Positions 1 through 64,000 of a stretch of 64,000 nucleotides of DNA are shown here, in pieces; position 1 is the stretch's first letter; every line of letters begins with the position of its first letter. The stretch is from NCBI GenBank assembly GCA_937928595.1, contig CALGJV010000008.1, positions 1 through 64,000 on the forward strand, read 5' to 3'. Under the pieces are notes generated by a model. It saw only the letters and a program-made list of their open reading frames with translations. It was not told the DNA's origin and ran no database searches. Position numbers and translations under genes: made by a program. This stretch comes from an uncultured Phycisphaerae bacterium. GTDB taxonomy: Bacteria; Planctomycetota; Phycisphaerae; UBA1845; Fen-1342.

Positions 1-53
1 CCTGTGAACCCCACCCCTGATGAAGAAGGGATTGAGACCGTGAATGCGTGCCA

Positions 54-172
54 CAGGTGTCACACGTGAAGCATGTGACACGTTGGGGCGGCGACGCTCT
101 GGGGGGAGCGCGCAGGAAACCCGTGTGGCACCTGTTGCACGTGTCAGACGTGCAGCACGTGACACGTAGGGG
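54..172. repeat. Two 35-bp imperfect palindromic repeats upstream of the CARF gene
   Basis: Two units at 54-88 and 138-172 match at 30 of 35 positions and are separated by 49 bp. Each contains an inverted repeat: GTGTCACA at 57-64 with TGTGACAC at 74-81, and GTGTCA at 141-146 with TGACAC at 160-165. A further half-site in inverse orientation (GTGTGGCACCTG, 123-134) resembles CAGGTGTCACAC of the first unit, and a partial GCACGTGTC lies at 204-212. They could be operator sites for the gene starting at 325 or the remnant of a CRISPR array; two units cannot decide. The window starts 53 bp before the first unit, so more copies may lie outside. The rest of 1-324 shows no gene. Confidence 0.6.
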
Positions 173-324
173 GGCCGGCTCCGTGGAGTGGACCCGGCGG
201 GCAGCACGTGTCGCCCGCGCCGGAGGTTCTTCCACGGGTTGAGCGGGCGTCAGCGCCGCGGTAGATTGCCCACCGCGCGGCCGGAGTCGGCGGGCAAGCC
301 GGCCGCCGGCCCTGGAGGTTTCGC

Positions 325-1632
325 ATGCGCATTCTGGTCGCCACCGTCGGCACCGGCCGCGACCGCAAGGACGTGGCCGGCGCGATCGCGCTCTCCACGC
401 GCGAGCACCGCGCCGACCGGCTCGTCTGCCTTACCTCGGAGAAGACGGAAGAAGAGACGCTGCCGGAGGTGCGGGCCCTCCTGGCCGACAACGGCGTGAT
501 CGTGGAACACCGCACGGTCGCCGCGGTGGACGACGTGCAGGCGCTGTTCGGCGCGTATCGGCGGATTCTGGCGGAGCTGGCGGAGCGGCACCCGACGGCC
601 GAGCTGATGGCCGACTTCACCTCGGGCACCAAGCCCATGTCGGCGGCGCTGTTCGCGGCGGCCGTCGCGCAGCGGGTGGGGAGCGTGAGTTACGTGGTCG
701 GGGAGCGGGACGAGACCGGGCGGGCCGTGGGGGGCGGGCCGATGAGGACGTTCCGCCTGACGCCGGACCTGGTGACGGCGGACGAGGACCTGCGGCTGGC
801 GCGGCGGCTGTTCAACGCGGGGGACTACCACGCGGCGCGGGAGCTGGCGCGGCGGTATGCACGGCGACCGGAAGGGCTGCCGGACGGGGAGCTGAAGAAC
901 CTGGCACGCGCGATCTGCAAGGTCGCGGACGCGCACTGGAAGTGGGAGCGGTTCGACTGGTCCGGGGCGGCGCATGACCTGAGCGGGTGGAACCACTGGC
1001 TGCCGGCCGCGGAGGCGCCGTGGGGCGAGAAACTGGAGGAGCAGCGGCGGTTCCTGGTGAAGTGCGCCGGCGACAAGCGGGACGAGTGGCCGGCGGAGCG
1101 GGTGGCGGACCTGGCGGCGAACGCGCAGCGGCGCCTGCGGCAGGGGCAGTATGACGACGGGGTGGCGCGGTGCTACCGGGCGATCGAGTATCTGGCGCAA
1201 TGGAAGCTGGCGCGGGACCACGGGATCGCCAACACGGGCAAGGTGCCGGTGGAGCGGATACCGGAGGGGCTGCGGGCGGTGCTGTGCCGCAAGGAGGACG
1301 TGCCGGAGATCAAGGTCGGTCTCCAGAACGCCTACCGGCTGCTGGAGGCGCGGGGCGACCCGCTCGGGGCCGAGTTCCACCGGCGCTACGCGGGGGAGGA
1401 TCGGTCGTGGGAGGGCGCGCGGGGCGAGCTGGCCAATCTGCTTCAGGCGCGCAACCAGTCATGGCTGGCGCACGGGCGGGAGTCCGCGCGGCGCGAGCGT
1501 GTCGGAGAACTGCTGGCGCAGGTCCGGGAGCTCGCCGGCTCGGTCATTCCCGGGTTCGACGGGCTGCTGGCGACGGCGGAGCACGTCCGGTGGCCGCTGC
1601 CGGAGGAGCCGGCCGGGACGGAAGGCGAGTGA
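325..1632 (+). CDS. CARF-HEPN protein, CRISPR-associated TIGR02710 (Cas_Cas02710) family
   Basis: This is a 435-residue protein. The N-terminal Rossmann-like part begins with a VGTGR loop (residues 7-11) and contains DFTSGTKPMSAAL near residues 98-110; both are typical of CARF domains of the TIGR02710/Csx1-Csm6 group, which bind cyclic oligoadenylate made by type III CRISPR Cas10. The C-terminal half is helical and carries RNQSWLAH with R376 and H383, an R-x6-H motif as in HEPN ribonucleases. By family knowledge it would be an RNase switched on by a nucleotide second messenger. The ATG at 325 has GGAGG at 314-318. No cas10, cas7-type or cas1/2 gene is visible downstream, where insertion-sequence scars begin, so it looks orphan here. 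The family call is firm; activity is inferred. Confidence 0.85.
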   Translation: MRILVATVGTGRDRKDVAGAIALSTREHRADRLVCLTSEKTEEETLPEVRALLADNGVIVEHRTVAAVDDVQALFGAYRRILAELAERHPTAELMADFTSGTKPMSAALFAAAVAQRVGSVSYVVGERDETGRAVGGGPMRTFRLTPDLVTADEDLRLARRLFNAGDYHAARELARRYARRPEGLPDGELKNLARAICKVADAHWKWERFDWSGAAHDLSGWNHWLPAAEAPWGEKLEEQRRFLVKCAGDKRDEWPAERVADLAANAQRRLRQGQYDDGVARCYRAIEYLAQWKLARDHGIANTGKVPVERIPEGLRAVLCRKEDVPEIKVGLQNAYRLLEARGDPLGAEFHRRYAGEDRSWEGARGELANLLQARNQSWLAHGRESARRERVGELLAQVRELAGSVIPGFDGLLATAEHVRWPLPEEPAGTEGE

Positions 1633-1798
1633 GTGCGCGCGGGGGCGTCGCGGCCGCCACCCGGCCGCGGGACGAGGGGATGAAGCGAGCCGGAGACGCG
1701 GGGGCGGGCGGCGCGGCCGGCGTTCGACGGCGGCGGCCCGCCGGCAGTACGCGGAGGCCGTCGGCCTGTTTCGCCTAAGCCCGGCGGACCGGGCGGAC

Positions 1799-2105
1799 GT
1801 AACCGTACGGCGAATCCCGTCTTCAGTTCGGGGGCACGTTGAGGCACCATGCCCCCCGAGAGGAGGCGTGGCGCATGGCGAAGGTTGCAGCGCGGGATTT
1901 GCGGAAGGAGGAGGTGTGGCGGCGGCTGGCTCGGCCGGCCGAGAGTGGGCAGTCGGTGCGGAGCGGGTGCCGCGAACAGCGGGTGACGGAGACGGCGTTT
2001 TATTGGTGGCGCAAGGAATTGGCGCGGCGCGCTGCGGAGCACGAGTGTTCGCTTCGCCGCATCATGGAGCGTGGGTCCGCCGGGCGGCGCGCTGCGGCTT
2101 ACTTC
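1799..2105 (+). mobile_element. IS66-family left-end fragment (element A)
   Basis: The sequence at 1799-1820 (starting GTAACCGTACGG) matches 18 of 22 positions with 2106-2127 (starting GTAAGCGTCCGG); both look like IS66-type terminal inverted repeats. The fragment carries a tnpA start in the orientation expected from a left end. It is cut at 2105/2106, where the end of a second IS66 copy begins, so element B appears to have inserted into tnpA of element A. Confidence 0.6.
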
Positions 2106-2120
2106 GTAAGCGTCCGGTGA
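1875..2120 (+). pseudogene. tnpA: Truncated IS66 accessory protein TnpA
   Basis: The reading frame from ATG 1875, with AGGAGG at 1861-1866, gives about 77 native residues up to 2105 and then a few foreign codons to a stop at 2120. The segment GQSVRSGCREQRVTETAFYW followed by WRKEL is the typical helix-turn-helix core of IS66 TnpA (GLSVxxFCxxxGLxxxxFYxWR). TnpA is a DNA-binding accessory protein of IS66 transposition. The C-terminal part is missing because the second IS66 end starts at 2106. It is not expected to be functional. Confidence 0.65.
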
Positions 2121-2861
2121 ACCCCGTTGTTCGGAGTTGAGCGCGGAGCCCGGTGATCGGCCGTGCGCAGCGGTCGCTTGTGCGGGTCCGGTGCGATTGC
2201 GTGGGGTCAGTCTGCGGTGATGGGTTGCCAGCGGTCGGGCAGGAGCGTGTTGAGCTGGCTGACGGGGGTGGCGGCGATGCGGGTGAGCACGTCGCGTGGA
2301 TACGCCCACGGCTCGACCTGATGCCGCTGGCAGGTGGCGATCAGACTGAACAGGGTCGCGGCCGTGACCCCGCCGTTGTCGGACCCACAGAAGAGCCAGT
2401 TTTTGCGGCCGACCGCCACGCGGCGCAGCGCGTTCTCGGCGGCGTTGTTGTCGATCGCCAGCCGGCCGTCGGTGGTGTAGACGCACAGCGCCTGCCACTG
2501 ATTCAGCGCGTACCCGATCGCCTGCCCCAGCGGGCTCTTGGGCAGCACCGCTCCGCCGCGCTCGGCCTGCTGGGATTCCAGCCAGGCCCGGAACTCCACG
2601 AGACGCGGCAGGGCTTGCTCCCGCCGTAGACGAAGGCGATTCTCAACGAGCAACTCGGGCAAGCGTCGATCAGGCGTCTCGTTGTCGTGGGCGCGCTCCG
2701 CCTGCGCCGCTTGCTCGGCTTCCTGCTGCGCCTGCCTCTCGACGCTCTCGACGTCATAGAGCAGCCGGATGTGCGCCAGGGCCTGGTTGCCGACCGCCGG
2801 GTCGCTGTTGCGGGCGTCGTAGAACTTCCGCCGCGCATTCGCCCAGCAGGCCACCTCGGTC
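2106..2861 (-). mobile_element. IS66-family right-end fragment (element B)
   Basis: The outer end is the terminal repeat at 2106-2127. Inward lies the 3' part of tnpC on the minus strand. The element breaks off inside tnpC at about 2860; at 2862 an IS3-type orfB begins in mid-gene on the plus strand, so the left part of element B, including tnpA, tnpB and most of tnpC, is absent. Confidence 0.6.
2207..2860 (-). pseudogene. tnpC: 5'-truncated IS66 transposase TnpC
   Basis: About 217 C-terminal residues of an IS66 transposase; full-length proteins are about 500 residues. Recognisable are TEVACWANARRKFYDA at the broken end, IDNNAAENALRRVAVGRKNW around the last conserved Asp-containing block, LFCGSDNGG, and PRDVLTRIA before the stop at 2207. 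The in-frame sequence matches the family up to the TEV triplets ending at 2860 and stops matching beyond them. The zinc-binding N-terminus and the first catalytic acidic residues are lost, so the protein cannot be active. Confidence 0.85.
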
Positions 2862-3375
2862 GAATGTCTGACGTTGGAGGTGGAGCGGAGCCTGACGGCC
2901 GCGGACGTGATCGACGTGCTGCGCTACGTGTTCCTGGTGCGCGGCGTGCCGCGCTTCATCCGCAGCGACAACGGGCCGGAGTTCATCGCCCGGGCGCTGC
3001 GTGATTACCTGGAGGTTGCCCAGGTCGGCACGCTCTACATCGAACCTGGCACGCCGTGGGAGAACGGTTATGCCGAGAGCTTTTACGGCAAGCTCCGCGA
3101 CGAGTTGCTCAACGCCGAGCTGTTCGCTGACCTGCGCGAGGCCAAGGCCCTGGGCGAAAGCTGGTGCCGCGATTACAACCAGCGCCGGCCGCACTCGGCG
3201 TTGCGTTACCGGACGCCGGCGGCGTTCGCCGCGTCTCTTGGGGCTCCGCCCCAAACCCCGCCAGGGGCTCTGCCCTTGGACCCCGGCTTCTTCCCCTCCG
3301 CGGAAAGGGGTGCCGGAATCGAGAATCGAGGACCCGACTCTCATTGCGACTGGTACATAAACCGGGGGCAGGTCA
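2862..3375 (+). mobile_element. IS3-family 3' fragment with right terminal repeat
   Basis: The fragment begins inside orfB at 2862 (ECLTLEVERS) and ends with a terminal repeat at 3351-3375 whose complement starts TGACCTGCCCCCGG, a typical IS3-group end. Near the end of the coding part lies a perfect hairpin, TTGGGGC at 3238-3244 and GCCCCAA at 3248-3254, in a stretch that does not resemble a transposase. The left end and orfA are missing, so no target duplication can be assessed. Confidence 0.6.
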
Positions 3376-3473
3376 GGTCGAAAGGACGCGCGAGGCAGAC
3401 CCGAATGCGAGCGAACGAGCGACGCGCCGGCCCAGCCAGACGACCCCGCGGTCCCCGATCACCCGCGCATTGA
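2862..3473 (+). pseudogene. 5'-truncated IS3-family transposase OrfB (integrase core)
   Basis: The frame contains the C-terminal half of the DDE integrase core. SDNGPEFIARAL holds the second catalytic Asp, then come GTPWENGYAESFYGKLRDEL with the catalytic Glu and YNQRRPHSALRYRTPAAFA, the usual IS3 ending. The first catalytic Asp and all N-terminal parts are missing. After SLG at about 3242 the frame reads through a hairpin-rich GC stretch and past the element end to a stop at 3471-3473, so the natural stop is lost as well. It can only be a remnant. Confidence 0.85.
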
Positions 3474-3570
3474 CCAAAACACACCATGACTCAGACTCAC
3501 TGCAACAGTTCGGGGTTGTTCAGATGGCCCTCTCATAACACCTGGATCAGATTTTGGGGAGCAGGCCGCC

Positions 3571-3664
3571 AGAGAGCGAGACGGGCGTTCGGGATACGGC
3601 TCGCCTCTCGATGCTTTTCATTCGCTACTCGCTACTCGTTATTCGTCACTCACTATTCGCCGCT
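3571..3664 (-). repeat. Dispersed intergenic repeat, copy 1
   Basis: Read on the minus strand, this stretch has degenerate 7-bp units (GCGAGTA, GAGTGAC) followed by a unique core, ATCGAGAGGCGAGCCGTATC and about 20 more bases. It matches the plus strand at about 9760-9830 nearly base for base, with few substitutions in over 60 bp. It sits in the non-coding gap 3474-3727 between the IS3 scar and the MoxR gene. No gene is visible in that gap. Confidence 0.7.
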
Positions 3665-3727
3665 CCCGTTCGTCCGCGTCCGGCCGGCCGGGCGCGCGCC
3701 GGGCCGCCGCCGCGCTGAGGCCCCGCG

Positions 3728-4744
<1,017 letters not shown>

Positions 4745-5033
4745 GGAGTCGCTCCCGTACAGGTCGCGCCGCGCGGACGGTGCCGGCGCGTGGTCGCGGA
4801 TTCTACGGCCAGCCGGGGCCCGAGCGACAGGGGGGCCGGCGGCCCGGCCCCCGGGGCCCCCGCTGCGGGGGCCGGGAGCCTGGGCAGCCCGCCGAGATTT
4901 GGCTGCCGGCGCCGCGCGCGGCGTCCGACCCCCGCGGCGGACGTGCCGGTGACAGCCCGGAGTGCTCCCGCCGGATGTCTCGCATTCGCCCAGGACCGGC
5001 GGGGGCCGGCGTCGCGCACATCCCCATGGGCGA

Positions 5034-6182
5034 CTAACCCTGCGATTCCTTCTCGAGGATCTGGTCCTCGTAGCTCTTGCGGCCGAGCATGCCGCCGGCG
5101 GTCGTGCCGCGCAGTTTCGCCTCGATCTTGGATTGGAGGTCGGACGGATTGCGGGAGCGCTCGACACACTCGTCGGCCGCGCAGATGCCGTTGTCGTAGA
5201 GCGTCCAGAGGTGGTCGTCGAGGAGCTGCATGCCGTACTTCTTGCCGGTCTGGATGGCCGAGTCGATACGGAACGTCTTGTTCTCGCGGATGAGGTTGCT
5301 CACGGCCGGCGTGACCACGAGGAACTCGTACGCGGCGACGCGGCCGCCGGTGCCCTGCTTGGGCAGCAGGGCCTGCGACAGCACGGCCAGCAGGTTCGTG
5401 CTGAGCTGCACGCGAATCTGCTCCTGCTGGTTCACGGGGAAGGCGTCGATGATGCGGTTGATCGTGCCCTGGGCGCCCGTGGTGTGCAGGGTGGCGAACA
5501 CGAGGTGGCCGGTCTCCGCGGCGCGGATGGCGGCTTCCATCGTTTCGAGGTCGCGCATTTCGCCAACCAGCACCACGTCGGGGTCCATGCGCAGGCTGCG
5601 CCGCAGCGCCTCGGCAAAGCTCGGCACATCGACACCCACCTCGCGCTGCGTGACCACGCACTTCTGGTGCGTGTGGTAGTACTCGATCGGGTCCTCCACC
5701 GTGATGATGTGCCGGTCGCCGACCTGCCGGTTGATGTAGTCCAGCATCGTGGCCAGCGTGGTGGTCTTGCCCGAACCGGTCGGCCCGGTGACCAGGAACA
5801 GACCGCGCGGCCGGCGGCACAGGGCCTTCACGATCGGCGGCAGCCCGATCTCCTCGAAGGTCAGGATCTTCGAGGGAATCAGGCGCAGCACCATCGAGAT
5901 GTTGCCCTTCTGGCGGAAGACCGAGACGCGGAAGCGGCCGGCGTCGCCGAAGGCAAAGCCGTAGTCCGTGCCGCCTTCCTCCTGCAGCTCCTGCTGGTTG
6001 CGCTCGGGCGTCACCGATTTCATCAGTGCGGTCGTGTCGTCCGGCTCGAGGGACTTGGTCTCCAGCGAGCGCAGCCGGCCGTCCACGCGGAGCACCGGCG
6101 GACGGCCGACGTGCAGGTGAATATCGGACGCGCCAACGCGGATGCACGTCTCGAGCAAGCGGTCGATGTGTACGGTCGCCAC
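5034..6182 (-). CDS. pilT: Type IV pilus twitching ATPase PilT
   Basis: This 382-residue protein is full length for PilT. It begins with SDIHLHVGRPPVLRVDG, has Walker A GPTGSGKTTT, the Asp box ITVEDPIEY, Walker B VVLVGEMRDLETM and the His box HLVFATLHT. PilT powers retraction of type IV pili from the cytoplasmic side of the inner membrane. It lies 41 bp downstream of the PilB-like gene on the same strand, probably in one operon. Pilin, PilC and PilMNOPQ genes are not in the window. An alternative, less likely, is another retraction paralogue such as PilU. Confidence 0.93.
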   Translation of the reverse strand: MATVHIDRLLETCIRVGASDIHLHVGRPPVLRVDGRLRSLETKSLEPDDTTALMKSVTPERNQQELQEEGGTDYGFAFGDAGRFRVSVFRQKGNISMVLRLIPSKILTFEEIGLPPIVKALCRRPRGLFLVTGPTGSGKTTTLATMLDYINRQVGDRHIITVEDPIEYYHTHQKCVVTQREVGVDVPSFAEALRRSLRMDPDVVLVGEMRDLETMEAAIRAAETGHLVFATLHTTGAQGTINRIIDAFPVNQQEQIRVQLSTNLLAVLSQALLPKQGTGGRVAAYEFLVVTPAVSNLIRENKTFRIDSAIQTGKKYGMQLLDDHLWTLYDNGICAADECVERSRNPSDLQSKIEAKLRGTTAGGMLGRKSYEDQILEKESQG

Positions 6183-6223
6183 GACGAATCCTCAGGGGTG
6201 GCCGGCCGCGGCCACCGCGGGCC

Positions 6224-7945
6224 TCAATCCTCGGTCAGGATACCTTCCATCTGGGCGATGCGGGCGACCTCGAGCGGGGTCGTCACGCCGCGCAGAATCT
6301 TGAGCTTGCCGTCCTCCAGCAGGCTCCGCATGCCGCCGGCGCGGGCCGCGCGGCGGAGCTGGTTCGTGGGCGCCCGCGAGAACGCCAAGTCCCGCAGCTC
6401 GTTGTTCATCTCGAGCATCTCGAACAGTCCCTGGCGGCCGCGGTAGCCCGTGTTGCTGCAGCGGTTGCAGCCCTTGCCGATCATGATATGCCGGCCGGCC
6501 AGGTCCTCGTCCGTGATGCCCAGCAGGCGCAGCGTGAAGCGGTCGGGCGCCGGGTCGACCTGCTTGCATTCATTGCAGATGACGCGCACCAGGCGCTGCG
6601 CCATGATCGCCTGAATCGAGGACGCGACCAGGAACGGCTTGATGCCCATGTCGATCAGACGCGTGATGGCGCTGGGCGCGTCGTTCGTGTGCAGCGTGCT
6701 GAACACGAGGTGGCCGGTGAGGGCCGCCTGGATGGCCACCTCGCCGACCTCGCGATCGCGGATCTCGCCCACCAGGATGATGTTCGGCGCCTGCCGCAGC
6801 ATGGCGCGGAGGATCCGGGCGAACGTCAGCCCGATCTCCTCCTTCACCTGGCACTGGTTCATGCCGGTGAAGTTGTACTCCACCGGGTCCTCGGCCGTGA
6901 TGATCTTGCGGTCCGGGCGGTTCAGCTCCTGCAGGGCCGCGTAGAGCGTCGTGGTCTTGCCCGAGCCGGTCGGCCCCGTGACCAGGAAGATGCCGTTCGG
7001 CTGGCGGATGATGCGCTGGAAGCGCTCGTAGTCGTCCTCCTCGAACCCGAGTCCGGTGATGCCGATCTTGACCGAGTCCGGCCGCAGAATACGCAGCACG
7101 ACGCTCTCGCCGTGATAGGCCGGCAGCGAGCTGACGCGGAAATCGATCTGGGAATTGCCGACCTTCTTCTTGATGCGGCCGTCCTGCGGTAGGCGCTTCT
7201 CAGCGATGTCGATGCCGGCCATGATCTTGAGGCGGGCGATCACCGCGCCCTGCATGCTCTTGGGGATGTTGTCGCGTTCGATGCACACGCCGTCGATGCG
7301 GTACCGGACGCGAACGCGGTCGGCCATCGGCTCGACGTGGATATCCGAGGCCCGCTGCCGAACCGCCTCGTCGATCATCAGGTTGATGAGCTTGATGACC
7401 GGGGCGTCGCCCTCGCGGGCCTCCTTGGCCTTCTTGAAGGCTTCCTGCTCTTTGGCGAGCAGGTCCGTGTCGCGGTCGATCTCCGAGATGGCCTCGTCCA
7501 TGCTCGTATCGACGCCGCCGAGGAACGTGTCGATGAAGCGCTGGATCTTGCTGCGCGGGGCCAGCGCCAGGTCGAGCTCTAGCCCCAGCAGGAAGCGGAG
7601 CTTGTCCTGGAGCTCGAGGTCCAGCGGGTCGGAAAGGATGATCTTCAGGCGGTTGCCCTCCTTCTTCATCGGGAGGACCTTCTCGTCCTTGATCACCTTC
7701 TCGGGGACGAGGTTCAGCGCGGCCGGCACCTGCACGTTCTTATCGAGGTCGACGTACTCCAGGTCGAACTGCACCGCCAGGGCCTTGGTGACGTCGTCCT
7801 CGCTGGCCAGCTCGAGCTCCACCAGGGCCTCGCCCACACGCTTGCCGTGCTTGGCCGCGTACGCGATGGCCTCGGTCAGCGCCTCCGGCGTGACCAGGTT
7901 CCAACCGACCAGGATCTCGCCCAGCTTCTTCCGACGTCGTGCCAT
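6224..7945 (-). CDS. pilB: Type IV pilus / type II secretion assembly ATPase (PilB/GspE)
   Basis: The protein has 573 residues. An N-terminal MshEN-type domain (LGEILVGWNLVTPEALTEAI) is followed by the ATPase core with GPTGSGKTTTLYAAL, ITAEDPVEYN, ILVGEIRDREV and FSTLHTNDA. A tetracysteine zinc motif is present as CNEC and CNRC, 35 residues apart. This hexameric ATPase drives pilus extension or pseudopilus assembly. The ATG at 7945 has GAGGAG a few bases upstream; an open frame continues 25 codons further without similarity. It is followed by pilT at 41 bp. Sequence alone does not separate PilB from GspE; the pilT neighbour favours PilB. Confidence 0.92.
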   Translation of the reverse strand: MARRRKKLGEILVGWNLVTPEALTEAIAYAAKHGKRVGEALVELELASEDDVTKALAVQFDLEYVDLDKNVQVPAALNLVPEKVIKDEKVLPMKKEGNRLKIILSDPLDLELQDKLRFLLGLELDLALAPRSKIQRFIDTFLGGVDTSMDEAISEIDRDTDLLAKEQEAFKKAKEAREGDAPVIKLINLMIDEAVRQRASDIHVEPMADRVRVRYRIDGVCIERDNIPKSMQGAVIARLKIMAGIDIAEKRLPQDGRIKKKVGNSQIDFRVSSLPAYHGESVVLRILRPDSVKIGITGLGFEEDDYERFQRIIRQPNGIFLVTGPTGSGKTTTLYAALQELNRPDRKIITAEDPVEYNFTGMNQCQVKEEIGLTFARILRAMLRQAPNIILVGEIRDREVGEVAIQAALTGHLVFSTLHTNDAPSAITRLIDMGIKPFLVASSIQAIMAQRLVRVICNECKQVDPAPDRFTLRLLGITDEDLAGRHIMIGKGCNRCSNTGYRGRQGLFEMLEMNNELRDLAFSRAPTNQLRRAARAGGMRSLLEDGKLKILRGVTTPLEVARIAQMEGILTED

Positions 7946-8124
7946 GCCGACTCCTCGCGGGACCGGGCCGCCGCCGGCGGACCCGCCCGCCGCGCTGCAT
8001 TCTCCGGACGGCCGCGGCAAAAGGCAAGTTGGGCCGCGCCGCGGCGGCCGACCGGGCCGGGGGGGCGTTACGCGCCGCCCCGCCGGAACGCCGATAAAAT
8101 GAGAACGCCGCCCAGGAGGCTGTC

Positions 8125-9660
8125 GTGCTGAAGACGTTTCCGCCGGAGCTGGAAGCCCACCGCCGCGTCATCGAGCGCGTCGCGCGCGAGCAGGGGCTCG
8201 ACTTCTTCGAGACCGTCTTCGAGCTGGTCGACTTCGAGCAGATGAACCAGATCGCCGCCTACGGCGGCTTCCCGCAGCGCTACCCCCACTGGCGCTTCGG
8301 CATGGAGTACGAGCGGCTCCGCAAGACGCACGCGTACGGGCTCGGCAAGATCTACGAGATGGTGATCAACAACGACCCGTGCTACGCCTACCTTCTGTCC
8401 GACAACGAGCTCGTGGACCAGAAGACCGTCATGGCCCACGTCTACGCGCACTGCGACTTCTTCAAGAACAACGTGTGGTTCAGCCGCACCAACCGCAAGA
8501 TGATGGACGGCATGGCCAATCACGCCACGCGGGTCCACCGGCACGTCGACCGCGAGGGCTACGAGCCGGTCGAGCGCTTCCTCGACGTGTGCCTGTCACT
8601 CGAGAACCTCATCGACCCCTACCTGCCGTTCATGAAGCGCGCCCAGGAGCCGCGCCGCCCGCGGACCCCGTCGCTGCGGTCGCGCGCCGAGGAGTTCGTC
8701 ACCCGCTTCCCCGCCAAGCCCTACATGGAGCGCTACATCAACCCGCCGGAGCGGCTGGCGGCCGAGCGGGAACGGGAACGGAAGGCCGCCGAGGAGAAAC
8801 GGCACGCCTTCCCGGCCCAGCCTGAGCGGGATGTCCTCCTCTTTCTGCTGCGGCACGCCCCGCTGGAGGACTGGCAGGCGGACCTGCTCGACATCGTTCG
8901 CGACGAGGCGTACTACTTTGCCCCGCAGGGCCAGACCAAGATCATGAACGAGGGCTGGGCCACTTTCTGGCACTCCCGCATGATGACGCGCTTCCACCTG
9001 CGCGACGACGAGCTGATCACCTACGCCGACCACCACTCCGGCACGCTCGCGTCGGCCCCCGGTCGGCTGAACCCCTACAAGATCGGCGTGGAGCTGTTCC
9101 GCGACATCGAGGACCGCTGGAACCGCGGCCGTTTCGGCAAGGACTACGAGGAGTGCGAGTCCATCGAGCGGCGGCGCGCCTGGGACACCGGGCTCGGCCA
9201 GGGGCTGGCCAAGGTCTTCGAAGTGCGCCGCGTCCACAACGACGTCACCTTCATCGACGAGTTCCTGACACCGGAGTTCGTCGACCGCTACCAGCTCTAC
9301 CACTACCGCTACGACCCCGCGACCGGCCGGATGGTCGTCGTCGACCGCGACTTCCGCACGATCAAGCAGACCCTGCTGTTCATGCTGACCAACCACGGTC
9401 AGCCGTACATCTACATCGTGGACGGCAACTACGCCAACCGCGGCGAGCTGTACCTGGCACACAAGCACCTGGGCGTGGACCTCGATCTGAAGTACGCCCA
9501 CGAGTGCCTGAAGAACCTGCAACTGCTCTGGCGCCGCCCCGTCCACCTCCAGGCGCGCATCAAGGACGACACGATCCTGCTGACCTGCAACAACGAGGGC
9601 GCGGTCAGTCAGCAGAAGATCCGCGACGACTGGCCGGCTCCGGCCCACACGGTGACCTGA
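8125..9660 (+). CDS. SpoVR/YcgB family protein
   Basis: This 511-residue protein matches the SpoVR family over its length: FELVDFEQMNQIAAYGGFP, HWRFGMEYERL, VMAHVYAHCDFFKNN, NEGWATFWH and NPYKIGVELFRDIE. SpoVR is linked to spore cortex formation in Bacillus and to stationary-phase or stress responses elsewhere; its biochemistry is unsettled. In many genomes it follows prkA and yeaH, but neither is here: the neighbours are pilB on the opposite strand and a secreted deiminase. The start is GTG at 8125 with AGGAGG at 8114-8119. A possible -10 (GATAAAAT) lies at 8093-8100. There is no signal peptide. Confidence 0.92.
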   Translation: MLKTFPPELEAHRRVIERVAREQGLDFFETVFELVDFEQMNQIAAYGGFPQRYPHWRFGMEYERLRKTHAYGLGKIYEMVINNDPCYAYLLSDNELVDQKTVMAHVYAHCDFFKNNVWFSRTNRKMMDGMANHATRVHRHVDREGYEPVERFLDVCLSLENLIDPYLPFMKRAQEPRRPRTPSLRSRAEEFVTRFPAKPYMERYINPPERLAAERERERKAAEEKRHAFPAQPERDVLLFLLRHAPLEDWQADLLDIVRDEAYYFAPQGQTKIMNEGWATFWHSRMMTRFHLRDDELITYADHHSGTLASAPGRLNPYKIGVELFRDIEDRWNRGRFGKDYEECESIERRRAWDTGLGQGLAKVFEVRRVHNDVTFIDEFLTPEFVDRYQLYHYRYDPATGRMVVVDRDFRTIKQTLLFMLTNHGQPYIYIVDGNYANRGELYLAHKHLGVDLDLKYAHECLKNLQLLWRRPVHLQARIKDDTILLTCNNEGAVSQQKIRDDWPAPAHTVT

Positions 9661-9693
9661 CCCCGCGGCCGCTCCGGCGCGGGGGGCCAGGGT

Positions 9694-9830
9694 TGAGTAG
9701 CGAGTGGCGAGTGACAAGCGGCGAGCAGCGAGTGAAAAGGATCGAGAGGTAAGTAGCGAGTGACGAGTAGCGAGTAACGGATGACAAGTATCGAGAGGCG
9801 AGCCGCATCCCGAAGGCCCGTCTCGCGCTC
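9694..9830 (+). repeat. Dispersed intergenic repeat, copy 2
   Basis: This is an extended copy of the repeat at 3571-3664, here on the plus strand. Degenerate GAGTAGC / GAGTGAC units run from 9695 to 9790, and the unique core (starting ATCGAGAGGCGAGCC) is at 9790-9830. An incomplete core, ATCGAGAGG at 9741-9749, marks an internal duplication. It lies between SpoVR and the deiminase gene. Confidence 0.7.
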
Positions 9831-10010
9831 TTCCTCCCTTGCTCTCTTGCTGTCTTGCTCTCTTGGTCTCTCGCTTTCTTGATCTCTCGCTTTCTTGATT
9901 TCTCTCCGCGGCCGCCAGACAGGCTCGGACCGCAACCGCCCGAACTGAAACCCTCAATCCCTCTTCCCTCAATCCCTCAATCCCTCAGCCCCTCGATCCC
10001 TTCCTTCGTG
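9831..10010 (+). repeat. Pyrimidine-rich degenerate tandem repeats
   Basis: From 9831 to about 9905 the plus strand is made of variants of TTGCTCTC / TCTCGCTTTCTTGA, and from 9951 to 9990 of CCTCAATC units. The strand is strongly pyrimidine-biased against a GC-balanced neighbourhood. No gene is seen here; it is the 3' flank of both converging genes. Confidence 0.6.
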
Positions 10011-10043
10011 CCTCCGTGCCTGCGTGGCTTCGTGCCTTCTTCC

Positions 10044-12440
10044 TCACCCGCCGATCAGCGCCACGAACGCATCGATGTCATCGAAGTCCACGTCGCGGTC
10101 GCCGTCGCAGTCGGCGCTCTCCCAGTAGCACCCGGGATACTCGGCCTCGTAGCCCGCGCGCCCGCTCAGGGCAGCCACGAACGGGTCGATGTCGTCGAAG
10201 TCCACCGCGCCGCTGCAATCCGTGTCGCCCGGCGTGAACGGCGGCACGAAAACGCAGCTCGGCGCCTCGCGCGTCACCCGCACGGCATCGACCAGCCAAC
10301 CGCGGGTCGTGTTGTAGTTCTCGTCGATGCTGTCGAACCGCCAGTCGAGCACGACCGTCTGCCCGGCCCACGCCGTCAGGTCCACCGACCGGGTCTGCCA
10401 CGTCGCGCTCTCCGCCGGCGTGTCGCTCAGGCCGCCGTTCACGTACATACCCGCCAGGTCGTAGCCCCACGCGTTCTCCGTCTGGAGCAGCGAGCAGTAC
10501 GTCAGCAGGATCCGCCCGCCGACGGGCACCGTGGGCAGCGCCAGCGGGGCCGCCGTCAGCGTCCCGCGCGTCCGCGCGCCGGTGGAATAGTTGCAGCCGC
10601 TGTCCCGGCCGTAGTACGCCCACCTCACGCCGTCGCACGCGGGCGCCACGCCGCAGGCCGTGCTCACGTGCCACAGGCCCGTGGTCGTCCAGCCCGCGGG
10701 CAGGCCGCTTTCGAAGCGCTGTTCGAGCAACGTTTCCGGTACGAGCGTGCCGACGGACGCCGCCAGCGGCGCCGCGGCGCCGCCGGCCGGTGCGGTCTTC
10801 AGCCCGGTGCGCGTTCCCTCGGCCGCGACGTAGTATTCGGGGCTGTCGCCGCACAGCATGCGCGGCAGCGTCGCGGCGTACGTCGTGCCGCCCAGCGGCA
10901 CGAGCGGCGCCGACTCGAACGCGCCGCCCCGGAAGCGGTAATGCAGCCGCGCCGTCCCCGGCACGAGCACCTCGTCGCCCGGGTCGATCGTCACGTTGAA
11001 CGTGGTCGGCGACCACGGCGGGACGACCCGCGGCGGCGCCGGCACCGCCACGCGCAATCCCGTGTCCCGCACGGTGAAGCGGTACGTCCCGACCGGGGCC
11101 GTGCGCGGCAGCGTCTCGGCCCGTCCCGACGCATCGGCCGCCGCGAGGTAGTACTCGACGGTCGTGCCCGGCGGCGGCCCCGGAATCGCCCCGGCGAACT
11201 CGTGCGGCGTCTCCGTCGCGACCAGCGGCGCGCTGTTCCACGCGGTCGTGCCGGCCGCCCGCCACCAGACGCGCAGCGCATCGGGCAGCAGCGCCGCCCC
11301 GCTGTGGGCCCGGATCGTCGCGGTCAGCGGAACCTGGGCCGCCGGGGCGACTTCGGCCTCCAGCCGGCGGTGCGTCAGATGCAGCATGTGGCGGTCGAAC
11401 ACGGCCCGCGTGCGACAGTGGAGCGCGTCGTAGTAGTACCAGTTCGCGTAGTCGAAGCCGGTGACCTCGTAGCCCGGCAGCGCGGCGCGGTACGTGGCCA
11501 GCGCCGCCGCATCGGCCGGAATGTCGAACAGCGGCACGAACACGCGGCGGTTGAGAATCAGGGCGTTCGTGTAGTTGGCGATCCGCCCGTTGTTGTTGTA
11601 TGGCGGACAGTCGATCCGCAGGATGCGGTACGGGCGGCCGTAGCTGCCGGTCAGGCCCGCGAGCGTCGCCACATTGGCCTCGATCCGCGCGTACTCCTCG
11701 TGCCAGGGTGGAGCACGCTTGACCAGCAGCGTCTCCTCGTCGAGGAGCTTGAACCAGCAGTCGATGTGCTGGATGCCGTTGTTCTCGGTGTTGTTCAGCA
11801 CGCGGTACGTGTCGATGCCCGCGTACTGCTGCGCCAGCGCGTAGAACTGGGCCGGCGTCCAGAGCTGCTGGTTCTCCCCGATCATCGCGCAGGTCGAGAA
11901 CGCGGCCCCGCGGCCGTCCACCAGGAAGTTGCCGCCGGTCAGGTACGCGTTCAGCGCGTACACCGGCGCGCCGAAGTACGCGGCCACGCTCGTCGGCACG
12001 GTGTCGTCGCCGGTGTAGCCGCCCGGCGACGTGATCGGCACGCACGGCGTGTTCACCCACGGATAGCCGCGGAAGACCGGGTCCACGATCCCCCACGTCC
12101 CGTTGCCGTCGAAGATCTGGTGCGGGCCCCAGTCGCGCGGCCAGACGCTGCCGACGTTGCAGCGGATGTATTCCACGCGTGCCGGATCCAGCCCCCATGA
12201 CGTCAGCGTCGCGCGGGCCTGGTCCTCGTGCGCCGCGCTGCGGACCAGCACGTACAGGCGATCATCGCGGGCCAGCTCGACCACCAGCGCTTGCGGCAGC
12301 CCGAGCGGCCAGCTGATCAGCGTGCCCAGCGCGGGTTCCCACTCGGCGCACACCCGCACGGGCGCGACCGGCTGGGCGCGGACAGCCGCCCCGGTTGCGA
12401 ACAGGGTGAGGGCCAGGAGCAATCGGGTGATGCGATTCAT
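10044..12440 (-). CDS. Secreted agmatine/peptidylarginine deiminase-family enzyme with dockerin-like C-terminus
   Basis: The 798-residue protein starts with a Sec signal peptide (MNRITRLLLALTLFATG...). The PAD_porph-type catalytic domain shows WPRDWGP with D103, HIDCWFKLL with H225 and D227, and ALHCRTRAV with C342. Order and spacing agree with the Asp/His/Asp/Cys set of Porphyromonas PPAD and agmatine deiminases. Family enzymes turn guanidino groups into ureido groups; a secreted form could act on arginine residues or agmatine. The middle has beta-rich segments and a carbohydrate-binding-like stretch. The last 61 residues (10047-10229) form a dockerin-like module shared with two other proteins here. 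The ATG at 12440 was chosen because it starts the signal peptide. Confidence 0.85.
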   Translation of the reverse strand: MNRITRLLLALTLFATGAAVRAQPVAPVRVCAEWEPALGTLISWPLGLPQALVVELARDDRLYVLVRSAAHEDQARATLTSWGLDPARVEYIRCNVGSVWPRDWGPHQIFDGNGTWGIVDPVFRGYPWVNTPCVPITSPGGYTGDDTVPTSVAAYFGAPVYALNAYLTGGNFLVDGRGAAFSTCAMIGENQQLWTPAQFYALAQQYAGIDTYRVLNNTENNGIQHIDCWFKLLDEETLLVKRAPPWHEEYARIEANVATLAGLTGSYGRPYRILRIDCPPYNNNGRIANYTNALILNRRVFVPLFDIPADAAALATYRAALPGYEVTGFDYANWYYYDALHCRTRAVFDRHMLHLTHRRLEAEVAPAAQVPLTATIRAHSGAALLPDALRVWWRAAGTTAWNSAPLVATETPHEFAGAIPGPPPGTTVEYYLAAADASGRAETLPRTAPVGTYRFTVRDTGLRVAVPAPPRVVPPWSPTTFNVTIDPGDEVLVPGTARLHYRFRGGAFESAPLVPLGGTTYAATLPRMLCGDSPEYYVAAEGTRTGLKTAPAGGAAAPLAASVGTLVPETLLEQRFESGLPAGWTTTGLWHVSTACGVAPACDGVRWAYYGRDSGCNYSTGARTRGTLTAAPLALPTVPVGGRILLTYCSLLQTENAWGYDLAGMYVNGGLSDTPAESATWQTRSVDLTAWAGQTVVLDWRFDSIDENYNTTRGWLVDAVRVTREAPSCVFVPPFTPGDTDCSGAVDFDDIDPFVAALSGRAGYEAEYPGCYWESADCDGDRDVDFDDIDAFVALIGG

Positions 12441-12521
12441 GTCAGCTCCGGAAGAGACATCGACGACGATCAAGCCTCGCCTCCGCCAGTATAGCCCCTC
12501 CGGGCGAGACCCCGCGCCGTT

Positions 12522-13412
12522 TCAGCGGCCCTCGACAGACCTCGTCGCCTGTCGGCGCCATTCGCTCCAAACGGCGCGCGCCGCGGCCCTTGTTTCCGGC
12601 CCATCCGTGGACGAAAAAGCCGGCCGCAGGCCGGTTATCCGGCCCAGAGTAACCGCGGCCCGCTCGGCCACGGTCGCGGGAGCTGATGCGCCATCTGCCG
12701 GCGCGGCACCCACGTCCGCAAATCCGCGGGCCCGCAGCACATCGACCGCTTCGCCCGCCGCGCGATCGCGGAACGTCGGCCCCCCGCACGGCCGGTCGTC
12801 GTCCAGATAGCGCAGGAAAGGCGGCACGCAGTCCAGCATGCCGATCCAGTCGAGCGCATCCACCAGCGCCGCCGCGAGTTCCGGCGCGCGTGCGACTCCA
12901 CTCATGCGCTCCAGCGCCGCCACCGCGACCGGTGTTCCCCGGCGTGCCAGCGCCTCGCAGGCCGCGATCGCCGGCGCGCCCTCCTGCTTCAGCCAGATCC
13001 GCCACAGCGGTTGGACCACCTCGTCGCCGCGGGCGCTCAGCGCGACGGCCGCGAGGTGTCGCACACCGTCATCCGGATCGCACAGGGCGTCGAACAGCAT
13101 GTCGGTCGCCCACTCCGCGGGCACGGTCTGCGCCACGAGCACGCCGTACTGCCGCACGTCGGCGCGCCGATGGTCGCGCAGCGCGTCCGCCGCCCAGCGC
13201 GCGTCACGGCCGGCCTCGACCAGCAGCGCGAGCCAGTGCCCGCGCGCCGCGTCGGCGTCCGAGTGCGCGAGTTGCCATGCCCAATAACGCGGCCCCAGCG
13301 GGCCGCGGCACAGCAGCGCGAGCAGACAGACGAGCAGAGTGCAGCCGATGGCGAGCACGACCCGGCGGGGGCGGCGCGGCGACGGCGGCGGATCGGCCGG
13401 CATCCCGCGCAT
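12522..13412 (-). CDS. Membrane-anchored HEAT-repeat protein, function unknown
   Basis: The protein has about 296 residues. A basic proline-rich N-terminus is followed by one transmembrane segment (VVLAIGCTLLVCLLALLC). The rest is helical with HEAT/PBS-lyase-type repeats such as LCDPDDGVRHLAAVALSARG and a following EALARRGTPVAVAALERM. Such repeats serve protein binding. ATG is possible at 13412 or 13403; the frame opens further upstream without a likely start. A TAGAAT at 13416-13411 on this strand, if used as a -10, would favour the later start. It is divergent from the SirB1-type gene. I cannot assign a partner or pathway. Confidence 0.6.
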   Translation of the reverse strand: MRGMPADPPPSPRRPRRVVLAIGCTLLVCLLALLCRGPLGPRYWAWQLAHSDADAARGHWLALLVEAGRDARWAADALRDHRRADVRQYGVLVAQTVPAEWATDMLFDALCDPDDGVRHLAAVALSARGDEVVQPLWRIWLKQEGAPAIAACEALARRGTPVAVAALERMSGVARAPELAAALVDALDWIGMLDCVPPFLRYLDDDRPCGGPTFRDRAAGEAVDVLRARGFADVGAAPADGASAPATVAERAAVTLGRITGLRPAFSSTDGPETRAAARAVWSEWRRQATRSVEGR

Positions 13413-13534
13413 TCTAGCGCTCGACGGCGGGCCTGCGCGCGGCGCGACCACACGCCGCGGTCGTGCGCAAGGTTTGCGTGTCCTGATAACGGCGCCGCGC
13501 ATTTTTCAACTGGCAGCGACGCGGGCGCGCGTGC

Positions 13535-13540
13535 TATCAT
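13535..13540 (+). promoter_or_regulatory. Candidate -10 element (TATCAT)
   Basis: TATCAT sits 53 bp upstream of the ATG at 13593. The best -35 match is weak (CTGGCA at 13510-13515, 19-bp spacer). It is proposed because the same hexamer recurs upstream of other genes in the window. Confidence 0.35.
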
Positions 13541-13592
13541 CGACGGGCACGGGCGGAGGAGCGGGAAGCCCACGTCGGGCCTGGTGAGGGAC

Positions 13593-14414
13593 ATGAGCCG
13601 ACACCCATTCGATCTACTAATGGAGCTCGACACTCAGCATATCCGACTCGATTGTGCCGCGCTCCATCTGGCCCGCGATGTTTACCCGAAGATCGACGTA
13701 CCCCGCTACCTGCGTCTCCTCGACGAGATGTCGGCGGCGGTCATGCAGCGCCGGCCCGGACTCGCGGCCACGCTGCGCTACGAAGCGCTGCGGGACGTGC
13801 TGGTCGGTGAGTTCGGTCTGTCCGGCAACGCGCGCGACTACTACGCGCCGGAGAACAGCTACCTCAATCGCGTGCTCGACACGCGGGTCGGAATCCCGAT
13901 CAGCCTGGCCGTCGTGTGGCTCGAAGTCGCGCGCCGCCTGAAGTGGCCCGCCGCGGGCGTCGGCCTGCCCGGGCACTTCCTCGTACGGCTCGATGATCCG
14001 GAGCGTTTCGTGCTGGCCGACCCCTTCCACGCGGGTGTCGCGCGCTCCGTCGACGATTGCCGCCTGCTGGTCGCCGAGCGCTTCCAGGGCGCGGTCGAAC
14101 TGAGCGCGCGGCACCTGCGCCGCGTGAGCACGCGCGGCGTGCTTGTCCGCCTGCTGCGCAACCTCCGTAACATCTACCTCGCCGCGGAGGACTGGCCGCG
14201 GCTGGCCAGCACTTTGCGGCGCCTGGCCGCGGTCCAGCCGGCCAACGGGCGGCACCTCCGTGAACTCGCCGCCGTCTGTTGGCGCCAGGGCGATGTCCGC
14301 GGCGCGCGCAACCACCTCGCCCTTTACCTTCACCGCCTGCCGGACGCGCGGGATGCGAGCCTCGTCGAGCGGAGCCTCCGCAAGCTCGACCTGGCGCTCG
14401 TCGCGCAGAACTGA
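13593..14414 (+). CDS. SirB1-type transglutaminase-like protein with TPR tail
   Basis: The protein has 273 residues. The N-terminal and central part matches the SirB1 / UPF0162 family: ENSYLNRVLDTRVGIPISLA, a conserved LPGHFLVR, and DPF around residues 140-150. The C-terminal part (RNIYLAAEDWPRLASTLRRL onward) looks like tetratricopeptide repeats. The fold is related to transglutaminases, but the family's role is not established. It was formerly linked to chromosome partition or invasion regulation in other bacteria. The ATG at 13593 has GAGGG six bases upstream. It ends 21 bp before the convergent oxidoreductase gene, with a palindrome between them. Confidence 0.8.
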   Translation: MSRHPFDLLMELDTQHIRLDCAALHLARDVYPKIDVPRYLRLLDEMSAAVMQRRPGLAATLRYEALRDVLVGEFGLSGNARDYYAPENSYLNRVLDTRVGIPISLAVVWLEVARRLKWPAAGVGLPGHFLVRLDDPERFVLADPFHAGVARSVDDCRLLVAERFQGAVELSARHLRRVSTRGVLVRLLRNLRNIYLAAEDWPRLASTLRRLAAVQPANGRHLRELAAVCWRQGDVRGARNHLALYLHRLPDARDASLVERSLRKLDLALVAQN

Positions 14415-14415
14415 C

Positions 14416-14433
14416 GCGCGGCGCGCGCCGCGC
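14416..14433. terminator. GC palindrome between convergent genes
   Basis: A perfect 9+9 bp palindrome (GCGCGGCGC/GCGCCGCGC) fills the 21-bp gap between two converging genes. It may act as a two-way transcription end, though there is no T run. Confidence 0.4.
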
Positions 14434-14435
14434 CC

Positions 14436-15539
<1,104 letters not shown>

Positions 15540-15679
15540 GCGTGTGCTCCCGCGCCGGCCGGCAGGGGTGCAACTCTGAAACGCCCGCTCGGCCGGTGGC
15601 GACAGACTATTCGCTCAGCGTCCACCGGGCAAAGCCGGACGGATCAGCCCCGCGCAGCGGTCTTTTTCCTTGTGGCGAA

Positions 15680-15778
15680 GGCCACGACCTGATAACATTT
15701 CCGTTGGGAGAAGGAAGGGCGCCGCCGCGGATTAGACGGCGACGCCGCGGCCGACGGCCCGGTGCAAAGGTCGTGGCC
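15680..15778 (+). promoter_or_regulatory. Potential structured 5' leader of the PEP-CTERM gene
   Basis: GGCCACGACCT at 15680-15690 pairs perfectly with AGGTCGTGGCC at 15768-15778 (11 bp). The 77-nt interior contains nested GC helices around GCCGCGG and CCGCGGC. The element ends 85 bp before the ATG at 15864. It matches no riboswitch class that I recognise. In 15540-15863 I see no gene. Confidence 0.35.
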
Positions 15779-15863
15779 GAAGCGGAGCCCACCCCACAGT
15801 TGGCGCCCGGTCGGCGGTGCGCGCCGGGCACGGCTCTAGGGTCTCAACACCGAGGAGGAGTTC

Positions 15864-17153
15864 ATGGCTCGCAGACAGTCAATGTGGTTTGCCGCGCTCG
15901 CGGTCGGCCTGGTGGCGGCTGCCGCGCAGGCGGTCCCGCCGGTCCCGGCGTACCTCGTCATCAAGCAGGGGGACGCGTACGGCGGTTCGACGGTCAGCTC
16001 GCTCAACGCGCCGTTTACGGACGGTAACGGCAAGGTCGGCTTCGTCGCCGCGCTGGCGGACAGCCAGCGGATGATCTGGTGGAACACCGGCCCGGTGTTC
16101 TACTCGAACAGCGCGCTGCCGGACGTGCTGACTGGCGGCGAGAGCTCGATGGGTGTGAGCAACACCGGCGGGTTCATCTATAGCCCCTCGGTCAACGGCA
16201 ACGACGCGGTGCACACGCACGGCGGTACGCTGCTCCAGCGGGGCGATCCCATTCCGCCGCTGCCCGGGCTGTACAGCACCTTCAACAGCCGGCCCGCGAT
16301 GCTGCCCGATGGCACGGCGTACTGGATCGGCGGCTCGACGGCCACACAGGGCAGCTCGACCTCGACCAACCGGCACCTGTTCAAGGCCACGGACCCGACC
16401 AATCCGGCCACGATCACGCGGGTGCTGGGCGGCGGCGACGTGATCAACGGCAAGACGATCCGTACGACGGCCTCCAACTTCAGCTTCTGGATCTCCAACA
16501 ACGGCCAGCACCACATTCACGTGCTGGACATGAACGTGACGCCCAATGAGCACGTGTACCTGGACGGCGCTTTCGTGGCCGTCGAGGGCGATCCGACGGG
16601 CCAGGGCGACAACTGGGAAAACTTCGACCTGGTCGGCGTAAACAACGCCGGCAACTACGTCTTCTCGGGTGACACCAACGGCGCTCCCGCCACGGACGCG
16701 TTCGTGGCGTACAACAGCGTCATCAAGGTCCGCGAGGGGCAGACCGTCGACGGCGTGACGCTGGCCGGCGGCGCGGCGGTGCGGGCGGTCAGCATCAACA
16801 ACCTGGATGAGGTCGTGCAGATCTGGGGCTGGGGCAGCGGCACCACCGCCCAGGAACACCTCTTCTTCGGGAGCGGCCCGACGCTGGAGAACTCGATCCG
16901 GCTGCTGAGCCTCGGCGACGAGATCGACATCAACGGTGACGCGACCTCGGATTACAAGCTGATCGACTTCAACGCCAGCGGCATCGTCGGCCCCGGCCTC
17001 GACCTGGCCGAGGACGGCTACGTCTACCTCGACGTGGACCTCCAGACGATCGGCGCTGCGGACTCGATCCAGGCGATCATCCGCATTGCCGTGCCGGAGC
17101 CGGCGTCGTTGCTGCTCGCGGCCTTGGGCGTGCTGGTCCTCCGCCGGCGGTAA
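15864..17153 (+). CDS. PEP-CTERM secreted protein, function unknown
   Basis: The protein has 429 residues: signal peptide (MARRQSMWFAALAVGLVAAAAQA), a beta-rich body rich in Gly, Asn, Thr and Ser with no recognised catalytic motif, and a C-terminal sorting signal consisting of VPEPASL, a short hydrophobic helix (LLLAALGVLVL) and RRR. PEP-CTERM proteins are exported and processed by an exosortase, usually in organisms that make extracellular polysaccharide. Exosortase is not in this window. The ATG has GAGGAG eight bases upstream. Body repeats (kelch- or propeller-like spacing, e.g. NNAGNYVFSG, NNLDEVVQIWG) suggest a beta-propeller; this is a guess. Confidence 0.85.
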   Translation: MARRQSMWFAALAVGLVAAAAQAVPPVPAYLVIKQGDAYGGSTVSSLNAPFTDGNGKVGFVAALADSQRMIWWNTGPVFYSNSALPDVLTGGESSMGVSNTGGFIYSPSVNGNDAVHTHGGTLLQRGDPIPPLPGLYSTFNSRPAMLPDGTAYWIGGSTATQGSSTSTNRHLFKATDPTNPATITRVLGGGDVINGKTIRTTASNFSFWISNNGQHHIHVLDMNVTPNEHVYLDGAFVAVEGDPTGQGDNWENFDLVGVNNAGNYVFSGDTNGAPATDAFVAYNSVIKVREGQTVDGVTLAGGAAVRAVSINNLDEVVQIWGWGSGTTAQEHLFFGSGPTLENSIRLLSLGDEIDINGDATSDYKLIDFNASGIVGPGLDLAEDGYVYLDVDLQTIGAADSIQAIIRIAVPEPASLLLAALGVLVLRRR

Positions 17154-17235
17154 CGAACAGCGCGTGCTGGGGCTCGGTGCGGCGCGGCGTGGCCCGCCAC
17201 GGCCGCGTCGCCCGGGCTGACGCCGCGGGACGATC

Positions 17236-17272
17236 CACATGCCCGCCCGGTTCCGGCCGCGGCGGGCATGTG
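17236..17272 (+). terminator. Stem-loop downstream of the PEP-CTERM gene
   Basis: CACATGCCCGCC at 17236-17247 pairs perfectly with GGCGGGCATGTG at 17261-17272 (12 bp, 13-nt loop), 82 bp past the stop. No T tract follows, so it is either a terminator of the planctomycete GC type or an mRNA 3' stabiliser. Confidence 0.5.
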
Positions 17273-17358
17273 TCACAGTGCGGAGCACGCGGGCGGGCGC
17301 GAAACTGGGTACGATGCGTGTCCGGCGGGCACGCGCGCCCGCTCTCCGGAGGTGTCTT

Positions 17359-19602
17359 ATGCCGCTGTGGTTTGTCCGGCTGGTCGTCGCGGGGGTGCTG
17401 GCACTCAGTTCCGTGGCGCTGGCCGCGGACGCGCCCCGCCGTTACGACGGCTGCCAGGTTCTGCGAGTCGAGGTTACGGACGCATCCGAGCTCGCGCTGC
17501 TGGAAGCGCTGGACGTGGATTTCTGGACCGACCGACCGGCCGTCGGCCCGGTCGATGTCCTGGTGACGCCCGAACAGCGCGCCGCCATGGAGGCCTTCGG
17601 CCTGCGGAGCTCCGTCCGGATCGCCGACGTGCAGGCGCTCGTTGACCAACAGCACGCCCCCCAGCCGCGCGACTGGTTCGACGCTTACCACCCGTACGAC
17701 GAGATCGTCGCCCACCTTGACCAGCTCGTGACGACCTACCCTGAACTGGCGCAGCTCTTCCCGCTCGGCACGACCGTCGAGGACCGGATCATCTGGGGGA
17801 TTCGAATCGCCGCCCCGGCCCAGACGCCGCTGCGGCCCGGCGTGTTCTACTGGGGGACCGTCCACGCGCGCGAGTGGATCACCAGCACGATCATCCCGTA
17901 CCTGGCGACGCACCTGCTCGCGAACTACGGGCTGGACCCGGTCGTCACGGACCTCGTCAACCACGTCGAGTTCCTGCTCGTCCCGGTGGCCAACCCCGAC
18001 GGCTACATCTACAGTTGGGAAACCGAGCGGCTGTGGCGCAAGAACCGGCGCGACAACGGGGACGGCACGTTCGGCGTAGACATCAACCGCAACTGGGGCC
18101 ACGAATGGGGCGGCGACGGCAGCAGCGGGACGCCCGGCGCCAACACCTACCGCGGCCCCGTGCCGTTCTCCGAGCCCGAGACGCGGGCCCTGCGCGACCT
18201 GTTCCTCGACCGCCCCAACGTGCGGGCGATGAACGACATCCACAGCTACTCCCAGCTCATCCTCTGGCCGTGGGGCTGGACGCCCGCTCCCTGCCCCGAC
18301 CAGGCCGCCTACGCCGCGGCCGGCGACGCGATGCGACAGCTCATCCTGGGCGTCTCCGGTAAGAACTACACCGCCGGGCCGGCCAACACGACCATCTACC
18401 CCGTCAGTGGCGGCTCGATCGACTGGACCTACGGCGTCCGCGACGTGTTCTCGTTCACGTTCGAGCTCCGGGACACCGGGACCTACGGTTTCCTGCTGCC
18501 GCCGGACCAGATCCGGCCCACGAACCTCGAGATCCTGCCCACGTTGTTGTACCTGGCGAACCGCCCGGAGGTCCGCGCGACGCAGATTCGCTTCCCGGAG
18601 GGCGTGCCCAGCCGGCTCGTGGTGGGCGCCGCCACGCCGATCCCCGTCGCCGTCACCTCGGGGGTGGCCGAGCCGGACCCGGCCACCGCCCGCGTGTACG
18701 TCCGCTATCACCCGGGGGAGGCCTTCGTCGCCCGCCCGCTTGAGCACGTGGCGGGCGCCCTGTTCTGTGCCGTCCTTCCGCCCACGCACTGCGGCGCGCA
18801 GCCGGAGTTCTACTTCGCCGTCGACGTGGACGGGCAGACGCAGACCCAGCCGCCCGACGCGCCGGCGACCGTCTACACCGCGGCCATGGTCAGCGGCACC
18901 ACGGGTATCTACGAGCCTCTGGACACCAATCCCGGCTGGACAACGGAGGGGCTCTGGGCCTGGGGTATTCCACTGGGCGGCGGAGGCCAGCACGGCGGCA
19001 AGGATCCGCGAAGCGGCTACACCGGTGCGTTCGTCTACGGCTACAACCTCGCGGGCGATTACACGAACAACATGCCCGAGCGCAATCTCACCAGCATCCC
19101 GTACGATTGCCGCGGGCAATGGGGCCTGCGGCTCTCGTTCTGGCGGTGGCTCGGAGTCGAGCAGCCGCCGTACGACCGGGCCGCGGTCCGCGTCAGCCGC
19201 GACGGCGTGAACTGGACGACGCTCTGGCAGAACACCGCCGAGGTGGCCGACCGGCAGTGGGTCTACCAGGACTTCGACATCTCCGCGGTCGCCGACAACC
19301 AGCCGACCGTCTATCTCCGATGGTCGATGGGACCGACCGACAGCGGCTGGGTCTACTGCGGCTGGAATATCGACGACATTCGCGTCTATGCCACCGGCTG
19401 CGCGGAGCTGCGCGGCGACGCCAACTGCGACGGTCGCGTCGATTTCGACGACATCGACCCCTTCGTCGTCGCACTCGGCGGTCAGGCGGCCTACGAAGCC
19501 GCATACCCGTTCTGCCGTTGGGATAACGCCGACTGCGACAACAGCGGCTCAGTCGATTTCGACGACATCGACGCGCTCGTGGCGGCGCTTTCCGGCGGGT
19601 GA
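17359..19602 (+). CDS. Secreted M14 zinc carboxypeptidase with dockerin-like C-terminus
   Basis: This 747-residue protein has a signal peptide (MPLWFVRLVVAGVLALSSVALA), a propeptide-like region, and an M14 peptidase domain. Zinc ligands are visible as HAREW (H169, E172) and NDIHSY (H295), and the catalytic Glu as FTFELRD (E369); substrate-site residues appear as DINRNWGHEWGG. It removes C-terminal residues from peptides, in the family. A beta-sandwich region follows, then the C-terminal 62-residue module (19414-19599) shared with the deiminase and the propeller protein. The ATG at 17359 has GGAGG at 17348-17352; an open frame extends upstream through the stem-loop without signal. Confidence 0.9.
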   Translation: MPLWFVRLVVAGVLALSSVALAADAPRRYDGCQVLRVEVTDASELALLEALDVDFWTDRPAVGPVDVLVTPEQRAAMEAFGLRSSVRIADVQALVDQQHAPQPRDWFDAYHPYDEIVAHLDQLVTTYPELAQLFPLGTTVEDRIIWGIRIAAPAQTPLRPGVFYWGTVHAREWITSTIIPYLATHLLANYGLDPVVTDLVNHVEFLLVPVANPDGYIYSWETERLWRKNRRDNGDGTFGVDINRNWGHEWGGDGSSGTPGANTYRGPVPFSEPETRALRDLFLDRPNVRAMNDIHSYSQLILWPWGWTPAPCPDQAAYAAAGDAMRQLILGVSGKNYTAGPANTTIYPVSGGSIDWTYGVRDVFSFTFELRDTGTYGFLLPPDQIRPTNLEILPTLLYLANRPEVRATQIRFPEGVPSRLVVGAATPIPVAVTSGVAEPDPATARVYVRYHPGEAFVARPLEHVAGALFCAVLPPTHCGAQPEFYFAVDVDGQTQTQPPDAPATVYTAAMVSGTTGIYEPLDTNPGWTTEGLWAWGIPLGGGGQHGGKDPRSGYTGAFVYGYNLAGDYTNNMPERNLTSIPYDCRGQWGLRLSFWRWLGVEQPPYDRAAVRVSRDGVNWTTLWQNTAEVADRQWVYQDFDISAVADNQPTVYLRWSMGPTDSGWVYCGWNIDDIRVYATGCAELRGDANCDGRVDFDDIDPFVVALGGQAAYEAAYPFCRWDNADCDNSGSVDFDDIDALVAALSGG

Positions 19603-19721
19603 CGTTCGGCCCGTCCGCACTTTTCGCTTGGGAACCGGCCGCACCCGCGTTTACGATAGGAGTAGGAGCGGGACCGGGGGCCGTCCCCGCCCGCGCTGAA
19701 ACGATTCAAGGAGGTGGTCCG

Positions 19722-21047
19722 ATGCTTCGTCCGCACACTCGTCTCGCTTCTCTCGCCGGGGTCCTCCTCGCCCTGGCCGCGGCCCCGGTGGCAACGGGAC
19801 AGGCCGACAGCCGCACGCTCTTCGTCGTGAACAACGGCAACCTTGAGGGCAGCGTCACCGCGATGGCGATCGCTCCCGACGGTACGCTGTCGGTCATCAA
19901 CCGCGTCGTCACCGGCACGCGGCCGAACACGACCGTGCCCTGCCCCGGCTGCAATCCGTACGAGGTGTCGTTGTCGCCGAGCGGCCGCTACCTGGCCACC
20001 GGCCATGCCTCCACCAACGACCCGCACGAGCAGATCACGATCTTCACGGTCGCTGCGGACGGCAGCATCACCCAGACCGCGGCGTTCAGCGTTCCTGGAA
20101 CCCCCATGGACCTGACGTGGATCACGGATTCGCTGCTGGTGGCCACGCGCACGGACACAGGGGCGATCGTGCTGTACGAGTGGGTTCCGGCCGGACCGAG
20201 CCTGATCGAGCGGGACACCGAATACGCCGGCACGTTCAATGCGTATGTGGTCAAGCACCCGGCCGGGCCGTACGTCTACGCGAACGACACCGGCTCGGCC
20301 CGCGCCGTACGCGCATACCGCATCGAGCCGAACAACACCTTCACGCTGATCGACACCGAACCGACCGGGTCGAACTACGCACTCGAGCTGGCGATCACGC
20401 CGGATGGCACGAAGCTGTACGCCGCCGGGGGCATCACGCAGGTCGTGGGCGGCTGGTCGATCGCCGCGGACGGGACGCTGACGCCCCTGCCCGGTTTCCC
20501 GGTCGCGGCCTTCGGCAACTCGCCCTCGAACGTGATCTGCGCGCCCGACGGCGCGTATCTCCTGGTCGGGCACGGCACCGACGCCACCGTGCGGTCCGCC
20601 GCGATCGACCCTCTCACGGGCGCCTTGACGCCCACGGGCGCGATGTTCGACGTGGGGTTGCAAGGCACGCTCGGCGACGTGGCCACCCTCGACAACCTCA
20701 TGTTCGTCACCGACAACTCGACCGCGCTCGACGGCCTGATGGGCATCTACTCGTTCACCGTCAACCCGGACGGCTCGTTCACGCAGAACGGCCCGATCGT
20801 CTCGACGGCCGGCATCGCCCCGCGCTCCGTGGCCACCTGGAAGCCGCCCGTCTTCCGGCCGGGCGACACGAACTGCGACGGCGTCGTGAACTTCGACGAC
20901 ATCGACCCGTTCGTGCTGTCACTGAGCGGACAGGCCGGATACGACGCCCAGTTCCCCAACTGCGACTGGCTGACGGCCGATTGCAACGGCGACGGCACCG
21001 TCAACTTCGACGACATCGACGCGTTCGTCGCCCTGATCGGCTCCTGA
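19722..21047 (+). CDS. Secreted lactonase-like beta-propeller with dockerin-like C-terminus
   Basis: The protein has 441 residues with a signal peptide (MLRPHTRLASLAGVLLALAAA) and repeated blades of the type SPSGRYLATGHAS, TPDGTKLYAAGG and APDGAYLLVGHG, as in the 6-phosphogluconolactonase / lactonase propeller family (PF10282-like). An enzymatic role is not shown: many such exported propellers are binding proteins. The last 61 residues (20862-21044) form the shared dockerin-like module. AAGGAGGT at 19709-19716 is a nearly full Shine-Dalgarno site before the ATG at 19722. It lies 119 bp after the M14 peptidase gene. Confidence 0.8.
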   Translation: MLRPHTRLASLAGVLLALAAAPVATGQADSRTLFVVNNGNLEGSVTAMAIAPDGTLSVINRVVTGTRPNTTVPCPGCNPYEVSLSPSGRYLATGHASTNDPHEQITIFTVAADGSITQTAAFSVPGTPMDLTWITDSLLVATRTDTGAIVLYEWVPAGPSLIERDTEYAGTFNAYVVKHPAGPYVYANDTGSARAVRAYRIEPNNTFTLIDTEPTGSNYALELAITPDGTKLYAAGGITQVVGGWSIAADGTLTPLPGFPVAAFGNSPSNVICAPDGAYLLVGHGTDATVRSAAIDPLTGALTPTGAMFDVGLQGTLGDVATLDNLMFVTDNSTALDGLMGIYSFTVNPDGSFTQNGPIVSTAGIAPRSVATWKPPVFRPGDTNCDGVVNFDDIDPFVLSLSGQAGYDAQFPNCDWLTADCNGDGTVNFDDIDAFVALIGS

Positions 21048-21086
21048 GCCTCCCGCACGCTCTCGGCCGATCTCAACCGCTTCGTC

Positions 21087-21119
21087 CGCCCCGTCCCGGC
21101 GCTCCGTGCCGGCGGGGCG
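21087..21119 (+). terminator. Stem-loop after the propeller gene
   Basis: CGCCCCG (21087-21093) and CCGGC (21096-21100) pair with GCCGG and CGGGGCG (21108-21119), with a 2-nt bulge and a 7-nt loop, 40 bp past the stop. A pyrimidine-rich stretch follows. Confidence 0.55.
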
Positions 21120-21232
21120 CTCCCTTCCCCCGGGTCGCACCGCGCCCCCGAGGGCCGAAGTGAAGGCATAGACGAACCGCTAAAGGACGCGAGCTACGAG
21201 ACTTGCGGCACAGGGAGCAAAGCGGAAGGAAA

Positions 21233-21306
21233 AGGTGGCGATGGGATTCGAACCCATGAAAAACGGATTTGCAATCCGCTCCCTTAGACCACTCGGGCAC
21301 GCCACC
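21233..21306 (-). tRNA. tRNA-Cys (GCA)
   Basis: On the minus strand a 7-bp acceptor stem (GGTGGCG/CGCCACC) closes a cloverleaf with D-arm GCCCGAGTGGTCTAAGGG, anticodon arm GCGGA-TTGCAAA-TCCGT (anticodon GCA) and T-arm TGGGTTCGAATCCCA. The discriminator base is U, as in cysteine tRNAs. The 3' CCA is not encoded (TTCC follows). Confidence 0.95.
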
Positions 21307-21409
21307 GTGCGTTTCTAACCCGATCCTCACACGCCCGCCGCCGCGGGCCCACAACCGATCATCGTATCAGATTCGGATGGCGGAACAAGTCCGCACTCCT
21401 CGTGCGCCA

Positions 21410-22261
21410 TCACGACCCTCCTGGCGCGCGGAAGTCCGCCCCCGTGTACGCGAGGATCGGTGCGCCGCACTCGGGACAGTTCGACGAGGTTAGCCGATAG
21501 AGCAGATATCCGCACGCAGGGCAGCGCTCCTCTTCGATCTCGATCCGTAGCCGCAGCCGGCACTGCACGCATGTCCCGCCGCCGGCCGCCAGTTCCTGTT
21601 CGCGGCCGCAGCGCGGGCAGCGCAGCCAGAGCCGCACAGCCGTCGTCACGGCCGCGCGCTCGCGCAGCGCGTTGAACCAGTGCAGCAGCGGAACGCTCAG
21701 CAGCAGGCAGCCGGTCAGGATGCTGCCCACGATGAGGAACGTCTCGATCCCGTGTGCGCCGAACACAAACGGCAGGAATCGATACTCATCGGAGAAGGCC
21801 GCGGTGATCCCGAGCGCCAGCGCCAGCACCACCCCCCGCGCGAGGTACTGCACGAAACGCAGGTTGGGCGGCAGACACGCCACCGCCAGGAGTGCCGGGG
21901 CCCCGGCCGCCGCAGCCCAAGTCATCGCCCAAAAGCACCAGTACTCGCACACCTCGCTCACCGGATAGGTCGGCCGGCCCCAGATCAGCATCGGCGTAAG
22001 CCCAAGCATGGCCAGTGCGAGCACCACACCGCAGGTCGCCGCGATCCGGCCGCGCCGCCGCGAAAACGCGAAGAGCGAACCCGACATGATCGGAGCCGCG
22101 AACGCCAGCGCAAGGGCCGTGAGCAACAACTCCTCGATCAGACTCCCCCGCGGGCCCTCCAGCGCAATCACGGCCGCGATGGTCAGCAGCGTGCCGACGA
22201 ACAGCACCAGGGAAACCAGCAGCACGCTGCGCAGGAGCTTGCGGCTCACGGCGGCGTCCAT
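21410..22261 (-). CDS. Polytopic membrane protein with C-terminal zinc ribbons
   Basis: A 283-residue protein starting MDAAVSRKLL. Six or so hydrophobic segments are visible, starting at SVLLVSLVLFVGTLLTIAAV. The cytoplasmic tail carries two CxxC pairs, CPRC...CVQC, and then CPACGYLLYRL...NCPECG, close to the CPxCGYDLRxxxxxxCPECG zinc ribbon common in planctomycete membrane proteins. No function is known to me. The ATG at 22261 was taken because it starts the first hydrophobic segment; the frame is open 45 codons upstream. It lies 106 bp downstream of ybaB and may belong to the same transcript. Confidence 0.7.
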   Translation of the reverse strand: MDAAVSRKLLRSVLLVSLVLFVGTLLTIAAVIALEGPRGSLIEELLLTALALAFAAPIMSGSLFAFSRRRGRIAATCGVVLALAMLGLTPMLIWGRPTYPVSEVCEYWCFWAMTWAAAAGAPALLAVACLPPNLRFVQYLARGVVLALALGITAAFSDEYRFLPFVFGAHGIETFLIVGSILTGCLLLSVPLLHWFNALRERAAVTTAVRLWLRCPRCGREQELAAGGGTCVQCRLRLRIEIEEERCPACGYLLYRLTSSNCPECGAPILAYTGADFRAPGGS

Positions 22262-22367
22262 AAAGCACCTCGCCGGTGCGGCACGCCGTGCGACGCGCCC
22301 GCGGAATGCGGCGGTCAGCGGCCCGCCCGGAAACGCCCGGCCCGTCGCGCGGCGCCGCCGGCTCCCC

Positions 22368-22715
22368 TCAGGCGCCGCCGCCGCCCAGCAAGTCACCCAT
22401 GCCCGGCAGGTTCAATCCGCCGGTGGCGGCCTGCATCTCCTTCTGCAACGCTTCCCGGCTGCGGGCCACCGCGTCCCGCACGGCGGCGCAAACCAGGTCC
22501 TCGATCAGCTCCACGTCGCCCCCCTGCACCAGCGCCGGCTCGAGCTTCACGCTCAGCAGCTCACCGCGGCCGTCGACGGTCGCCCGCACCTGCCCGCCGC
22601 CGGCCTCGCCGACCATTCGGGCCGCCTGGAGCCGCGCGTTCATCTGCTCCATGTTCTGTTTGATCGCCCCAAAGTTCTTCAGCAGACCCGCGATCTGTCC
22701 CAGATTGCCGAACAT
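22368..22715 (-). CDS. ybaB: Nucleoid-associated protein, YbaB/EbfC family
   Basis: A 115-residue protein of usual family length. The helical N-terminus (LKNFGAIKQNMEQMNARLQ), the conserved central strand region (VRATVDGRGELLSVKLEP) and the C-terminal helix with a Gly/Met-rich tail (LPGMGDLLGGGGA) match YbaB. The dimer binds DNA without strong sequence specificity. The ATG at 22715 has AGGAG seven bases upstream. It follows dnaX by 81 bp, the classic dnaX-ybaB order; recR, the usual third member, is not next. Confidence 0.92.
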   Translation of the reverse strand: MFGNLGQIAGLLKNFGAIKQNMEQMNARLQAARMVGEAGGGQVRATVDGRGELLSVKLEPALVQGGDVELIEDLVCAAVRDAVARSREALQKEMQAATGGLNLPGMGDLLGGGGA

Positions 22716-22796
22716 GCCCGTACTCCTGCGCTGTTCTCTCGCTTCGGCCCGCCCGTCCGCCTTCACCGGTCCGCGGGCGGCCCGACCGGCCGCAAC

Positions 22797-24422
22797 CTAA
22801 CGCTCGGCGGGCGACGGTGGGGCCGCGCGCACATCGACGATGATGCCGTTGAAGAGCTCGAGCGCTTTTCGCACGACCGGGTCCTGCTCGACCCGCCGCC
22901 GCGTCTCGCTCGACACACCCGCCGGATGCGGGGGCGTCGCGCTTCCCGGCACGTCATGGCCGACTTCCTCGTCGGCCGGATGCCAGTCGCTCGGGACCTC
23001 GACCGCCGACTCGGCTTCATCGGGCTCGACCGGCACCGCCCCCGGGGGTGCGGGCGGCTCACTCCGTGTCGTCAACGGCGGCCGTCCGGCCTGTGCCGGT
23101 GGTACCCCCACGGCGGCCGGCGGCCGGCCTCGCTCCGGTCGCGCGGGCGATCGGCTCCGCGGTGGAGCGCCGGCGCCGACGGGCGGCCCGGCCGGGCCGC
23201 GCGGGACGGTCGCGGCCGCGGGCCGCGGGGGTTCAACCGCCGCTACCGAATCCGCGGCGGGCTTTTTTTTTTCGCCCCCGGCCTCCTCGGACGGGAGCTG
23301 GGCGAGCAGTTGCTCGATCGAAGCCCACTCCTTCATGCGGGCGAAGCGGACCAGCACGGCCTCGGCCAGCGCCCGGCCGGCGCTGCTGGAGCGCACGTGC
23401 CGCCGCAGCTCCTCGAGCATCCCGATCATCTGCACGTAGTGCGACAGCTCAAACGCCTGGGCAAGTGCCACGTACTCCTCGCGCCGACCCGCGGGGATGT
23501 CCACCATCGGCGCGTCGGGCCCGCACGTCCGGACGAGCATGAGCATCCGCACGACCTCGACCGCGTCGCCCACGAAGCTGTCAAGCCCCCGACCCGCCCC
23601 CAGCAGCCCGTCCAGCTCGGTCAGCACCGCCGGCGCATCGCCGCGGGCCGCGTGCTGGAGCAGCGTCACGATGCGCTCGTCCTGCGTCGGCGGCAACAGC
23701 TCGTCCAGAATCTCCGGCGTCAGCCGCGTCGTGGACACCGCCAGGAGCTGGTCGAGAATGCTCAGCGCGTCGCGCATCGAGCCGGCCGCGAGGCGGGCCA
23801 CGCGCTGGAGAACGGCCTCGTCGGCCGCCGCCCCCTCGGCCTGCACGATCTCAGCCAGCCGGCGGGTGATGTCGGCGGCGCTGATGTTGCGGAAGTTGAA
23901 GCACTGGCACCGGCTGCGGATCGTGGCCGGCACCTTCTGGATCTCGGTGGTGGCGAGGATGAACTTGACGTGGTCCGGCGGCTCCTCGAGCGTCTTGAGC
24001 AGCGCGTTGAACGCGCCGGTCGAGAGCATGTGGACCTCGTCGATGATGTAGACCTTGAAGCGGGCCCGCGCGGGGCGCAGCGTCGCGTTGCTGCGCAGCT
24101 CGCGGATGTTGTCGACGCCGGTGTTGCTGGCCGCGTCGATCTCGAGAACGTCGATATCCTCCCCCTCCGCGACCGCCCGGCACAGCTCGCATTCGCCGCA
24201 GGGGGTCGGCGTCGGCGCGTGGTAGGCCCGGCAGTTGAGCGCCTTGGCCAGGATCCGGGCCATGCTGGTCTTGCCGACGCCGCGCGTTCCGGTGAACAGG
24301 TAGCCGTGGTGGATGCGGCCGGCCTGGATCGCGTTCACCAGCGTCGTCGCGATCGGCTCCTGTCCGACCACCTCGGTGAACGTCCGGCTGCGGTACTTGC
24401 GGGCGAGAACGGTATAAGCCAT
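22797..24422 (-). CDS. dnaX: DNA polymerase III subunit gamma/tau
   Basis: This is a 541-residue protein. The AAA+ clamp-loader core has Walker A GTRGVGKTSMA, a zinc module (C, then CGECELC), Walker B IIDEVHML and sensor LATTEIQKVP. It loads the beta clamp and organises the replisome. After domain III the tail is Pro/Ala-rich. At codons 384-387 ten A residues (minus strand 23272-23263) form GAA AAA AAA AAG, containing the A AAA AAG heptamer used for programmed slippage in Escherichia coli dnaX. Both other frames stop within about ten codons, which would give a short gamma form of about 390-396 residues. The gene lies between the SRP RNA and ybaB. Confidence 0.95.
   Translation of the reverse strand: MAYTVLARKYRSRTFTEVVGQEPIATTLVNAIQAGRIHHGYLFTGTRGVGKTSMARILAKALNCRAYHAPTPTPCGECELCRAVAEGEDIDVLEIDAASNTGVDNIRELRSNATLRPARARFKVYIIDEVHMLSTGAFNALLKTLEEPPDHVKFILATTEIQKVPATIRSRCQCFNFRNISAADITRRLAEIVQAEGAAADEAVLQRVARLAAGSMRDALSILDQLLAVSTTRLTPEILDELLPPTQDERIVTLLQHAARGDAPAVLTELDGLLGAGRGLDSFVGDAVEVVRMLMLVRTCGPDAPMVDIPAGRREEYVALAQAFELSHYVQMIGMLEELRRHVRSSSAGRALAEAVLVRFARMKEWASIEQLLAQLPSEEAGGEKKKPAADSVAAVEPPRPAAATVPRGPAGPPVGAGAPPRSRSPARPERGRPPAAVGVPPAQAGRPPLTTRSEPPAPPGAVPVEPDEAESAVEVPSDWHPADEEVGHDVPGSATPPHPAGVSSETRRRVEQDPVVRKALELFNGIIVDVRAAPPSPAER
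23237..23287 (-). promoter_or_regulatory. Candidate programmed slippage signal in dnaX
   Basis: On the minus strand, AGGAGG (23287-23282) precedes A10-G (23272-23262), followed after one base by a stem-loop CCGCCGC (23260-23254) / GCGGCGG (23243-23237) with a 10-nt loop. A -1 shift at AAG reads nine codons and then TGA; the +1 frame reaches TAG equally soon. Confidence 0.65.
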
Positions 24423-24473
24423 GGCGGATTCGGCTTCTCGGGTCGCCGCACTTCCGCGGCGGGACAAACGCCC

Positions 24474-24582
24474 GGGGCCCAACCAGGTTTGCGCTGCACG
24501 TGGGCCGTGCCGGGTGGGCTGCTACCTTCCGGTCCTGACCCGTTGTCCGACCGACGCACTGCACCGGCCCAGCCGGTGCCCC
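24474..24582 (-). ncRNA. ffs: Signal recognition particle RNA (4.5S-type)
   Basis: The minus strand contains GGGTCAGGACCGGAAGGTAG followed by CAGCCC, the invariant domain IV hairpin of bacterial SRP RNA (GGTCAGGUCCGGAAGGAAGCAGCC in E. coli). Flanking arms pair towards terminal GGGGC...GGGCCCC, giving about 109 nt. With Ffh it targets nascent membrane proteins. It lies 51 bp upstream of dnaX, a frequent arrangement. End positions are estimated from the terminal helix. Confidence 0.93.
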
Positions 24583-24593
24583 GGGCGGGGCGT

Positions 24594-24599
24594 ATCGTA
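24594..24599 (-). promoter_or_regulatory. Candidate -10 element of the SRP RNA (TACGAT)
   Basis: TACGAT on the minus strand ends 11 bp before the estimated RNA start at 24582, the usual distance. No clear -35 is seen. In 24600-24863 I see no gene; a short piece of the CGCCACTCGCCATTCGC-type repeat lies at 24823-24850. Confidence 0.4.
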
Positions 24600-24863
24600 G
24601 CGGGCGGCGGACGCTTCATCCACCCGGCCGCGGAGGCGCGCCCGCGCGAAAGCGTGAGGCCCGTCGGCCACACCCCCCGCGACGCGCGGCGCTCGTCCGC
24701 GCTCGCGCGGGAAGGTACGGCCCGCCGTCCAAGCCCGAGCGGCAGCCGGGCAGCCCCGAACGTAACGAATTCACAAGGTTCCAGAAGACGCGCCGCAGCC
24801 TGCCCGGCGTGCCATCCGCAACGCGCCACTCGCCATTCGCTATTCGCCGCGCGCCGCTGCGGG

Positions 24864-25826
24864 CTACGGCGCGTGCTCCCCCCCCGCCGCCGCCTGCTGG
24901 CACAGGAACAGCACCGCCATCCGCACCGCCAGCCCGTTCGTGACCTGGCGCAGAATGCTCGAACTCGGCCCGTCGGCCACGTCGGCCGCCAGCTCGATCC
25001 CGCGGTTCACCGGGCCGGGATGCATGATCAGCACGTCCGGCCGGCAGCGCCGCAGCCGCTCGCGGTTCATGCCGTAGAAGTGCACGTACTCGCGCACCGA
25101 CGGGAACCCGCTGGCCGTCATCCGCTCCTTCTGGATGCGGAGCATGCTGATCACGTCCATCTCCGGCAGGATGCTCTCGAAATCATGCGTAACGCGGGCC
25201 CCCATCGCCTCGAAATCGCGCGACACGAGCGTCGGCGGCCCGACCAGCGTGACCCGCGCCCCCAGCTTCTGCAGCCCGCGGATATCGGAGCGCGCCACGC
25301 GCGAGTGCAGGATGTCGCCGACGATCGCGACGTTCAGCCCCTCGATCCGCCCCTTGTGCTCCCGGATCGTGAACAGGTCCAGCAGGGCCTGCGTCGGGTG
25401 CGCGTGTTGCCCGTCGCCGGCGTTCACCACGCAGCAATTCACCGCCCGCGCCAGGTGCTCGGCCGCGCCGGCCGCCGGGTGCCGCAGCACCATGATGTCC
25501 ACGCCCATCGCCTCGATGTTGCGGGCCGTGTCGAGCAGCGTCTCGCCCTTCTTGGTCGACGAGACCTTCTCCGCGAAGTCGATCGCGTCCGCCGAGAGCC
25601 GCTGCGCCGCCAGCTCGAAGCTCATGCGCGTCCGCGTGCTGTCCTCGAAAAACATGAGCACGACGACGCGGCCGCGCAGCGCCGGCACCTTCTTCACGCT
25701 GCGGGTCGAGACTTCCTTGAAACTCTCGGCCGTGTCCAGCAGGAACAGGATCTCTTCGCGGCTAAGCTCGTTGATCGTCAGGAGGTGCTTGCGGGTCCAG
25801 ACGGGCCTCTCAATCCCGGCGGTCAT
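24864..25826 (-). CDS. pyrB: Aspartate carbamoyltransferase catalytic subunit
   Basis: A 320-residue protein, full length. The carbamoyl-phosphate site EDSTRTRMSFE, HPTQALLDLF and MHPGPVNRG are present; STRT is the family signature. It makes N-carbamoyl-L-aspartate, the second step of pyrimidine synthesis, in the cytoplasm. Its ATG overlaps the end of pyrR by 17 bp, so the two are translated from one message. pyrC and pyrI are not adjacent, in contrast to many pyrR-pyrB-pyrC operons. Confidence 0.95.
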   Translation of the reverse strand: MTAGIERPVWTRKHLLTINELSREEILFLLDTAESFKEVSTRSVKKVPALRGRVVVLMFFEDSTRTRMSFELAAQRLSADAIDFAEKVSSTKKGETLLDTARNIEAMGVDIMVLRHPAAGAAEHLARAVNCCVVNAGDGQHAHPTQALLDLFTIREHKGRIEGLNVAIVGDILHSRVARSDIRGLQKLGARVTLVGPPTLVSRDFEAMGARVTHDFESILPEMDVISMLRIQKERMTASGFPSVREYVHFYGMNRERLRRCRPDVLIMHPGPVNRGIELAADVADGPSSSILRQVTNGLAVRMAVLFLCQQAAAGGEHAP

Positions 25827-26343
25827 AGAGCTCCACCTCGTCCTGGCCGTCCACTTCCGTCAGCTTGACCTTCACGATGTGATGCGGCTCCGTATCGGTC
25901 CGCAGCCCCACGAAATCCGGCTGAATCGGCAGCTCGCGCAGCCCGCGGTCCACCAGCACCGCCAGGCGGATCGCCCGCGGCCGCCCCAGGTCCATCAGCG
26001 CGTCCAGCGCCGCCCGCACCGAACGCCCCGTGTACAGCACGTCGTCGACCAGCACGACCCACGTGTCCGTGAGGTCGAAGTCGATCTCCGTCCCGCGCAG
26101 GATCGCGTTCGGGCCGATCGTCGTCAGGTCGTCGCGGTACAGCGTGATGTCGAGCACCCCGTAGTGCGCGGCCTTCAGCCCCGCCCGCTCCAGCAGCGGC
26201 AGCAGCCGCCGGGCCAGCGTCTCGCCCCGCCGCCGGATGCCGACCACCGCCACCGGCACGTCGCGCGGCGCCGCCCCGGCGATCGCCCGGGCCAGTTTCT
26301 CGAGCGTCTCGTGCAGCTCGTCCCGATCGAGTAGCAGCGTCAT
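25810..26343 (-). CDS. pyrR: Bifunctional pyrimidine operon regulator / uracil phosphoribosyltransferase PyrR
   Basis: The 177-residue protein has the PRPP-binding loop VVLVDDVLYTGRSVRAAL (near residues 96-113) and the PyrR-specific VGIRRRGETLARR. PyrR binds pyr mRNA when UMP is high and also makes UMP from uracil. Directly downstream and overlapping is pyrB, the expected target. The 181-bp space to the divergent sat gene would hold its leader; I see no certain PyrR anti-antiterminator there. The ATG at 26343 starts the conserved region. Confidence 0.93.
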   Translation of the reverse strand: MTLLLDRDELHETLEKLARAIAGAAPRDVPVAVVGIRRRGETLARRLLPLLERAGLKAAHYGVLDITLYRDDLTTIGPNAILRGTEIDFDLTDTWVVLVDDVLYTGRSVRAALDALMDLGRPRAIRLAVLVDRGLRELPIQPDFVGLRTDTEPHHIVKVKLTEVDGQDEVELYDRRD

Positions 26344-26458
26344 GGCCGCGTAGGGTAGCGGCCCGGCCCGTGCGATGAAAGACGGGCCCCCGCCCGGCTT
26401 CGCCCGACCCGCCGCCGGCTTTGGCGGGCGCGGCGTTTTCCACGACCGCCCGACCCGC

Positions 26459-26464
26459 TATCAT
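26459..26464 (+). promoter_or_regulatory. Candidate -10 element of sat (TATCAT)
   Basis: TATCAT lies 61 bp before the ATG at 26525. A partial -35, TTTTCC at 26436-26441, is 17 bp upstream of it. Confidence 0.45.
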
Positions 26465-26524
26465 CCGGTGCTTGCGACTGATCCGGCGGGCTCCCGGGGG
26501 CCGCCGCCGGGTCCGGAGAGACGG

Positions 26525-27694
26525 ATGAACCCGATCGGACCGATCCCGCCGCACGGCGGACGCCTCGTCAACCTCGTCGTCGACGCCCCGCGCGCCGCCG
26601 CCCTGCGGCAACAGGCCCCCGGCCTGGTCGCCGTCCACCTCGGCGAGCGCGAGCAGTGCGACCTCGAGCTGCTGGCCGTCGGCGGCCTCAGCCCCCTCAC
26701 GGGTTTCATGAACGCCGCCGACTACCACAGCGTTTGCGAGCGCATGCAGCTCGCCGACGGCCTGCCGTGGAGCGTGCCCGTCACCTGCACCGTGGACGCG
26801 GCGACGGCGGCGCGGATCCAGCCCGGCCAGCCCGTCGCCCTGACGGACGACGCCGACCGACTGCTGGCGGTGCTGACCGTCCGCGAGAAGTACCCCCACG
26901 AAAAGCAACTGGAGTGCGAACGAGTCTACCGCACGACCGACGCTGCCCACCCCGGCGTCGCCGTCACGCTGGCCCAGGGGCCGGTCTGCCTCGGCGGCCC
27001 GCTCCAGGTCGTCATGCCGCGGTACGACCCGCCGTTCGCCGAGCACCGCCTGACGCCGGCCCAGACCCGCGCCGCCTTCGCCGAGCGCGGCTGGCGGACC
27101 GTCGTCGCCTTCCAGACGCGGAACCCGATCCACCGCGCCCACGAGTACATCACCAAGTGCGCGCTTGAGATCTGCGACGGACTGCTGATCCACCCCCTGG
27201 TCGGTCAGACCCAGAAAGGCGACATCCCCCCCGACGTGCGGATGCGCTGTTACCAGGTGCTGCTCGCGGGCTACTACAGCCCGAAGAACACCTTCCTGTC
27301 GGTGCTGCCGGCGGCCATGCGCTACGCCGGCCCGCGGGAGGCGATCCACCACGCGCTGATGCGCAAGAACTACGGCTGCACGCACTTCATCGTCGGCCGC
27401 GACCACGCCGGCGTCGGCTCGTACTACGGCACGTACGACGCCCAGCGGATCTTCGACGAAGTCGATCCGCAGGCGCTCGGCATCGTGCCGCTCAAGTTCG
27501 AGAACAGCTTCTGGTGCCGCCGGAGCGGGGCCATGGCGACCGACAAGACCACCGCCAGCACCCCCGCGGAGCGCGTCTCCCTCTCGGGCACGGCCGTCCG
27601 CGAGCTGCTGGCCCGCGGCGAGCGTCCGCCGGTCGAGTTCACCCGGCCGGAGATCGCCGACATCCTGATCGAAGCGCTGCGGAAAGGCGCATGA
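26525..27694 (+). CDS. sat: Sulfate adenylyltransferase (ATP sulfurylase)
   Basis: A 389-residue single-chain ATP sulfurylase. The ATP site QTRNPIHRAHE (HxxH-type) and GRDHAGVGSYYG are intact, with the N-terminal PUA-like domain before and no C-terminal APS kinase. It forms APS from sulfate and ATP, the first step of assimilation (or, reversed, of sulfur oxidation). The ATG at 26525 has GGAGAG at 26514-26519. Its stop overlaps the ATG of nrnA as ATGA, so the pair is translationally coupled. APS reductase and cys genes are not in view. Confidence 0.95.
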   Translation: MNPIGPIPPHGGRLVNLVVDAPRAAALRQQAPGLVAVHLGEREQCDLELLAVGGLSPLTGFMNAADYHSVCERMQLADGLPWSVPVTCTVDAATAARIQPGQPVALTDDADRLLAVLTVREKYPHEKQLECERVYRTTDAAHPGVAVTLAQGPVCLGGPLQVVMPRYDPPFAEHRLTPAQTRAAFAERGWRTVVAFQTRNPIHRAHEYITKCALEICDGLLIHPLVGQTQKGDIPPDVRMRCYQVLLAGYYSPKNTFLSVLPAAMRYAGPREAIHHALMRKNYGCTHFIVGRDHAGVGSYYGTYDAQRIFDEVDPQALGIVPLKFENSFWCRRSGAMATDKTTASTPAERVSLSGTAVRELLARGERPPVEFTRPEIADILIEALRKGA

Positions 27695-28719
27695 GCGTGA
27701 CGACCGCCCCGCCCGTGGATCCCGCCGTCGTACCGCCCGAAATCGTGGCCGCGCTGCGCAGCGCGCGCGAGGTCGCGCTGCTCAGCCACGTGACGCCCGA
27801 CGCGGATGCGATCGTGTCGATGGGCGCGCTGTGGCTGGCCCTGCCGACCCTGGGCATCCGGGCGCACCTCGTGCTGCCCGAGGGCTCGGTGTCGCGGCAA
27901 CTCTCGTATCTCGTCCGCTGCGGCGGGCTCCGCCCGGCGACCGTGGCCGACGTCCAACAGTGCGACCTCATCGTCGCGCTCGACACCGCCAAGGAGAAGC
28001 GGCTCAGCGGCGAGGAGCATCTGGCGGTGCTCACGAAGATCCCGGTCGTCAACATCGACCACCACGCCAGCAACACGCAGTTCGGCCGCTGCAACTGGAT
28101 CGTGCCGCAGGCCAGCAGCACCTCGGAGCTCGTGTACGCGCTGCTGCGGGCCCTGGGCTGTACGATCACCCCCACGATCGCCACGCTGCTGTACGCCGGG
28201 CTGCACACCGACACGCAGGGGTTCGCGCTGTCCAACACGACGCCGCACGCCTTGCGCGTCGGTCACGAGCTGGCGGCCGCCGGCGCCGCCGTCGCCGAGG
28301 TCTGCGAGCGCATGCACCGCAGTCTCAGCCGCGGCGAGTTCGAGCTGCTGGCCCGCGTCTACGCCAACACGCAGGTCAGCGCCGACGGCCGGCTGGCCTG
28401 GAGCACGCTCTCCTACGACGAGATCACGCACACCGGCTGTCGGGCCGCCGACATCGACGCGCAGGTCGAGGTGCCGCGCTCCATCGAGGGCATCGCCGTC
28501 GCGATCCTGTTCTCCGAGGGCGACCCCGGCCGGGTTCGCATGAACTTCCGCGGCGAGCGCGGCGTGTCCGTCCTCGAGCTCGCGATGCAGTTCGGCGGCG
28601 GCGGTCACCGGGCCAGCGCCGGCGCGCGGCTCACCGGCCCGCTCGCCGACGTCACCGCCCGCGTGCTCGCGGCCGCCCAGGCGTATGTGGCCGCGCTCAC
28701 GCTGGAGCCGCTCAAATGA
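27691..28719 (+). CDS. nrnA: DHH/DHHA1 phosphoesterase, NrnA type (nanoRNase / pAp phosphatase)
   Basis: A 342-residue protein. The DHH domain shows HVTPDADAIVSMG, LDTAKEKR and NIDHHASN; the DHHA1 domain ends with QFGGGGHRASAGARL. NrnA-type enzymes degrade 2-5-nt RNA and dephosphorylate 3'-phosphoadenosine 5'-phosphate (pAp), the by-product of PAPS use. Its ATG overlaps the sat stop (ATGA), which makes a pAp-clearing role beside sulfate activation likely. Its own stop overlaps the next start in the same way. Confidence 0.88.
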   Translation: MSVTTAPPVDPAVVPPEIVAALRSAREVALLSHVTPDADAIVSMGALWLALPTLGIRAHLVLPEGSVSRQLSYLVRCGGLRPATVADVQQCDLIVALDTAKEKRLSGEEHLAVLTKIPVVNIDHHASNTQFGRCNWIVPQASSTSELVYALLRALGCTITPTIATLLYAGLHTDTQGFALSNTTPHALRVGHELAAAGAAVAEVCERMHRSLSRGEFELLARVYANTQVSADGRLAWSTLSYDEITHTGCRAADIDAQVEVPRSIEGIAVAILFSEGDPGRVRMNFRGERGVSVLELAMQFGGGGHRASAGARLTGPLADVTARVLAAAQAYVAALTLEPLK

Positions 28720-29840
28720 GCGCCGTCGCCATCCCGGCGCCGCTCGTCCGCGAACACCTCGCCCGACTGGCCGACCTGCTGCGGCCCACCGACCTGGCCG
28801 CCATCGTCGTCTTCGATCCGTCCAACATGCGGGCGTTCCTGGGCACGGCGTGGTCGTCCTCCGACCGCCTCCTCTGCGGCGCGGTCACGCGCGACGGCGC
28901 CGCCGTGGCCGTGTGCCCCGCCTTCGAGCGCCCCGCGCTCGACCCGATCACCAATTGGACGCGCGTCGCGACGTGGGACGAGCACGAGGACCCCTACGCC
29001 GCCCTCGCCCGGGCCCTCGCCGACGCCGGCGCCGCCCGCGGCCCGCTGGGCGTGGACGGACGCACGTGGATCGACTGCGTCGAGCGCCTCGCGGCGACGG
29101 TCGCGCCGCGCCCCGTCCGCAACGCCGAAGCCCTCCTGCGCGAGGTGCGCATCATCAAGTCGCCGGCCGAACTCGACCTACTGCGGGCCGCCCATCGCCG
29201 GGGCGAGCGGGCCTTCGCGGTCGTCGGCGAACTGCTGCGGCCGGGGCTCAGCGAGCAGGAGTTGTGCGACGCCGTCACGGCGCGTTTCGCGCCGGAGGGT
29301 CTCCGCGTCGTGCCGCTGGTGCAGTCGGGGCCCAACGCCGCCGTTCCGCACAGCCCCACCGGCGCCCGCAAGATCGTCCCCGGCGACACGGTCGTCGTGG
29401 ACAGCGTGGTCAACTGGCAGGGGTACTGCAACGACCTGACCCGCACGTTCGCCGTCGGCGAGCCGCCCGCCCGAGCCAAGGCCGCGTACCGGGCCGTGCG
29501 GGCGGCCCAGGCCGCGGCGATCGCGGCGGCCCGGCCGGGCGTGCCGTGCAGCCGGCTCGACGCCGTCGCGCGGCAGGTCATTTCGGACGCCGGCTTCGGG
29601 CGGCATTTCGTGCATCGCCTCGGCCACGGCCTCGGCCTCGAGGGCCATGAGCCCCCCTACCTCGTGGGCGGCAACGCCGAGCCGCTGCGGCCCGGCATGG
29701 TCTGCACCGTCGAGCCGGGCGTCTACATCCCCGGAGAATTCGGCATCCGCATCGAGGACGTTATCATCATCACGGCCGGGGGGTGCGAGGTGATCCGCGG
29801 CACGCTCGCGACGGACGTTTCCGCGGCGCTGGTGGCCTGA
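28716..29840 (+). CDS. M24 metallopeptidase (Xaa-Pro aminopeptidase-like)
   Basis: The protein has 374 residues, with a creatinase-type N-terminal domain and a pita-bread M24 domain. Metal ligands can be read as VVDSVVNWQGYCNDLTRTF (two Asp), GHGLGLEGHEPPYL (His), VEPGVYI (Glu) and RIEDV (Glu). It would cleave an N-terminal residue before proline. The ATG at 28716 overlaps the nrnA stop as ATGA. A link to sulfur metabolism is not obvious. PepQ/YpdF-like peptidases are alternatives. Confidence 0.87.
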   Translation: MSAVAIPAPLVREHLARLADLLRPTDLAAIVVFDPSNMRAFLGTAWSSSDRLLCGAVTRDGAAVAVCPAFERPALDPITNWTRVATWDEHEDPYAALARALADAGAARGPLGVDGRTWIDCVERLAATVAPRPVRNAEALLREVRIIKSPAELDLLRAAHRRGERAFAVVGELLRPGLSEQELCDAVTARFAPEGLRVVPLVQSGPNAAVPHSPTGARKIVPGDTVVVDSVVNWQGYCNDLTRTFAVGEPPARAKAAYRAVRAAQAAAIAAARPGVPCSRLDAVARQVISDAGFGRHFVHRLGHGLGLEGHEPPYLVGGNAEPLRPGMVCTVEPGVYIPGEFGIRIEDVIIITAGGCEVIRGTLATDVSAALVA

Positions 29841-29876
29841 GCGGACGCGCCGCACCGCCGGGCCGGGAGTTCTGCG

Positions 29877-31370
29877 TTGCACACGAAGCCTGGACCGACG
29901 ATTCGCCCCGCGGCACCGTCCGCGGACCCGCACCCCGGCGATCTGCCCCCCGCCGAGTTCCGCCGCGCGATGCACGCGGTCGCGGACCTGATCGCCGACT
30001 ACCTCGAACAGGTGCACGACTACCCCGTGCAGCCCCGCATTCAGCCGGGCGACGTCCGCCGGCAGCTCGCGTCCGCGCCGCCGGCCGAGCCCGAGCCGCT
30101 CGACCGCATCCTCGCGGACTACAAGGCCCTCATCGAGCCGAACGCCACGCACTGGAACCACCCGGGATTCATGGCCTATTTCCCGGTCACCGGCTCCGGG
30201 CCGGGCATTCTGGGCGAGGCCCTGGCCGGCGCGCTCAACGTCAACGCCATGCTCTGGCGAACCGGGCCGGCCCCGACCGAGCTCGAGGAGCTCGCCTGCG
30301 ACTGGTACCGCCAGATGCTCGGGCTGCCGCCCGAGTTCCGCGGCCACATCAACGACACCGCCTCGATCAGCTCGCTGCTCGCGCTGGCCGCCGCCCGCGA
30401 GCGACAGACCGATCTCGAGATCCGTCGCCGCGGCCTCGCCGGCCGCCCGGACCTGCCCGCGCTGACGGTCTATTGCAGCGACCAGGCGCACTCGTCCATC
30501 GACAAGGCGATGGTGACGCTCGGCCTGGGTCTCGACAACCTCCGCCGCATCCGCAGCGACGAAGCCTTCCGCCTCGACCTCGCCGCGCTCGAGGCCGCGC
30601 TCGCCGCCGACAAGGCCGCCGGTCGCCGGCCGATCGCCATCGTCGCCACCGCGGGCACGACTTCGACGACGTCCGTCGACCCGCTCCGGCCCCTCGCCGC
30701 CGTCGCGCAGCGCGAGAACCTCTGGCTGCACGTGGACGGCGCGTACGCCCTGGCCGCGGCGATCTGCCCGGAGTACCGCCCCGTCTTCGCCGGTCTCGAA
30801 CACGCCGACTCGATCGTCACCAACCCGCACAAGTGGCTGTTCGTCCCGGTGGACTGCTCGATGCTGCTCGTCCGCGATCCGGCCCTGCTACGCCGCGCGT
30901 TCGCGATCATCCCCGATTACCTCACCACCACCGAATCGAACGTCACGAACCTCATGGATTACGGCGTCCAGCTCGGCCGCCGCTTCCGCGCCCTCAAGCT
31001 GTGGATGGTCCTGCGGGCGTTCGGCGTCCGCGGCCTTCAGGAGCGCATCCGCTTCCACTGCGCCCAGGCCCGCCGCGTGGCCGAGTGGCTCGCGGCCGAG
31101 CCGGGGCTCGAGCTGGTCGCGCCGGTGCCGTTCGCGACGGTGTGTTTCCGCGCGGTGGTGGACGGCCCGCCGGAGGCGCAGGATGCGTTCAACGAGCGGT
31201 TCCTGGCGGAGATCAACGCCGACGGCGCGATCTTCCTCTCGCACACGCGCCTGAACGGGCGCTACGTCCTGCGCATGAGCATCGGCAACCTGCGGACGAC
31301 GGCGAAATACGTGGACCGCGCGCTCGAGATCATCCGCGCCGCCCACGCCCGCGTGCGGGCGCGTGTGTAG
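29877..31370 (+). CDS. PLP-dependent amino-acid decarboxylase (aromatic-L-amino-acid type)
   Basis: A 497-residue group II decarboxylase. THWNHPGFMAYFPVTGS, the His of CSDQAHSSIDKA stacking on PLP, the Asp of LHVDGAYA, and the Schiff-base Lys in NPHKWLFVPVD are all present. Similar enzymes decarboxylate tyrosine, tryptophan, DOPA or phenylalanine; the substrate is not decided by these motifs. The start is TTG at 29877 with GGGAG about eight bases upstream. It lies 36 bp after the M24 peptidase and may share the transcript. Confidence 0.88.
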   Translation: MHTKPGPTIRPAAPSADPHPGDLPPAEFRRAMHAVADLIADYLEQVHDYPVQPRIQPGDVRRQLASAPPAEPEPLDRILADYKALIEPNATHWNHPGFMAYFPVTGSGPGILGEALAGALNVNAMLWRTGPAPTELEELACDWYRQMLGLPPEFRGHINDTASISSLLALAAARERQTDLEIRRRGLAGRPDLPALTVYCSDQAHSSIDKAMVTLGLGLDNLRRIRSDEAFRLDLAALEAALAADKAAGRRPIAIVATAGTTSTTSVDPLRPLAAVAQRENLWLHVDGAYALAAAICPEYRPVFAGLEHADSIVTNPHKWLFVPVDCSMLLVRDPALLRRAFAIIPDYLTTTESNVTNLMDYGVQLGRRFRALKLWMVLRAFGVRGLQERIRFHCAQARRVAEWLAAEPGLELVAPVPFATVCFRAVVDGPPEAQDAFNERFLAEINADGAIFLSHTRLNGRYVLRMSIGNLRTTAKYVDRALEIIRAAHARVRARV

Positions 31371-31409
31371 CGTCCGACCCCCGCGTCGTACGTTCTCTTC
31401 CGGGGGCCG

Positions 31410-32714
31410 CTATAGCAGGTTCGCCGCCAGCTCCGCGAGCGTGCTCCGCTCGCCCTTGCGCAGCTCGACGTGCGCCGCCATCGGCTGCCCGCGGAAGCGG
31501 TTGATCAGGTAGATGAAGCCGTTGCTGTTGCGGTCGACGTACGGATTGTCGATCTGCCACGGATCGCCCGTCAGCACCACTTTCGCGTCCGACCCCATCC
31601 GCGTGATCACCGTCTTGACCTCGAGCGGCGTCAGGTTCTGGGCCTCGTCGATGACCACGAACCGCTTGGCGATGCTGCGCCCGCGGATGTACGTCAGCGG
31701 CTGGATCTCGATCAGCCCCGAGCGCATTAGCCCCATCACGTCGGCGTGGCCCTTCATCGCGCCGCCCGTGTCCAGCAGGAACTCGACCGTGTCCACGATC
31801 GGCTTCATCCACGGCATGAGCTTGCGCTCCACGTCGCCCGGCAGGAAACCAATGTCGCGCCCCACCGGCACGACCGGCCGGCACACCAGCACCCCGCGAA
31901 ACTGCCGCCGCTTGAGCGTCAAGTGCAGCGCCGCCGCCAGCGCCAGCAGCGTCTTGCCCGTCCCCGCCTTGCCCAGCAGCGACACCAGCGTCAGGTGCTC
32001 GTCCAGCAAGGCATCGATCGCGTAGTACTGCTCTTTGTTCCGCGCCTGCACGCCCCACAGCCCGCGCTCCGGCGCCCGCAGAGCGACCAGGTGCCGCCCC
32101 TCCGCATCCACGCGGGCCAGCGCCGTGCCCCGCGCGCCGTTCGGCGGCCGCAGCAGCAGGTACTCGTTCGGCTGCAAGGCGTTCCCGGTCAGCGGCAAGC
32201 GCCCGCTCTGCTTGAACTGTTCGAGCTGTCCGTCGACCAGGACGAGCTCCGCGGGGGGCTTCTCGAGCTCGTTGAGGAGCACGTGGTCGCTCTCGTAGTC
32301 CTCGGCCCGCAAGCCGGCCGCGTCCGCCCGAATGCGCAGGTTGATGTCCTTGGTGACGATCACGACCGGCGTGTCGGGTTCGGCCTGACGGATGCGGTGG
32401 GCGACGTGCAGGATCTCCGTGTCGGCGGGCAGGTGGCTGGCCGACAGGACCTGCGACGGCTCGCAATACACGACCAGGCGCCCGCCGCCGGTCAGCGGCA
32501 CGCCGTTGGCAAGGCTGTGGCCGCCCTCGCGAAGTCCGTCGAGCAGCCGGACAACGGTGCGGGCGTTGTAACCCCGGTCGGTGGGCTCCTTCTTGAAACG
32601 GTCCAGCTCGCTGATCACGCCGACGGGGATGATGACCGTGTTGTCGGCGAAATGGAAAATCGAGTGCGGATCATGGATGAGAATGTTCGCATCCAGGATG
32701 TAGTTCTTTCGCAT
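31410..32714 (-). CDS. PIN domain - PhoH ATPase fusion (PhoH2/YlaK type)
   Basis: A 434-residue protein. The N-terminal PIN domain (YILDANILIHDP, ISELDRFK, VVIVTKDINLRIRA) holds the acidic residues of an RNase; the C-terminal PhoH domain has Walker A GKAGTGKT and Walker B RFVVIDEAQNL. Characterised PhoH2 proteins unwind and cleave RNA. The ATG at 32714 begins the PIN strand. Just upstream on the same strand lies the decayed PEP-CTERM gene, whose tail reads into this start. Confidence 0.92.
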   Translation of the reverse strand: MRKNYILDANILIHDPHSIFHFADNTVIIPVGVISELDRFKKEPTDRGYNARTVVRLLDGLREGGHSLANGVPLTGGGRLVVYCEPSQVLSASHLPADTEILHVAHRIRQAEPDTPVVIVTKDINLRIRADAAGLRAEDYESDHVLLNELEKPPAELVLVDGQLEQFKQSGRLPLTGNALQPNEYLLLRPPNGARGTALARVDAEGRHLVALRAPERGLWGVQARNKEQYYAIDALLDEHLTLVSLLGKAGTGKTLLALAAALHLTLKRRQFRGVLVCRPVVPVGRDIGFLPGDVERKLMPWMKPIVDTVEFLLDTGGAMKGHADVMGLMRSGLIEIQPLTYIRGRSIAKRFVVIDEAQNLTPLEVKTVITRMGSDAKVVLTGDPWQIDNPYVDRNSNGFIYLINRFRGQPMAAHVELRKGERSTLAELAANLL

Positions 32715-33556
32715 GCGCCGCAGTTTATCCGCGGGCGCGCCGCGCGGGGAGCCCGCCCTCCCGCCGCCGCCACTGTCAGAAGCGCGAGCGTCGCCGGCTC
32801 CGGAGTCACCCAGATCGCAACGGCTTCGTACGTCGGCGGCCGCTCCGTCTCCGGCGCGTACAACTCCGGTTCCAGCAGAGAGCCGTTGAGCCGCACCTCC
32901 AACCAATACAGTCACTCCGGCATGGTGTGAACGTCGTCCCGCGCCGCCAGGCCCAGGCCCAGCCCGAGGCGCAGCGTTCCCAGCGCGGACCACTCGCCGG
33001 TCATTCGCACAGCCCCGTGCAGGAAGGCGCCGGTCGCGGGGTCGTACAGGTCGCGGTTCGGCTGCCCCCGCGGGCCGAATCGGACGCCGTCGGCGGTAAT
33101 CGCCAACGCCCACGTAGCGTTTTCCGTGTGCAGGTCGACCGGGAGCGGGTTGTCCCATCGCCGCCACGGCTGACCCGCCGGTGGGGTGCACCGGTGCGGG
33201 TACACGCGACTGACCGTGATCGGATCAAGAGCGCCGTGACGCGCGAACGGGTCCACGAGGAAACCCGCCGCGCGGGCCCGCAGGTCTGCAAAAAAGATCT
33301 TCGTGCTCGGCCGCTCGTCCATGAACCGGCCCCACACGTAGATCGTCTCGCTGCCGAACGTCGATTCCATCAGCGTCGTCGGCCAGCCGCCCACGCCGTT
33401 GAAGTACGGCAGGAAACCCATCTCCGCGCCGTTGAACTTGTGCGGATCCACGAGCGCGTCGAACGCGGACGCCCGCGAGCAGTAAAACTCGATGCGCGCC
33501 TGCGCGACCTCCACCAGCGCGCACCCCAGGACCAGGAGTGCTACGATTCGGGACAT
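32715..33556 (-). pseudogene. PEP-CTERM protein gene broken by an in-frame TGA
   Basis: From ATG 33556 a signal peptide (MSRIVALLVLGCALVEVAQA) and a beta-rich body of about 195 more residues run to TGA at 32914-32912 (after HTMPE). The same frame then continues with LYWLEVRLNGSLLEPE and on to TPEPATLALLTVAAAGG and RAPRAARPR, which looks like a PEP-CTERM sorting signal with an Arg-rich end. No stop follows until within phoH. So the exported protein as encoded ends at 214 residues without its sorting signal. The likely cause is a nonsense mutation or a sequence error. It resembles the unknown-function PEP-CTERM proteins of planctomycetes. Confidence 0.6.
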
Positions 33557-33927
33557 GACGGATTCCTCTTCACCCGGGTCCGCCCGGACCCGTCGGCACA
33601 CCCGCGCGGAAACGATCTGCGTCGCCCGGCCGTCTCGCTCAGCCGGCAACGCGCGCGGTCCCAGGCCGCGTCGACAGGCGGAGCGCCTTCTCCTCAATCA
33701 GCAGTGACGGGCCCCGGGCATCCGGGGAGTCCCGCGCGGCCGACCCGGCGGGCGCAGCGCAACTCGCTCGGCCGACCGTCCCCGGTCACGAGGGGCGGGG
33801 GCGCAGTGCCCGTGTTTCACCCATGACAAACTGCCCCGCCCGGAAGTCATCGCCACCGCAGCACGCGGAGGCTGAGCAGCGCCGGTCCGCCGAACAGGTG
33901 CGGCGTGCGGCCGCTTTCCTCCGATGG

Positions 33928-33938
33928 TAGAATAGAAT
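33928..33938 (+). promoter_or_regulatory. Overlapping TAGAAT -10 elements
   Basis: TAGAAT occurs at 33928-33933 and 33933-33938, 62-72 bp before the GTG start at 34000. No good -35 is visible. The rest of 33557-33999 holds no gene that I can see. Confidence 0.4.
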
Positions 33939-33999
33939 GTCGATGCTCCGCCCGGCGGTGCCGTGCGCCGGGATTATCGGCCCTTGGGAGGTCCGAGAC

Positions 34000-35241
34000 G
34001 TGGTCCGCTTCATCGCCCTCGCTTCCGTTGTGCTGGCCGTCGCGCCTCTGCTGCCCTTCGGCTGTCCCCTGATCCCCACCGAGCCGGACGACGGGTCGTG
34101 GCCCGACCGGGGTACGATCCCGACGACCGCCACCGCGAGCGTCGGGCGGGCCGAGGTCGGCCAGGCCGTGTCGCTCGAGGCAACGGCCGACAGCGCCGCC
34201 GCTCAGTTCGCCTGGGTGCAGACGCTCGGCGCGGGCGTGACGATCGTCGACCACGATCGCGCGTCGGCGAGCTTCGTGGCACCGTCGGTCGAAGTTGAGC
34301 AGACGCTCGAGTTCATGGTGACGACCTCCGACCCCGCCGGCGCCGTGGGGCGGGCGACGGCCCGTGTGACCGTGGCGGCCGACCCGAACTGGACCCCCGG
34401 CCGGCGCCCGGCCCAGCCCGCTGGCGGCGGCGGCTCGCCGAGCGGCCCGACCGCGGATGCGGGCGGCGACAAGGAGGTGCTGCCGGGCGACGTCGTGACA
34501 CTGGACGGGTCGCGCAGCTCGGGGCGCATCGCGACCTATTCATGGCGGCAAACGGCCGGTACGCCCGTGACGCTGACCAACGCCGAGACGGCCCGAGCCA
34601 CGTTCACGGTGCCGCCGATCCGGGGCCTCAGCGAGGACGACGAGGGCGCGAACCTGCTCGAATTCGCGCTGACCGTGACGGACATCAACAAGCGGACGGC
34701 GGAGGACCGGGTGGAAGTGCGAATCCTGAGCCCCAGCACGGTCGGGCCGCGCGTGCGGCTCTCGACGTCGTTCGGCGACATCGTCGTGGAGCTGAACGAG
34801 ACGAAGGCGCCGAAGACGGTGCAGAACTTCCTCCGCTACGTGGACGACAACTTCTACGACGGCACGATCTTCCACCGCGTCATCCCGGGCTTCGTCGTCC
34901 AGGGCGGCGGGTTCACCCCCGGCCTCAACCAGAAAAACACCCGCGACCCGATCAAGAGCGAGGCCGACAACGGTTTGAAGAACACGCGCGGCACCATCGC
35001 GATGGCCCGCACCAGCGCTCCCGACTCGGCCACGTCGCAGTTCTATTTCAACCTGGCCGACAACACGCAGCTCGATCACACCGATACCAACGCCGGCTAC
35101 ACGGTGTTCGGCCGGGTGCTCGAGGGGATGGACGTGGTGGACCGCATCGCCGCCGTGCCGACGGAGACGCGCCAAGGTTTCCAGGACGTGCCCAAGCAGG
35201 ACATCCTGATCCGGACGGCGCGGCGCATCCCGGCGCCGTGA
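34000..35241 (+). CDS. Lipoprotein peptidyl-prolyl cis-trans isomerase (cyclophilin) with PKD-like domains
   Basis: The protein has 413 residues. The start is GTG with GGGAGG at 33986-33991. A lipoprotein signal ends in LPFGC, placing it on a membrane facing the periplasm. Two PKD/Ig-like beta domains (from about residue 35 and from [15 protein letters not shown]) precede a cyclophilin domain with [25 protein letters not shown] and [15 protein letters not shown]. The active-site Arg and Phe (FHR, QFYF) are intact. It probably folds or holds exported proteins. The PKD segments may place it at the cell wall or a partner protein. Confidence 0.88.
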
Positions 35242-35254
35242 GGCCGGCCGCGGC

Positions 35255-36502
35255 TCAGGTGTAGCGAACCCAGCGCGCGAGCTCGACCAGCGACGGCGGC
35301 TTGCCGTACATGAGCACGCCGACGCGGAAGACCTTGCCCGCGGCCCACATCGCCACGAACACGCTGGCCCACAGCAGCGCCAGGCTGCCGCCGATCTGCC
35401 AGACCGGCGTGTCGGGGTCGGCGCAGACGCGCAGCACCATCACGAAGGGCGTAATCGGCGGAACGAAGCTCAGGCCGACGCTCAGCACCGACGCCGGGTG
35501 CTCCGCCAGGTAGAACCAGAAGACCATCGGGATGACCGTGATCAGCGAGAGCGGGAAGACCATGCTTTGGGCTTCCTTGAGCTCGTTGCAGGCCGAGCCG
35601 ATCGCGGCCAGCAGCGCCGCCATCAGCAGGAAGCCCGGCACGAAATACGCGAAGGCCAGCGCCAGCCGGTAGCCCGTCACGATGTCCGTGATCTGATACG
35701 ACCGGGCCCCCGCGATGCCCACCCCGCCCCACACGCCCAGCAGCAGAAACCCCACCGCGGCCATCCCGACGATCTTGCCGGCCATGAGCTGCGTCGGACT
35801 GACGGCCGACAGCAGCACTTCCACGATGCGCGAGCCCTTTTCCTCGATCACCGTCGTCAGCAAACCCTGCGCGATGCCGAACGTGCCCATGAACAGCACG
35901 AACATGAAGATGAACGGCGTCAGCACCCGGGCGAACTCGTTGCTGGTCACCGGGCCGCCGGTGTTGCCGTCCAGCTCCGTCACGGGCACTGGCCGCAGCC
36001 GCAGCTCCGCGACGCGGGCCGGGTCCACACCGGCCACGCGGAACCGCACCGCGTAGATCGCCTCGCGGACCATCTCCTCGATCGCGCGCCCCGCCTGGAG
36101 CTGGTTGTCCTTGCGGCCGAGCGTGAAGCCGCCCGCGCCCTCCACCGCTTCAGGGCCGACCAGAATGTAGCCGTACAGCTCGCCGCTGCGGACCCGACTC
36201 ACCAGCGCGGCCATGTCGGCCGACCCCGGCGGCAGCCACTCCAGCCGGAACGGCTGGTTGGGCCGCTCGGCGTTGGCGCGCTCGACCTGCGCCTCGAGGT
36301 CGGCCCGCAGCGCGCCGGTCTCGTCCACCACCGCCAGCACGCGCGGCGGCATGCGCTCGCTGCGGGCGAACTGCTGCGCCTTCTCCATGCCGAGCATGCC
36401 GCCGATCATGATGCCCGGCAGGAGCACCACGCTCAGGATGAACGCCTTCGTGCGGACCGTGGCCAGGAACTCCCGCAGCGCGATGGCGACGATCTTATTC
36501 AC
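35255..36502 (-). CDS. ABC-2 type transporter permease (NatB-like)
   Basis: The protein has 415 residues: one N-terminal membrane helix (AFILSVVLLPGIMIGGMLG), a large extracytoplasmic domain, then about five helices from FIFMFVLFMGTFGIAQ, with the family signature EEKGSRIVEVLLSAVSP. It pairs with the upstream ATPase to export an unknown substrate; Na+ or drugs are known for relatives. The GTG at 36502 overlaps the ATPase stop by a few bases. Convergent with the cyclophilin gene, 13 bp apart. Confidence 0.85.
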   Translation of the reverse strand: MNKIVAIALREFLATVRTKAFILSVVLLPGIMIGGMLGMEKAQQFARSERMPPRVLAVVDETGALRADLEAQVERANAERPNQPFRLEWLPPGSADMAALVSRVRSGELYGYILVGPEAVEGAGGFTLGRKDNQLQAGRAIEEMVREAIYAVRFRVAGVDPARVAELRLRPVPVTELDGNTGGPVTSNEFARVLTPFIFMFVLFMGTFGIAQGLLTTVIEEKGSRIVEVLLSAVSPTQLMAGKIVGMAAVGFLLLGVWGGVGIAGARSYQITDIVTGYRLALAFAYFVPGFLLMAALLAAIGSACNELKEAQSMVFPLSLITVIPMVFWFYLAEHPASVLSVGLSFVPPITPFVMVLRVCADPDTPVWQIGGSLALLWASVFVAMWAAGKVFRVGVLMYGKPPSLVELARWVRYT

Positions 36503-37439
36503 GCGCGGCCTCCCCGCTGACCACCGGCTCGGCCGGTGCGGCATCTCCGCCGACGAGCTTCACGAAGATCTCCTGTAGCCCGGGACGCTGGAGCTCGAAC
36601 CGCGCGATGCGGGCGTGCCGCAGCGCCGTCTCGAGCACCGCATTCGGCGGCGTGCCGTCCACCAGCTCGAGCCGGGCGTGGCCGGACGTGATGTGGGCGT
36701 CGACGACGCCGGGCACGCGTGCCAGCGGCGCCAGGTCGCCGTCGCCGTCGATCAGCACGATGCGGCCGGCGAAGCGGGCCCGCACGTCGTTGACGCGGCC
36801 CTCGATCACCCGCCGGCCCTGGTTGATCAGCACGATCCGGTCGCAGAGGCGCTCCGCCTGGTTCATCTGGTGCGTGGAGAACACGACCGTCGAACCGCTC
36901 TTGCGCAGCTCGACGACCAGCCGCTCGAGCAGCCCCGCGTTCAGCGGATCGAGCCCCGAGAACGGCTCGTCGAGGATCACCAGCTCGGGGCGGTGCAGCA
37001 CGGCGCAGATGAACTGGAGCTTCTGCGACATGCCCTTGGACAGCGCCTCGACGCGCTTCCGCCGCCAGTCCTGAAGGCCGACGCGCTCCAGGCTCGCGTC
37101 GATACGCTCCCGCAGCGCCCGCCCGCGCAACCCCTTGAGCTGGCCGAAATAGCGCAGCGTGTCGCCGACCGTCATCTTGCGGTACAGGCCGCGCTCCTCG
37201 GGCAGGTAGCCGATCCGGTCCTTGACCTCCGCGGCGTTCGGGTGGTCGAGCACGCGGATCCGCCCCGCGTCGGGATAGATGATGCTCATCACCATCCGGA
37301 TCGTGGTGGTCTTGCCCGCGCCGTTCGGACCGAGGAAGCCCAGCACCTCCCCCGCGGGCAGACGCAGGCTGAAGTCATCGACGGCGGTGAACTGCCCGTA
37401 CCGCTTGGTCACGCCTTCGAGTACCAGGGCGTCCGACAC
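36495..37439 (-). CDS. ABC transporter ATP-binding protein (NatA-like)
   Basis: The protein has 314 residues. Walker A GPNGAGKTTT, Q-loop YLPEERGLY, signature LSKGMSQKLQF, Walker B LVILDEPFSGLD and the switch His (STHQMNQAE) are complete. The C-terminal DUF4162-like tail is typical of NatA-type subunits. The start is GTG at 37439 with AAGGAGAG just upstream. It forms an overlapping pair with the permease downstream. Confidence 0.93.
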   Translation of the reverse strand: MSDALVLEGVTKRYGQFTAVDDFSLRLPAGEVLGFLGPNGAGKTTTIRMVMSIIYPDAGRIRVLDHPNAAEVKDRIGYLPEERGLYRKMTVGDTLRYFGQLKGLRGRALRERIDASLERVGLQDWRRKRVEALSKGMSQKLQFICAVLHRPELVILDEPFSGLDPLNAGLLERLVVELRKSGSTVVFSTHQMNQAERLCDRIVLINQGRRVIEGRVNDVRARFAGRIVLIDGDGDLAPLARVPGVVDAHITSGHARLELVDGTPPNAVLETALRHARIARFELQRPGLQEIFVKLVGGDAAPAEPVVSGEAARE

Positions 37440-37570
37440 GCGCTCTCCTTGCTCAGTCCGGAGCCGACGCCGCCCCGCGGCGGCACCGGACGTCAACCGT
37501 GATTATCACCGCCCCCCGCGGCCGGTGCGTCTGTCGGCACTTGTCGGAATGTGTCACGCGTGGCGGTCCC

Positions 37571-38458
37571 TCAACCCAGCACCCGCGCGACGGCCTCGCC
37601 CAGCGTCGCCGGGCTGTCGCTCACGGTGATGCCCGCCGCCCGCAGCGCGGCGATCTTCGACTGGGCCGTGCCCTCGCCGCCCGAGATGATCGCGCCGGCG
37701 TGTCCCATCCGCTTGCCGGGCGGGGCCGTCTGCCCCGCAATGAACGCGATGACCGGCTTGCGGACGTGCTGCCGGATGTGCGCGGCCGCCTGCTCCTCGT
37801 CCGTCCCGCCGATCTCGCCGATCATCAGGATCGCGTGCGTGTCCGGGTCGGCCTCGAACAGGTCCAGCAGCTCGATGAAGTTCAGGCCCTTGACCGGGTC
37901 GCCGCCGATGCCGACGCAAGTCGTCTGGGCGTAACCGCGCGACGAGCACTGCCAGACCGCCTCGTACGTCAGCGTCCCGCTCCGCGAGATGATGCCGACG
38001 TTCTTCGTCCCCGCCGCCGGCGGCTTGTGGATGTACCCCGGCATGATCCCGATCTTGCACGCCCCCGGCGTGATGATGCCCGGGCAGTTCGGCCCGATCA
38101 GCTTCGTGCCGCGGTCGTCGAGGAACTTCCGCGCCCGCACCATGTCCAGCGTCGGAATGCCCTCCGTGATCAGCACGACCAGCCGGATGCCGGCGTCGGC
38201 CGCCTCCATCGCCGCCTCGGCCGCCGCGGCCGCCGGCACGAAGATCATGCTGACGTCGGCACCGACCGCCGCCACGGCCTCGTGGACCGTGTCGAAGACC
38301 GGCAGGCCGTGCGCGGACTTCGTCCCGCCCTTGCCCGGCGTACAGCCGCCCACGATCCGGGTGCCGTACTCGAGGCACTGGGCGGTGTGAAACGCGCCCG
38401 CCTTGCCCGTGATGCCCTGGCAGATCACACGCGTCTGCCCGTCAACGAGAATGCTCAT
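37571..38458 (-). CDS. sucD: Succinyl-CoA synthetase subunit alpha
   Basis: A 295-residue subunit of normal length. CoA-binding [23 protein letters not shown] and the phospho-His site [14 protein letters not shown] are intact. With the beta subunit it interconverts succinyl-CoA and succinate with ATP or GTP in the TCA cycle. sucC, normally directly upstream, is absent; a LolA-like gene lies 40 bp upstream instead. So the beta subunit must be elsewhere. Confidence 0.94.
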
Positions 38459-38498
38459 CGTGCGGTCGTCCTTCGTGCCCGGCCGACGAGGCAGCGGG

Positions 38499-39392
38499 TC
38501 ATTTCCGCGGCAGCGCCCCGGGCGGCGCCGGCGCCTCGCGCTCCAGCGGCTCCTCGAACGTCTCGTAACCCGGCGGCGGCTTCAACTCGAACACGCCGGC
38601 ACTGAACCCCGTGTCGAGCTGGGCGTCCTCGAACCGGATCGTGATCAGCGAATTGACCTTGCCCGTGCCGTCTTTCTTCGCCACCTGCACCTTCACGGGC
38701 AGCCCCGCGATCGTCCCGCCGCGGGCTACCCAGAAGTCCAGCTCCTTGTACGTCCGCCCGGTCTCCGTCCCTTCCCGCGGCGTCAACCGCAGGTGGTCCG
38801 TGTCGGGCGGATCGCCCTCGGCGGCCCCCACGCGGGCGACCGCGAACTCGCGCAGAATGTCGTCCTTCTTCTGCCCGAACGGCAGAGGAAACGCCCCCTG
38901 CCCCACCTTGTACGGATCCGACGGATCGTCCGGCTTGCGGATCTCGCGCCGGATCAGCGTCTTCGTCGTCGATTGCAGCTCCGTGTACCAGCAGCCGTCG
39001 AACAGGTGCCGCTCGTCGAGCGCGTCCTTGCGGCCGCCGACGATCTTCTCGCGGAAGTGAATCAGGAAGCGGGCGGTCGGCGTCCCCTTACGGTACCAGA
39101 TCTCCCCCCGCTTGGTCAGCGTGTCGTCCTCTTCGCTCAGGACGTACCGCTGTTGCCAGGTCAGCCGGGCCCGCAGATCCCGCACGTCCCGCTGCTCGAG
39201 CGTCGTCAGGATCCGGTCCACCTCCGGGTCGAGCGCCGGGGCCGTCGCCGGCGCGGTGGCCGGGGCGCCGGCCGCAGGCGCCGCCGGCGGCACGGCGGGC
39301 GCGGTCGCCGGCGCCTGGGCGCGGGCCGCGACGCCCAGCGCCAGAAGCGTTATCATCGCGAGCGGTTTGGCGCGCTTCGCACACACTGGCAT
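38499..39392 (-). CDS. LolA-like exported protein
   Basis: The protein has 297 residues. A signal peptide ([16 protein letters not shown]) is followed by a long Ala/Pro/Thr linker and then a beta-sheet body with [36 protein letters not shown] and [18 protein letters not shown], the last resembling the FxxxxPxGxxV end of LolA-type lipoprotein carriers. Planctomycete relatives are annotated as outer-membrane lipoprotein carrier or hypothetical. The ATG at 39392 has GGAGAG upstream. It is divergent from waaA and 40 bp before sucD. Confidence 0.65.
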
Positions 39393-39494
39393 CGACTCAC
39401 TCTCCACCGCGGACGCGGTGCCGGATTCTACGGCCGCTCGGCACGGCGGAAAAGCCGCCGGCCGGCGCGCCGCCGCGTCCCGAAGGCCGCGCGC

Positions 39495-40790
39495 ATGATG
39501 TCCCGGGTGTATGACCTCCTGTACCTCCTCGCGGTTGGGCTCGGCTGGCCCTACCTCCTGTACCGCCGCCGGACCCGCGGGCGGTCCGACGTCCCGCTGC
39601 GGGAGTACTTCGGGCGCGTGCCGTCGCGGCCGGTGTCGGCCAGTTGCGTCTGGATCCACGCCGTCTCGCTGGGCGAGGTCAACGCGACCCGCACGCTCGT
39701 CGAGGAGCTGCGGCAACGCTCCCCCGACACCGTCGTCGTCCTCAGCAGCACGACCCGCACCGGCCTCGAGCGCACCCGCACGCTCTATCCCCGCCTCATC
39801 ACGTTCCGGTTCCCCCTCGACTTCTCGTTCGCCCACCGCGCGGCGCTCGACCGCGTCCGGCCGTCCGTGATCGTGCTCATGGAGCTCGAGGTCTGGCCGA
39901 ACCTCATCGAGGTCGCCGCCGAACGCGGCATACCGGTCCTGATCGCCAACGGCCGCGTCACGGCCGACCGCAGCGTGCGCCGCTTCAACCACCCGCTCGT
40001 GCGGCCGTTTGCGCGGCGGATGTTCCGGCAAATCGCCTGGGTGGGCGCCCAGGATGACACGTATGCAGAGCGCTTCATCGCGCTCGGCGTCCCGGCGGAC
40101 CGCGTCACGGTCACCGGCTCGCTCAAGTACGATGCGGCGGACGTCGCCGACCACATCCCGGGGCAGGAGCAGCTCGCCGCCGACATGGGCATCGACCCAA
40201 GCCGGCCGCTGTGGGTCTGCGGCAGCACCGGCCCGGGCGAAGAGGCGCTGATCCTCGACGCCTATACCAGGCTGCGCGAGCAGACTCCGGACCTGCAACT
40301 CGCGCTCATCCCGCGGAAGCCGGAGCGCTTCGACGAGGTCGCCGCGCTGATCGTGCAGCGCGGTTTCGCCTGCCTGCGCCGGAGCACCGGGCAGCCGACC
40401 GTCCCGCCGGGCGTGACCGAGCCGCCCCCCGTGTTCCTCGGCGACACCCTTGGGGAGCTCCGCAAGTTCTACGCGCTGGCCACCGTGGTCTTCGTCGGCC
40501 GGTCCCTCGTACCGATGGGCGGCTCGGACGTGATGGAGGCGGCGGGGCTGGCCCGACCGCTGATCGTCGGACCCTACACGGAGAACTTCGCCGAGGCCGT
40601 GAGCCTGCTGGTGGCCGAGGGCGGCTGCCGCCAAATCACCGGCCCCGACGCGCTCCCGAACGCGGTGTCCGACCTGCTCCGACACCCGGAACGGCGCGAG
40701 AAGATGGGGGCGGCGGGACGGGCGGCGATTGTCAGCCGCCGCGGCGCGACAGCGCGCACGGTGACGCAGATCCTGACGCTGCTCGGATAG
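39495..40790 (+). CDS. waaA: 3-deoxy-D-manno-octulosonic acid transferase (Kdo transferase)
   Basis: A 431-residue GT30 glycosyltransferase. IHAVSLGEVNA (with the catalytic Glu in family members), SSTTRTGLE, FPLDFSFAHRAALDRVRP, ELEVWPNLI and GGSDVMEAAGLARPLIVGP are diagnostic. It adds Kdo to lipid A precursor on the inner face of the cytoplasmic membrane, which is evidence for lipopolysaccharide in this organism. An N-terminal membrane helix (DLLYLLAVGLGWPYLLY) anchors it. ATG is possible at 39495 or 39498. Confidence 0.94.
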   Translation: MMSRVYDLLYLLAVGLGWPYLLYRRRTRGRSDVPLREYFGRVPSRPVSASCVWIHAVSLGEVNATRTLVEELRQRSPDTVVVLSSTTRTGLERTRTLYPRLITFRFPLDFSFAHRAALDRVRPSVIVLMELEVWPNLIEVAAERGIPVLIANGRVTADRSVRRFNHPLVRPFARRMFRQIAWVGAQDDTYAERFIALGVPADRVTVTGSLKYDAADVADHIPGQEQLAADMGIDPSRPLWVCGSTGPGEEALILDAYTRLREQTPDLQLALIPRKPERFDEVAALIVQRGFACLRRSTGQPTVPPGVTEPPPVFLGDTLGELRKFYALATVVFVGRSLVPMGGSDVMEAAGLARPLIVGPYTENFAEAVSLLVAEGGCRQITGPDALPNAVSDLLRHPERREKMGAAGRAAIVSRRGATARTVTQILTLLG

Positions 40791-40825
40791 CCGGGCCCCC
40801 GCGTTCCCCGCCCCAGTAAGCAGCG

Positions 40826-40855
40826 GGGGTTGGGTGGCCACGGCCACCCAACCCC
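40826..40855 (+). terminator. Strong stem-loop after waaA
   Basis: GGGGTTGGGTGGCC and GGCCACCCAACCCC form a perfect 14-bp inverted repeat separated by 2 nt, 36 bp past the waaA stop. No T tract follows. In 40856-41079 I see nothing further. Confidence 0.65.
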
Positions 40856-41079
40856 GTCCCCGCCGCTTCTTCCCACCTCCGGAAACTCAAAAGAGCCCTC
40901 CGCAGTGGCTTGCGGGCCACCGACGGCAGGGCCAACTCCTCCTCGTCAACTCTGGCACCAACAGCAGGAGAAATGGAGCACGCCTGCTTCACTAAAGGAT
41001 ACCCCCGCGCTTGCATTGGTGCAACCGCTCCCGACACTTCGACCCGCGTCCCCGTGCAACTCCCGGTGGCAGGCCCGGT

Positions 41080-41085
41080 TATCAT
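41080..41085 (+). promoter_or_regulatory. Candidate -10 element (TATCAT) very close to a start codon
   Basis: TATCAT ends only 10 bp before the ATG at 41096 (13 bp before 41099). If used, the mRNA would start at or next to the start codon (leaderless or nearly so). Confidence 0.35.
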
Positions 41086-41095
41086 ATCGTGCGCG

Positions 41096-41512
41096 ATGAT
41101 GATCCACGTGCCTCCGATAAGCTGCCACCATCGGCACGCCGGCCGCCGGCTGGCCGCGGTGCTGTTCGTCGGCATGGCCCTCCTCAACGGCTGCCGGCAG
41201 GCGGAATACCAGCGCGTGGCCGAGCAGCGCCGGGACAAGCGGGCCGCCGCCCTGAACTGGGCCGTGAACTCGCTCGCCGAGTCCGAGAAACGCCGGCCGC
41301 CCAACCTCGCCCAGGTGCCGCCGTACATCGAACGGGATCTCCAGCGCGACACGGCGCAGTTCGAGTACGCGCTCGAATGGTCCGCCTTCTGGCTGGAGCG
41401 CGACGCCCAGCGCGTCCGCGATCGCGCCCCGGTCTACCTCGACAAGTTCGGGCGGATCATGTGGAGCCGGCCGGACGACGTCCCAACGAGCGCGATCATC
41501 CTCTTCTATTGA
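41096..41512 (+). CDS. Small lipoprotein, function unknown
   Basis: A 138-residue protein with an N-terminal hydrophobic segment ending in ALLNGC, a good lipobox. The mature part is charged and Arg-rich (VAEQRRDKRAAALNWAVNSL, RDTAQFEYALEW) with no motif that I recognise. ATG at 41096 or 41099; no Shine-Dalgarno site is visible before either. The frame is open upstream but without signal. The downstream neighbour is the convergent end of the nuo operon, 30 bp away. Confidence 0.6.
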   Translation: MMIHVPPISCHHRHAGRRLAAVLFVGMALLNGCRQAEYQRVAEQRRDKRAAALNWAVNSLAESEKRRPPNLAQVPPYIERDLQRDTAQFEYALEWSAFWLERDAQRVRDRAPVYLDKFGRIMWSRPDDVPTSAIILFY

Positions 41513-41542
41513 GCCCCGCCCGCCCCGGCCGACCGTGGTCGG

Positions 41543-43204
41543 CTACTCGAGCGCCGGCCGCCCCACCGGCACCGCCAGCGCCTCGCCGTCGGCCCGCGGG
41601 AACACCCGCGGCCGAGCGGACTCCGCCGGCGCGGCGCGAGTCGGCGTCCGGTCGGCCGCGTGGACGGGCGTCGCCGCCAGCGTCGCGTCGCTCAGTTCAG
41701 CCGTGGCCGACAGGCCGCTCCCAAGCAATCCCGAGGGCACGAACGCGAAGATCACCAGCAGGAACCCGCACAGCAGCGCCCCCACCTGCGGCGCTTCGCC
41801 GCCGGCCGACTCGGCCGGACGGTCGTTTTCGTAGAGCAGAACGGCCGCGATGACGCGGAGGTAGTACGCCGCCGCCAGCGCCGAGTTGAGCACGGCGATG
41901 ATGACCAGCGCGATCAGCCACGGCCCGTGCTCCGCGATCGGCGTGACGCGCGCCGCGGCCAGCGCGCTGCCGAACAGCCCGAGCTTGCCCCAGAAGCCCG
42001 GCGTCGGCGGGAGCCCCATCAACGTGAACATCGCCAGCGCCAGCAGCAGCGCCGCCGCCGGCTCGCGCCGCAGCAGCCCGGCGACGTCGCGCAGCGTCTC
42101 GACCTCGCCGCCGGTCCGCGTCCGCAGCATCCCCAGAACCGCGAACGCGCCGAGGTTCGCGATGCCGTACACCACGACGTAGTACAGCACGCTCGCGACA
42201 CCGTTGCCCAGCAGGCCGGACGCGCCGCTCTCGGCCGACAGCGCCAGCGGGCCGGCCAGCACGCCCACGAGCATGTACCCCGCGTGCGCCACGCCCGAGT
42301 ACGCCAGCAGGCGCTTGATGCTGACCTGCCGCAGCGCCAGCACGTTGCCCACGGTCATGCTCGCGACCGCGACGATCCACAGCAGGCCGAAGACCGGGCC
42401 GACGCCCGCGCTCCAGTGCCCCGTCAGCAGCACGATCCGGAACAGCGCCGCCAGCCCCGCCAGCTTCGGCACGAAACCCAGCAGCCCCGCCACCGGGCTC
42501 GGCGCCCCCTGGTAAACGTCCGCGATGTAGAAGTGCAGCGGCGCCGCCGCGAGCTTGAACAGTAACCCGCCGATCGTCAGCACGACGCCGGTCATCGCCA
42601 ACCCGTAGGCCAGCGTGCCCGGCTGCTGAAGCGCCGCGCTCACGGCCGAGACGGCCGCCGTCAGCGAGGCCGTGCCGGCCACGCCGTACAGGAAGCTGAA
42701 GCCGTAGGCGATGATCGCGGCTGCCAGCGCCCCGAGATAGAAGTATTTCGTGCCGCTCTCAGCCCCGCGGGCGCCCGTGCGGCCCATGACGATGAGGATG
42801 TAGGTCGGGATGCTGGTCAGCTCGAGCGCCAGGAACAGCATCACCAGGTCGTTGGCCGCCCCGACCAGCAGCAGCCCCGTGAGCGACAGCAACAGCAGCG
42901 ACAGGAACTCGCCCCGCTCGTGCGCGGCCGCCTGCGACCAATTCACGAGCGTGATCAGCACGCCGAGCTCGAGCGCGGCGATGCGGATGAAGTACGCCAG
43001 CGAACCGTAGAGCAGGCCGCTGCCGCCGGCCGTCAGGCTTCGCTGGGTCAGCACGACGGCCGCCGACCCGATCAGCACCGCCAGCGTGACCCACGGAGCG
43101 AGCCGCCGCCCCCCGGGCGTCAGACCAAGCAGGAGTACGGCGCAGGCGCCCACCGCCAGGATGATCTCGGGCAACAGTGCCGTGAGGGCGATCGGCGGCG
43201 TCAT
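41543..43204 (-). CDS. nuoN: NADH-quinone oxidoreductase subunit N
   Basis: A 553-residue antiporter-like subunit of complex I with about 14 membrane helices; ALELTSIPTYILI, KLAAAPLHFYIADVYQGAP and KRLLAYSGVAHAGYML mark the proton channel. It translocates protons as part of the membrane arm. The C-terminal about 50 residues after the last helix are Ala/Pro/Arg-rich and atypical. Its ATG overlaps the nuoM stop as ATGA; it is the last gene of the operon. Confidence 0.95.
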   Translation of the reverse strand: MTPPIALTALLPEIILAVGACAVLLLGLTPGGRRLAPWVTLAVLIGSAAVVLTQRSLTAGGSGLLYGSLAYFIRIAALELGVLITLVNWSQAAAHERGEFLSLLLLSLTGLLLVGAANDLVMLFLALELTSIPTYILIVMGRTGARGAESGTKYFYLGALAAAIIAYGFSFLYGVAGTASLTAAVSAVSAALQQPGTLAYGLAMTGVVLTIGGLLFKLAAAPLHFYIADVYQGAPSPVAGLLGFVPKLAGLAALFRIVLLTGHWSAGVGPVFGLLWIVAVASMTVGNVLALRQVSIKRLLAYSGVAHAGYMLVGVLAGPLALSAESGASGLLGNGVASVLYYVVVYGIANLGAFAVLGMLRTRTGGEVETLRDVAGLLRREPAAALLLALAMFTLMGLPPTPGFWGKLGLFGSALAAARVTPIAEHGPWLIALVIIAVLNSALAAAYYLRVIAAVLLYENDRPAESAGGEAPQVGALLCGFLLVIFAFVPSGLLGSGLSATAELSDATLAATPVHAADRTPTRAAPAESARPRVFPRADGEALAVPVGRPALE

Positions 43205-44904
43205 CGCAGCGGCCCTCCGCGCTGGGCCACGGGCACGACCTGCGGCTTCGGCCGCGGAGCCGCGACACGCGGGCGGTCCTTCTCGCCGAAGATCGCCTCC
43301 GGTCGCGGGGCCGGGCCCATCTGCGCGGCAACCACCGGCCGGGCCGCGGCGGCCTGTTCCAGCCGGGCCAGGATCTGCGACTTGAGCGCTGGGTCGAGCG
43401 GGTCGGTAATCAGCCGCGGATAGACGCCGAGCACGACGGCCAGGACCGCCAGCGGCGTCAGGATCGCGATCTCGCGCCGGGTGAGGTCGGGGGTCAGGCC
43501 GCCGGACAGGTCGGGCGTGCCCACCGGCTCCTTGACCGGCCCGAAGAGCACCTTGCCGGTCGCGTAGAGCATGTAGATCGCCCCCAGCAGGATGCCCGTC
43601 GCACCGAGCGCGCCGTACCAGGGGCCGAGCCGCGGGGAGTTGAAGGCCGCCAGGAGGACCGTGAACTCGCTGACGAAGCCATTCAACCCGGGCAGGCCGA
43701 TGCTCGAGAGCACGAACAAGACGAAGAAGAACGCGAACACGGGCATGCGCCGGGCCAGCCCGCCGATCTGGTCCAGGTCGCGCGTGTGGTACCGCTCGTA
43801 GAGCATGCCGACCAGCAGGAACAGCGCGCCGGTGCTGATCCCGTGGTTGACCATGTACAGCACGGAGCCCGACAGCCCGATCGGCAGCAGGCTGAACATG
43901 CCGAGCATGCAGAAGCCCAGGTGCGAAACCGACGAATACGCCACGAGCTTCTTGACGTCGCGCTGCACCCAGCAGCACAGCGCGCCGTAGATGATGCCCG
44001 CCACCGCCAGGACCGCCATCGGCCCCGCCCACGCCACCGCCCCTTCCGGCACGATCGGCAGGCTCAGCCGCAGGAACCCGTACGTGCCGAGCTTCAGCAG
44101 CACCCCCGCCAGCAGCACGCTGCCCGCCGTCGGAGCCTCCGTGTGCGCCAGCGGCAGCCAGGTGTGCAGCGGGAAGAGCGGCACCTTGATCGCGAAGCCG
44201 GCGAACAGCGCCAGGAACAGCACCGACTGCTCCGCGGCCGTCAGCCCGCCGGGCCCCAGCCGGAGCGTCGAGAGCCGCACGAGGTCGAAGTCGATCACGC
44301 TCCGCCCGTCGATCTCCGCGGCCCGCAGCGCCAGATAGAGGAGACCGGCGAACGTCAGCACGCTGCCGACGAACGTGAACAGGAAAAACTTGTTGGCCGC
44401 GTACCGCCGCTCGGATCCGCCCCAGATCCCGATCAGGAAGTAGAGCGGCACGAGCGTGAACTCAAAGAAGATGTAGAACAGGAGCACGTCGCGGGCGGCG
44501 TAGACGCCGAACATCGCCGCCGCCAGCGCCATCAGCCACGCGTAATATTCCCGGATCCGCGCGCGAATGGCCGTGAAGCTGCACGCCACCGAGAGCGGGA
44601 CCAGGACGCCTGTCAGCACGACCAGCGGCAGGCTGACCGCGTCGAGCCCGACGTGATACCGCAGCGCAACGCCGCCCACGGTGATCCAGTCACGCTGGAC
44701 CTGCCCCACCTGTGCGTCCGGTCCGTCCGCCGCCAGCGCCGCCGGCAGCCGCGCCGCCAGCCCCAGCGACGCCGCCAGCGTGATCAGGCCGATCACCAGC
44801 GCCAGCGACCCGGCCTGCCGCGCGTGCCGCTCCGGCAGCGCGGCGATCACCCCCGCCGCCCCCAGCGGCAGGAAGATCAGCACGTTGAGCAGGATCGACT
44901 CCAA
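43201..44904 (-). CDS. nuoM: NADH-quinone oxidoreductase subunit M
   Basis: A 567-residue antiporter-like subunit of the complex I membrane arm. FFEFTLVPLYFLIGIWGG with the conserved Glu, KVPLFPLHTWLPLAHTEAPT with the Lys, and KKLVAYSSVSHLGF are present. The start is TTG at 44904 with GGAGG about eight bases upstream. After the last helix (about residue 505) a Pro/Arg/Ala-rich soluble tail of about 60 residues follows, not usual for NuoM. Gap to nuoL is 19 bp. Confidence 0.95.
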   Translation of the reverse strand: MESILLNVLIFLPLGAAGVIAALPERHARQAGSLALVIGLITLAASLGLAARLPAALAADGPDAQVGQVQRDWITVGGVALRYHVGLDAVSLPLVVLTGVLVPLSVACSFTAIRARIREYYAWLMALAAAMFGVYAARDVLLFYIFFEFTLVPLYFLIGIWGGSERRYAANKFFLFTFVGSVLTFAGLLYLALRAAEIDGRSVIDFDLVRLSTLRLGPGGLTAAEQSVLFLALFAGFAIKVPLFPLHTWLPLAHTEAPTAGSVLLAGVLLKLGTYGFLRLSLPIVPEGAVAWAGPMAVLAVAGIIYGALCCWVQRDVKKLVAYSSVSHLGFCMLGMFSLLPIGLSGSVLYMVNHGISTGALFLLVGMLYERYHTRDLDQIGGLARRMPVFAFFFVLFVLSSIGLPGLNGFVSEFTVLLAAFNSPRLGPWYGALGATGILLGAIYMLYATGKVLFGPVKEPVGTPDLSGGLTPDLTRREIAILTPLAVLAVVLGVYPRLITDPLDPALKSQILARLEQAAAARPVVAAQMGPAPRPEAIFGEKDRPRVAAPRPKPQVVPVAQRGGPLR

Positions 44905-44923
44905 CCGGGTCCTCCGCGGCCGA

Positions 44924-47008
44924 CTAGTCCAGCCACGTCCAGATCAACAGCAGCAACGCCACGCCGGCGGCCATGCCGAGCGCATACCCCTGCAACGCCC
45001 CGCGTTGCAGGAACGACAACGCGAAGGCCGCGCCGCGCGGCACCGCCGAGACCAGCCACACGAGGCCGTCGACGCCGTACCGGTCCGTGCCGAAGAACAC
45101 ATGCCCCAGGCCCCGCAGCGGCCGGACGAACACGCGGTCGTACAGCTCATCCACCCAGTACTTGTGGTGCCACAGGCGCCACAGCCCGCCGAGCAGCCGC
45201 GCGTCCGGGTCCTCCGCCGGCGCCCGGCCGTATCGCGCCCAGGCCAGCGCGATCCCGCCGAGCGCCACCGCGGCCGAGACGTACATCAGCCACTCGCCGC
45301 CCGCGGCGGCCTTCGCCGCGCCGAGCGTGCTCTGCCCGAGGTAGTCGTGGAACACGTAGTGCGGCGTGAAGACACCGAGGAACTGGCCGCCCGCGCCGAC
45401 CTGCACGCCGAGGTAGCCCGTGAAGATCGCGCCCAGCGCCAGCACCCACAGCGGCCGCGTCATGACCGGCGGCGCATCGTGCGGATGCGCGCCAGCCTCG
45501 GGCGGCAGCCGCTGCGGCCCGTGGAAGCACAGGAAGAACATGCGGAAGGTGTAGTACGCCGTCAGGGCCGCCGTGACCAGCAGCAGCCCGCCGACGACCG
45601 GATGCCGCTCGAACGCGGCGTGGATGATCTCGTCCTTGCTCCAGAAACCCGCCAGCAGCGGAAAGCCCGCCAGGGCCAGGCAGCCGATCAGCATCTGGCG
45701 GTACGTCGTCGGCAGCACGGTTCGCAACCCGCTGAACTTCCGCACGTCGATCACGCCGCCCATGGCGTGCATGACGCTGCCGGCCGTCAGGAACAGCAGG
45801 GCCTTGAACCACGCATGCGTGAAGACGTGGAACACGCCCGCGTGCGGCGCGCGGCACCCCAGCGCCACGAACATGAAGGCGAGCTGGCTGATGGTCGAGT
45901 ACGCGAGGATGCGCTTCAGGTCGTACTGGGCCATGGCCATCGTCGCGGTCAGCAGCGCGCCGACCAGGCCCAGCACGAGGATCACGTCCAGCGCCGCCGG
46001 CGACGCGCCGAACAGCGGCGTGCAGCGGGCGACCATGTAGATGCCGGCGGTGACCATCGTGGCCGCGTGGATCAGGGCCGACACGGGCGTCGGGCCCTCC
46101 ATCGCGTCCGGGAGCCACACGTACAGCGGGAACTGGGCGCTCTTGCCCACGGCCCCGCACAGCAGCAGCAGGCTCGCCACGTCGGCCTGGGTCAGCCCCC
46201 ACAGCCCGGCGCCCGTGGTCGCCAGGGCGTGCGCGTACTTGAACACCACGGCGTAATCGAGCGGGTTCTCGCCCGGCTGCACGTGCCCCCGCAGGAACTG
46301 GTACAGCGCGAAGATGCCGAGCGCGAAGCCCAGGTCGCCGATCCGGTTGACGATGAAGGCCTTCTTCGCCGCGGCCGCCGCCTCCGGCTTGCCGTAGTAG
46401 AACCCGATCAGCAGGTAGCTGCACAGGCCGACCAGCTCCCACCCCAGATACAGCAGCACGAAGTTGCCGGCCAGCACGAGCATGACCATCGCGAACACGA
46501 ACAGCCCGAGGAACGCGAAGAACCGCTCGTAGCCGCGCTCCGGATGCCCGTGGTGGTCGCGCATGTAGCCGATGGCGTAGATCACGACCATCAGCGAGAC
46601 GGCTGTAACGAACAGCAGCATGATCCCCGTCAGGCCGTCGAAGAAAAAGTTCACCGCGATCCAGCGGTTGGTGGCGGGCGCCAGGCTCTCGTCGGCCCCG
46701 AAGCTCATCCAGTTGAAGAGCGTGTACGTCAGACCGCTCGCGGCCGGCGCCGCATGCCCCGCGCCGCCGCCCCCGGGCCCGTGCCCCTCCGCCGACCACA
46801 CCGGGCGGCCCAGATCGACGAAGAGCGTCACCCCCAGCGCCGCCGACACCGCGACGCCCAGCACCACCGGCCAGAACGCCCGCTCCGCCTTCGCCCGGCC
46901 CGCGATCATCAGGCCGACCACGACGGCGCCGACGAGCGGCCAGAGCGGCAGCGTGGCGTACACGCCCGGGCTCAGGATCGCGAGAGCTTGCGCTTCGGCC
47001 AGCGGCAA
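44924..47008 (-). CDS. nuoL: NADH-quinone oxidoreductase subunit L
   Basis: A 694-residue distal proton-pumping subunit. GWELVGLCSYLLIGFYY, KSAQFPLYVWLPDAMEGPTP, HAATMVTAGIYM and KRILAYSTISQLAFM are diagnostic, and the C-terminal lateral helix region is present. The annotated start TTG (47008) has only GGGA upstream; a GTG 14 codons downstream, nearer to the first helix (LPLWPLVGAVVVGL), is an alternative. It follows nuoK by 43 bp. Confidence 0.94.
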   Translation of the reverse strand: MPLAEAQALAILSPGVYATLPLWPLVGAVVVGLMIAGRAKAERAFWPVVLGVAVSAALGVTLFVDLGRPVWSAEGHGPGGGGAGHAAPAASGLTYTLFNWMSFGADESLAPATNRWIAVNFFFDGLTGIMLLFVTAVSLMVVIYAIGYMRDHHGHPERGYERFFAFLGLFVFAMVMLVLAGNFVLLYLGWELVGLCSYLLIGFYYGKPEAAAAAKKAFIVNRIGDLGFALGIFALYQFLRGHVQPGENPLDYAVVFKYAHALATTGAGLWGLTQADVASLLLLCGAVGKSAQFPLYVWLPDAMEGPTPVSALIHAATMVTAGIYMVARCTPLFGASPAALDVILVLGLVGALLTATMAMAQYDLKRILAYSTISQLAFMFVALGCRAPHAGVFHVFTHAWFKALLFLTAGSVMHAMGGVIDVRKFSGLRTVLPTTYRQMLIGCLALAGFPLLAGFWSKDEIIHAAFERHPVVGGLLLVTAALTAYYTFRMFFLCFHGPQRLPPEAGAHPHDAPPVMTRPLWVLALGAIFTGYLGVQVGAGGQFLGVFTPHYVFHDYLGQSTLGAAKAAAGGEWLMYVSAAVALGGIALAWARYGRAPAEDPDARLLGGLWRLWHHKYWVDELYDRVFVRPLRGLGHVFFGTDRYGVDGLVWLVSAVPRGAAFALSFLQRGALQGYALGMAAGVALLLLIWTWLD

Positions 47009-47051
47009 CTGCGTGTCCCTGTTACGCGCCTGTCGGTCGCGAACCGCCGTG

Positions 47052-47369
47052 CTACGGGTCCCGCAACGTCGTCAGGGTGCCCGCGTCCAGCGAGCGCCCG
47101 TAGCGGTACAGCAGCACGACCAGCGTCAGTCCCAGCGCGGCCTCCGCGGCCGCGACGGCAATCAGAAACAGGGCGAACACCTGACCGTCGAGCGGCCCGG
47201 CCGCCGCCGAAGCGAGCGGGTATCGGCCCAGCGCGACGAGGTTCAGGATGATCCCCTGGAACATCATCTCGGTGCACAGGAAAATGATGATGAGGTTGCG
47301 GCGGGTGACGAAGCCGATCAGGCCCAGCGTGAACAGCGCGGCGCCCACGAGGAGATAGGCGATCAGCAT
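47052..47369 (-). CDS. nuoK: NADH-quinone oxidoreductase subunit K
   Basis: A 105-residue subunit with three helices. LIAYLLVGAALFTLGLIGF, NLIIIFLCTEMMFQGIILNL with the functional Glu, and the second conserved Glu in AAAEAALGL are present. It is part of the proton path of the membrane arm. The ATG at 47369 lies 62 bp inside the nuoJ end at 47431 on the operon, i.e. after a 61-bp gap; a reading frame continues upstream without similarity. Confidence 0.94.
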   Translation of the reverse strand: MLIAYLLVGAALFTLGLIGFVTRRNLIIIFLCTEMMFQGIILNLVALGRYPLASAAAGPLDGQVFALFLIAVAAAEAALGLTLVVLLYRYGRSLDAGTLTTLRDP

Positions 47370-47430
47370 GCCGCACCCCCGGTGGTGGCCGGGCCGGCCG
47401 CCGGGTGCCCGCCGTTCAGGCGCCGCCCGC

Positions 47431-48111
47431 TCATGCCGCCGACTCCCCACCGTCGCCGTCCGCCGCGGGCTTGCGCCGCGCGATCGCGATGGCCCCCACC
47501 ATCGCCGCCAGCAGCAGCAGCCCGCCGACCTGCACGGCGACGGCGTAGTGCGTCAGCAGCCGCGTCCCGACCTCCGCGACCGTGCCGACGGCCGCGGGCC
47601 CCGCCGCCGTTGCCGCGCCGCCCGACAGCAGCTGCATGCCCACGATCGCGAGCAGCAGGAACCCGGCCAGGCAGCCCCAGAACGGCTCGCGGGCGCGGAC
47701 GTCGTACGACGCCGCGGTGGCTTGTTGCGCCAGCATGATGACGAAGACGTACGTCACGAGGATGGCCCCGGCGTAGACGATCACCAGCGCCGCCGCCAGG
47801 AACTTGGCCTCCAGCAGCACGAGCAGACCCGTCACCGCGAGGATGAGCAGCACGAAGTACAGCGCGCTGTAGACCGGCCGACGGTGCGTCACTACGCGCA
47901 CGGCCGCCGCGAGCGCTACCAGCGCCAGACCCGCGAACCACGCCCGCTGCGGCTCGCTCAGCGCCGCCCGCAGCACCACCGCCGCGAGCACGCCGCCGGC
48001 CCCGGCCAGCGGGACCGGCGCGAATCGCGCCAGGTGCGCGCGGCCGCCCGGCAGCGCCAGGAACAAGCCCAGCGCACCGAGCACCAGCAGCGCGATCAGC
48101 AGGTTTTCCAT
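47431..48111 (-). CDS. nuoJ: NADH-quinone oxidoreductase subunit J
   Basis: The protein has 226 residues; helices of the NuoJ type include the key segment AAALVIVYAGAILVTYVFVIML with its pi-bulge region. An N-terminal pair of hydrophobic helices (LLIALLVLGALGLFLAL and following) makes it longer than typical 160-200-residue NuoJ. It belongs to the membrane arm near the quinone site. A gap of 196 bp (48112-48307) without a gene separates it from nuoI, the largest native gap of the operon. Confidence 0.92.
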   Translation of the reverse strand: MENLLIALLVLGALGLFLALPGGRAHLARFAPVPLAGAGGVLAAVVLRAALSEPQRAWFAGLALVALAAAVRVVTHRRPVYSALYFVLLILAVTGLLVLLEAKFLAAALVIVYAGAILVTYVFVIMLAQQATAASYDVRAREPFWGCLAGFLLLAIVGMQLLSGGAATAAGPAAVGTVAEVGTRLLTHYAVAVQVGGLLLLAAMVGAIAIARRKPAADGDGGESAA

Positions 48112-48307
48112 CCGTGCTCGGCCTTCCACTCGCCGCCGACCGACCCGGTGCGGCAGACCCTAGTATTTACCGCATCGGACCGCCGGATGCCAGCACCGCA
48201 CGGCCCACGCTCGCTGCCGCGGGCGGCCCGTCCGCACAGTGCGGCAACGGACGTCTCTCGCACACGCTCGCGACCGACGGCGATCCGGGGCGACAGCGCC
48301 GCGCGCC

Positions 48308-48910
48308 TCAGATCTTCCGCTCCACGTTCGGCTCGGCCACGTCCCGGCTTTGCCCGCCGGTCAGCCCGTAATCCGTGATCGGCGGGTTCCGCCGCGGCTT
48401 GACCGTCTTGGTCTCCTCGTAGACCTGCAACAGCTTGGCCTTGTCGAAGATCATTTCCTGACGCGTCCGGCCGACCAGCTCGTAATGCGGCGTCAGCTCG
48501 ATCGCATCCACCGGGCACGCCTCCTCGCACATGCCGCAGTAGATGCACCGCAGCTCGTCGATGTCGAACCGCACGGGGTACTTTTCGCGGTCCGGCCACG
48601 GCGACTCGCCCGCCTCGATATGGATGCAGTGGGCCGGGCAGGCCGTGCTGCACATGAAGCAGGCCACGCACGCCACCCGCCCGTCCGGGTCCTTGTTCAG
48701 CCGGTGCACGCCCCGGTAGTTCGTCGTGCGCATCGCCCCCGTCTCTTCGCGCTTGACCTCCGGGTACTCGCAAACCACCTGCGCCCGCCGCTTCAGGCTG
48801 AACACGTGCCGCAGCGTCGTCCGCAGGCCGTCGAAGATCTGCGGCAGGTACAGCCGCTCGGCCGCGGTCAGCTCCGGCTCCTGGATCAGCAGCACGTCCT
48901 CGTCACGCAT
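48308..48910 (-). CDS. nuoI: NADH-quinone oxidoreductase subunit I
   Basis: A 200-residue ferredoxin-like subunit with two 4Fe-4S motifs, CVACFMCSTACP and CIYCGMCEEACP (clusters N6a and N6b), which pass electrons towards the quinone site. The ATG at 48910 has GAGGG seven bases upstream and is preferred to the GTG two codons earlier. It starts 30 bp after nuoH. The C-terminal tail (GGQSRDVAEPNVERKI) is unremarkable. Confidence 0.95.
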   Translation of the reverse strand: MRDEDVLLIQEPELTAAERLYLPQIFDGLRTTLRHVFSLKRRAQVVCEYPEVKREETGAMRTTNYRGVHRLNKDPDGRVACVACFMCSTACPAHCIHIEAGESPWPDREKYPVRFDIDELRCIYCGMCEEACPVDAIELTPHYELVGRTRQEMIFDKAKLLQVYEETKTVKPRRNPPITDYGLTGGQSRDVAEPNVERKI

Positions 48911-48940
48911 TCGCACACCCTCACCGGCTCGCGCCCGCCG

Positions 48941-50257
48941 TTACACCGCTCCGACCGACACGGCCGGCAGATCGGGCTGCCGGCCCGTCACCGGCCGCCG
49001 CGACCGCCCGACGTACACCAGCATACCCGCCAGCACCGCGACGTTCAGCGCCAGGCACGCCCACACGTTGCGCTCCAGCCCGAACGCGGTCAGCACGGCC
49101 GTCCCCGCCAGCAGCACCACGCCCGCCGGCAGCATGCCGAGCCACGCGATCCGCATGAGCTGGTCGAACCGGAAGCGCGGGATCGTCCAGCGGATCATCA
49201 TGAACAGCCCGATGAACAGCACGACCTTGCCCACGAACACCGCCAGCCGCAGGAGCATCGCCACCCACGACGTGTCGGCCGCGCCCGGCAGCCCCCAGAA
49301 GTGCCAGCCGCCGAAGAACAGCGCCACCATCAGCGCACTGCCCGTGATCATGTGGGCGTATTCGGCCAGGAAGAACATCGCGAACTTCATCGAGCTGTAC
49401 TCGGTGTGAAACCCGCCCACCAGCTCCTGCTCGGCTTCCGCCAGGTCGAACGGCGCGCGGTTCGTCTCCGCGAAGGAGCTCGTCAGCAGCAGCAGGAACG
49501 CCAGCGGATGCAGGAACACGTACCACAGCCCGCTGTCCGCCTGCTGCGCCACGATCTCCTCCGGCCGCAGCGACCCGGCCGTCATGAGGAGGCACAACAG
49601 CGCCAGGCCCATCGGCAGCTCGTAGCTGATCATCTGGGCCGTGGCCCGTATCCCGCCGTAGAACGAGTATTTGTTGTTGCTCGCGTAGCCCGCCAGCACC
49701 ACGCCGTACACGCCCAGCGACCCCACCGCCAGCAGGTACAGGAACCCGACGTCCAAGCTGGCCGCCTGCGTGCTCACCGCCGGCGCGTCCGCAGGCATCC
49801 ACGGCCAGCGCACCTCCCCGGCCCACGGAATGATCGCAAAACCGATCAACGCGGGCACGAGCGCCAGGCACGGCGCCAGCAGAAACAACGCCCGATCCAC
49901 GTTGGCCGGGATGATGTCCTCCTTGAACAGGAACTTCAGCCCGTCGGCGAGCGGTTGCAGCAGGCCCCAGAAACCCACGCGGTTCGGCCCACGCCGGTCC
50001 TGCGTGAAACCCGCGATCTTCCGCTCCGCGAGAATGCACAGCGCCGTCGCGTTCAGGATCATCACCAGCACGAACAGCATGAACAGCAGCGGGAACCAGA
50101 ACGCGTCCGCCAGCAGCCCCTGCACGAACCCGCCGTACCACGGCCACAGCAGCCACGCCAGCAGCACCACCGGCGCCGTGAGGGCCGCGGCCGCCGTGAC
50201 CAGCACGAGCGGATTCCGCAGCAGGCGTTCGATGCGGGCAACGGTCGGGTCCATCAT
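48941..50257 (-). CDS. nuoH: NADH-quinone oxidoreductase subunit H
   Basis: The protein has 438 residues; ERKIAGFTQDRRGPNRVGFWGLLQPLAD, ISYELPMGLALL and AETNRAPFDLAEAEQELVGG identify NuoH, which forms the quinone chamber with NuoB and NuoD. The charged loop EAEQELVGGFHTEYSSMKF is intact. Two adjacent ATG codons (50257, 50254) can start it. It follows nuoG by 49 bp. Confidence 0.95.
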   Translation of the reverse strand: MMDPTVARIERLLRNPLVLVTAAAALTAPVVLLAWLLWPWYGGFVQGLLADAFWFPLLFMLFVLVMILNATALCILAERKIAGFTQDRRGPNRVGFWGLLQPLADGLKFLFKEDIIPANVDRALFLLAPCLALVPALIGFAIIPWAGEVRWPWMPADAPAVSTQAASLDVGFLYLLAVGSLGVYGVVLAGYASNNKYSFYGGIRATAQMISYELPMGLALLCLLMTAGSLRPEEIVAQQADSGLWYVFLHPLAFLLLLTSSFAETNRAPFDLAEAEQELVGGFHTEYSSMKFAMFFLAEYAHMITGSALMVALFFGGWHFWGLPGAADTSWVAMLLRLAVFVGKVVLFIGLFMMIRWTIPRFRFDQLMRIAWLGMLPAGVVLLAGTAVLTAFGLERNVWACLALNVAVLAGMLVYVGRSRRPVTGRQPDLPAVSVGAV

Positions 50258-50306
50258 CGCGGCTGACTCGCTCTGTCCTGTTTCGCTCCAGCTCCAGCAG
50301 AATCCG

Positions 50307-51938
50307 TCAGTGCGCGTGCGGCGGCAAGTCCCGCGGCACGAAAACCGCCCCCAGCGCGGGCACCGCGGCCGCCGCTTCGGCGCGGACCGCCTCTGCCCGG
50401 AACAGGCCCGGCCGGCCGCCGAGCTCGTGCAGCACCTGCCCGTCGGCCTTCACGCCCTCCAGCGGCGGAATAGCCCGCTCGAACGCCTGCACCAGCCCGT
50501 CGCAGTTCATGAACGTCCCCTCCCGCTCGGCCCAGCTCGCCGCGGGCAACAGCAGCTCCGCCGTCGCCGCCGCGGCCGACGGGAACAGGTCGTGCAGGAT
50601 GCACCCGTCGATCCGCGCCAGGGCCGCGGCCACGGCGGGCGTCACCCAGCTCGCGTCGGGGTAGCCGCCGACCACATAGGCCGCGTCGAACGCCCCCTCG
50701 GCCGCCCGCCCGAGAAACTCGTTCCACGTCGCCTGCGGGCCGCCGACATGCGCCAGGATCGTCTCGATCCCCCGAAGGTTCGGGCACTTCTCGGCCTTGA
50801 TGACGAAGCCCTTGGGAAACGTCTGGTCCTGCCCCACCACGGGCACGAAGCCCGGTACGAGCGTCGCCGCCGGCGCCATGCCGCGCACCAGCGACGCCAG
50901 TAACCACGCTTCCTCGCAGCTCATCATCGGGCTGAGGACCGCCGCCACACCCGCCCCGCCGCCGCGTGCGGCCGCCTCACCCAGGATAACGCGCACGCGC
51001 GCCGGCACGGCCTCCCACGCCAGCGGAACGCGCCCCGCCAACGGCCGGGCCGGGTCTGCCGGGCCGCGCCCGCGGCCGCTGGGGGCCCGCAGCCGGTTTT
51101 CGGCATGAACGTACTTCCAGCCGAAGCGGGCCTCGTCGCTGATCCACCACTCGTTGACCTTCTCATTGAAGCGCGGCCGGATGCGGTGGATGCGCCCATC
51201 GTTGTGGTCGATCCAGATCGTCGCCCCGCGGCTGTCGGCCGGGCTCACGGACTTCGTGGACCGCAGCAGCCAGACGCGCTGCTTGAACAGGAAGTCCTTG
51301 TCGAGCAGCGCCCCGACCGGGCAGAGGTCGACGACGTTGCCCTGGAGCGGGTTGTCCAGCGGCCGCCCGGGGAAAACGTCGATTTCGCCGCGGTTGCCGC
51401 GGTTCACGACGGTCAGCTCGCCGGTGCCGCTGATCTCCTCCGTGAAGCGCACGCAGCGGGAGCAGAGCACGCAGCGGTCCTGGTACAGCAGCGTGTGCGG
51501 CCCGATGTCCTTCTTGGGGTTCTTCGTCTTCTCCTCGACCATCCGCGAGGCGGCCGGCCCGAACTGCTCCGTGTAGTCCTGGAGGTAGCATTCGCCGGCC
51601 TTGTCGCACACCGGGCAGTCCAGTGGGTGATTGAGCAGGTAGTACTCCATCACGTGCTTCTGGTTCTGCCGGACGGCGTCCGAGTTGAACCGCACCTCGA
51701 GCCCGTCCTTCACGGGCGTCTGGCAGGAGGGCACGAGCTTCGGCGCCCAGACCGGCTCCTGCGTCTTGGGGTGCGGCATCTTCATTTCCATCAGGCACAG
51801 GCGGCAGCTGGCGACGATCTTCAGGCCGGGGTGGTAGCAGTAGTGCGGGATGTCGAACCCCGCCTCGAGCGCGGCCTGCAACACCGGGATGCCCGGCCGG
51901 CACTCGATCTCGCGTCCGTCGATGATGATCTTCGGCAT
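50307..51938 (-). CDS. nuoG: NADH-quinone oxidoreductase subunit G (short form)
   Basis: This 543-residue subunit carries the N1b 2Fe-2S site (CYHPGLKIVASCRLC, then VPSC), the His-ligated N5 site (HPLDCPVCDKAGECYLQ) and the N4 site (CVLCSRCVRFTEE with CPVGAL later). It passes electrons from NuoF to NuoI. Many bacterial NuoG are 700-900 residues; here the molybdopterin-type region is shortened to about 270 residues, ending with ASWAEREGTFMNCDG and a short tail. There is no frameshift visible. It starts 10 bp after nuoF. Confidence 0.93.
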   Translation of the reverse strand: MPKIIIDGREIECRPGIPVLQAALEAGFDIPHYCYHPGLKIVASCRLCLMEMKMPHPKTQEPVWAPKLVPSCQTPVKDGLEVRFNSDAVRQNQKHVMEYYLLNHPLDCPVCDKAGECYLQDYTEQFGPAASRMVEEKTKNPKKDIGPHTLLYQDRCVLCSRCVRFTEEISGTGELTVVNRGNRGEIDVFPGRPLDNPLQGNVVDLCPVGALLDKDFLFKQRVWLLRSTKSVSPADSRGATIWIDHNDGRIHRIRPRFNEKVNEWWISDEARFGWKYVHAENRLRAPSGRGRGPADPARPLAGRVPLAWEAVPARVRVILGEAAARGGGAGVAAVLSPMMSCEEAWLLASLVRGMAPAATLVPGFVPVVGQDQTFPKGFVIKAEKCPNLRGIETILAHVGGPQATWNEFLGRAAEGAFDAAYVVGGYPDASWVTPAVAAALARIDGCILHDLFPSAAAATAELLLPAASWAEREGTFMNCDGLVQAFERAIPPLEGVKADGQVLHELGGRPGLFRAEAVRAEAAAAVPALGAVFVPRDLPPHAH

Positions 51939-51948
51939 CGCCCGTACC

Positions 51949-53409
51949 TTACGCCCGCAACTCGAGTTCCGGGTGGTTTTCCGGCTCGTAGAACGTCCCG
52001 CCGGGCATCACCTCCGCCCGGCCCTGGAGCACCGGCAGCGTATACGCCGCCGGATTCGTCCGCACGATCCGCCGCCGCGGCGCGTCCGGGTCCTGGGCCG
52101 CGATGTGCCGCTCGAACTCCCGCCGGAACTTCTGCACGAGCGTCCGCAGCGGCCACGCCGCCCCGTCCGGCAGACCGCAAATGCTCAGCCCCGGCATCAT
52201 CCCCATGTTCTTCGTCACTTCGACGATCAGATCGAGATCGACCGGGCGGCCGGCGCCCGCCCGGATGCGCTGCGCGATCTTGTACATCCAGGCCGTGCCC
52301 TCGCGGCACTGCGTGCACTGGCCGCAGGACTCCATCGCGTAGAACCGCGCGACGTTCACCAGCACGTCCCGGATGTCCGCGCTTTCCGGCACCACCACGG
52401 CCGCGGCGGTGCCCAGCCCGAGCAGGTCATAGTTCCGCGGGTCGTCGAAATCCAGCAGGCAGTCCAGCTCGTCGTAGTCCTGCGTGACGTCGATCGGGCT
52501 GCCCGCCGGCCGCTGCGGAAACACGTCGCCCCGCAGCACGCCCATCGACAGCCCCCCCGGAAACACGGCCTTGACCTTCTCGCCGTTCCGCATCCCGCCG
52601 CCGAAGTCCGGACTGTAGATCAGTTCGCGGCAGCTGATCCCCAGCGGCGCTTCGTAGCAGCCCGGCCGATTCACCGGGCCGCTGATGCAGAACATCTTGG
52701 GGCCCTTCGAGTTCGGCGTGCCCACCGAATGCCACCATTCCAGCCCGCGCGTCAGGATGTGCGGCAGGCACGCCAGCGTCTCGACGTTGTTGACCACCGT
52801 CGGCTGGTGGAACGCACCCTCGACCGCCGGGAACGGCGGCTTGATCCGCGGCCAGCCCCGCTTGCCCTCGAGGCTCTCGATCAGGCCCGTCTCCTCGCCG
52901 CACACGTACGCCCCCGCGCCGCGGTGCACGTAGCACTCCAGGTCGTACCCGCTGCCGAGGATGTTCTTCCCGAAGTACCCGGCCGCGTACGCCTCATCCA
53001 GCGCCCGCTGGAGGGTGTGGAACTGCTCGGTGAACTCGCCCCGCATGTAGATGTAGGCGACCGTCGTGCGCGTCGCGTAGCCCGCGATCAGGATGCCCTC
53101 CAGCAGCATGTGCGGATCGTGGTCGATCAGCACGCGGTTGCAGAACGTCGGCGGTTCCGACTCGTCCGCGTTGACGCACAGGTACGTGACCTGGCGATCC
53201 TTCGGCAGGAACGACCACTTCACGCCCGCCGGGAAGCCCGCCCCGCCCCGGCCACGGAGGTTGGCGCTCTTGACCAGCTCGACCAGCTCGTCGGGTTTCA
53301 TGCGCAGCGCGCGGGCCGCCCCCTCGTAGCCGCCCGACCGGCGGTACACTTCGAGCGACGTGCTCCCCGACACGCCGACGTTCCGCATCAATACGCGCTC
53401 AAAAGCCAT
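51949..53409 (-). CDS. nuoF: NADH-quinone oxidoreductase subunit F
   Basis: The 486-residue FMN- and NADH-binding subunit has GRGGAGFPAGVKWSF (NADH), NADESEPPTFCNR (FMN; usually NADEGEPGTFKDR), GAGAYVCGEETGLIESLEG and the 4Fe-4S ligands ESCGQCTQCREG. The start ATG at 53409 lacks a good Shine-Dalgarno site. Upstream the expected nuoE is 814 bp away, the space being filled by a REP-associated transposase, so this gene starts the second half of the operon. Confidence 0.95.
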   Translation of the reverse strand: MAFERVLMRNVGVSGSTSLEVYRRSGGYEGAARALRMKPDELVELVKSANLRGRGGAGFPAGVKWSFLPKDRQVTYLCVNADESEPPTFCNRVLIDHDPHMLLEGILIAGYATRTTVAYIYMRGEFTEQFHTLQRALDEAYAAGYFGKNILGSGYDLECYVHRGAGAYVCGEETGLIESLEGKRGWPRIKPPFPAVEGAFHQPTVVNNVETLACLPHILTRGLEWWHSVGTPNSKGPKMFCISGPVNRPGCYEAPLGISCRELIYSPDFGGGMRNGEKVKAVFPGGLSMGVLRGDVFPQRPAGSPIDVTQDYDELDCLLDFDDPRNYDLLGLGTAAAVVVPESADIRDVLVNVARFYAMESCGQCTQCREGTAWMYKIAQRIRAGAGRPVDLDLIVEVTKNMGMMPGLSICGLPDGAAWPLRTLVQKFRREFERHIAAQDPDAPRRRIVRTNPAAYTLPVLQGRAEVMPGGTFYEPENHPELELRA

Positions 53410-53478
53410 GCGTGTGCCATCCGTATTGCCGGATTCTCAAGGCCGGCCACGAAACACGATCACCGACAACTGTCGCTG

Positions 53479-53555
53479 CGCCTGTCGCGTCGGACCTCCG
53501 CCCGACACCGGAAACCGCCGGCGCGCCTGTCGCGTCGGACCTCCGCGTCCGACGC
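53479..53555 (-). repeat. Two REP-like hairpins left of the RAYT gene
   Basis: The unit GCGCCTGTCGCGTCGGACCT is present at 53479 and 53523 as a direct repeat. The second copy folds perfectly as GCGTCGGAC (53532-53540), loop CTCCGC, GTCCGACGC (53547-53555). The first is degenerate on its right arm (GTCGG/CCGAC only). Confidence 0.75.
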
Positions 53556-53588
53556 TGCCGGGCCCGCGGCCCGGCGTTCGCCAGATTG

Positions 53589-54107
53589 TCATACATCCAC
53601 GAAAACCTTCGTATACGGCCAATCCTGCCACCGCTGGATCAGCCCGCGCCGCACGGGGTTGTTGGCCACGTACGCGACGAGCTCCCGCAAATCCTCGCGC
53701 GGCCGCTTCACACGGTCGCGCGCCGAATGCCGCCACAGTCGAGCCGGCCCGACCAGCCGCTGATACCGGTTCGTCGTGTAGCTCTTGAGCCGCCGCAGAA
53801 ACACCGCGAGAGCCGTCTCCGAGCACGCCGGTGACACCACCACGTGCACGTGGTCCGGCATGAGGCAATAGCCGGCGAGCTCGTAGTCCAGTTGCCGCGC
53901 GCAAGTTTCCACGGCGTCGCATACCATCCGGGCCACCGTCGGATCCCGAAACGGCGCTGCGCGCTGCGCGCACAGCGTCACGTGAATCGGCCGATCACCG
54001 GCGTACACGTCGTCCGCGAGCCGCACGGCCCGCCCGCGCCCAAACGTCGCCGGGCGCGATTGTCCGGCTCGCACCGCGGCTCGCCGTATCGCTCCGTCCC
54101 GGTCCAT
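53589..54107 (-). CDS. REP-associated tyrosine transposase (RAYT, Y1_Tnp)
   Basis: The 172-residue protein is a single-domain HUH/Y1 endonuclease. LAGYCLMPDHVHVVV contains the HUH pair; AYVANNPVRRGL has the conserved Tyr and WQDWPYTK is the usual RAYT ending. RAYTs cut and join single-stranded DNA at REP palindromes. It lies between nuoE and nuoF in their orientation, flanked by REP-like hairpins in opposite orientation on the two sides. ATG 54107 was chosen because upstream codons lie in the right-hand hairpin. It looks intact. Confidence 0.85.
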   Translation of the reverse strand: MDRDGAIRRAAVRAGQSRPATFGRGRAVRLADDVYAGDRPIHVTLCAQRAAPFRDPTVARMVCDAVETCARQLDYELAGYCLMPDHVHVVVSPACSETALAVFLRRLKSYTTNRYQRLVGPARLWRHSARDRVKRPREDLRELVAYVANNPVRRGLIQRWQDWPYTKVFVDV

Positions 54108-54156
54108 CCGCTCGCTCCGCCGCCACAAGTACCGGACTGGGCCCAAGGGCCCGGTC

Positions 54157-54180
54157 GCGTCGGACACGGAGGTCCGACGC
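54157..54180 (+). repeat. REP-like hairpin right of the RAYT gene
   Basis: GCGTCGGAC (54157-54165), loop ACGGAG, GTCCGACGC (54172-54180): same 9-bp stem as the left hairpin, but the loop shows the inverse orientation. Confidence 0.75.
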
Positions 54181-54223
54181 TACAGCCTCGCCGTCCGGCA
54201 CTCCGCCGTCGGCAGTGTCCTCG

Positions 54224-54808
54224 TCAGTCGCGCGGCCGCACCGCGCGCGGCGCGTCGTACAAGTCGCTCCGCGCCATGGGCACCCGATCGCACTCCGGAT
54301 CCGCCAGAATGCGATCCAGGTCCTCGACCCGCACGTTGCGGTGCATCCGCTCGTTGATGAGCATGCACGGGGCGTGGTCGCACGCCGCCAGGCATTCCTC
54401 CGTCATCAGCGACCACTCCCCGTCCGGCGTGGTGCCGTGGTCGCGGATGCCGAGCTTTCGCTCGAGCGCCTCCAGTACCGCCTTGCCGCCCATCAGCTCG
54501 CACGTCAGCGACCGGCACAGCACGATCGTCCGCCGTCCCTTCGGGTGCGTCCAGAAGTGCGTGTAAAACGTCACCACATCCAGCACCGCCGCGGGCGTCA
54601 GCTCCAGCTCGGCCGCGATCTGCTCCATCGCCCGCAGCGATACGTACCCCAGCTCGTCCTGCGCAATGTGCAGCGCCGGCAGCAGCACCGCGCGCTTCGT
54701 CGGGTACCGCGGAAAGAACGTGCGGATCTTTTCCAGCGCCGCCGCGCTCAGCGCCGGCCCGCGCTGCTCCTCCGTCACCGTCTTGCGATCGATCGTTCGC
54801 CAGGCCAC
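54224..54808 (-). CDS. nuoE: NADH-quinone oxidoreductase subunit E
   Basis: A 194-residue thioredoxin-like 2Fe-2S subunit. The helical N-terminal region (RYPTKRAVLLPALHIAQDEL) is followed by the cluster ligands in LCRSLTCELMGG and ECLAACDHAPC. It sits beside NuoF at the NADH-oxidising tip. The start is GTG at 54808 with GGAGG eight bases upstream. The gap to nuoD is 28 bp; downstream the RAYT insertion separates it from nuoF. Confidence 0.94.
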   Translation of the reverse strand: MAWRTIDRKTVTEEQRGPALSAAALEKIRTFFPRYPTKRAVLLPALHIAQDELGYVSLRAMEQIAAELELTPAAVLDVVTFYTHFWTHPKGRRTIVLCRSLTCELMGGKAVLEALERKLGIRDHGTTPDGEWSLMTEECLAACDHAPCMLINERMHRNVRVEDLDRILADPECDRVPMARSDLYDAPRAVRPRD

Positions 54809-54836
54809 ATCCGCCTCCGCCGCCGCGGCGGCCGCC

Positions 54837-56096
54837 TTACCGGTCCAGCTCCGCCGCGATGATGTTCAGACTGTTCAGCACCGCCGGCACGTCGCTGATC
54901 TGGTGCCCGCGCAGAAGCTGCGGGAACACCTGGTAGTTGATGAAACTCGGCGGCCGGCACCGCGCCCGGTACGGCGTCCTGCCGCCGTCGCTGGCGACGT
55001 AGAAGCCCTGCTCGCCGTTGGCCGTCTCGGTCGCCGCGTACGCCTCGCCGATCGGCGGCCGGTGCCCGCGGTTCGTCATGACCTTCTCGAAGTGGTGGAT
55101 CAGCCCCTCGATCGAGAAGTAGATCTCCTTCTTGTTGGGCAGCGTCACGTTCGCCTCGGGGGCCGCGTTGATCGGGCCCTCGGGGAGCATCCGCACGGCC
55201 TGCTCGATGATCGCGCAGGACTGCCGGATCTCCTCGAGCCGCACCAGGAAACGCGCGTACACGTCGCCGCCGGTCGCGATCGGCACCTTGAACTGCACCG
55301 CCGGAGCGCCGCGGCCGTCCCAGTTGTCCGCGTAGCACAGGTACGGCTCGTCCTTCCGCAGGTCGCGCCGCACGCCGCTGGCCCGCGCCACGGGGCCCGT
55401 GAGCGACCAGTTGATCGCGTCTTCACGACTGATCACCCCGATTCCCTTCGTCCGCTCGATGAAGATCCGGTTGCGCAGCAGCAACGTCTCCACGTCGCGC
55501 AGCGCCGGCGGCACCCGGTTCCGCACGAAGTCGAGCACCCGCTCGGTCCAGCCCGGCGGCACGTCCTGTGCCAGGCCGCCGACCCGCGTGAAGCTCGGAT
55601 GAAACCGCGAGCCGCTGATCTGCTCGATCAGGTCGTAAATCAGTTCGCGCTCGTTGAACCCATACAGGAACGCGGTGAAGCCGCCCAAATCGAGCCCCGA
55701 GCACCCCACGTTCAACAAGTGGTCCTGGATCCGGCCCAGTTCCGCCAGGATCGTGCGGATGACCTTGCAGCGCGGCGTCAGCTCGATGCCGAACAACTTC
55801 TCGACCGCCGCGTGCCACGACAGATCGTTGTTGATCGGCGAAACATAATTCATCCGTTCGACGACCACCACATACTGGTTGTAGTCGAGGTGCTCGCCCA
55901 GCTTCTCGAAGCCGCTGTGCAGGAACCCGATATCCGGCGTGACGTCCACAATCCGCTCGCCGTCCAGCTCCAGCACCAGCCGCAGCGTCGTGTGCGTCGC
56001 CGGGTGCTGCGGGCCGAAATTGAGCGTCCAGCGGTCGTCGTAGCCCTCCTCCCGCTCGAGCGTCGTCGGCTTCATCAGGTCGTACGAAACAGGCAT
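54837..56096 (-). CDS. nuoD: NADH-quinone oxidoreductase subunit D
   Basis: A 419-residue 49-kDa-type subunit. NFGPQHPATHTTLRLVLELDG, IGFLHSGFEKLGEHLDYNQYV and ISREDAINWSLTGPVARASG are typical, and the C-terminus ends ELDR, as in most NuoD. The His of FGPQHPATH takes part in quinone binding. Start ATG at 56096. A second ATG seven codons on is possible. The gap to nuoC is 36 bp. Confidence 0.95.
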   Translation of the reverse strand: MPVSYDLMKPTTLEREEGYDDRWTLNFGPQHPATHTTLRLVLELDGERIVDVTPDIGFLHSGFEKLGEHLDYNQYVVVVERMNYVSPINNDLSWHAAVEKLFGIELTPRCKVIRTILAELGRIQDHLLNVGCSGLDLGGFTAFLYGFNERELIYDLIEQISGSRFHPSFTRVGGLAQDVPPGWTERVLDFVRNRVPPALRDVETLLLRNRIFIERTKGIGVISREDAINWSLTGPVARASGVRRDLRKDEPYLCYADNWDGRGAPAVQFKVPIATGGDVYARFLVRLEEIRQSCAIIEQAVRMLPEGPINAAPEANVTLPNKKEIYFSIEGLIHHFEKVMTNRGHRPPIGEAYAATETANGEQGFYVASDGGRTPYRARCRPPSFINYQVFPQLLRGHQISDVPAVLNSLNIIAAELDR

Positions 56097-56132
56097 CGCT
56101 GCGCCTCGGCCAAACGTCCCCGGACCAACCGC

Positions 56133-56666
56133 TCACGCGCTGTCGCGCGTCACCACCTCGAAGTCCTCGCGCTCCCCGCGGCCCGTCAGCGGGTAGTCCT
56201 TCCGCAGCGGGTACGCCGTGAAGTTCTGCGGCATCAGAATCCGCCGCAGGTCCGGATGACCCGTGAAGCGGATCCCGAACATGTCGTACACCTCGCGCTC
56301 CGGCCACTCGGCCCCGCGCCACAGCCCCGTCACCGACGGGACCGTCGGGTCCGGATCGTTCACGAAAACCTTCAGCCACAGCCGGTGGTTGTGCGTCAGA
56401 CTCAGGAGCGCGTAGATCACGCCGAAACGGTCCGCCGCGCCCGGAAAATTCAGATAGTCGATGCAGGTCAGATCGCAAAGCTGCTCGAACCGCGTCCGCG
56501 GATCGTCCCGCAGAAAGCGGCACACCTCCACCAGCCGCTGCGCCGGCACGCGCACCCAGAGCTGATCCGACGCCCGCCCGTCCGCGTACGTCACGAGCGG
56601 CCGCGGTTCCAGATTCAGCTCCGGGAAGCGCTCTTGGAGCGCTCGGATTGCGTCACTCGTGGCCAT
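56133..56666 (-). CDS. nuoC: NADH-quinone oxidoreductase subunit C
   Basis: The 177-residue protein has the 30-kDa signature [25 protein letters not shown] (shown in parts: [23 protein letters not shown]) and ends with [16 protein letters not shown]. It belongs to the peripheral arm. The ATG at 56666 overlaps the nuoB end by 14 bp; the open frame upstream is the nuoB region in another frame. It is not fused to nuoD, unlike in E. coli. Confidence 0.94.
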
Positions 56667-57300
56667 GCCTGCCGCCGTCTCCGCCGCCCGACCCGGCTCC
56701 GCCCAGTCCGAACCCCGCCCCCAGCTCGACCGCCTGCCGCGGCGGCTGCGCCACCAGCCCCAGCCCGCGACCACGCGCCCGCGCGCCCTTCACCCCGTGT
56801 TCGGTCACGATCTGCTGGATCAGCATGATGCCCTCAAGCAGCGTCTCCGGCCGCGGCGGACAGCCCGGCACATACACATCCACCGGAAGGAACTGGTCGA
56901 TTCCCTGGACGACCGCATAGGTATCGAACACGCCGCCGGTGGAAGCGCACGCGCCCATCGAGACGACCCACTTGGGCTCCGTCATCTGGAGATAGATCTT
57001 CTGGAGCACCGGCATCATCTTCATCACGACGCGCCCGGCGCACAGCAGCAGGTCGCACTGCCGCGGCGTGAACCGCATCGCTTCCGCCCCGAAACGGGCG
57101 ATGTCGTAGCGGCTCGCGCCGGTCGCCATGAGCTCGATGCCGCAGCACGCCGTCGCGAACGGCATCGGCCACAAGCTGTTGCGGCGCACCCAGTTGAGCC
57201 CGTGCTTCTTGACCGCGTCGACCACGTAGTCCAGCCGCGTCAGGGCGACCTCGCCGCCCGGCTGGCCGCTGCCGATCTCGATTCTGTGTCTCAGGTCCAT
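56653..57300 (-). CDS. nuoB: NADH-quinone oxidoreductase subunit B
   Basis: The 215-residue subunit carries the N2 cluster ligands [17 protein letters not shown] and VPGCPPRPE, the last iron-sulfur centre before quinone. The core ends near [10 protein letters not shown]; about 45 further residues are Gly/Arg-rich and end in GGRHGHE, longer than usual. The ATG at 57300 overlaps the nuoA stop by 10 bp and the end overlaps the nuoC start. Confidence 0.95.
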
Positions 57301-57740
57301 CGGAACACCCCGCGCCGCCACTCATAAACGAGCCCGAGCAGCAGCAGCACTAGAAACGCCCCGCCCGCACCCAGCAGGTACAAGGGCCCATAGCCGGCGT
57401 CCGCCAGCCCCTGCGCCCACGCCGCGTGGGCCGCGTCCGCCCCGCCCGCCGCCCGCGGGAACAGCAACGCCCACGGGTACAGAAAGACCAACTCGACGTC
57501 GCACAACAGGAACAGGACGGCCACCAAGTAGAACCGCACGTTGAACCGCCGGCGCGTGTCGCCGATCGGCTCCATGCCCGACTCATACGTGCCTTCCTTC
57601 ACCGGACCGCGGTGGCGTGGACCCAGCAGGTGGGTCAGCACGAGGATCGCCGCGGCGATGCCGATCGACACCGCGAGCAGGACGGCGACGTTGGTGAACT
57701 CCGTCGCCGCGAACGTCAAATGGGACCAATCGCGTTCCAT
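57291..57740 (-). CDS. nuoA: NADH-quinone oxidoreductase subunit A
   Basis: The protein has 149 residues and three helices. The loop [21 protein letters not shown] and the acidic [12 protein letters not shown] are family signatures; the usual Cys of YECG is Ser here. It is part of the quinone-site membrane region. ATG at 57740 was taken because the upstream open frame lacks similarity. It is the first gene of the operon. Confidence 0.93.
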
Positions 57741-57798
57741 TTTTCGACCTGAGTCTAGGCGGCCGCCCGAGCCTCCGCAACCGCGCGCCGCGGCGAGG

Positions 57799-57804
57799 AT
57801 GATA
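57799..57804 (-). promoter_or_regulatory. Candidate -10 element of the nuo operon (TATCAT)
   Basis: TATCAT on the minus strand lies 59 bp upstream of the nuoA ATG. No convincing -35 is seen. It is offered because the hexamer recurs at other starts. Confidence 0.35.
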
Positions 57805-57906
57805 CCGTCCGCCGGGCCGAACGCCATGCGTCCGCGCAAGCTGTGCAGTCCTCACAACTCCATCCCCGGACACTGCGGCCCGCCGGCCGATCTTTTCTAG
57901 AATACC

Positions 57907-57935
57907 TTGACAGCCGCCCGCCGCGCGGCTACCTT
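57907..57935 (+). promoter_or_regulatory. Canonical-type promoter of the small HTH gene
   Basis: TTGACA at 57907-57912, 17-bp spacer, TACCTT at 57930-57935; start of transcription expected near 57942, 37 bp before the ATG. Confidence 0.6.
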
Positions 57936-57978
57936 CCTAGCATCGGCCCGACGGAAACGGGCCGCGGGGAGGCTTCCC

Positions 57979-58320
57979 ATGCTCGCCATCGCCCAGGAAC
58001 TCATGACCCCCGACGAAGCCGCCAAGTGGTTTCGCCGCTCCCTCTCCTGGCTCCGCCAGCAACGCGACCTCGTCCGCGCCGCCGGCGCCGGCGGTCAGCC
58101 GCTCTACCACGTCCAGGTCTGCCGCGCGTACATCTTCGGCCGCATGGCCGACCTCGCGGGCGACGCGCTGCGGCGCGTGCAGCTCCGCGCCCTGGCGGTC
58201 GCCTGCGGCGTGCCGGAGTTCGCCCCGGCCGCGGACCCGGCGGAGTGCGCGTGCGTCGCGGCGCTGCCGACTTGCGCGGCTACTCCAACGAGCGGCGCGG
58301 CCCCGCCGCCTGGAGTGTGA
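57979..58320 (+). CDS. Small putative helix-turn-helix protein
   Basis: A 113-residue protein with GGGGAGG at 57966-57972 before the ATG. MTPDEAAKWFRRSLSWLRQQ resembles the winged helix of MerR/excisionase-like DNA-binding domains (TxxEAAxxLxxSxxxLxR), followed by QPLYHVQVCRAYIFGRM in the place of the wing and YRxxDL helix. The C-terminal 30 residues are Ala/Pro-rich with three Cys. No partner gene is evident. Its 3' end overlaps the convergent peptidase gene by 41 bp. Confidence 0.5.
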   Translation: MLAIAQELMTPDEAAKWFRRSLSWLRQQRDLVRAAGAGGQPLYHVQVCRAYIFGRMADLAGDALRRVQLRALAVACGVPEFAPAADPAECACVAALPTCAATPTSGAAPPPGV

Positions 58321-60382
58321 CCTTCAGCGTCACCTCGGCCCTGTTGCGCACGACCACGACGTCGACGACATCGCCCGCGCTGAAGTGCTTGAGCGCGTCC
58401 ATGTAGCCGTAGATGTCGGCGATGCGGTGCTCGCCGATCCGCACGATGCGGTCGCCCTCCCGCATGCCCGCCCCCATGGCCGGACTGCCTTCCATCACAC
58501 CTTGCACGATCACGCCCGGCTCCGCGCCGCCGGCCATGTCCGGCACGATCCCGAAACGGACGTTCGGACGCGACGGGCGGCGCGGTTCGGCGTCGTCGCT
58601 CGGACGGGACTCCGGCTCGCCCGCCGGCCGCGTCGCCGGCTCTCCCGACGGCGGCTCGCCCGGACTGCCGTCCGGCGGACCTTCCGGCTGCGCCTCCTCG
58701 ACGCCCGGCTTCTTGTCCGGCATGTCGATCGGCTCCTCCGCGGCCGCCGACGAGAACGTCGGACCGCTGGTCATGTTCGCGACGCTGCGGATGATCGCGG
58801 CGAACATTTCGAGCACGCGCACCGCGCCCGGCGCGTCGATCCGCTCCCAGTCGTCCTCCGGCTGGTGGTACTGTTTGTGTACGCCCGTGAACGCGAACAG
58901 GACCGGGATGTGCTCCCGGTGGAACGGCGCATGATCGCTCATGCCCGGCACGCCGCGGGCCACGCGGAACTCCACCCCCGCGCCGGTCGCCGCCTCGTCC
59001 AGCAGCGCGGCGAACTCCTCGGCCGTGTTGCGGCCGTACAGCGTCAGTTGCTTGCCCTCCAGTCGCCCGATCATGTCGAAGTTGAACATCGCCCGGACGG
59101 TGTCGAGCGGGACGGTCGGATTCTCGACCCAGTGCGTGCTGCCGAGCAGGCCCATTTCCTCGGCGCTGAACGCGATGAAGACGATGTTGCGCCGCAGCCC
59201 GCGGGCCGCGCCGAGCACGCGGGCCAGCTCCAGCACCCCGGCGGTGCCCGAGGCGTTGTCGTCCGCCCCGTTGTAGACGATCGGGTCGCCGCCGATCTGC
59301 GACGCAGGACGCGTGCCCAGGTGGTCGTAATGCCCGCCGACGACGATCGTCTCGTCGGTGCTGCCGTCGCCGGGCAGCAGCCCGACGACGTTGCGGGTGG
59401 CGATCTTGTGGGGGGCGACGCCGAGCTTGAGCTTGAGCGTGAGATCCCTGAGATCCGCCGACAGCGGCTTGCGCTCGTCGTCCAGCTTGCGCTGGAGTTC
59501 CGCCAGCGGCGGCAGCCCGCCCTTCCGCACGAGCGCATCGGCCAGCGCGCGGGACACGTGGATCATCGGGATCTCGAACGTCTGGTCGGTCGCCTCGGGC
59601 TGCCACGGAAACAGCGTGTCATCGCCCTTGCGGAGCGGCGGATCGACGATCAGCAGGCACTGCGCGCCGGCACGGGCCGCGGTGCGGGCCTTGCGGCGGA
59701 ACATGGCGTGTCGCGACGGCGTCTTCCCGCCGAAGCGCGCGTCCGGCCCGCCCGATGCCGGCTCATACCGGAAAATCAGGAGCGCCTTCCCGGTCGCGTC
59801 GAACCCCTGGTAATCGTTCCACTCGAACTCAGGCGCGTCGATGCCGTAGCCGGCGAACGCCAGCGGCGCCTCGGCCCCCTGCGGCAGCGTATACGGCAGC
59901 GGAATCCAGTCCTTGCGGACGGTCCACGCCTCGTCCAGCCCCTCGACGACGAGCGACGCCTCGCTGTCGGTCAGTTGCTTGCCCCGCCGCACATCGAACG
60001 GCTGAAAGTACGTGCCGTCAACGCCGCCGGGCCGCAGTCCATAGCTCTCGAACTTCCGCGCGATGTACTCCGCCGCCGCTTCGATCCCCGCCGAGCCCAC
60101 CTCGCGCCCCCCCAGCCCGTCGCTCGCAAGGTATTTCACGTGCTCGAGATACAGCTCCGGATCGAAGCCGCCCGCCGCCTGCGCTGCCGGGGCAGACGCG
60201 GGGCGGGACGCGGCCTCCGCCGTCGGCCGCCCCCCGGCCGGGTCGGTCCGGTGCCCCGCCGCCGCGTCAACCACCCCAATCGGGGAGCTCACGGCGGCGA
60301 CGGCGGCCACAAGAGCCGCAAGAGCGGCCAGAGCGCGCCACAAAGGCGCGCACGGTCGGACGACGCGCGACAATGACGTCAT
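58280..60382 (-). CDS. Secreted M28-family metallopeptidase with PA insert and PDZ domain
   Basis: The protein has 700 residues. A signal peptide or anchor (LWRALAALAALVAAVAAV) is followed by a low-complexity linker, and the M28 catalytic parts are VVGGHYDHLG, GADDNASGTAGVLELA, FSAEEMGLLG, FNFDMIGRL and KQYHQPEDDWE, all metal ligands intact. A protease-associated insert lies between (about residues 140-290). After a Pro/Glu/Arg-rich linker (about 570-615) comes a PDZ domain (GIVPDM...GVMEGSPAMGAGMREGDRI). It would release N-terminal residues outside the cytoplasm. Start ATG at 60382. Confidence 0.9.
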   Translation of the reverse strand: MTSLSRVVRPCAPLWRALAALAALVAAVAAVSSPIGVVDAAAGHRTDPAGGRPTAEAASRPASAPAAQAAGGFDPELYLEHVKYLASDGLGGREVGSAGIEAAAEYIARKFESYGLRPGGVDGTYFQPFDVRRGKQLTDSEASLVVEGLDEAWTVRKDWIPLPYTLPQGAEAPLAFAGYGIDAPEFEWNDYQGFDATGKALLIFRYEPASGGPDARFGGKTPSRHAMFRRKARTAARAGAQCLLIVDPPLRKGDDTLFPWQPEATDQTFEIPMIHVSRALADALVRKGGLPPLAELQRKLDDERKPLSADLRDLTLKLKLGVAPHKIATRNVVGLLPGDGSTDETIVVGGHYDHLGTRPASQIGGDPIVYNGADDNASGTAGVLELARVLGAARGLRRNIVFIAFSAEEMGLLGSTHWVENPTVPLDTVRAMFNFDMIGRLEGKQLTLYGRNTAEEFAALLDEAATGAGVEFRVARGVPGMSDHAPFHREHIPVLFAFTGVHKQYHQPEDDWERIDAPGAVRVLEMFAAIIRSVANMTSGPTFSSAAAEEPIDMPDKKPGVEEAQPEGPPDGSPGEPPSGEPATRPAGEPESRPSDDAEPRRPSRPNVRFGIVPDMAGGAEPGVIVQGVMEGSPAMGAGMREGDRIVRIGEHRIADIYGYMDALKHFSAGDVVDVVVVRNRAEVTLKVTLQAAGPRRSLE

Positions 60383-60662
60383 GGACGGGACTCCGTCGGG
60401 GAACCCAGCGGCTCAGACCTAGTTTAGACCCCGCCGCTCCGCGAGGAAAGCATACCGCCGTTGCCGCCGCTGAAACCTCTCCCGGACCACGCCTCCCGAT
60501 TCGGGTACGCAACGTCGTCCCACCGCCTCTCAGCGGGAACTACTCCAGCGCCGGCGGCAACACCCACCGCTCGCGCGAACCGCCGGCCCCGGCCGCCGTA
60601 CTGCGCCGGAAAAACCCGATTTCGGCCGCCGGCGGCGGCCCGGACGGGCGGCGCGGGCGTTC

Positions 60663-60690
60663 TTGACACCCCCCGCGCGGCTCATAGAAT
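60663..60690 (+). promoter_or_regulatory. Consensus sigma70-type promoter of the gld cluster
   Basis: TTGACA at 60663-60668, a 16-bp spacer and TAGAAT at 60685-60690, 72 bp before the GTG at 60763. This is the best promoter in the window. The rest of 60383-60762 shows no gene. Confidence 0.75.
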
Positions 60691-60762
60691 CGCGGCCTTT
60701 GCACCGGAAGGCTCTGGGGGCAGGCCCGCGGGCCCCCCGGGACCGACGGCGGGAGGACGACC

Positions 60763-61716
60763 GTGATCGAAGTCCGCAACCTCTCCAAGTACTACGGCAA
60801 CCGGGCGGCGGTCGACGACATCTCCTTCGACGTGCAAGCCGGGGAGATCGTCGGCTTTCTCGGCCCCAACGGCGCCGGCAAGACCACGACCCTCCGGATC
60901 CTCACCTGCTACATGCCCGCCACTTCAGGTTCGGCCAAGGTCGCCGGTCACGACGTGCTGACGGAATCGATGCAGGTCCGGTCGGCGGTGGGGTACCTGC
61001 CGGAATCGGTTCCGCTCTACCACGAGATGCGTGTCCGCGAGTACCTCCGTTTCCGCGGCAAGCTCCGCGGCCTCGACCGCGCCGCCCGCGAAGCCGCGAT
61101 CGCTCGCGTGACGAACAAGTGCTGGCTCCGCGACGTGATCGACCGCCCCATCGGGCAGCTTTCCAAGGGCTATCGGCAGCGCGTCGGGCTGGCCGATGCG
61201 CTGCTGCACAATCCCAAGGTGCTCGTGCTCGACGAGCCGACGGTCGGCCTCGACCCGACGCAGATCCGCGAGACCCGCTCGCTGATCCGCGCTCTGGCCG
61301 CCGACCACACCGTCATTCTCTCGAGCCACATCCTGCCGGAGGTCGAGGCCACCTGCCAGCGAATCATCATCATCCACAACGGCAAGCTCGTCGCGCAGGG
61401 CACGCCGGAGGAGCTCCGCGAGCGAATCACCGGCGAGACCAACCTGATCGTCGAGGTCCGCGGGCCGCAGGCGGCCGTGGCCGACCACGTCCGCAAGCTC
61501 GGCGGCGTGACGGACGTGCAGGCCGCGACCCACGACGGCTGGTGCCGGCTGACGGTCGCGGCGCGACGCGACGTGCGGGAGGACGTGTTCCAGCTGGCGG
61601 TGGCGCAGCAATGGCCGCTGCGCGAGTTGCGGCGCGAGGTCGCGTCGCTCGAGGACTTTTTCGTGAAGATCGTCGCCGGGGCCCGCGCGCACGACGGCCC
61701 GGCCGCGCGGGACTGA
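60763..61716 (+). CDS. gldA: ABC transporter ATP-binding protein (GldA-like)
   Basis: A 317-residue ATPase with Walker A GPNGAGKTTT, Q-loop YLPESVPLYHEM, signature LSKGYRQRVGLA, Walker B LVLDEPTVGLDP and switch SSHILPEV. GTG start with GGGAGG at 60750-60755. The tail (SLEDFFVKIVAG) matches GldA-type proteins. With the next two genes it forms the gldA-gldF-gldG arrangement; in Bacteroidetes this takes part in gliding, but in planctomycetes the role is unknown and need not be motility. Confidence 0.88.
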   Translation: MIEVRNLSKYYGNRAAVDDISFDVQAGEIVGFLGPNGAGKTTTLRILTCYMPATSGSAKVAGHDVLTESMQVRSAVGYLPESVPLYHEMRVREYLRFRGKLRGLDRAAREAAIARVTNKCWLRDVIDRPIGQLSKGYRQRVGLADALLHNPKVLVLDEPTVGLDPTQIRETRSLIRALAADHTVILSSHILPEVEATCQRIIIIHNGKLVAQGTPEELRERITGETNLIVEVRGPQAAVADHVRKLGGVTDVQAATHDGWCRLTVAARRDVREDVFQLAVAQQWPLRELRREVASLEDFFVKIVAGARAHDGPAARD

Positions 61717-61752
61717 CGACGCTGCGATGGGTGCGATTGGGTGGAGGTGCGT

Positions 61753-62472
61753 ATGCGCAACATCCAGGCCGTGATGCAGCGCGAGCTGCTGGCCCTGTTC
61801 TGCTCGCCGATCGGCTACATCGTCATCGCCGGGTTCCTGTTGATCACCGGCGTCAGCGTGTGGTGGACCGACACGTTCGCCCCGGGCAAGCCCGCGACGC
61901 TGCGGGAGGTCTTCTTCTGGACGCCGTGGATCCTCACGGTGATCGTCCCGGCCATCAGCATGCGGATGCTTAGCGAGGAGTACCGCAGCGGCACGATCGA
62001 GTCGCTGATGACCGCTCCGGTGAGCGACTTCCAGATGGTCCTGGGCAAGTACCTGGCGGCGCTGGTGTTCTACCTGATCATGCTGGCCACCACGCTGCTG
62101 TACGTCGTGCTCATGGGCGTCTACGGCAACCCCGACTGGGGCGCGACGGCCGCAACCTACCTGGGCCTCGTGCTGATCGGGGCGCTGTTCTCCGCGTTCA
62201 GCGTCTTCGCCAGCAGCCTGACGGCCAACCAGGTCGTGGCCTGGATTCTCGGGTGGGTGCCGCTGCTGCTGTTCGCCTGCCTGGCGTTCTTCGTCGTGCG
62301 GCAGGTCGAGGGCGTCTGGCGACAGGTGTTCCAGCAGGTCAACGTGATCGGGCGCTTCGATGACTTCAGCAAGGGCCTGATCACGACAGACGGCATCACG
62401 TTCTTCGTGGCCGCTACGGCGTTGTTCGTGTTCCTGACGGTCAAGGTCGTGGAGTCGCGGCGATGGCGGTAA
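61753..62472 (+). CDS. gldF: ABC-2 permease (GldF-like)
   Basis: A 239-residue protein of six helices. QRELLALFCSPIGYIVIAGF, MRMLSEEYRSGTIESLMTAP and VLGKYLAALVFYLIML are typical for the ABC-2 / GldF family. ATG at 61753 has GGAGGTG at 61743-61749; a GTG at 61741 would fall in front of it. It starts 36 bp after the ATPase gene and its end overlaps the next gene by 10 bp. Confidence 0.87.
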   Translation: MRNIQAVMQRELLALFCSPIGYIVIAGFLLITGVSVWWTDTFAPGKPATLREVFFWTPWILTVIVPAISMRMLSEEYRSGTIESLMTAPVSDFQMVLGKYLAALVFYLIMLATTLLYVVLMGVYGNPDWGATAATYLGLVLIGALFSAFSVFASSLTANQVVAWILGWVPLLLFACLAFFVVRQVEGVWRQVFQQVNVIGRFDDFSKGLITTDGITFFVAATALFVFLTVKVVESRRWR

Positions 62473-64000
62473 CCGGAACAACCAGCGTGGCGCGGCGGCG
62501 GGTCTTCTACGGCACCAACGTCGGCCTGCAGATCGTGATCGCGGTCCTCGTCGTCGTGGCGGCCGTGTATTTCGCCCAGGGCTGGTTCAAGGGCCAGCTC
62601 GACCTCACCCGCTCCGGCACCAACAGCCTCACCCCGCGCACGCGGCAGCTCCTCAAGAGCCTCGACCAGCCGGTCCGCGTGACGGCGCTGTACACGGTGC
62701 TGAGCAAGTATGACACGCTGGCCCAGAAGCGCCAGAACATGATGCGCGACCTGCTCGCCCTGTACGAGGCGGGCGGCGGCGGCAAAGTGACGGCCGAGCT
62801 CGTCGACCCGATGGCCGATACCGGCCGCATCCGGGCCGTGGTCGAGCGCCTCAAGAGCCTGAAGGCTTACACGGACGAGGCCCAGGCGCACCAGACCGCG
62901 CTGGCGGACTTCAAGACGCTGGCCGACCGGCTGCGCGAGACGCTCACCGCCCAGCAGGACGAACTCAAGCGCGAGTTGCAGGCGCGGCCCGACCAGCGCG
63001 GCACCCCGTTGTCCGACATCAGCCGCGAGGTCGAACGCCTGCTGCGCACGGCCGCGGCGACCGAGGAGGACGTGCAGGCGGCCCTGTCGGGCGACCTGCC
63101 GGCCTACGGCCGTGCGGTCGAATCCGCCCGCAGCTTCGTGCAGGCCTTCACGTCCTATGTGAAGGTGTTCAGTGACTGGGCCAAGGACGCCGCCCGTCCC
63201 GAGCGCGGGGTCGACGCCGAGACGCTCGCGGTGGCGCAGCGGTTCGACGCGGGCTACCAGGGCGTCCTGCCCGATGCCAACGCCTGGCTCGACCGTACGA
63301 AGGACCTCAAGCGCCTCAAGCTCGAGGAGCTGGGCGACACGCTCAGCCGCTGGGCCACCGCGCCGGTCGTGCTGGTCGAGACGGCGGAGCGCGCCGAGGT
63401 CCTGTCCTACCAGGACGTCTGGCCGTTCCGCATGGACGCGAACGCGCCGCTGCCGCCCGACGGCGACCAACGCGAGTTCGCCGGCGAGCAGGCGCTCTCC
63501 TCCGCGATCCTCAAGCTCACGCAGAAGGACAAGACCGCCGTCGTTTTCACGCGATACGGCGGGCCCTCGCCCATCACGCCCGACTTCTCCAACGTCAACC
63601 TGAACATGCGGCAGCTCCCCCGGGCGCCCTACGGCCAGCTCAACGAGCTGCTGGGCAAGCAGAACTTCCTGACCGAGGACTGGGACGTCCAGACCGAGAA
63701 AACGTCGCCCACCGTGGAGGGCGCGACCCGAACCGTCTATGTCGTCTTCCCGCCGGCGCCGCCGCCCCAGCCGGACCCCCGCCGGCCGGTGCCGCCCCAG
63801 AGCATCACGCCCGAGGACGTGAAGCTCATCACGGACGCGATCGCTCAGGCCGCCGGTACGATCTTCCTGACCGGCTGGTCCGAACCGCCCGGCCCCTTCG
63901 CGCCCCCGACGCCTTACGCCTTCGCCGACTACCTGCGGAACACCTGGGGGATCGACCCCCTGACGGATTTCGTCACGCTGCACTTCCTGCCGACGCCGGA
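62463..64000 (+). CDS. gldG: Gld-type auxiliary protein GldG-like, 5' part
   Basis: The frame from ATG 62463 stays open to the window end (at least 512 residues). One membrane helix (LQIVIAVLVVVAAVYFA) is followed by LDLTRSGTNSLTPRTRQLLKSL, the usual GldG/ABC_transp_aux start (DLTxxxxxSLSxxTxxxL), and VRVTALYT. Residues about 135-190 are rich in charged heptads and may form a coiled coil. A Pro-rich segment lies at about 430-450 (PPAPPPQPDPRRPVPPQ). The extracytoplasmic domain is thought to bind a cargo or sugar. It overlaps the permease end, so the three genes form one operon. Confidence 0.8.
   Translation, partial: MAVTGTTSVARRRVFYGTNVGLQIVIAVLVVVAAVYFAQGWFKGQLDLTRSGTNSLTPRTRQLLKSLDQPVRVTALYTVLSKYDTLAQKRQNMMRDLLALYEAGGGGKVTAELVDPMADTGRIRAVVERLKSLKAYTDEAQAHQTALADFKTLADRLRETLTAQQDELKRELQARPDQRGTPLSDISREVERLLRTAAATEEDVQAALSGDLPAYGRAVESARSFVQAFTSYVKVFSDWAKDAARPERGVDAETLAVAQRFDAGYQGVLPDANAWLDRTKDLKRLKLEELGDTLSRWATAPVVLVETAERAEVLSYQDVWPFRMDANAPLPPDGDQREFAGEQALSSAILKLTQKDKTAVVFTRYGGPSPITPDFSNVNLNMRQLPRAPYGQLNELLGKQNFLTEDWDVQTEKTSPTVEGATRTVYVVFPPAPPPQPDPRRPVPPQSITPEDVKLITDAIAQAAGTIFLTGWSEPPGPFAPPTPYAFADYLRNTWGIDPLTDFVTLHFLPTP

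Follow-up and report, generated by a model that had tools for sequence, protein, structure and literature searches.

Among described systems, the closest to the locus considered here are the type III-A (Csm) CRISPR-Cas loci with Csm6. In such systems, target RNA prompts Csm1 (Cas10) to produce cyclic oligoadenylate, which acts through the CARF domain of Csm6 to activate its HEPN RNase; the RNase motif of HEPN domains has the form R-X4-6-H. To our knowledge, no CRISPR regulator has been described for Phycisphaerae. A precedent for control of csm6 comes from Mycobacterium tuberculosis, where the TetR-type protein CasR represses csm6 and has its binding site in the csm6 promoter, a palindrome spanning -331 to -301 (PMC9953421).

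The window, by which we mean the whole 64,000-nucleotide stretch of DNA that was analyzed, begins at base 1 of contig C8 in a genome of 46 contigs. The features with which we are concerned lie at its start.

2..39, + strand: CRISPR repeat CTGTGAACCCCACCCCTGATGAAGAAGGGATTGAGACC, adjoining the end of the contig and read as the final (leader-distal) one of an array
40..324, no strand assigned: gap from the last CRISPR repeat to csm6, 285 bp
54-88, + strand: repeat unit 1, with dyad GTGTCA-N13-TGACAC at 57-81
120..161, no strand assigned: CACGTG-like hexamers in 9-bp steps, at 120, 129, 138, 147 and 156
138-172, + strand: repeat unit 2, with dyad GTGTCA-N13-TGACAC at 141-165
205..212, no strand assigned: half-site CACGTGTC, a single further site with CACGTG at 205
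239..267, + strand: candidate weak csm6 promoter TTGAGC-17-TAGATT, 8 of 12 consensus positions, found by eye
325..1632, + strand: csm6 (TIGR02710), with predicted CARF, 6H and HEPN RNase domains

The original prediction had overlooked both the repeat at the contig edge and the fact that a contig starts where the window does. This repeat was compared with Rfam, where its best match, CRISPR-DR32, scored 22.8 bits, below the gathering score of 48. A search with 36 of its bases, allowing up to 3 mismatches, found the repeat elsewhere in the genome only at the end of contig C20. Two full copies are present there, at 10145-10182 and 10221-10258, together with a third that starts at 10296 and is cut by the contig end, so that the cas genes of C20 have a CRISPR array beside them; a further copy is the one at the start of C8. 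On the plus strand of C20, the repeats follow cas6 (PF10040), csm1, csm2, csm3, csm4, csm5, cas1 and cas2, in that order. The predicted Csm1 protein matched TIGR02578 at 471.1 bits (cutoff 170) as well as PF22335, and has GGDD at residue 621. Csm2 (43.2 bits), Csm3 (199.4) and Csm5 (47.7) each exceeded their cutoffs, and Csm4, at 50.4 bits, fell just below its curated cutoff of 55. The last 20 bases of C20 are identical to the first 20 bases of C8. Because the repeat is confined to C8 and C20, the contig ends share these 20 nt, and the cas families lie on C20, we take the two contigs to carry a single predicted type III-A locus. It is almost certainly an ordinary type III-A CRISPR-Cas locus that was cut inside its array by assembly. 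The full locus would read cas6-csm1-csm2-csm3-csm4-csm5-cas1-cas2-array-csm6, with the assembly break leaving the cas genes on C20 and the last repeat and csm6 at the start of C8, where the window begins; the shortest join of the two contigs gives three repeats and two spacers. Compared with the described type III-A systems with Csm6, cas6, csm1 to csm5, cas1, cas2, an array and csm6 are likewise all present and there is no categorical difference, csm6 here being placed behind the array.

The gene at 325..1632 had originally been predicted to encode a TIGR02710 CARF-HEPN protein, and its product does match that family, with 154.3 bits (cutoff 83.9) over residues 22-403. Pfam searches of the product found the HEPN family PF09670 (89.4 bits, cutoff 27) and the 6H family PF22205 (28.2 bits); the CARF family PF22208 scored 20.6, under its cutoff of 27.5. 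A CARF domain is predicted from the TIGR02710 match and from the motif FTSGTK, which is invariant in four homologues. At residues 376-383 the protein has RNQSWLAH, an R-X6-H form of the HEPN motif in which the R and H are invariant in four aligned homologues. From the families to which Csm1 and Csm6 belong, we infer cyclic-oligoadenylate signalling with putative RNase activation in this locus. A search of the literature found no paper on TIGR02710 with CARF, nor on CRISPR array breaks.

It had been suggested that, were the dyads an operator, the gene might be an autonomous CARF-HEPN module with its own control; such a module would belong to no CRISPR system. Parts of insertion sequences follow the gene, and none of the three scanned ORFs just after it is a cas gene, which favors such a module; against it stand the repeat at the contig edge (2-39) and, on C20, the type III-A locus that goes with it. 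The gene follows a repeat whose other copies sit behind that locus, so this part of the original prediction is not supported, and we consider an autonomous module very improbable. Since the repeat recurs only behind the cas genes of C20, the predicted CARF-HEPN gene most likely represents the csm6 that belongs to an ordinary type III-A locus with a broken array. What looks like a lone second-messenger RNase would then most likely be part of a complete type III-A system split across two contigs, and a split of this kind, at a CRISPR repeat, is a trap for readers of single contigs.

Homologues of csm6 were found in 11 of 200 relatives and, at E ≤1e-20, in 13 of 397 genomes drawn from the class, the genome itself being counted in both sets. 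A scan of genome contigs identified csm6 homologues at 42 loci. The nearest other full-length homologue was 43% identical and short fragments were 47-51% identical; the homologue matches listed included no second genome from this family. L012/L026, the nearest homologue, belongs to the same order, and its contig carries the title Phycisphaerae bacterium. An array ends 400 bp or less upstream of csm6 at 6 of the 42 loci (L026 and L027, which, judged by length and position, are the contigs of L012 and L014; L034; L050; L053; and L064), and at some of the 42 the contig stops before an array could be seen. A lone degenerate repeat occupies the same place at L060 (identical to L086 over the sequence compared). 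The core CCCTGATGAAnAAGGGATTG is common to the window repeat and to the repeats of L012, L014, L053 and L060. Array-like repeats were also seen downstream of the gene, in 11 of the 42 loci, which runs counter to an array-then-csm6 context. An array followed by csm6 is a recurrent arrangement, which favors that context, and the system is one of a known kind.

The gap between the last repeat and csm6 contains, as had been described, two 35-bp units with 30 identities and 49 bp between them (84 bp from start to start), each with an internal dyad. None of 1000 dinucleotide-preserving shuffles of 40-324 reached 30/35 (mean 20.8, maximum 25). In a non-overlapping comparison, the two copies scored 28.5, and 0 of 2000 shuffles scored as high (maximum 18). 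Elsewhere in the window, 3 of 223 segments of 285 bp also hold direct repeats of at least 30/35. The repeat pair is thus not a product of chance, yet it is not unique in kind. The ungapped identity of the copies is 30/35 within the unit and 3/14 just to its left; on the right it is 8/14 and 11/35. When gaps are allowed, the alignment of the copies carries on past the units to about position 116. The left edge of the similarity is sharp and the right edge is not. The dyad arms (57-62 and 76-81 in unit 1) have no mismatch between the units; of the five mismatches, three lie within the hexamers described below. As palindromes, the dyads are weak: 20/29 and 18/29 positions are self-complementary in the two units, and the window has 17 other 29-mers with at least 22, so that this degree of self-complementarity is unremarkable for a GC-rich window. 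The longest perfect arm, 8, was reached by 194 of 1000 shuffles, and the number of arms of at least 7 (n=7) by 2 of 1000.

A genome search for the unit that allowed up to 3 mismatches found the two units and no third copy. The half-site at 205 does not amount to a significant third copy either, as 429 of 1000 shuffles aligned as well. The units had been proposed as possible type III CRISPR repeats, which would make them a second, degenerate array with a 49-bp spacer. Their length and spacing are within the range of CRISPR units, but an array needs at least three near-identical repeats with unique spacers, and the genome holds two copies only, which are 30/35 alike. Moreover, unit 1 begins 15 bp after the true repeat, and the gap has no likeness to that repeat at 2-39, shuffles aligning at least as well in 967 of 1000 cases on the plus strand and 328 of 1000 on the minus strand. 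The proposal is refuted on these counts, and a second array is barely conceivable. Repetitive extragenic palindromes (REP), which occur in high copy number, are likewise short, palindromic, non-coding repeats; the units differ in having two copies at one place, and with no third copy a dispersed REP-like family in the genome was discarded. Nor did the searches point to a regulon: at up to 3 mismatches there were 9 forward and 12 reverse matches, compared with 8 and 6 for the reversed control, and only the two units matched at 0-1.

A clearer pattern than self-complementarity is the phasing of CACGTG-like hexamers in 9-bp steps. In addition to the run of five at 120..161, a shorter run is found at 54, 63 and 72. 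Within 1-324, six pairs of such hexamers are at distance 9, compared with 0-2 at the other distances from 6 to 14, and the TRF program reported a period of 9 at 137-161. The further sites related to the units that had been noted originally were found as well, as the CACGTG at 205 and the hexamers at 120 and 129. Three phased hexamers at up to 2 mismatches start, in the whole genome, only at 54, 120, 129 and 138, all in the gap; at up to 3 mismatches there were 22 forward matches in the genome and 17 for a reversed control. In the class, 11 of 396 other genomes had a match with no more than 1 mismatch, compared with 4 genomes for the control. All 11 matches sit in stop-free frames of 322-1007 codons and are therefore probably coding; the match in L097 continues for six steps. 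A coding origin was also considered for the repeat in the window, since the frame 36-241 is open, and was rejected: by eye, most differences between the units alter an amino acid, and with a GC content of 71% open frames are to be expected often.

The dyad was then sought in other genomes. TGTCA-N6..18-TGACA was not found upstream of any of 43 csm6 homologues (350 bp or less scanned), nor in 12 loci scanned over up to 1500 bp, whose genes partly overlap the 43; two further fragments beside the 12 loci were checked for the repeat core only. A search of 114 genomes of the order, with up to 3 mismatches allowed, gave the two units themselves, without mismatch, and five single matches at 2-3 mismatches, compared with 2 for the control. 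No exact match to the dyad pattern was present in viral contigs. The lack of the dyad upstream of homologues counts against a conserved operator, but the test is a weak one, because even the nearest of the full-length homologues shares just 43% identity and an operator need not persist over such a distance. The original prediction had also held that a lack of conservation in relatives would make the cluster chance. By that test its operator reading fails, but the relatives compared are too distant for the test to be a strong one.

Two explanations of the units are hard to tell apart on the present evidence. The one that we put first, as plausible though somewhat short of probable, is that they are a local, lineage-specific repeat with no dedicated function. 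In the loosely constrained stretch that follows the array, slippage in 9-bp steps together with a short duplication would have made them; we infer both this origin and the absence of function. The exact 9-bp steps of the hexamers with the TRF period, the absence of the dyad upstream of all 43 homologues and of other copies in the genome, the equally strong direct repeats in 3 of 223 segments, and the presence of other two-copy repeats upstream of csm6 in L047 and L054 are all consistent with such a history. It is placed slightly ahead of an operator because the gapped alignment passes the unit and the right edge is not sharp. On the other side, the ungapped identity is uneven for a plain 84-bp duplication, the mismatches favor the hexamers and spare the dyad arms, and a location upstream of an RNase gene, with CasR as precedent (PMC9953421), suits a control site.

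The other explanation, which we hold as possible and only tentatively, is that the units are a lineage-specific candidate binding site for a regulator of csm6, its two copies lying on the same face of the DNA about eight turns apart. Such a putative site would hold down or switch the gene for a cell-damaging RNase. An identity of 30/35 against a shuffle maximum of 25, mismatch-free dyad arms, a sharp left boundary, a position upstream of csm6 and a spacing of 84 bp, equal to eight helical turns of 10.5 bp, would all suit a site of this kind. CasR (PMC9953421) offers a parallel in that its palindromic site also lies well upstream (-331 to -301; here the units are some 150-270 bp before the start codon). 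It differs in sequence and in that binding and repression were measured for it; the locus here has two units and a putative regulator only. Several observations weigh against a candidate control site: the dyad was found in 0/43 and 0/12 upstream regions, no further genome copy gives a sign of a regulon or of an autoregulated regulator, none of the 10 proteins scanned on C20 is annotated as a regulator (a DUF1580 protein of uncertain role is among them), self-complementarity is ordinary, and a promoter scan found none above threshold ahead of csm6. A more specific form, in which the units and the half-site at 205 make up a dedicated two-site looping operator that controls csm6 apart from the rest of the type III-A locus, we regard as unlikely. 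Were the units an operator, csm6 would have a control of its own, distinct from that of the cas operon, as has been described in M. tuberculosis (PMC9953421).

The units might instead act at the RNA level, forming hairpins in the pre-crRNA tail or the leader of csm6, where they could serve as a terminator, insulator or stability element. In silico, each unit can adopt a stem that has 7-8 outer pairs and a short inner stem, but they fold little better than shuffles (z of -1.59 and -0.38 for the units, and -1.84 for 96-236), no terminator was found in 1-400, and no Rfam family reached its gathering score in 1-330. We consider this predicted role decidedly unlikely, and its terminator version was rejected. 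A known RNA family in the gap was rejected too, all Rfam matches being below gathering score: three to CRISPR repeats at 2-38 and one to a miRNA at 122-168.

Some further features of the gene neighborhoods were observed. On C20 (locus L005 of this genome, G000), positions 282-1232 encode a DUF1580 protein and a tyrosine-recombinase-like protein upstream of cas6 and on the opposite strand, which suggests that the CRISPR locus is in a mobile-element neighborhood. After csm6, positions 2207-3473 of the window contain part of an IS66 transposase on the minus strand and part of an rve-type integrase on the plus strand. Upstream of a csm6 homologue in L054, whose record is titled Blastocatellia, two palindromic units of about 30 bp lie 70 bp apart (5838-5938) and differ, by eye, from those of the window; in L047, a short sequence is duplicated, with its copies 83 bp apart, in the region where the csm6 homologue starts (5886-6006). 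Just upstream of csm6 in L013 and L014, a promoter-like pair, TTGACA-17-TATTTT, is common to genomes G156 and G188, as judged by eye. In G188 the pair lies behind an array, and in G156 there is no array in the 262 bp examined; csm6 may have its own promoter in these two genomes.
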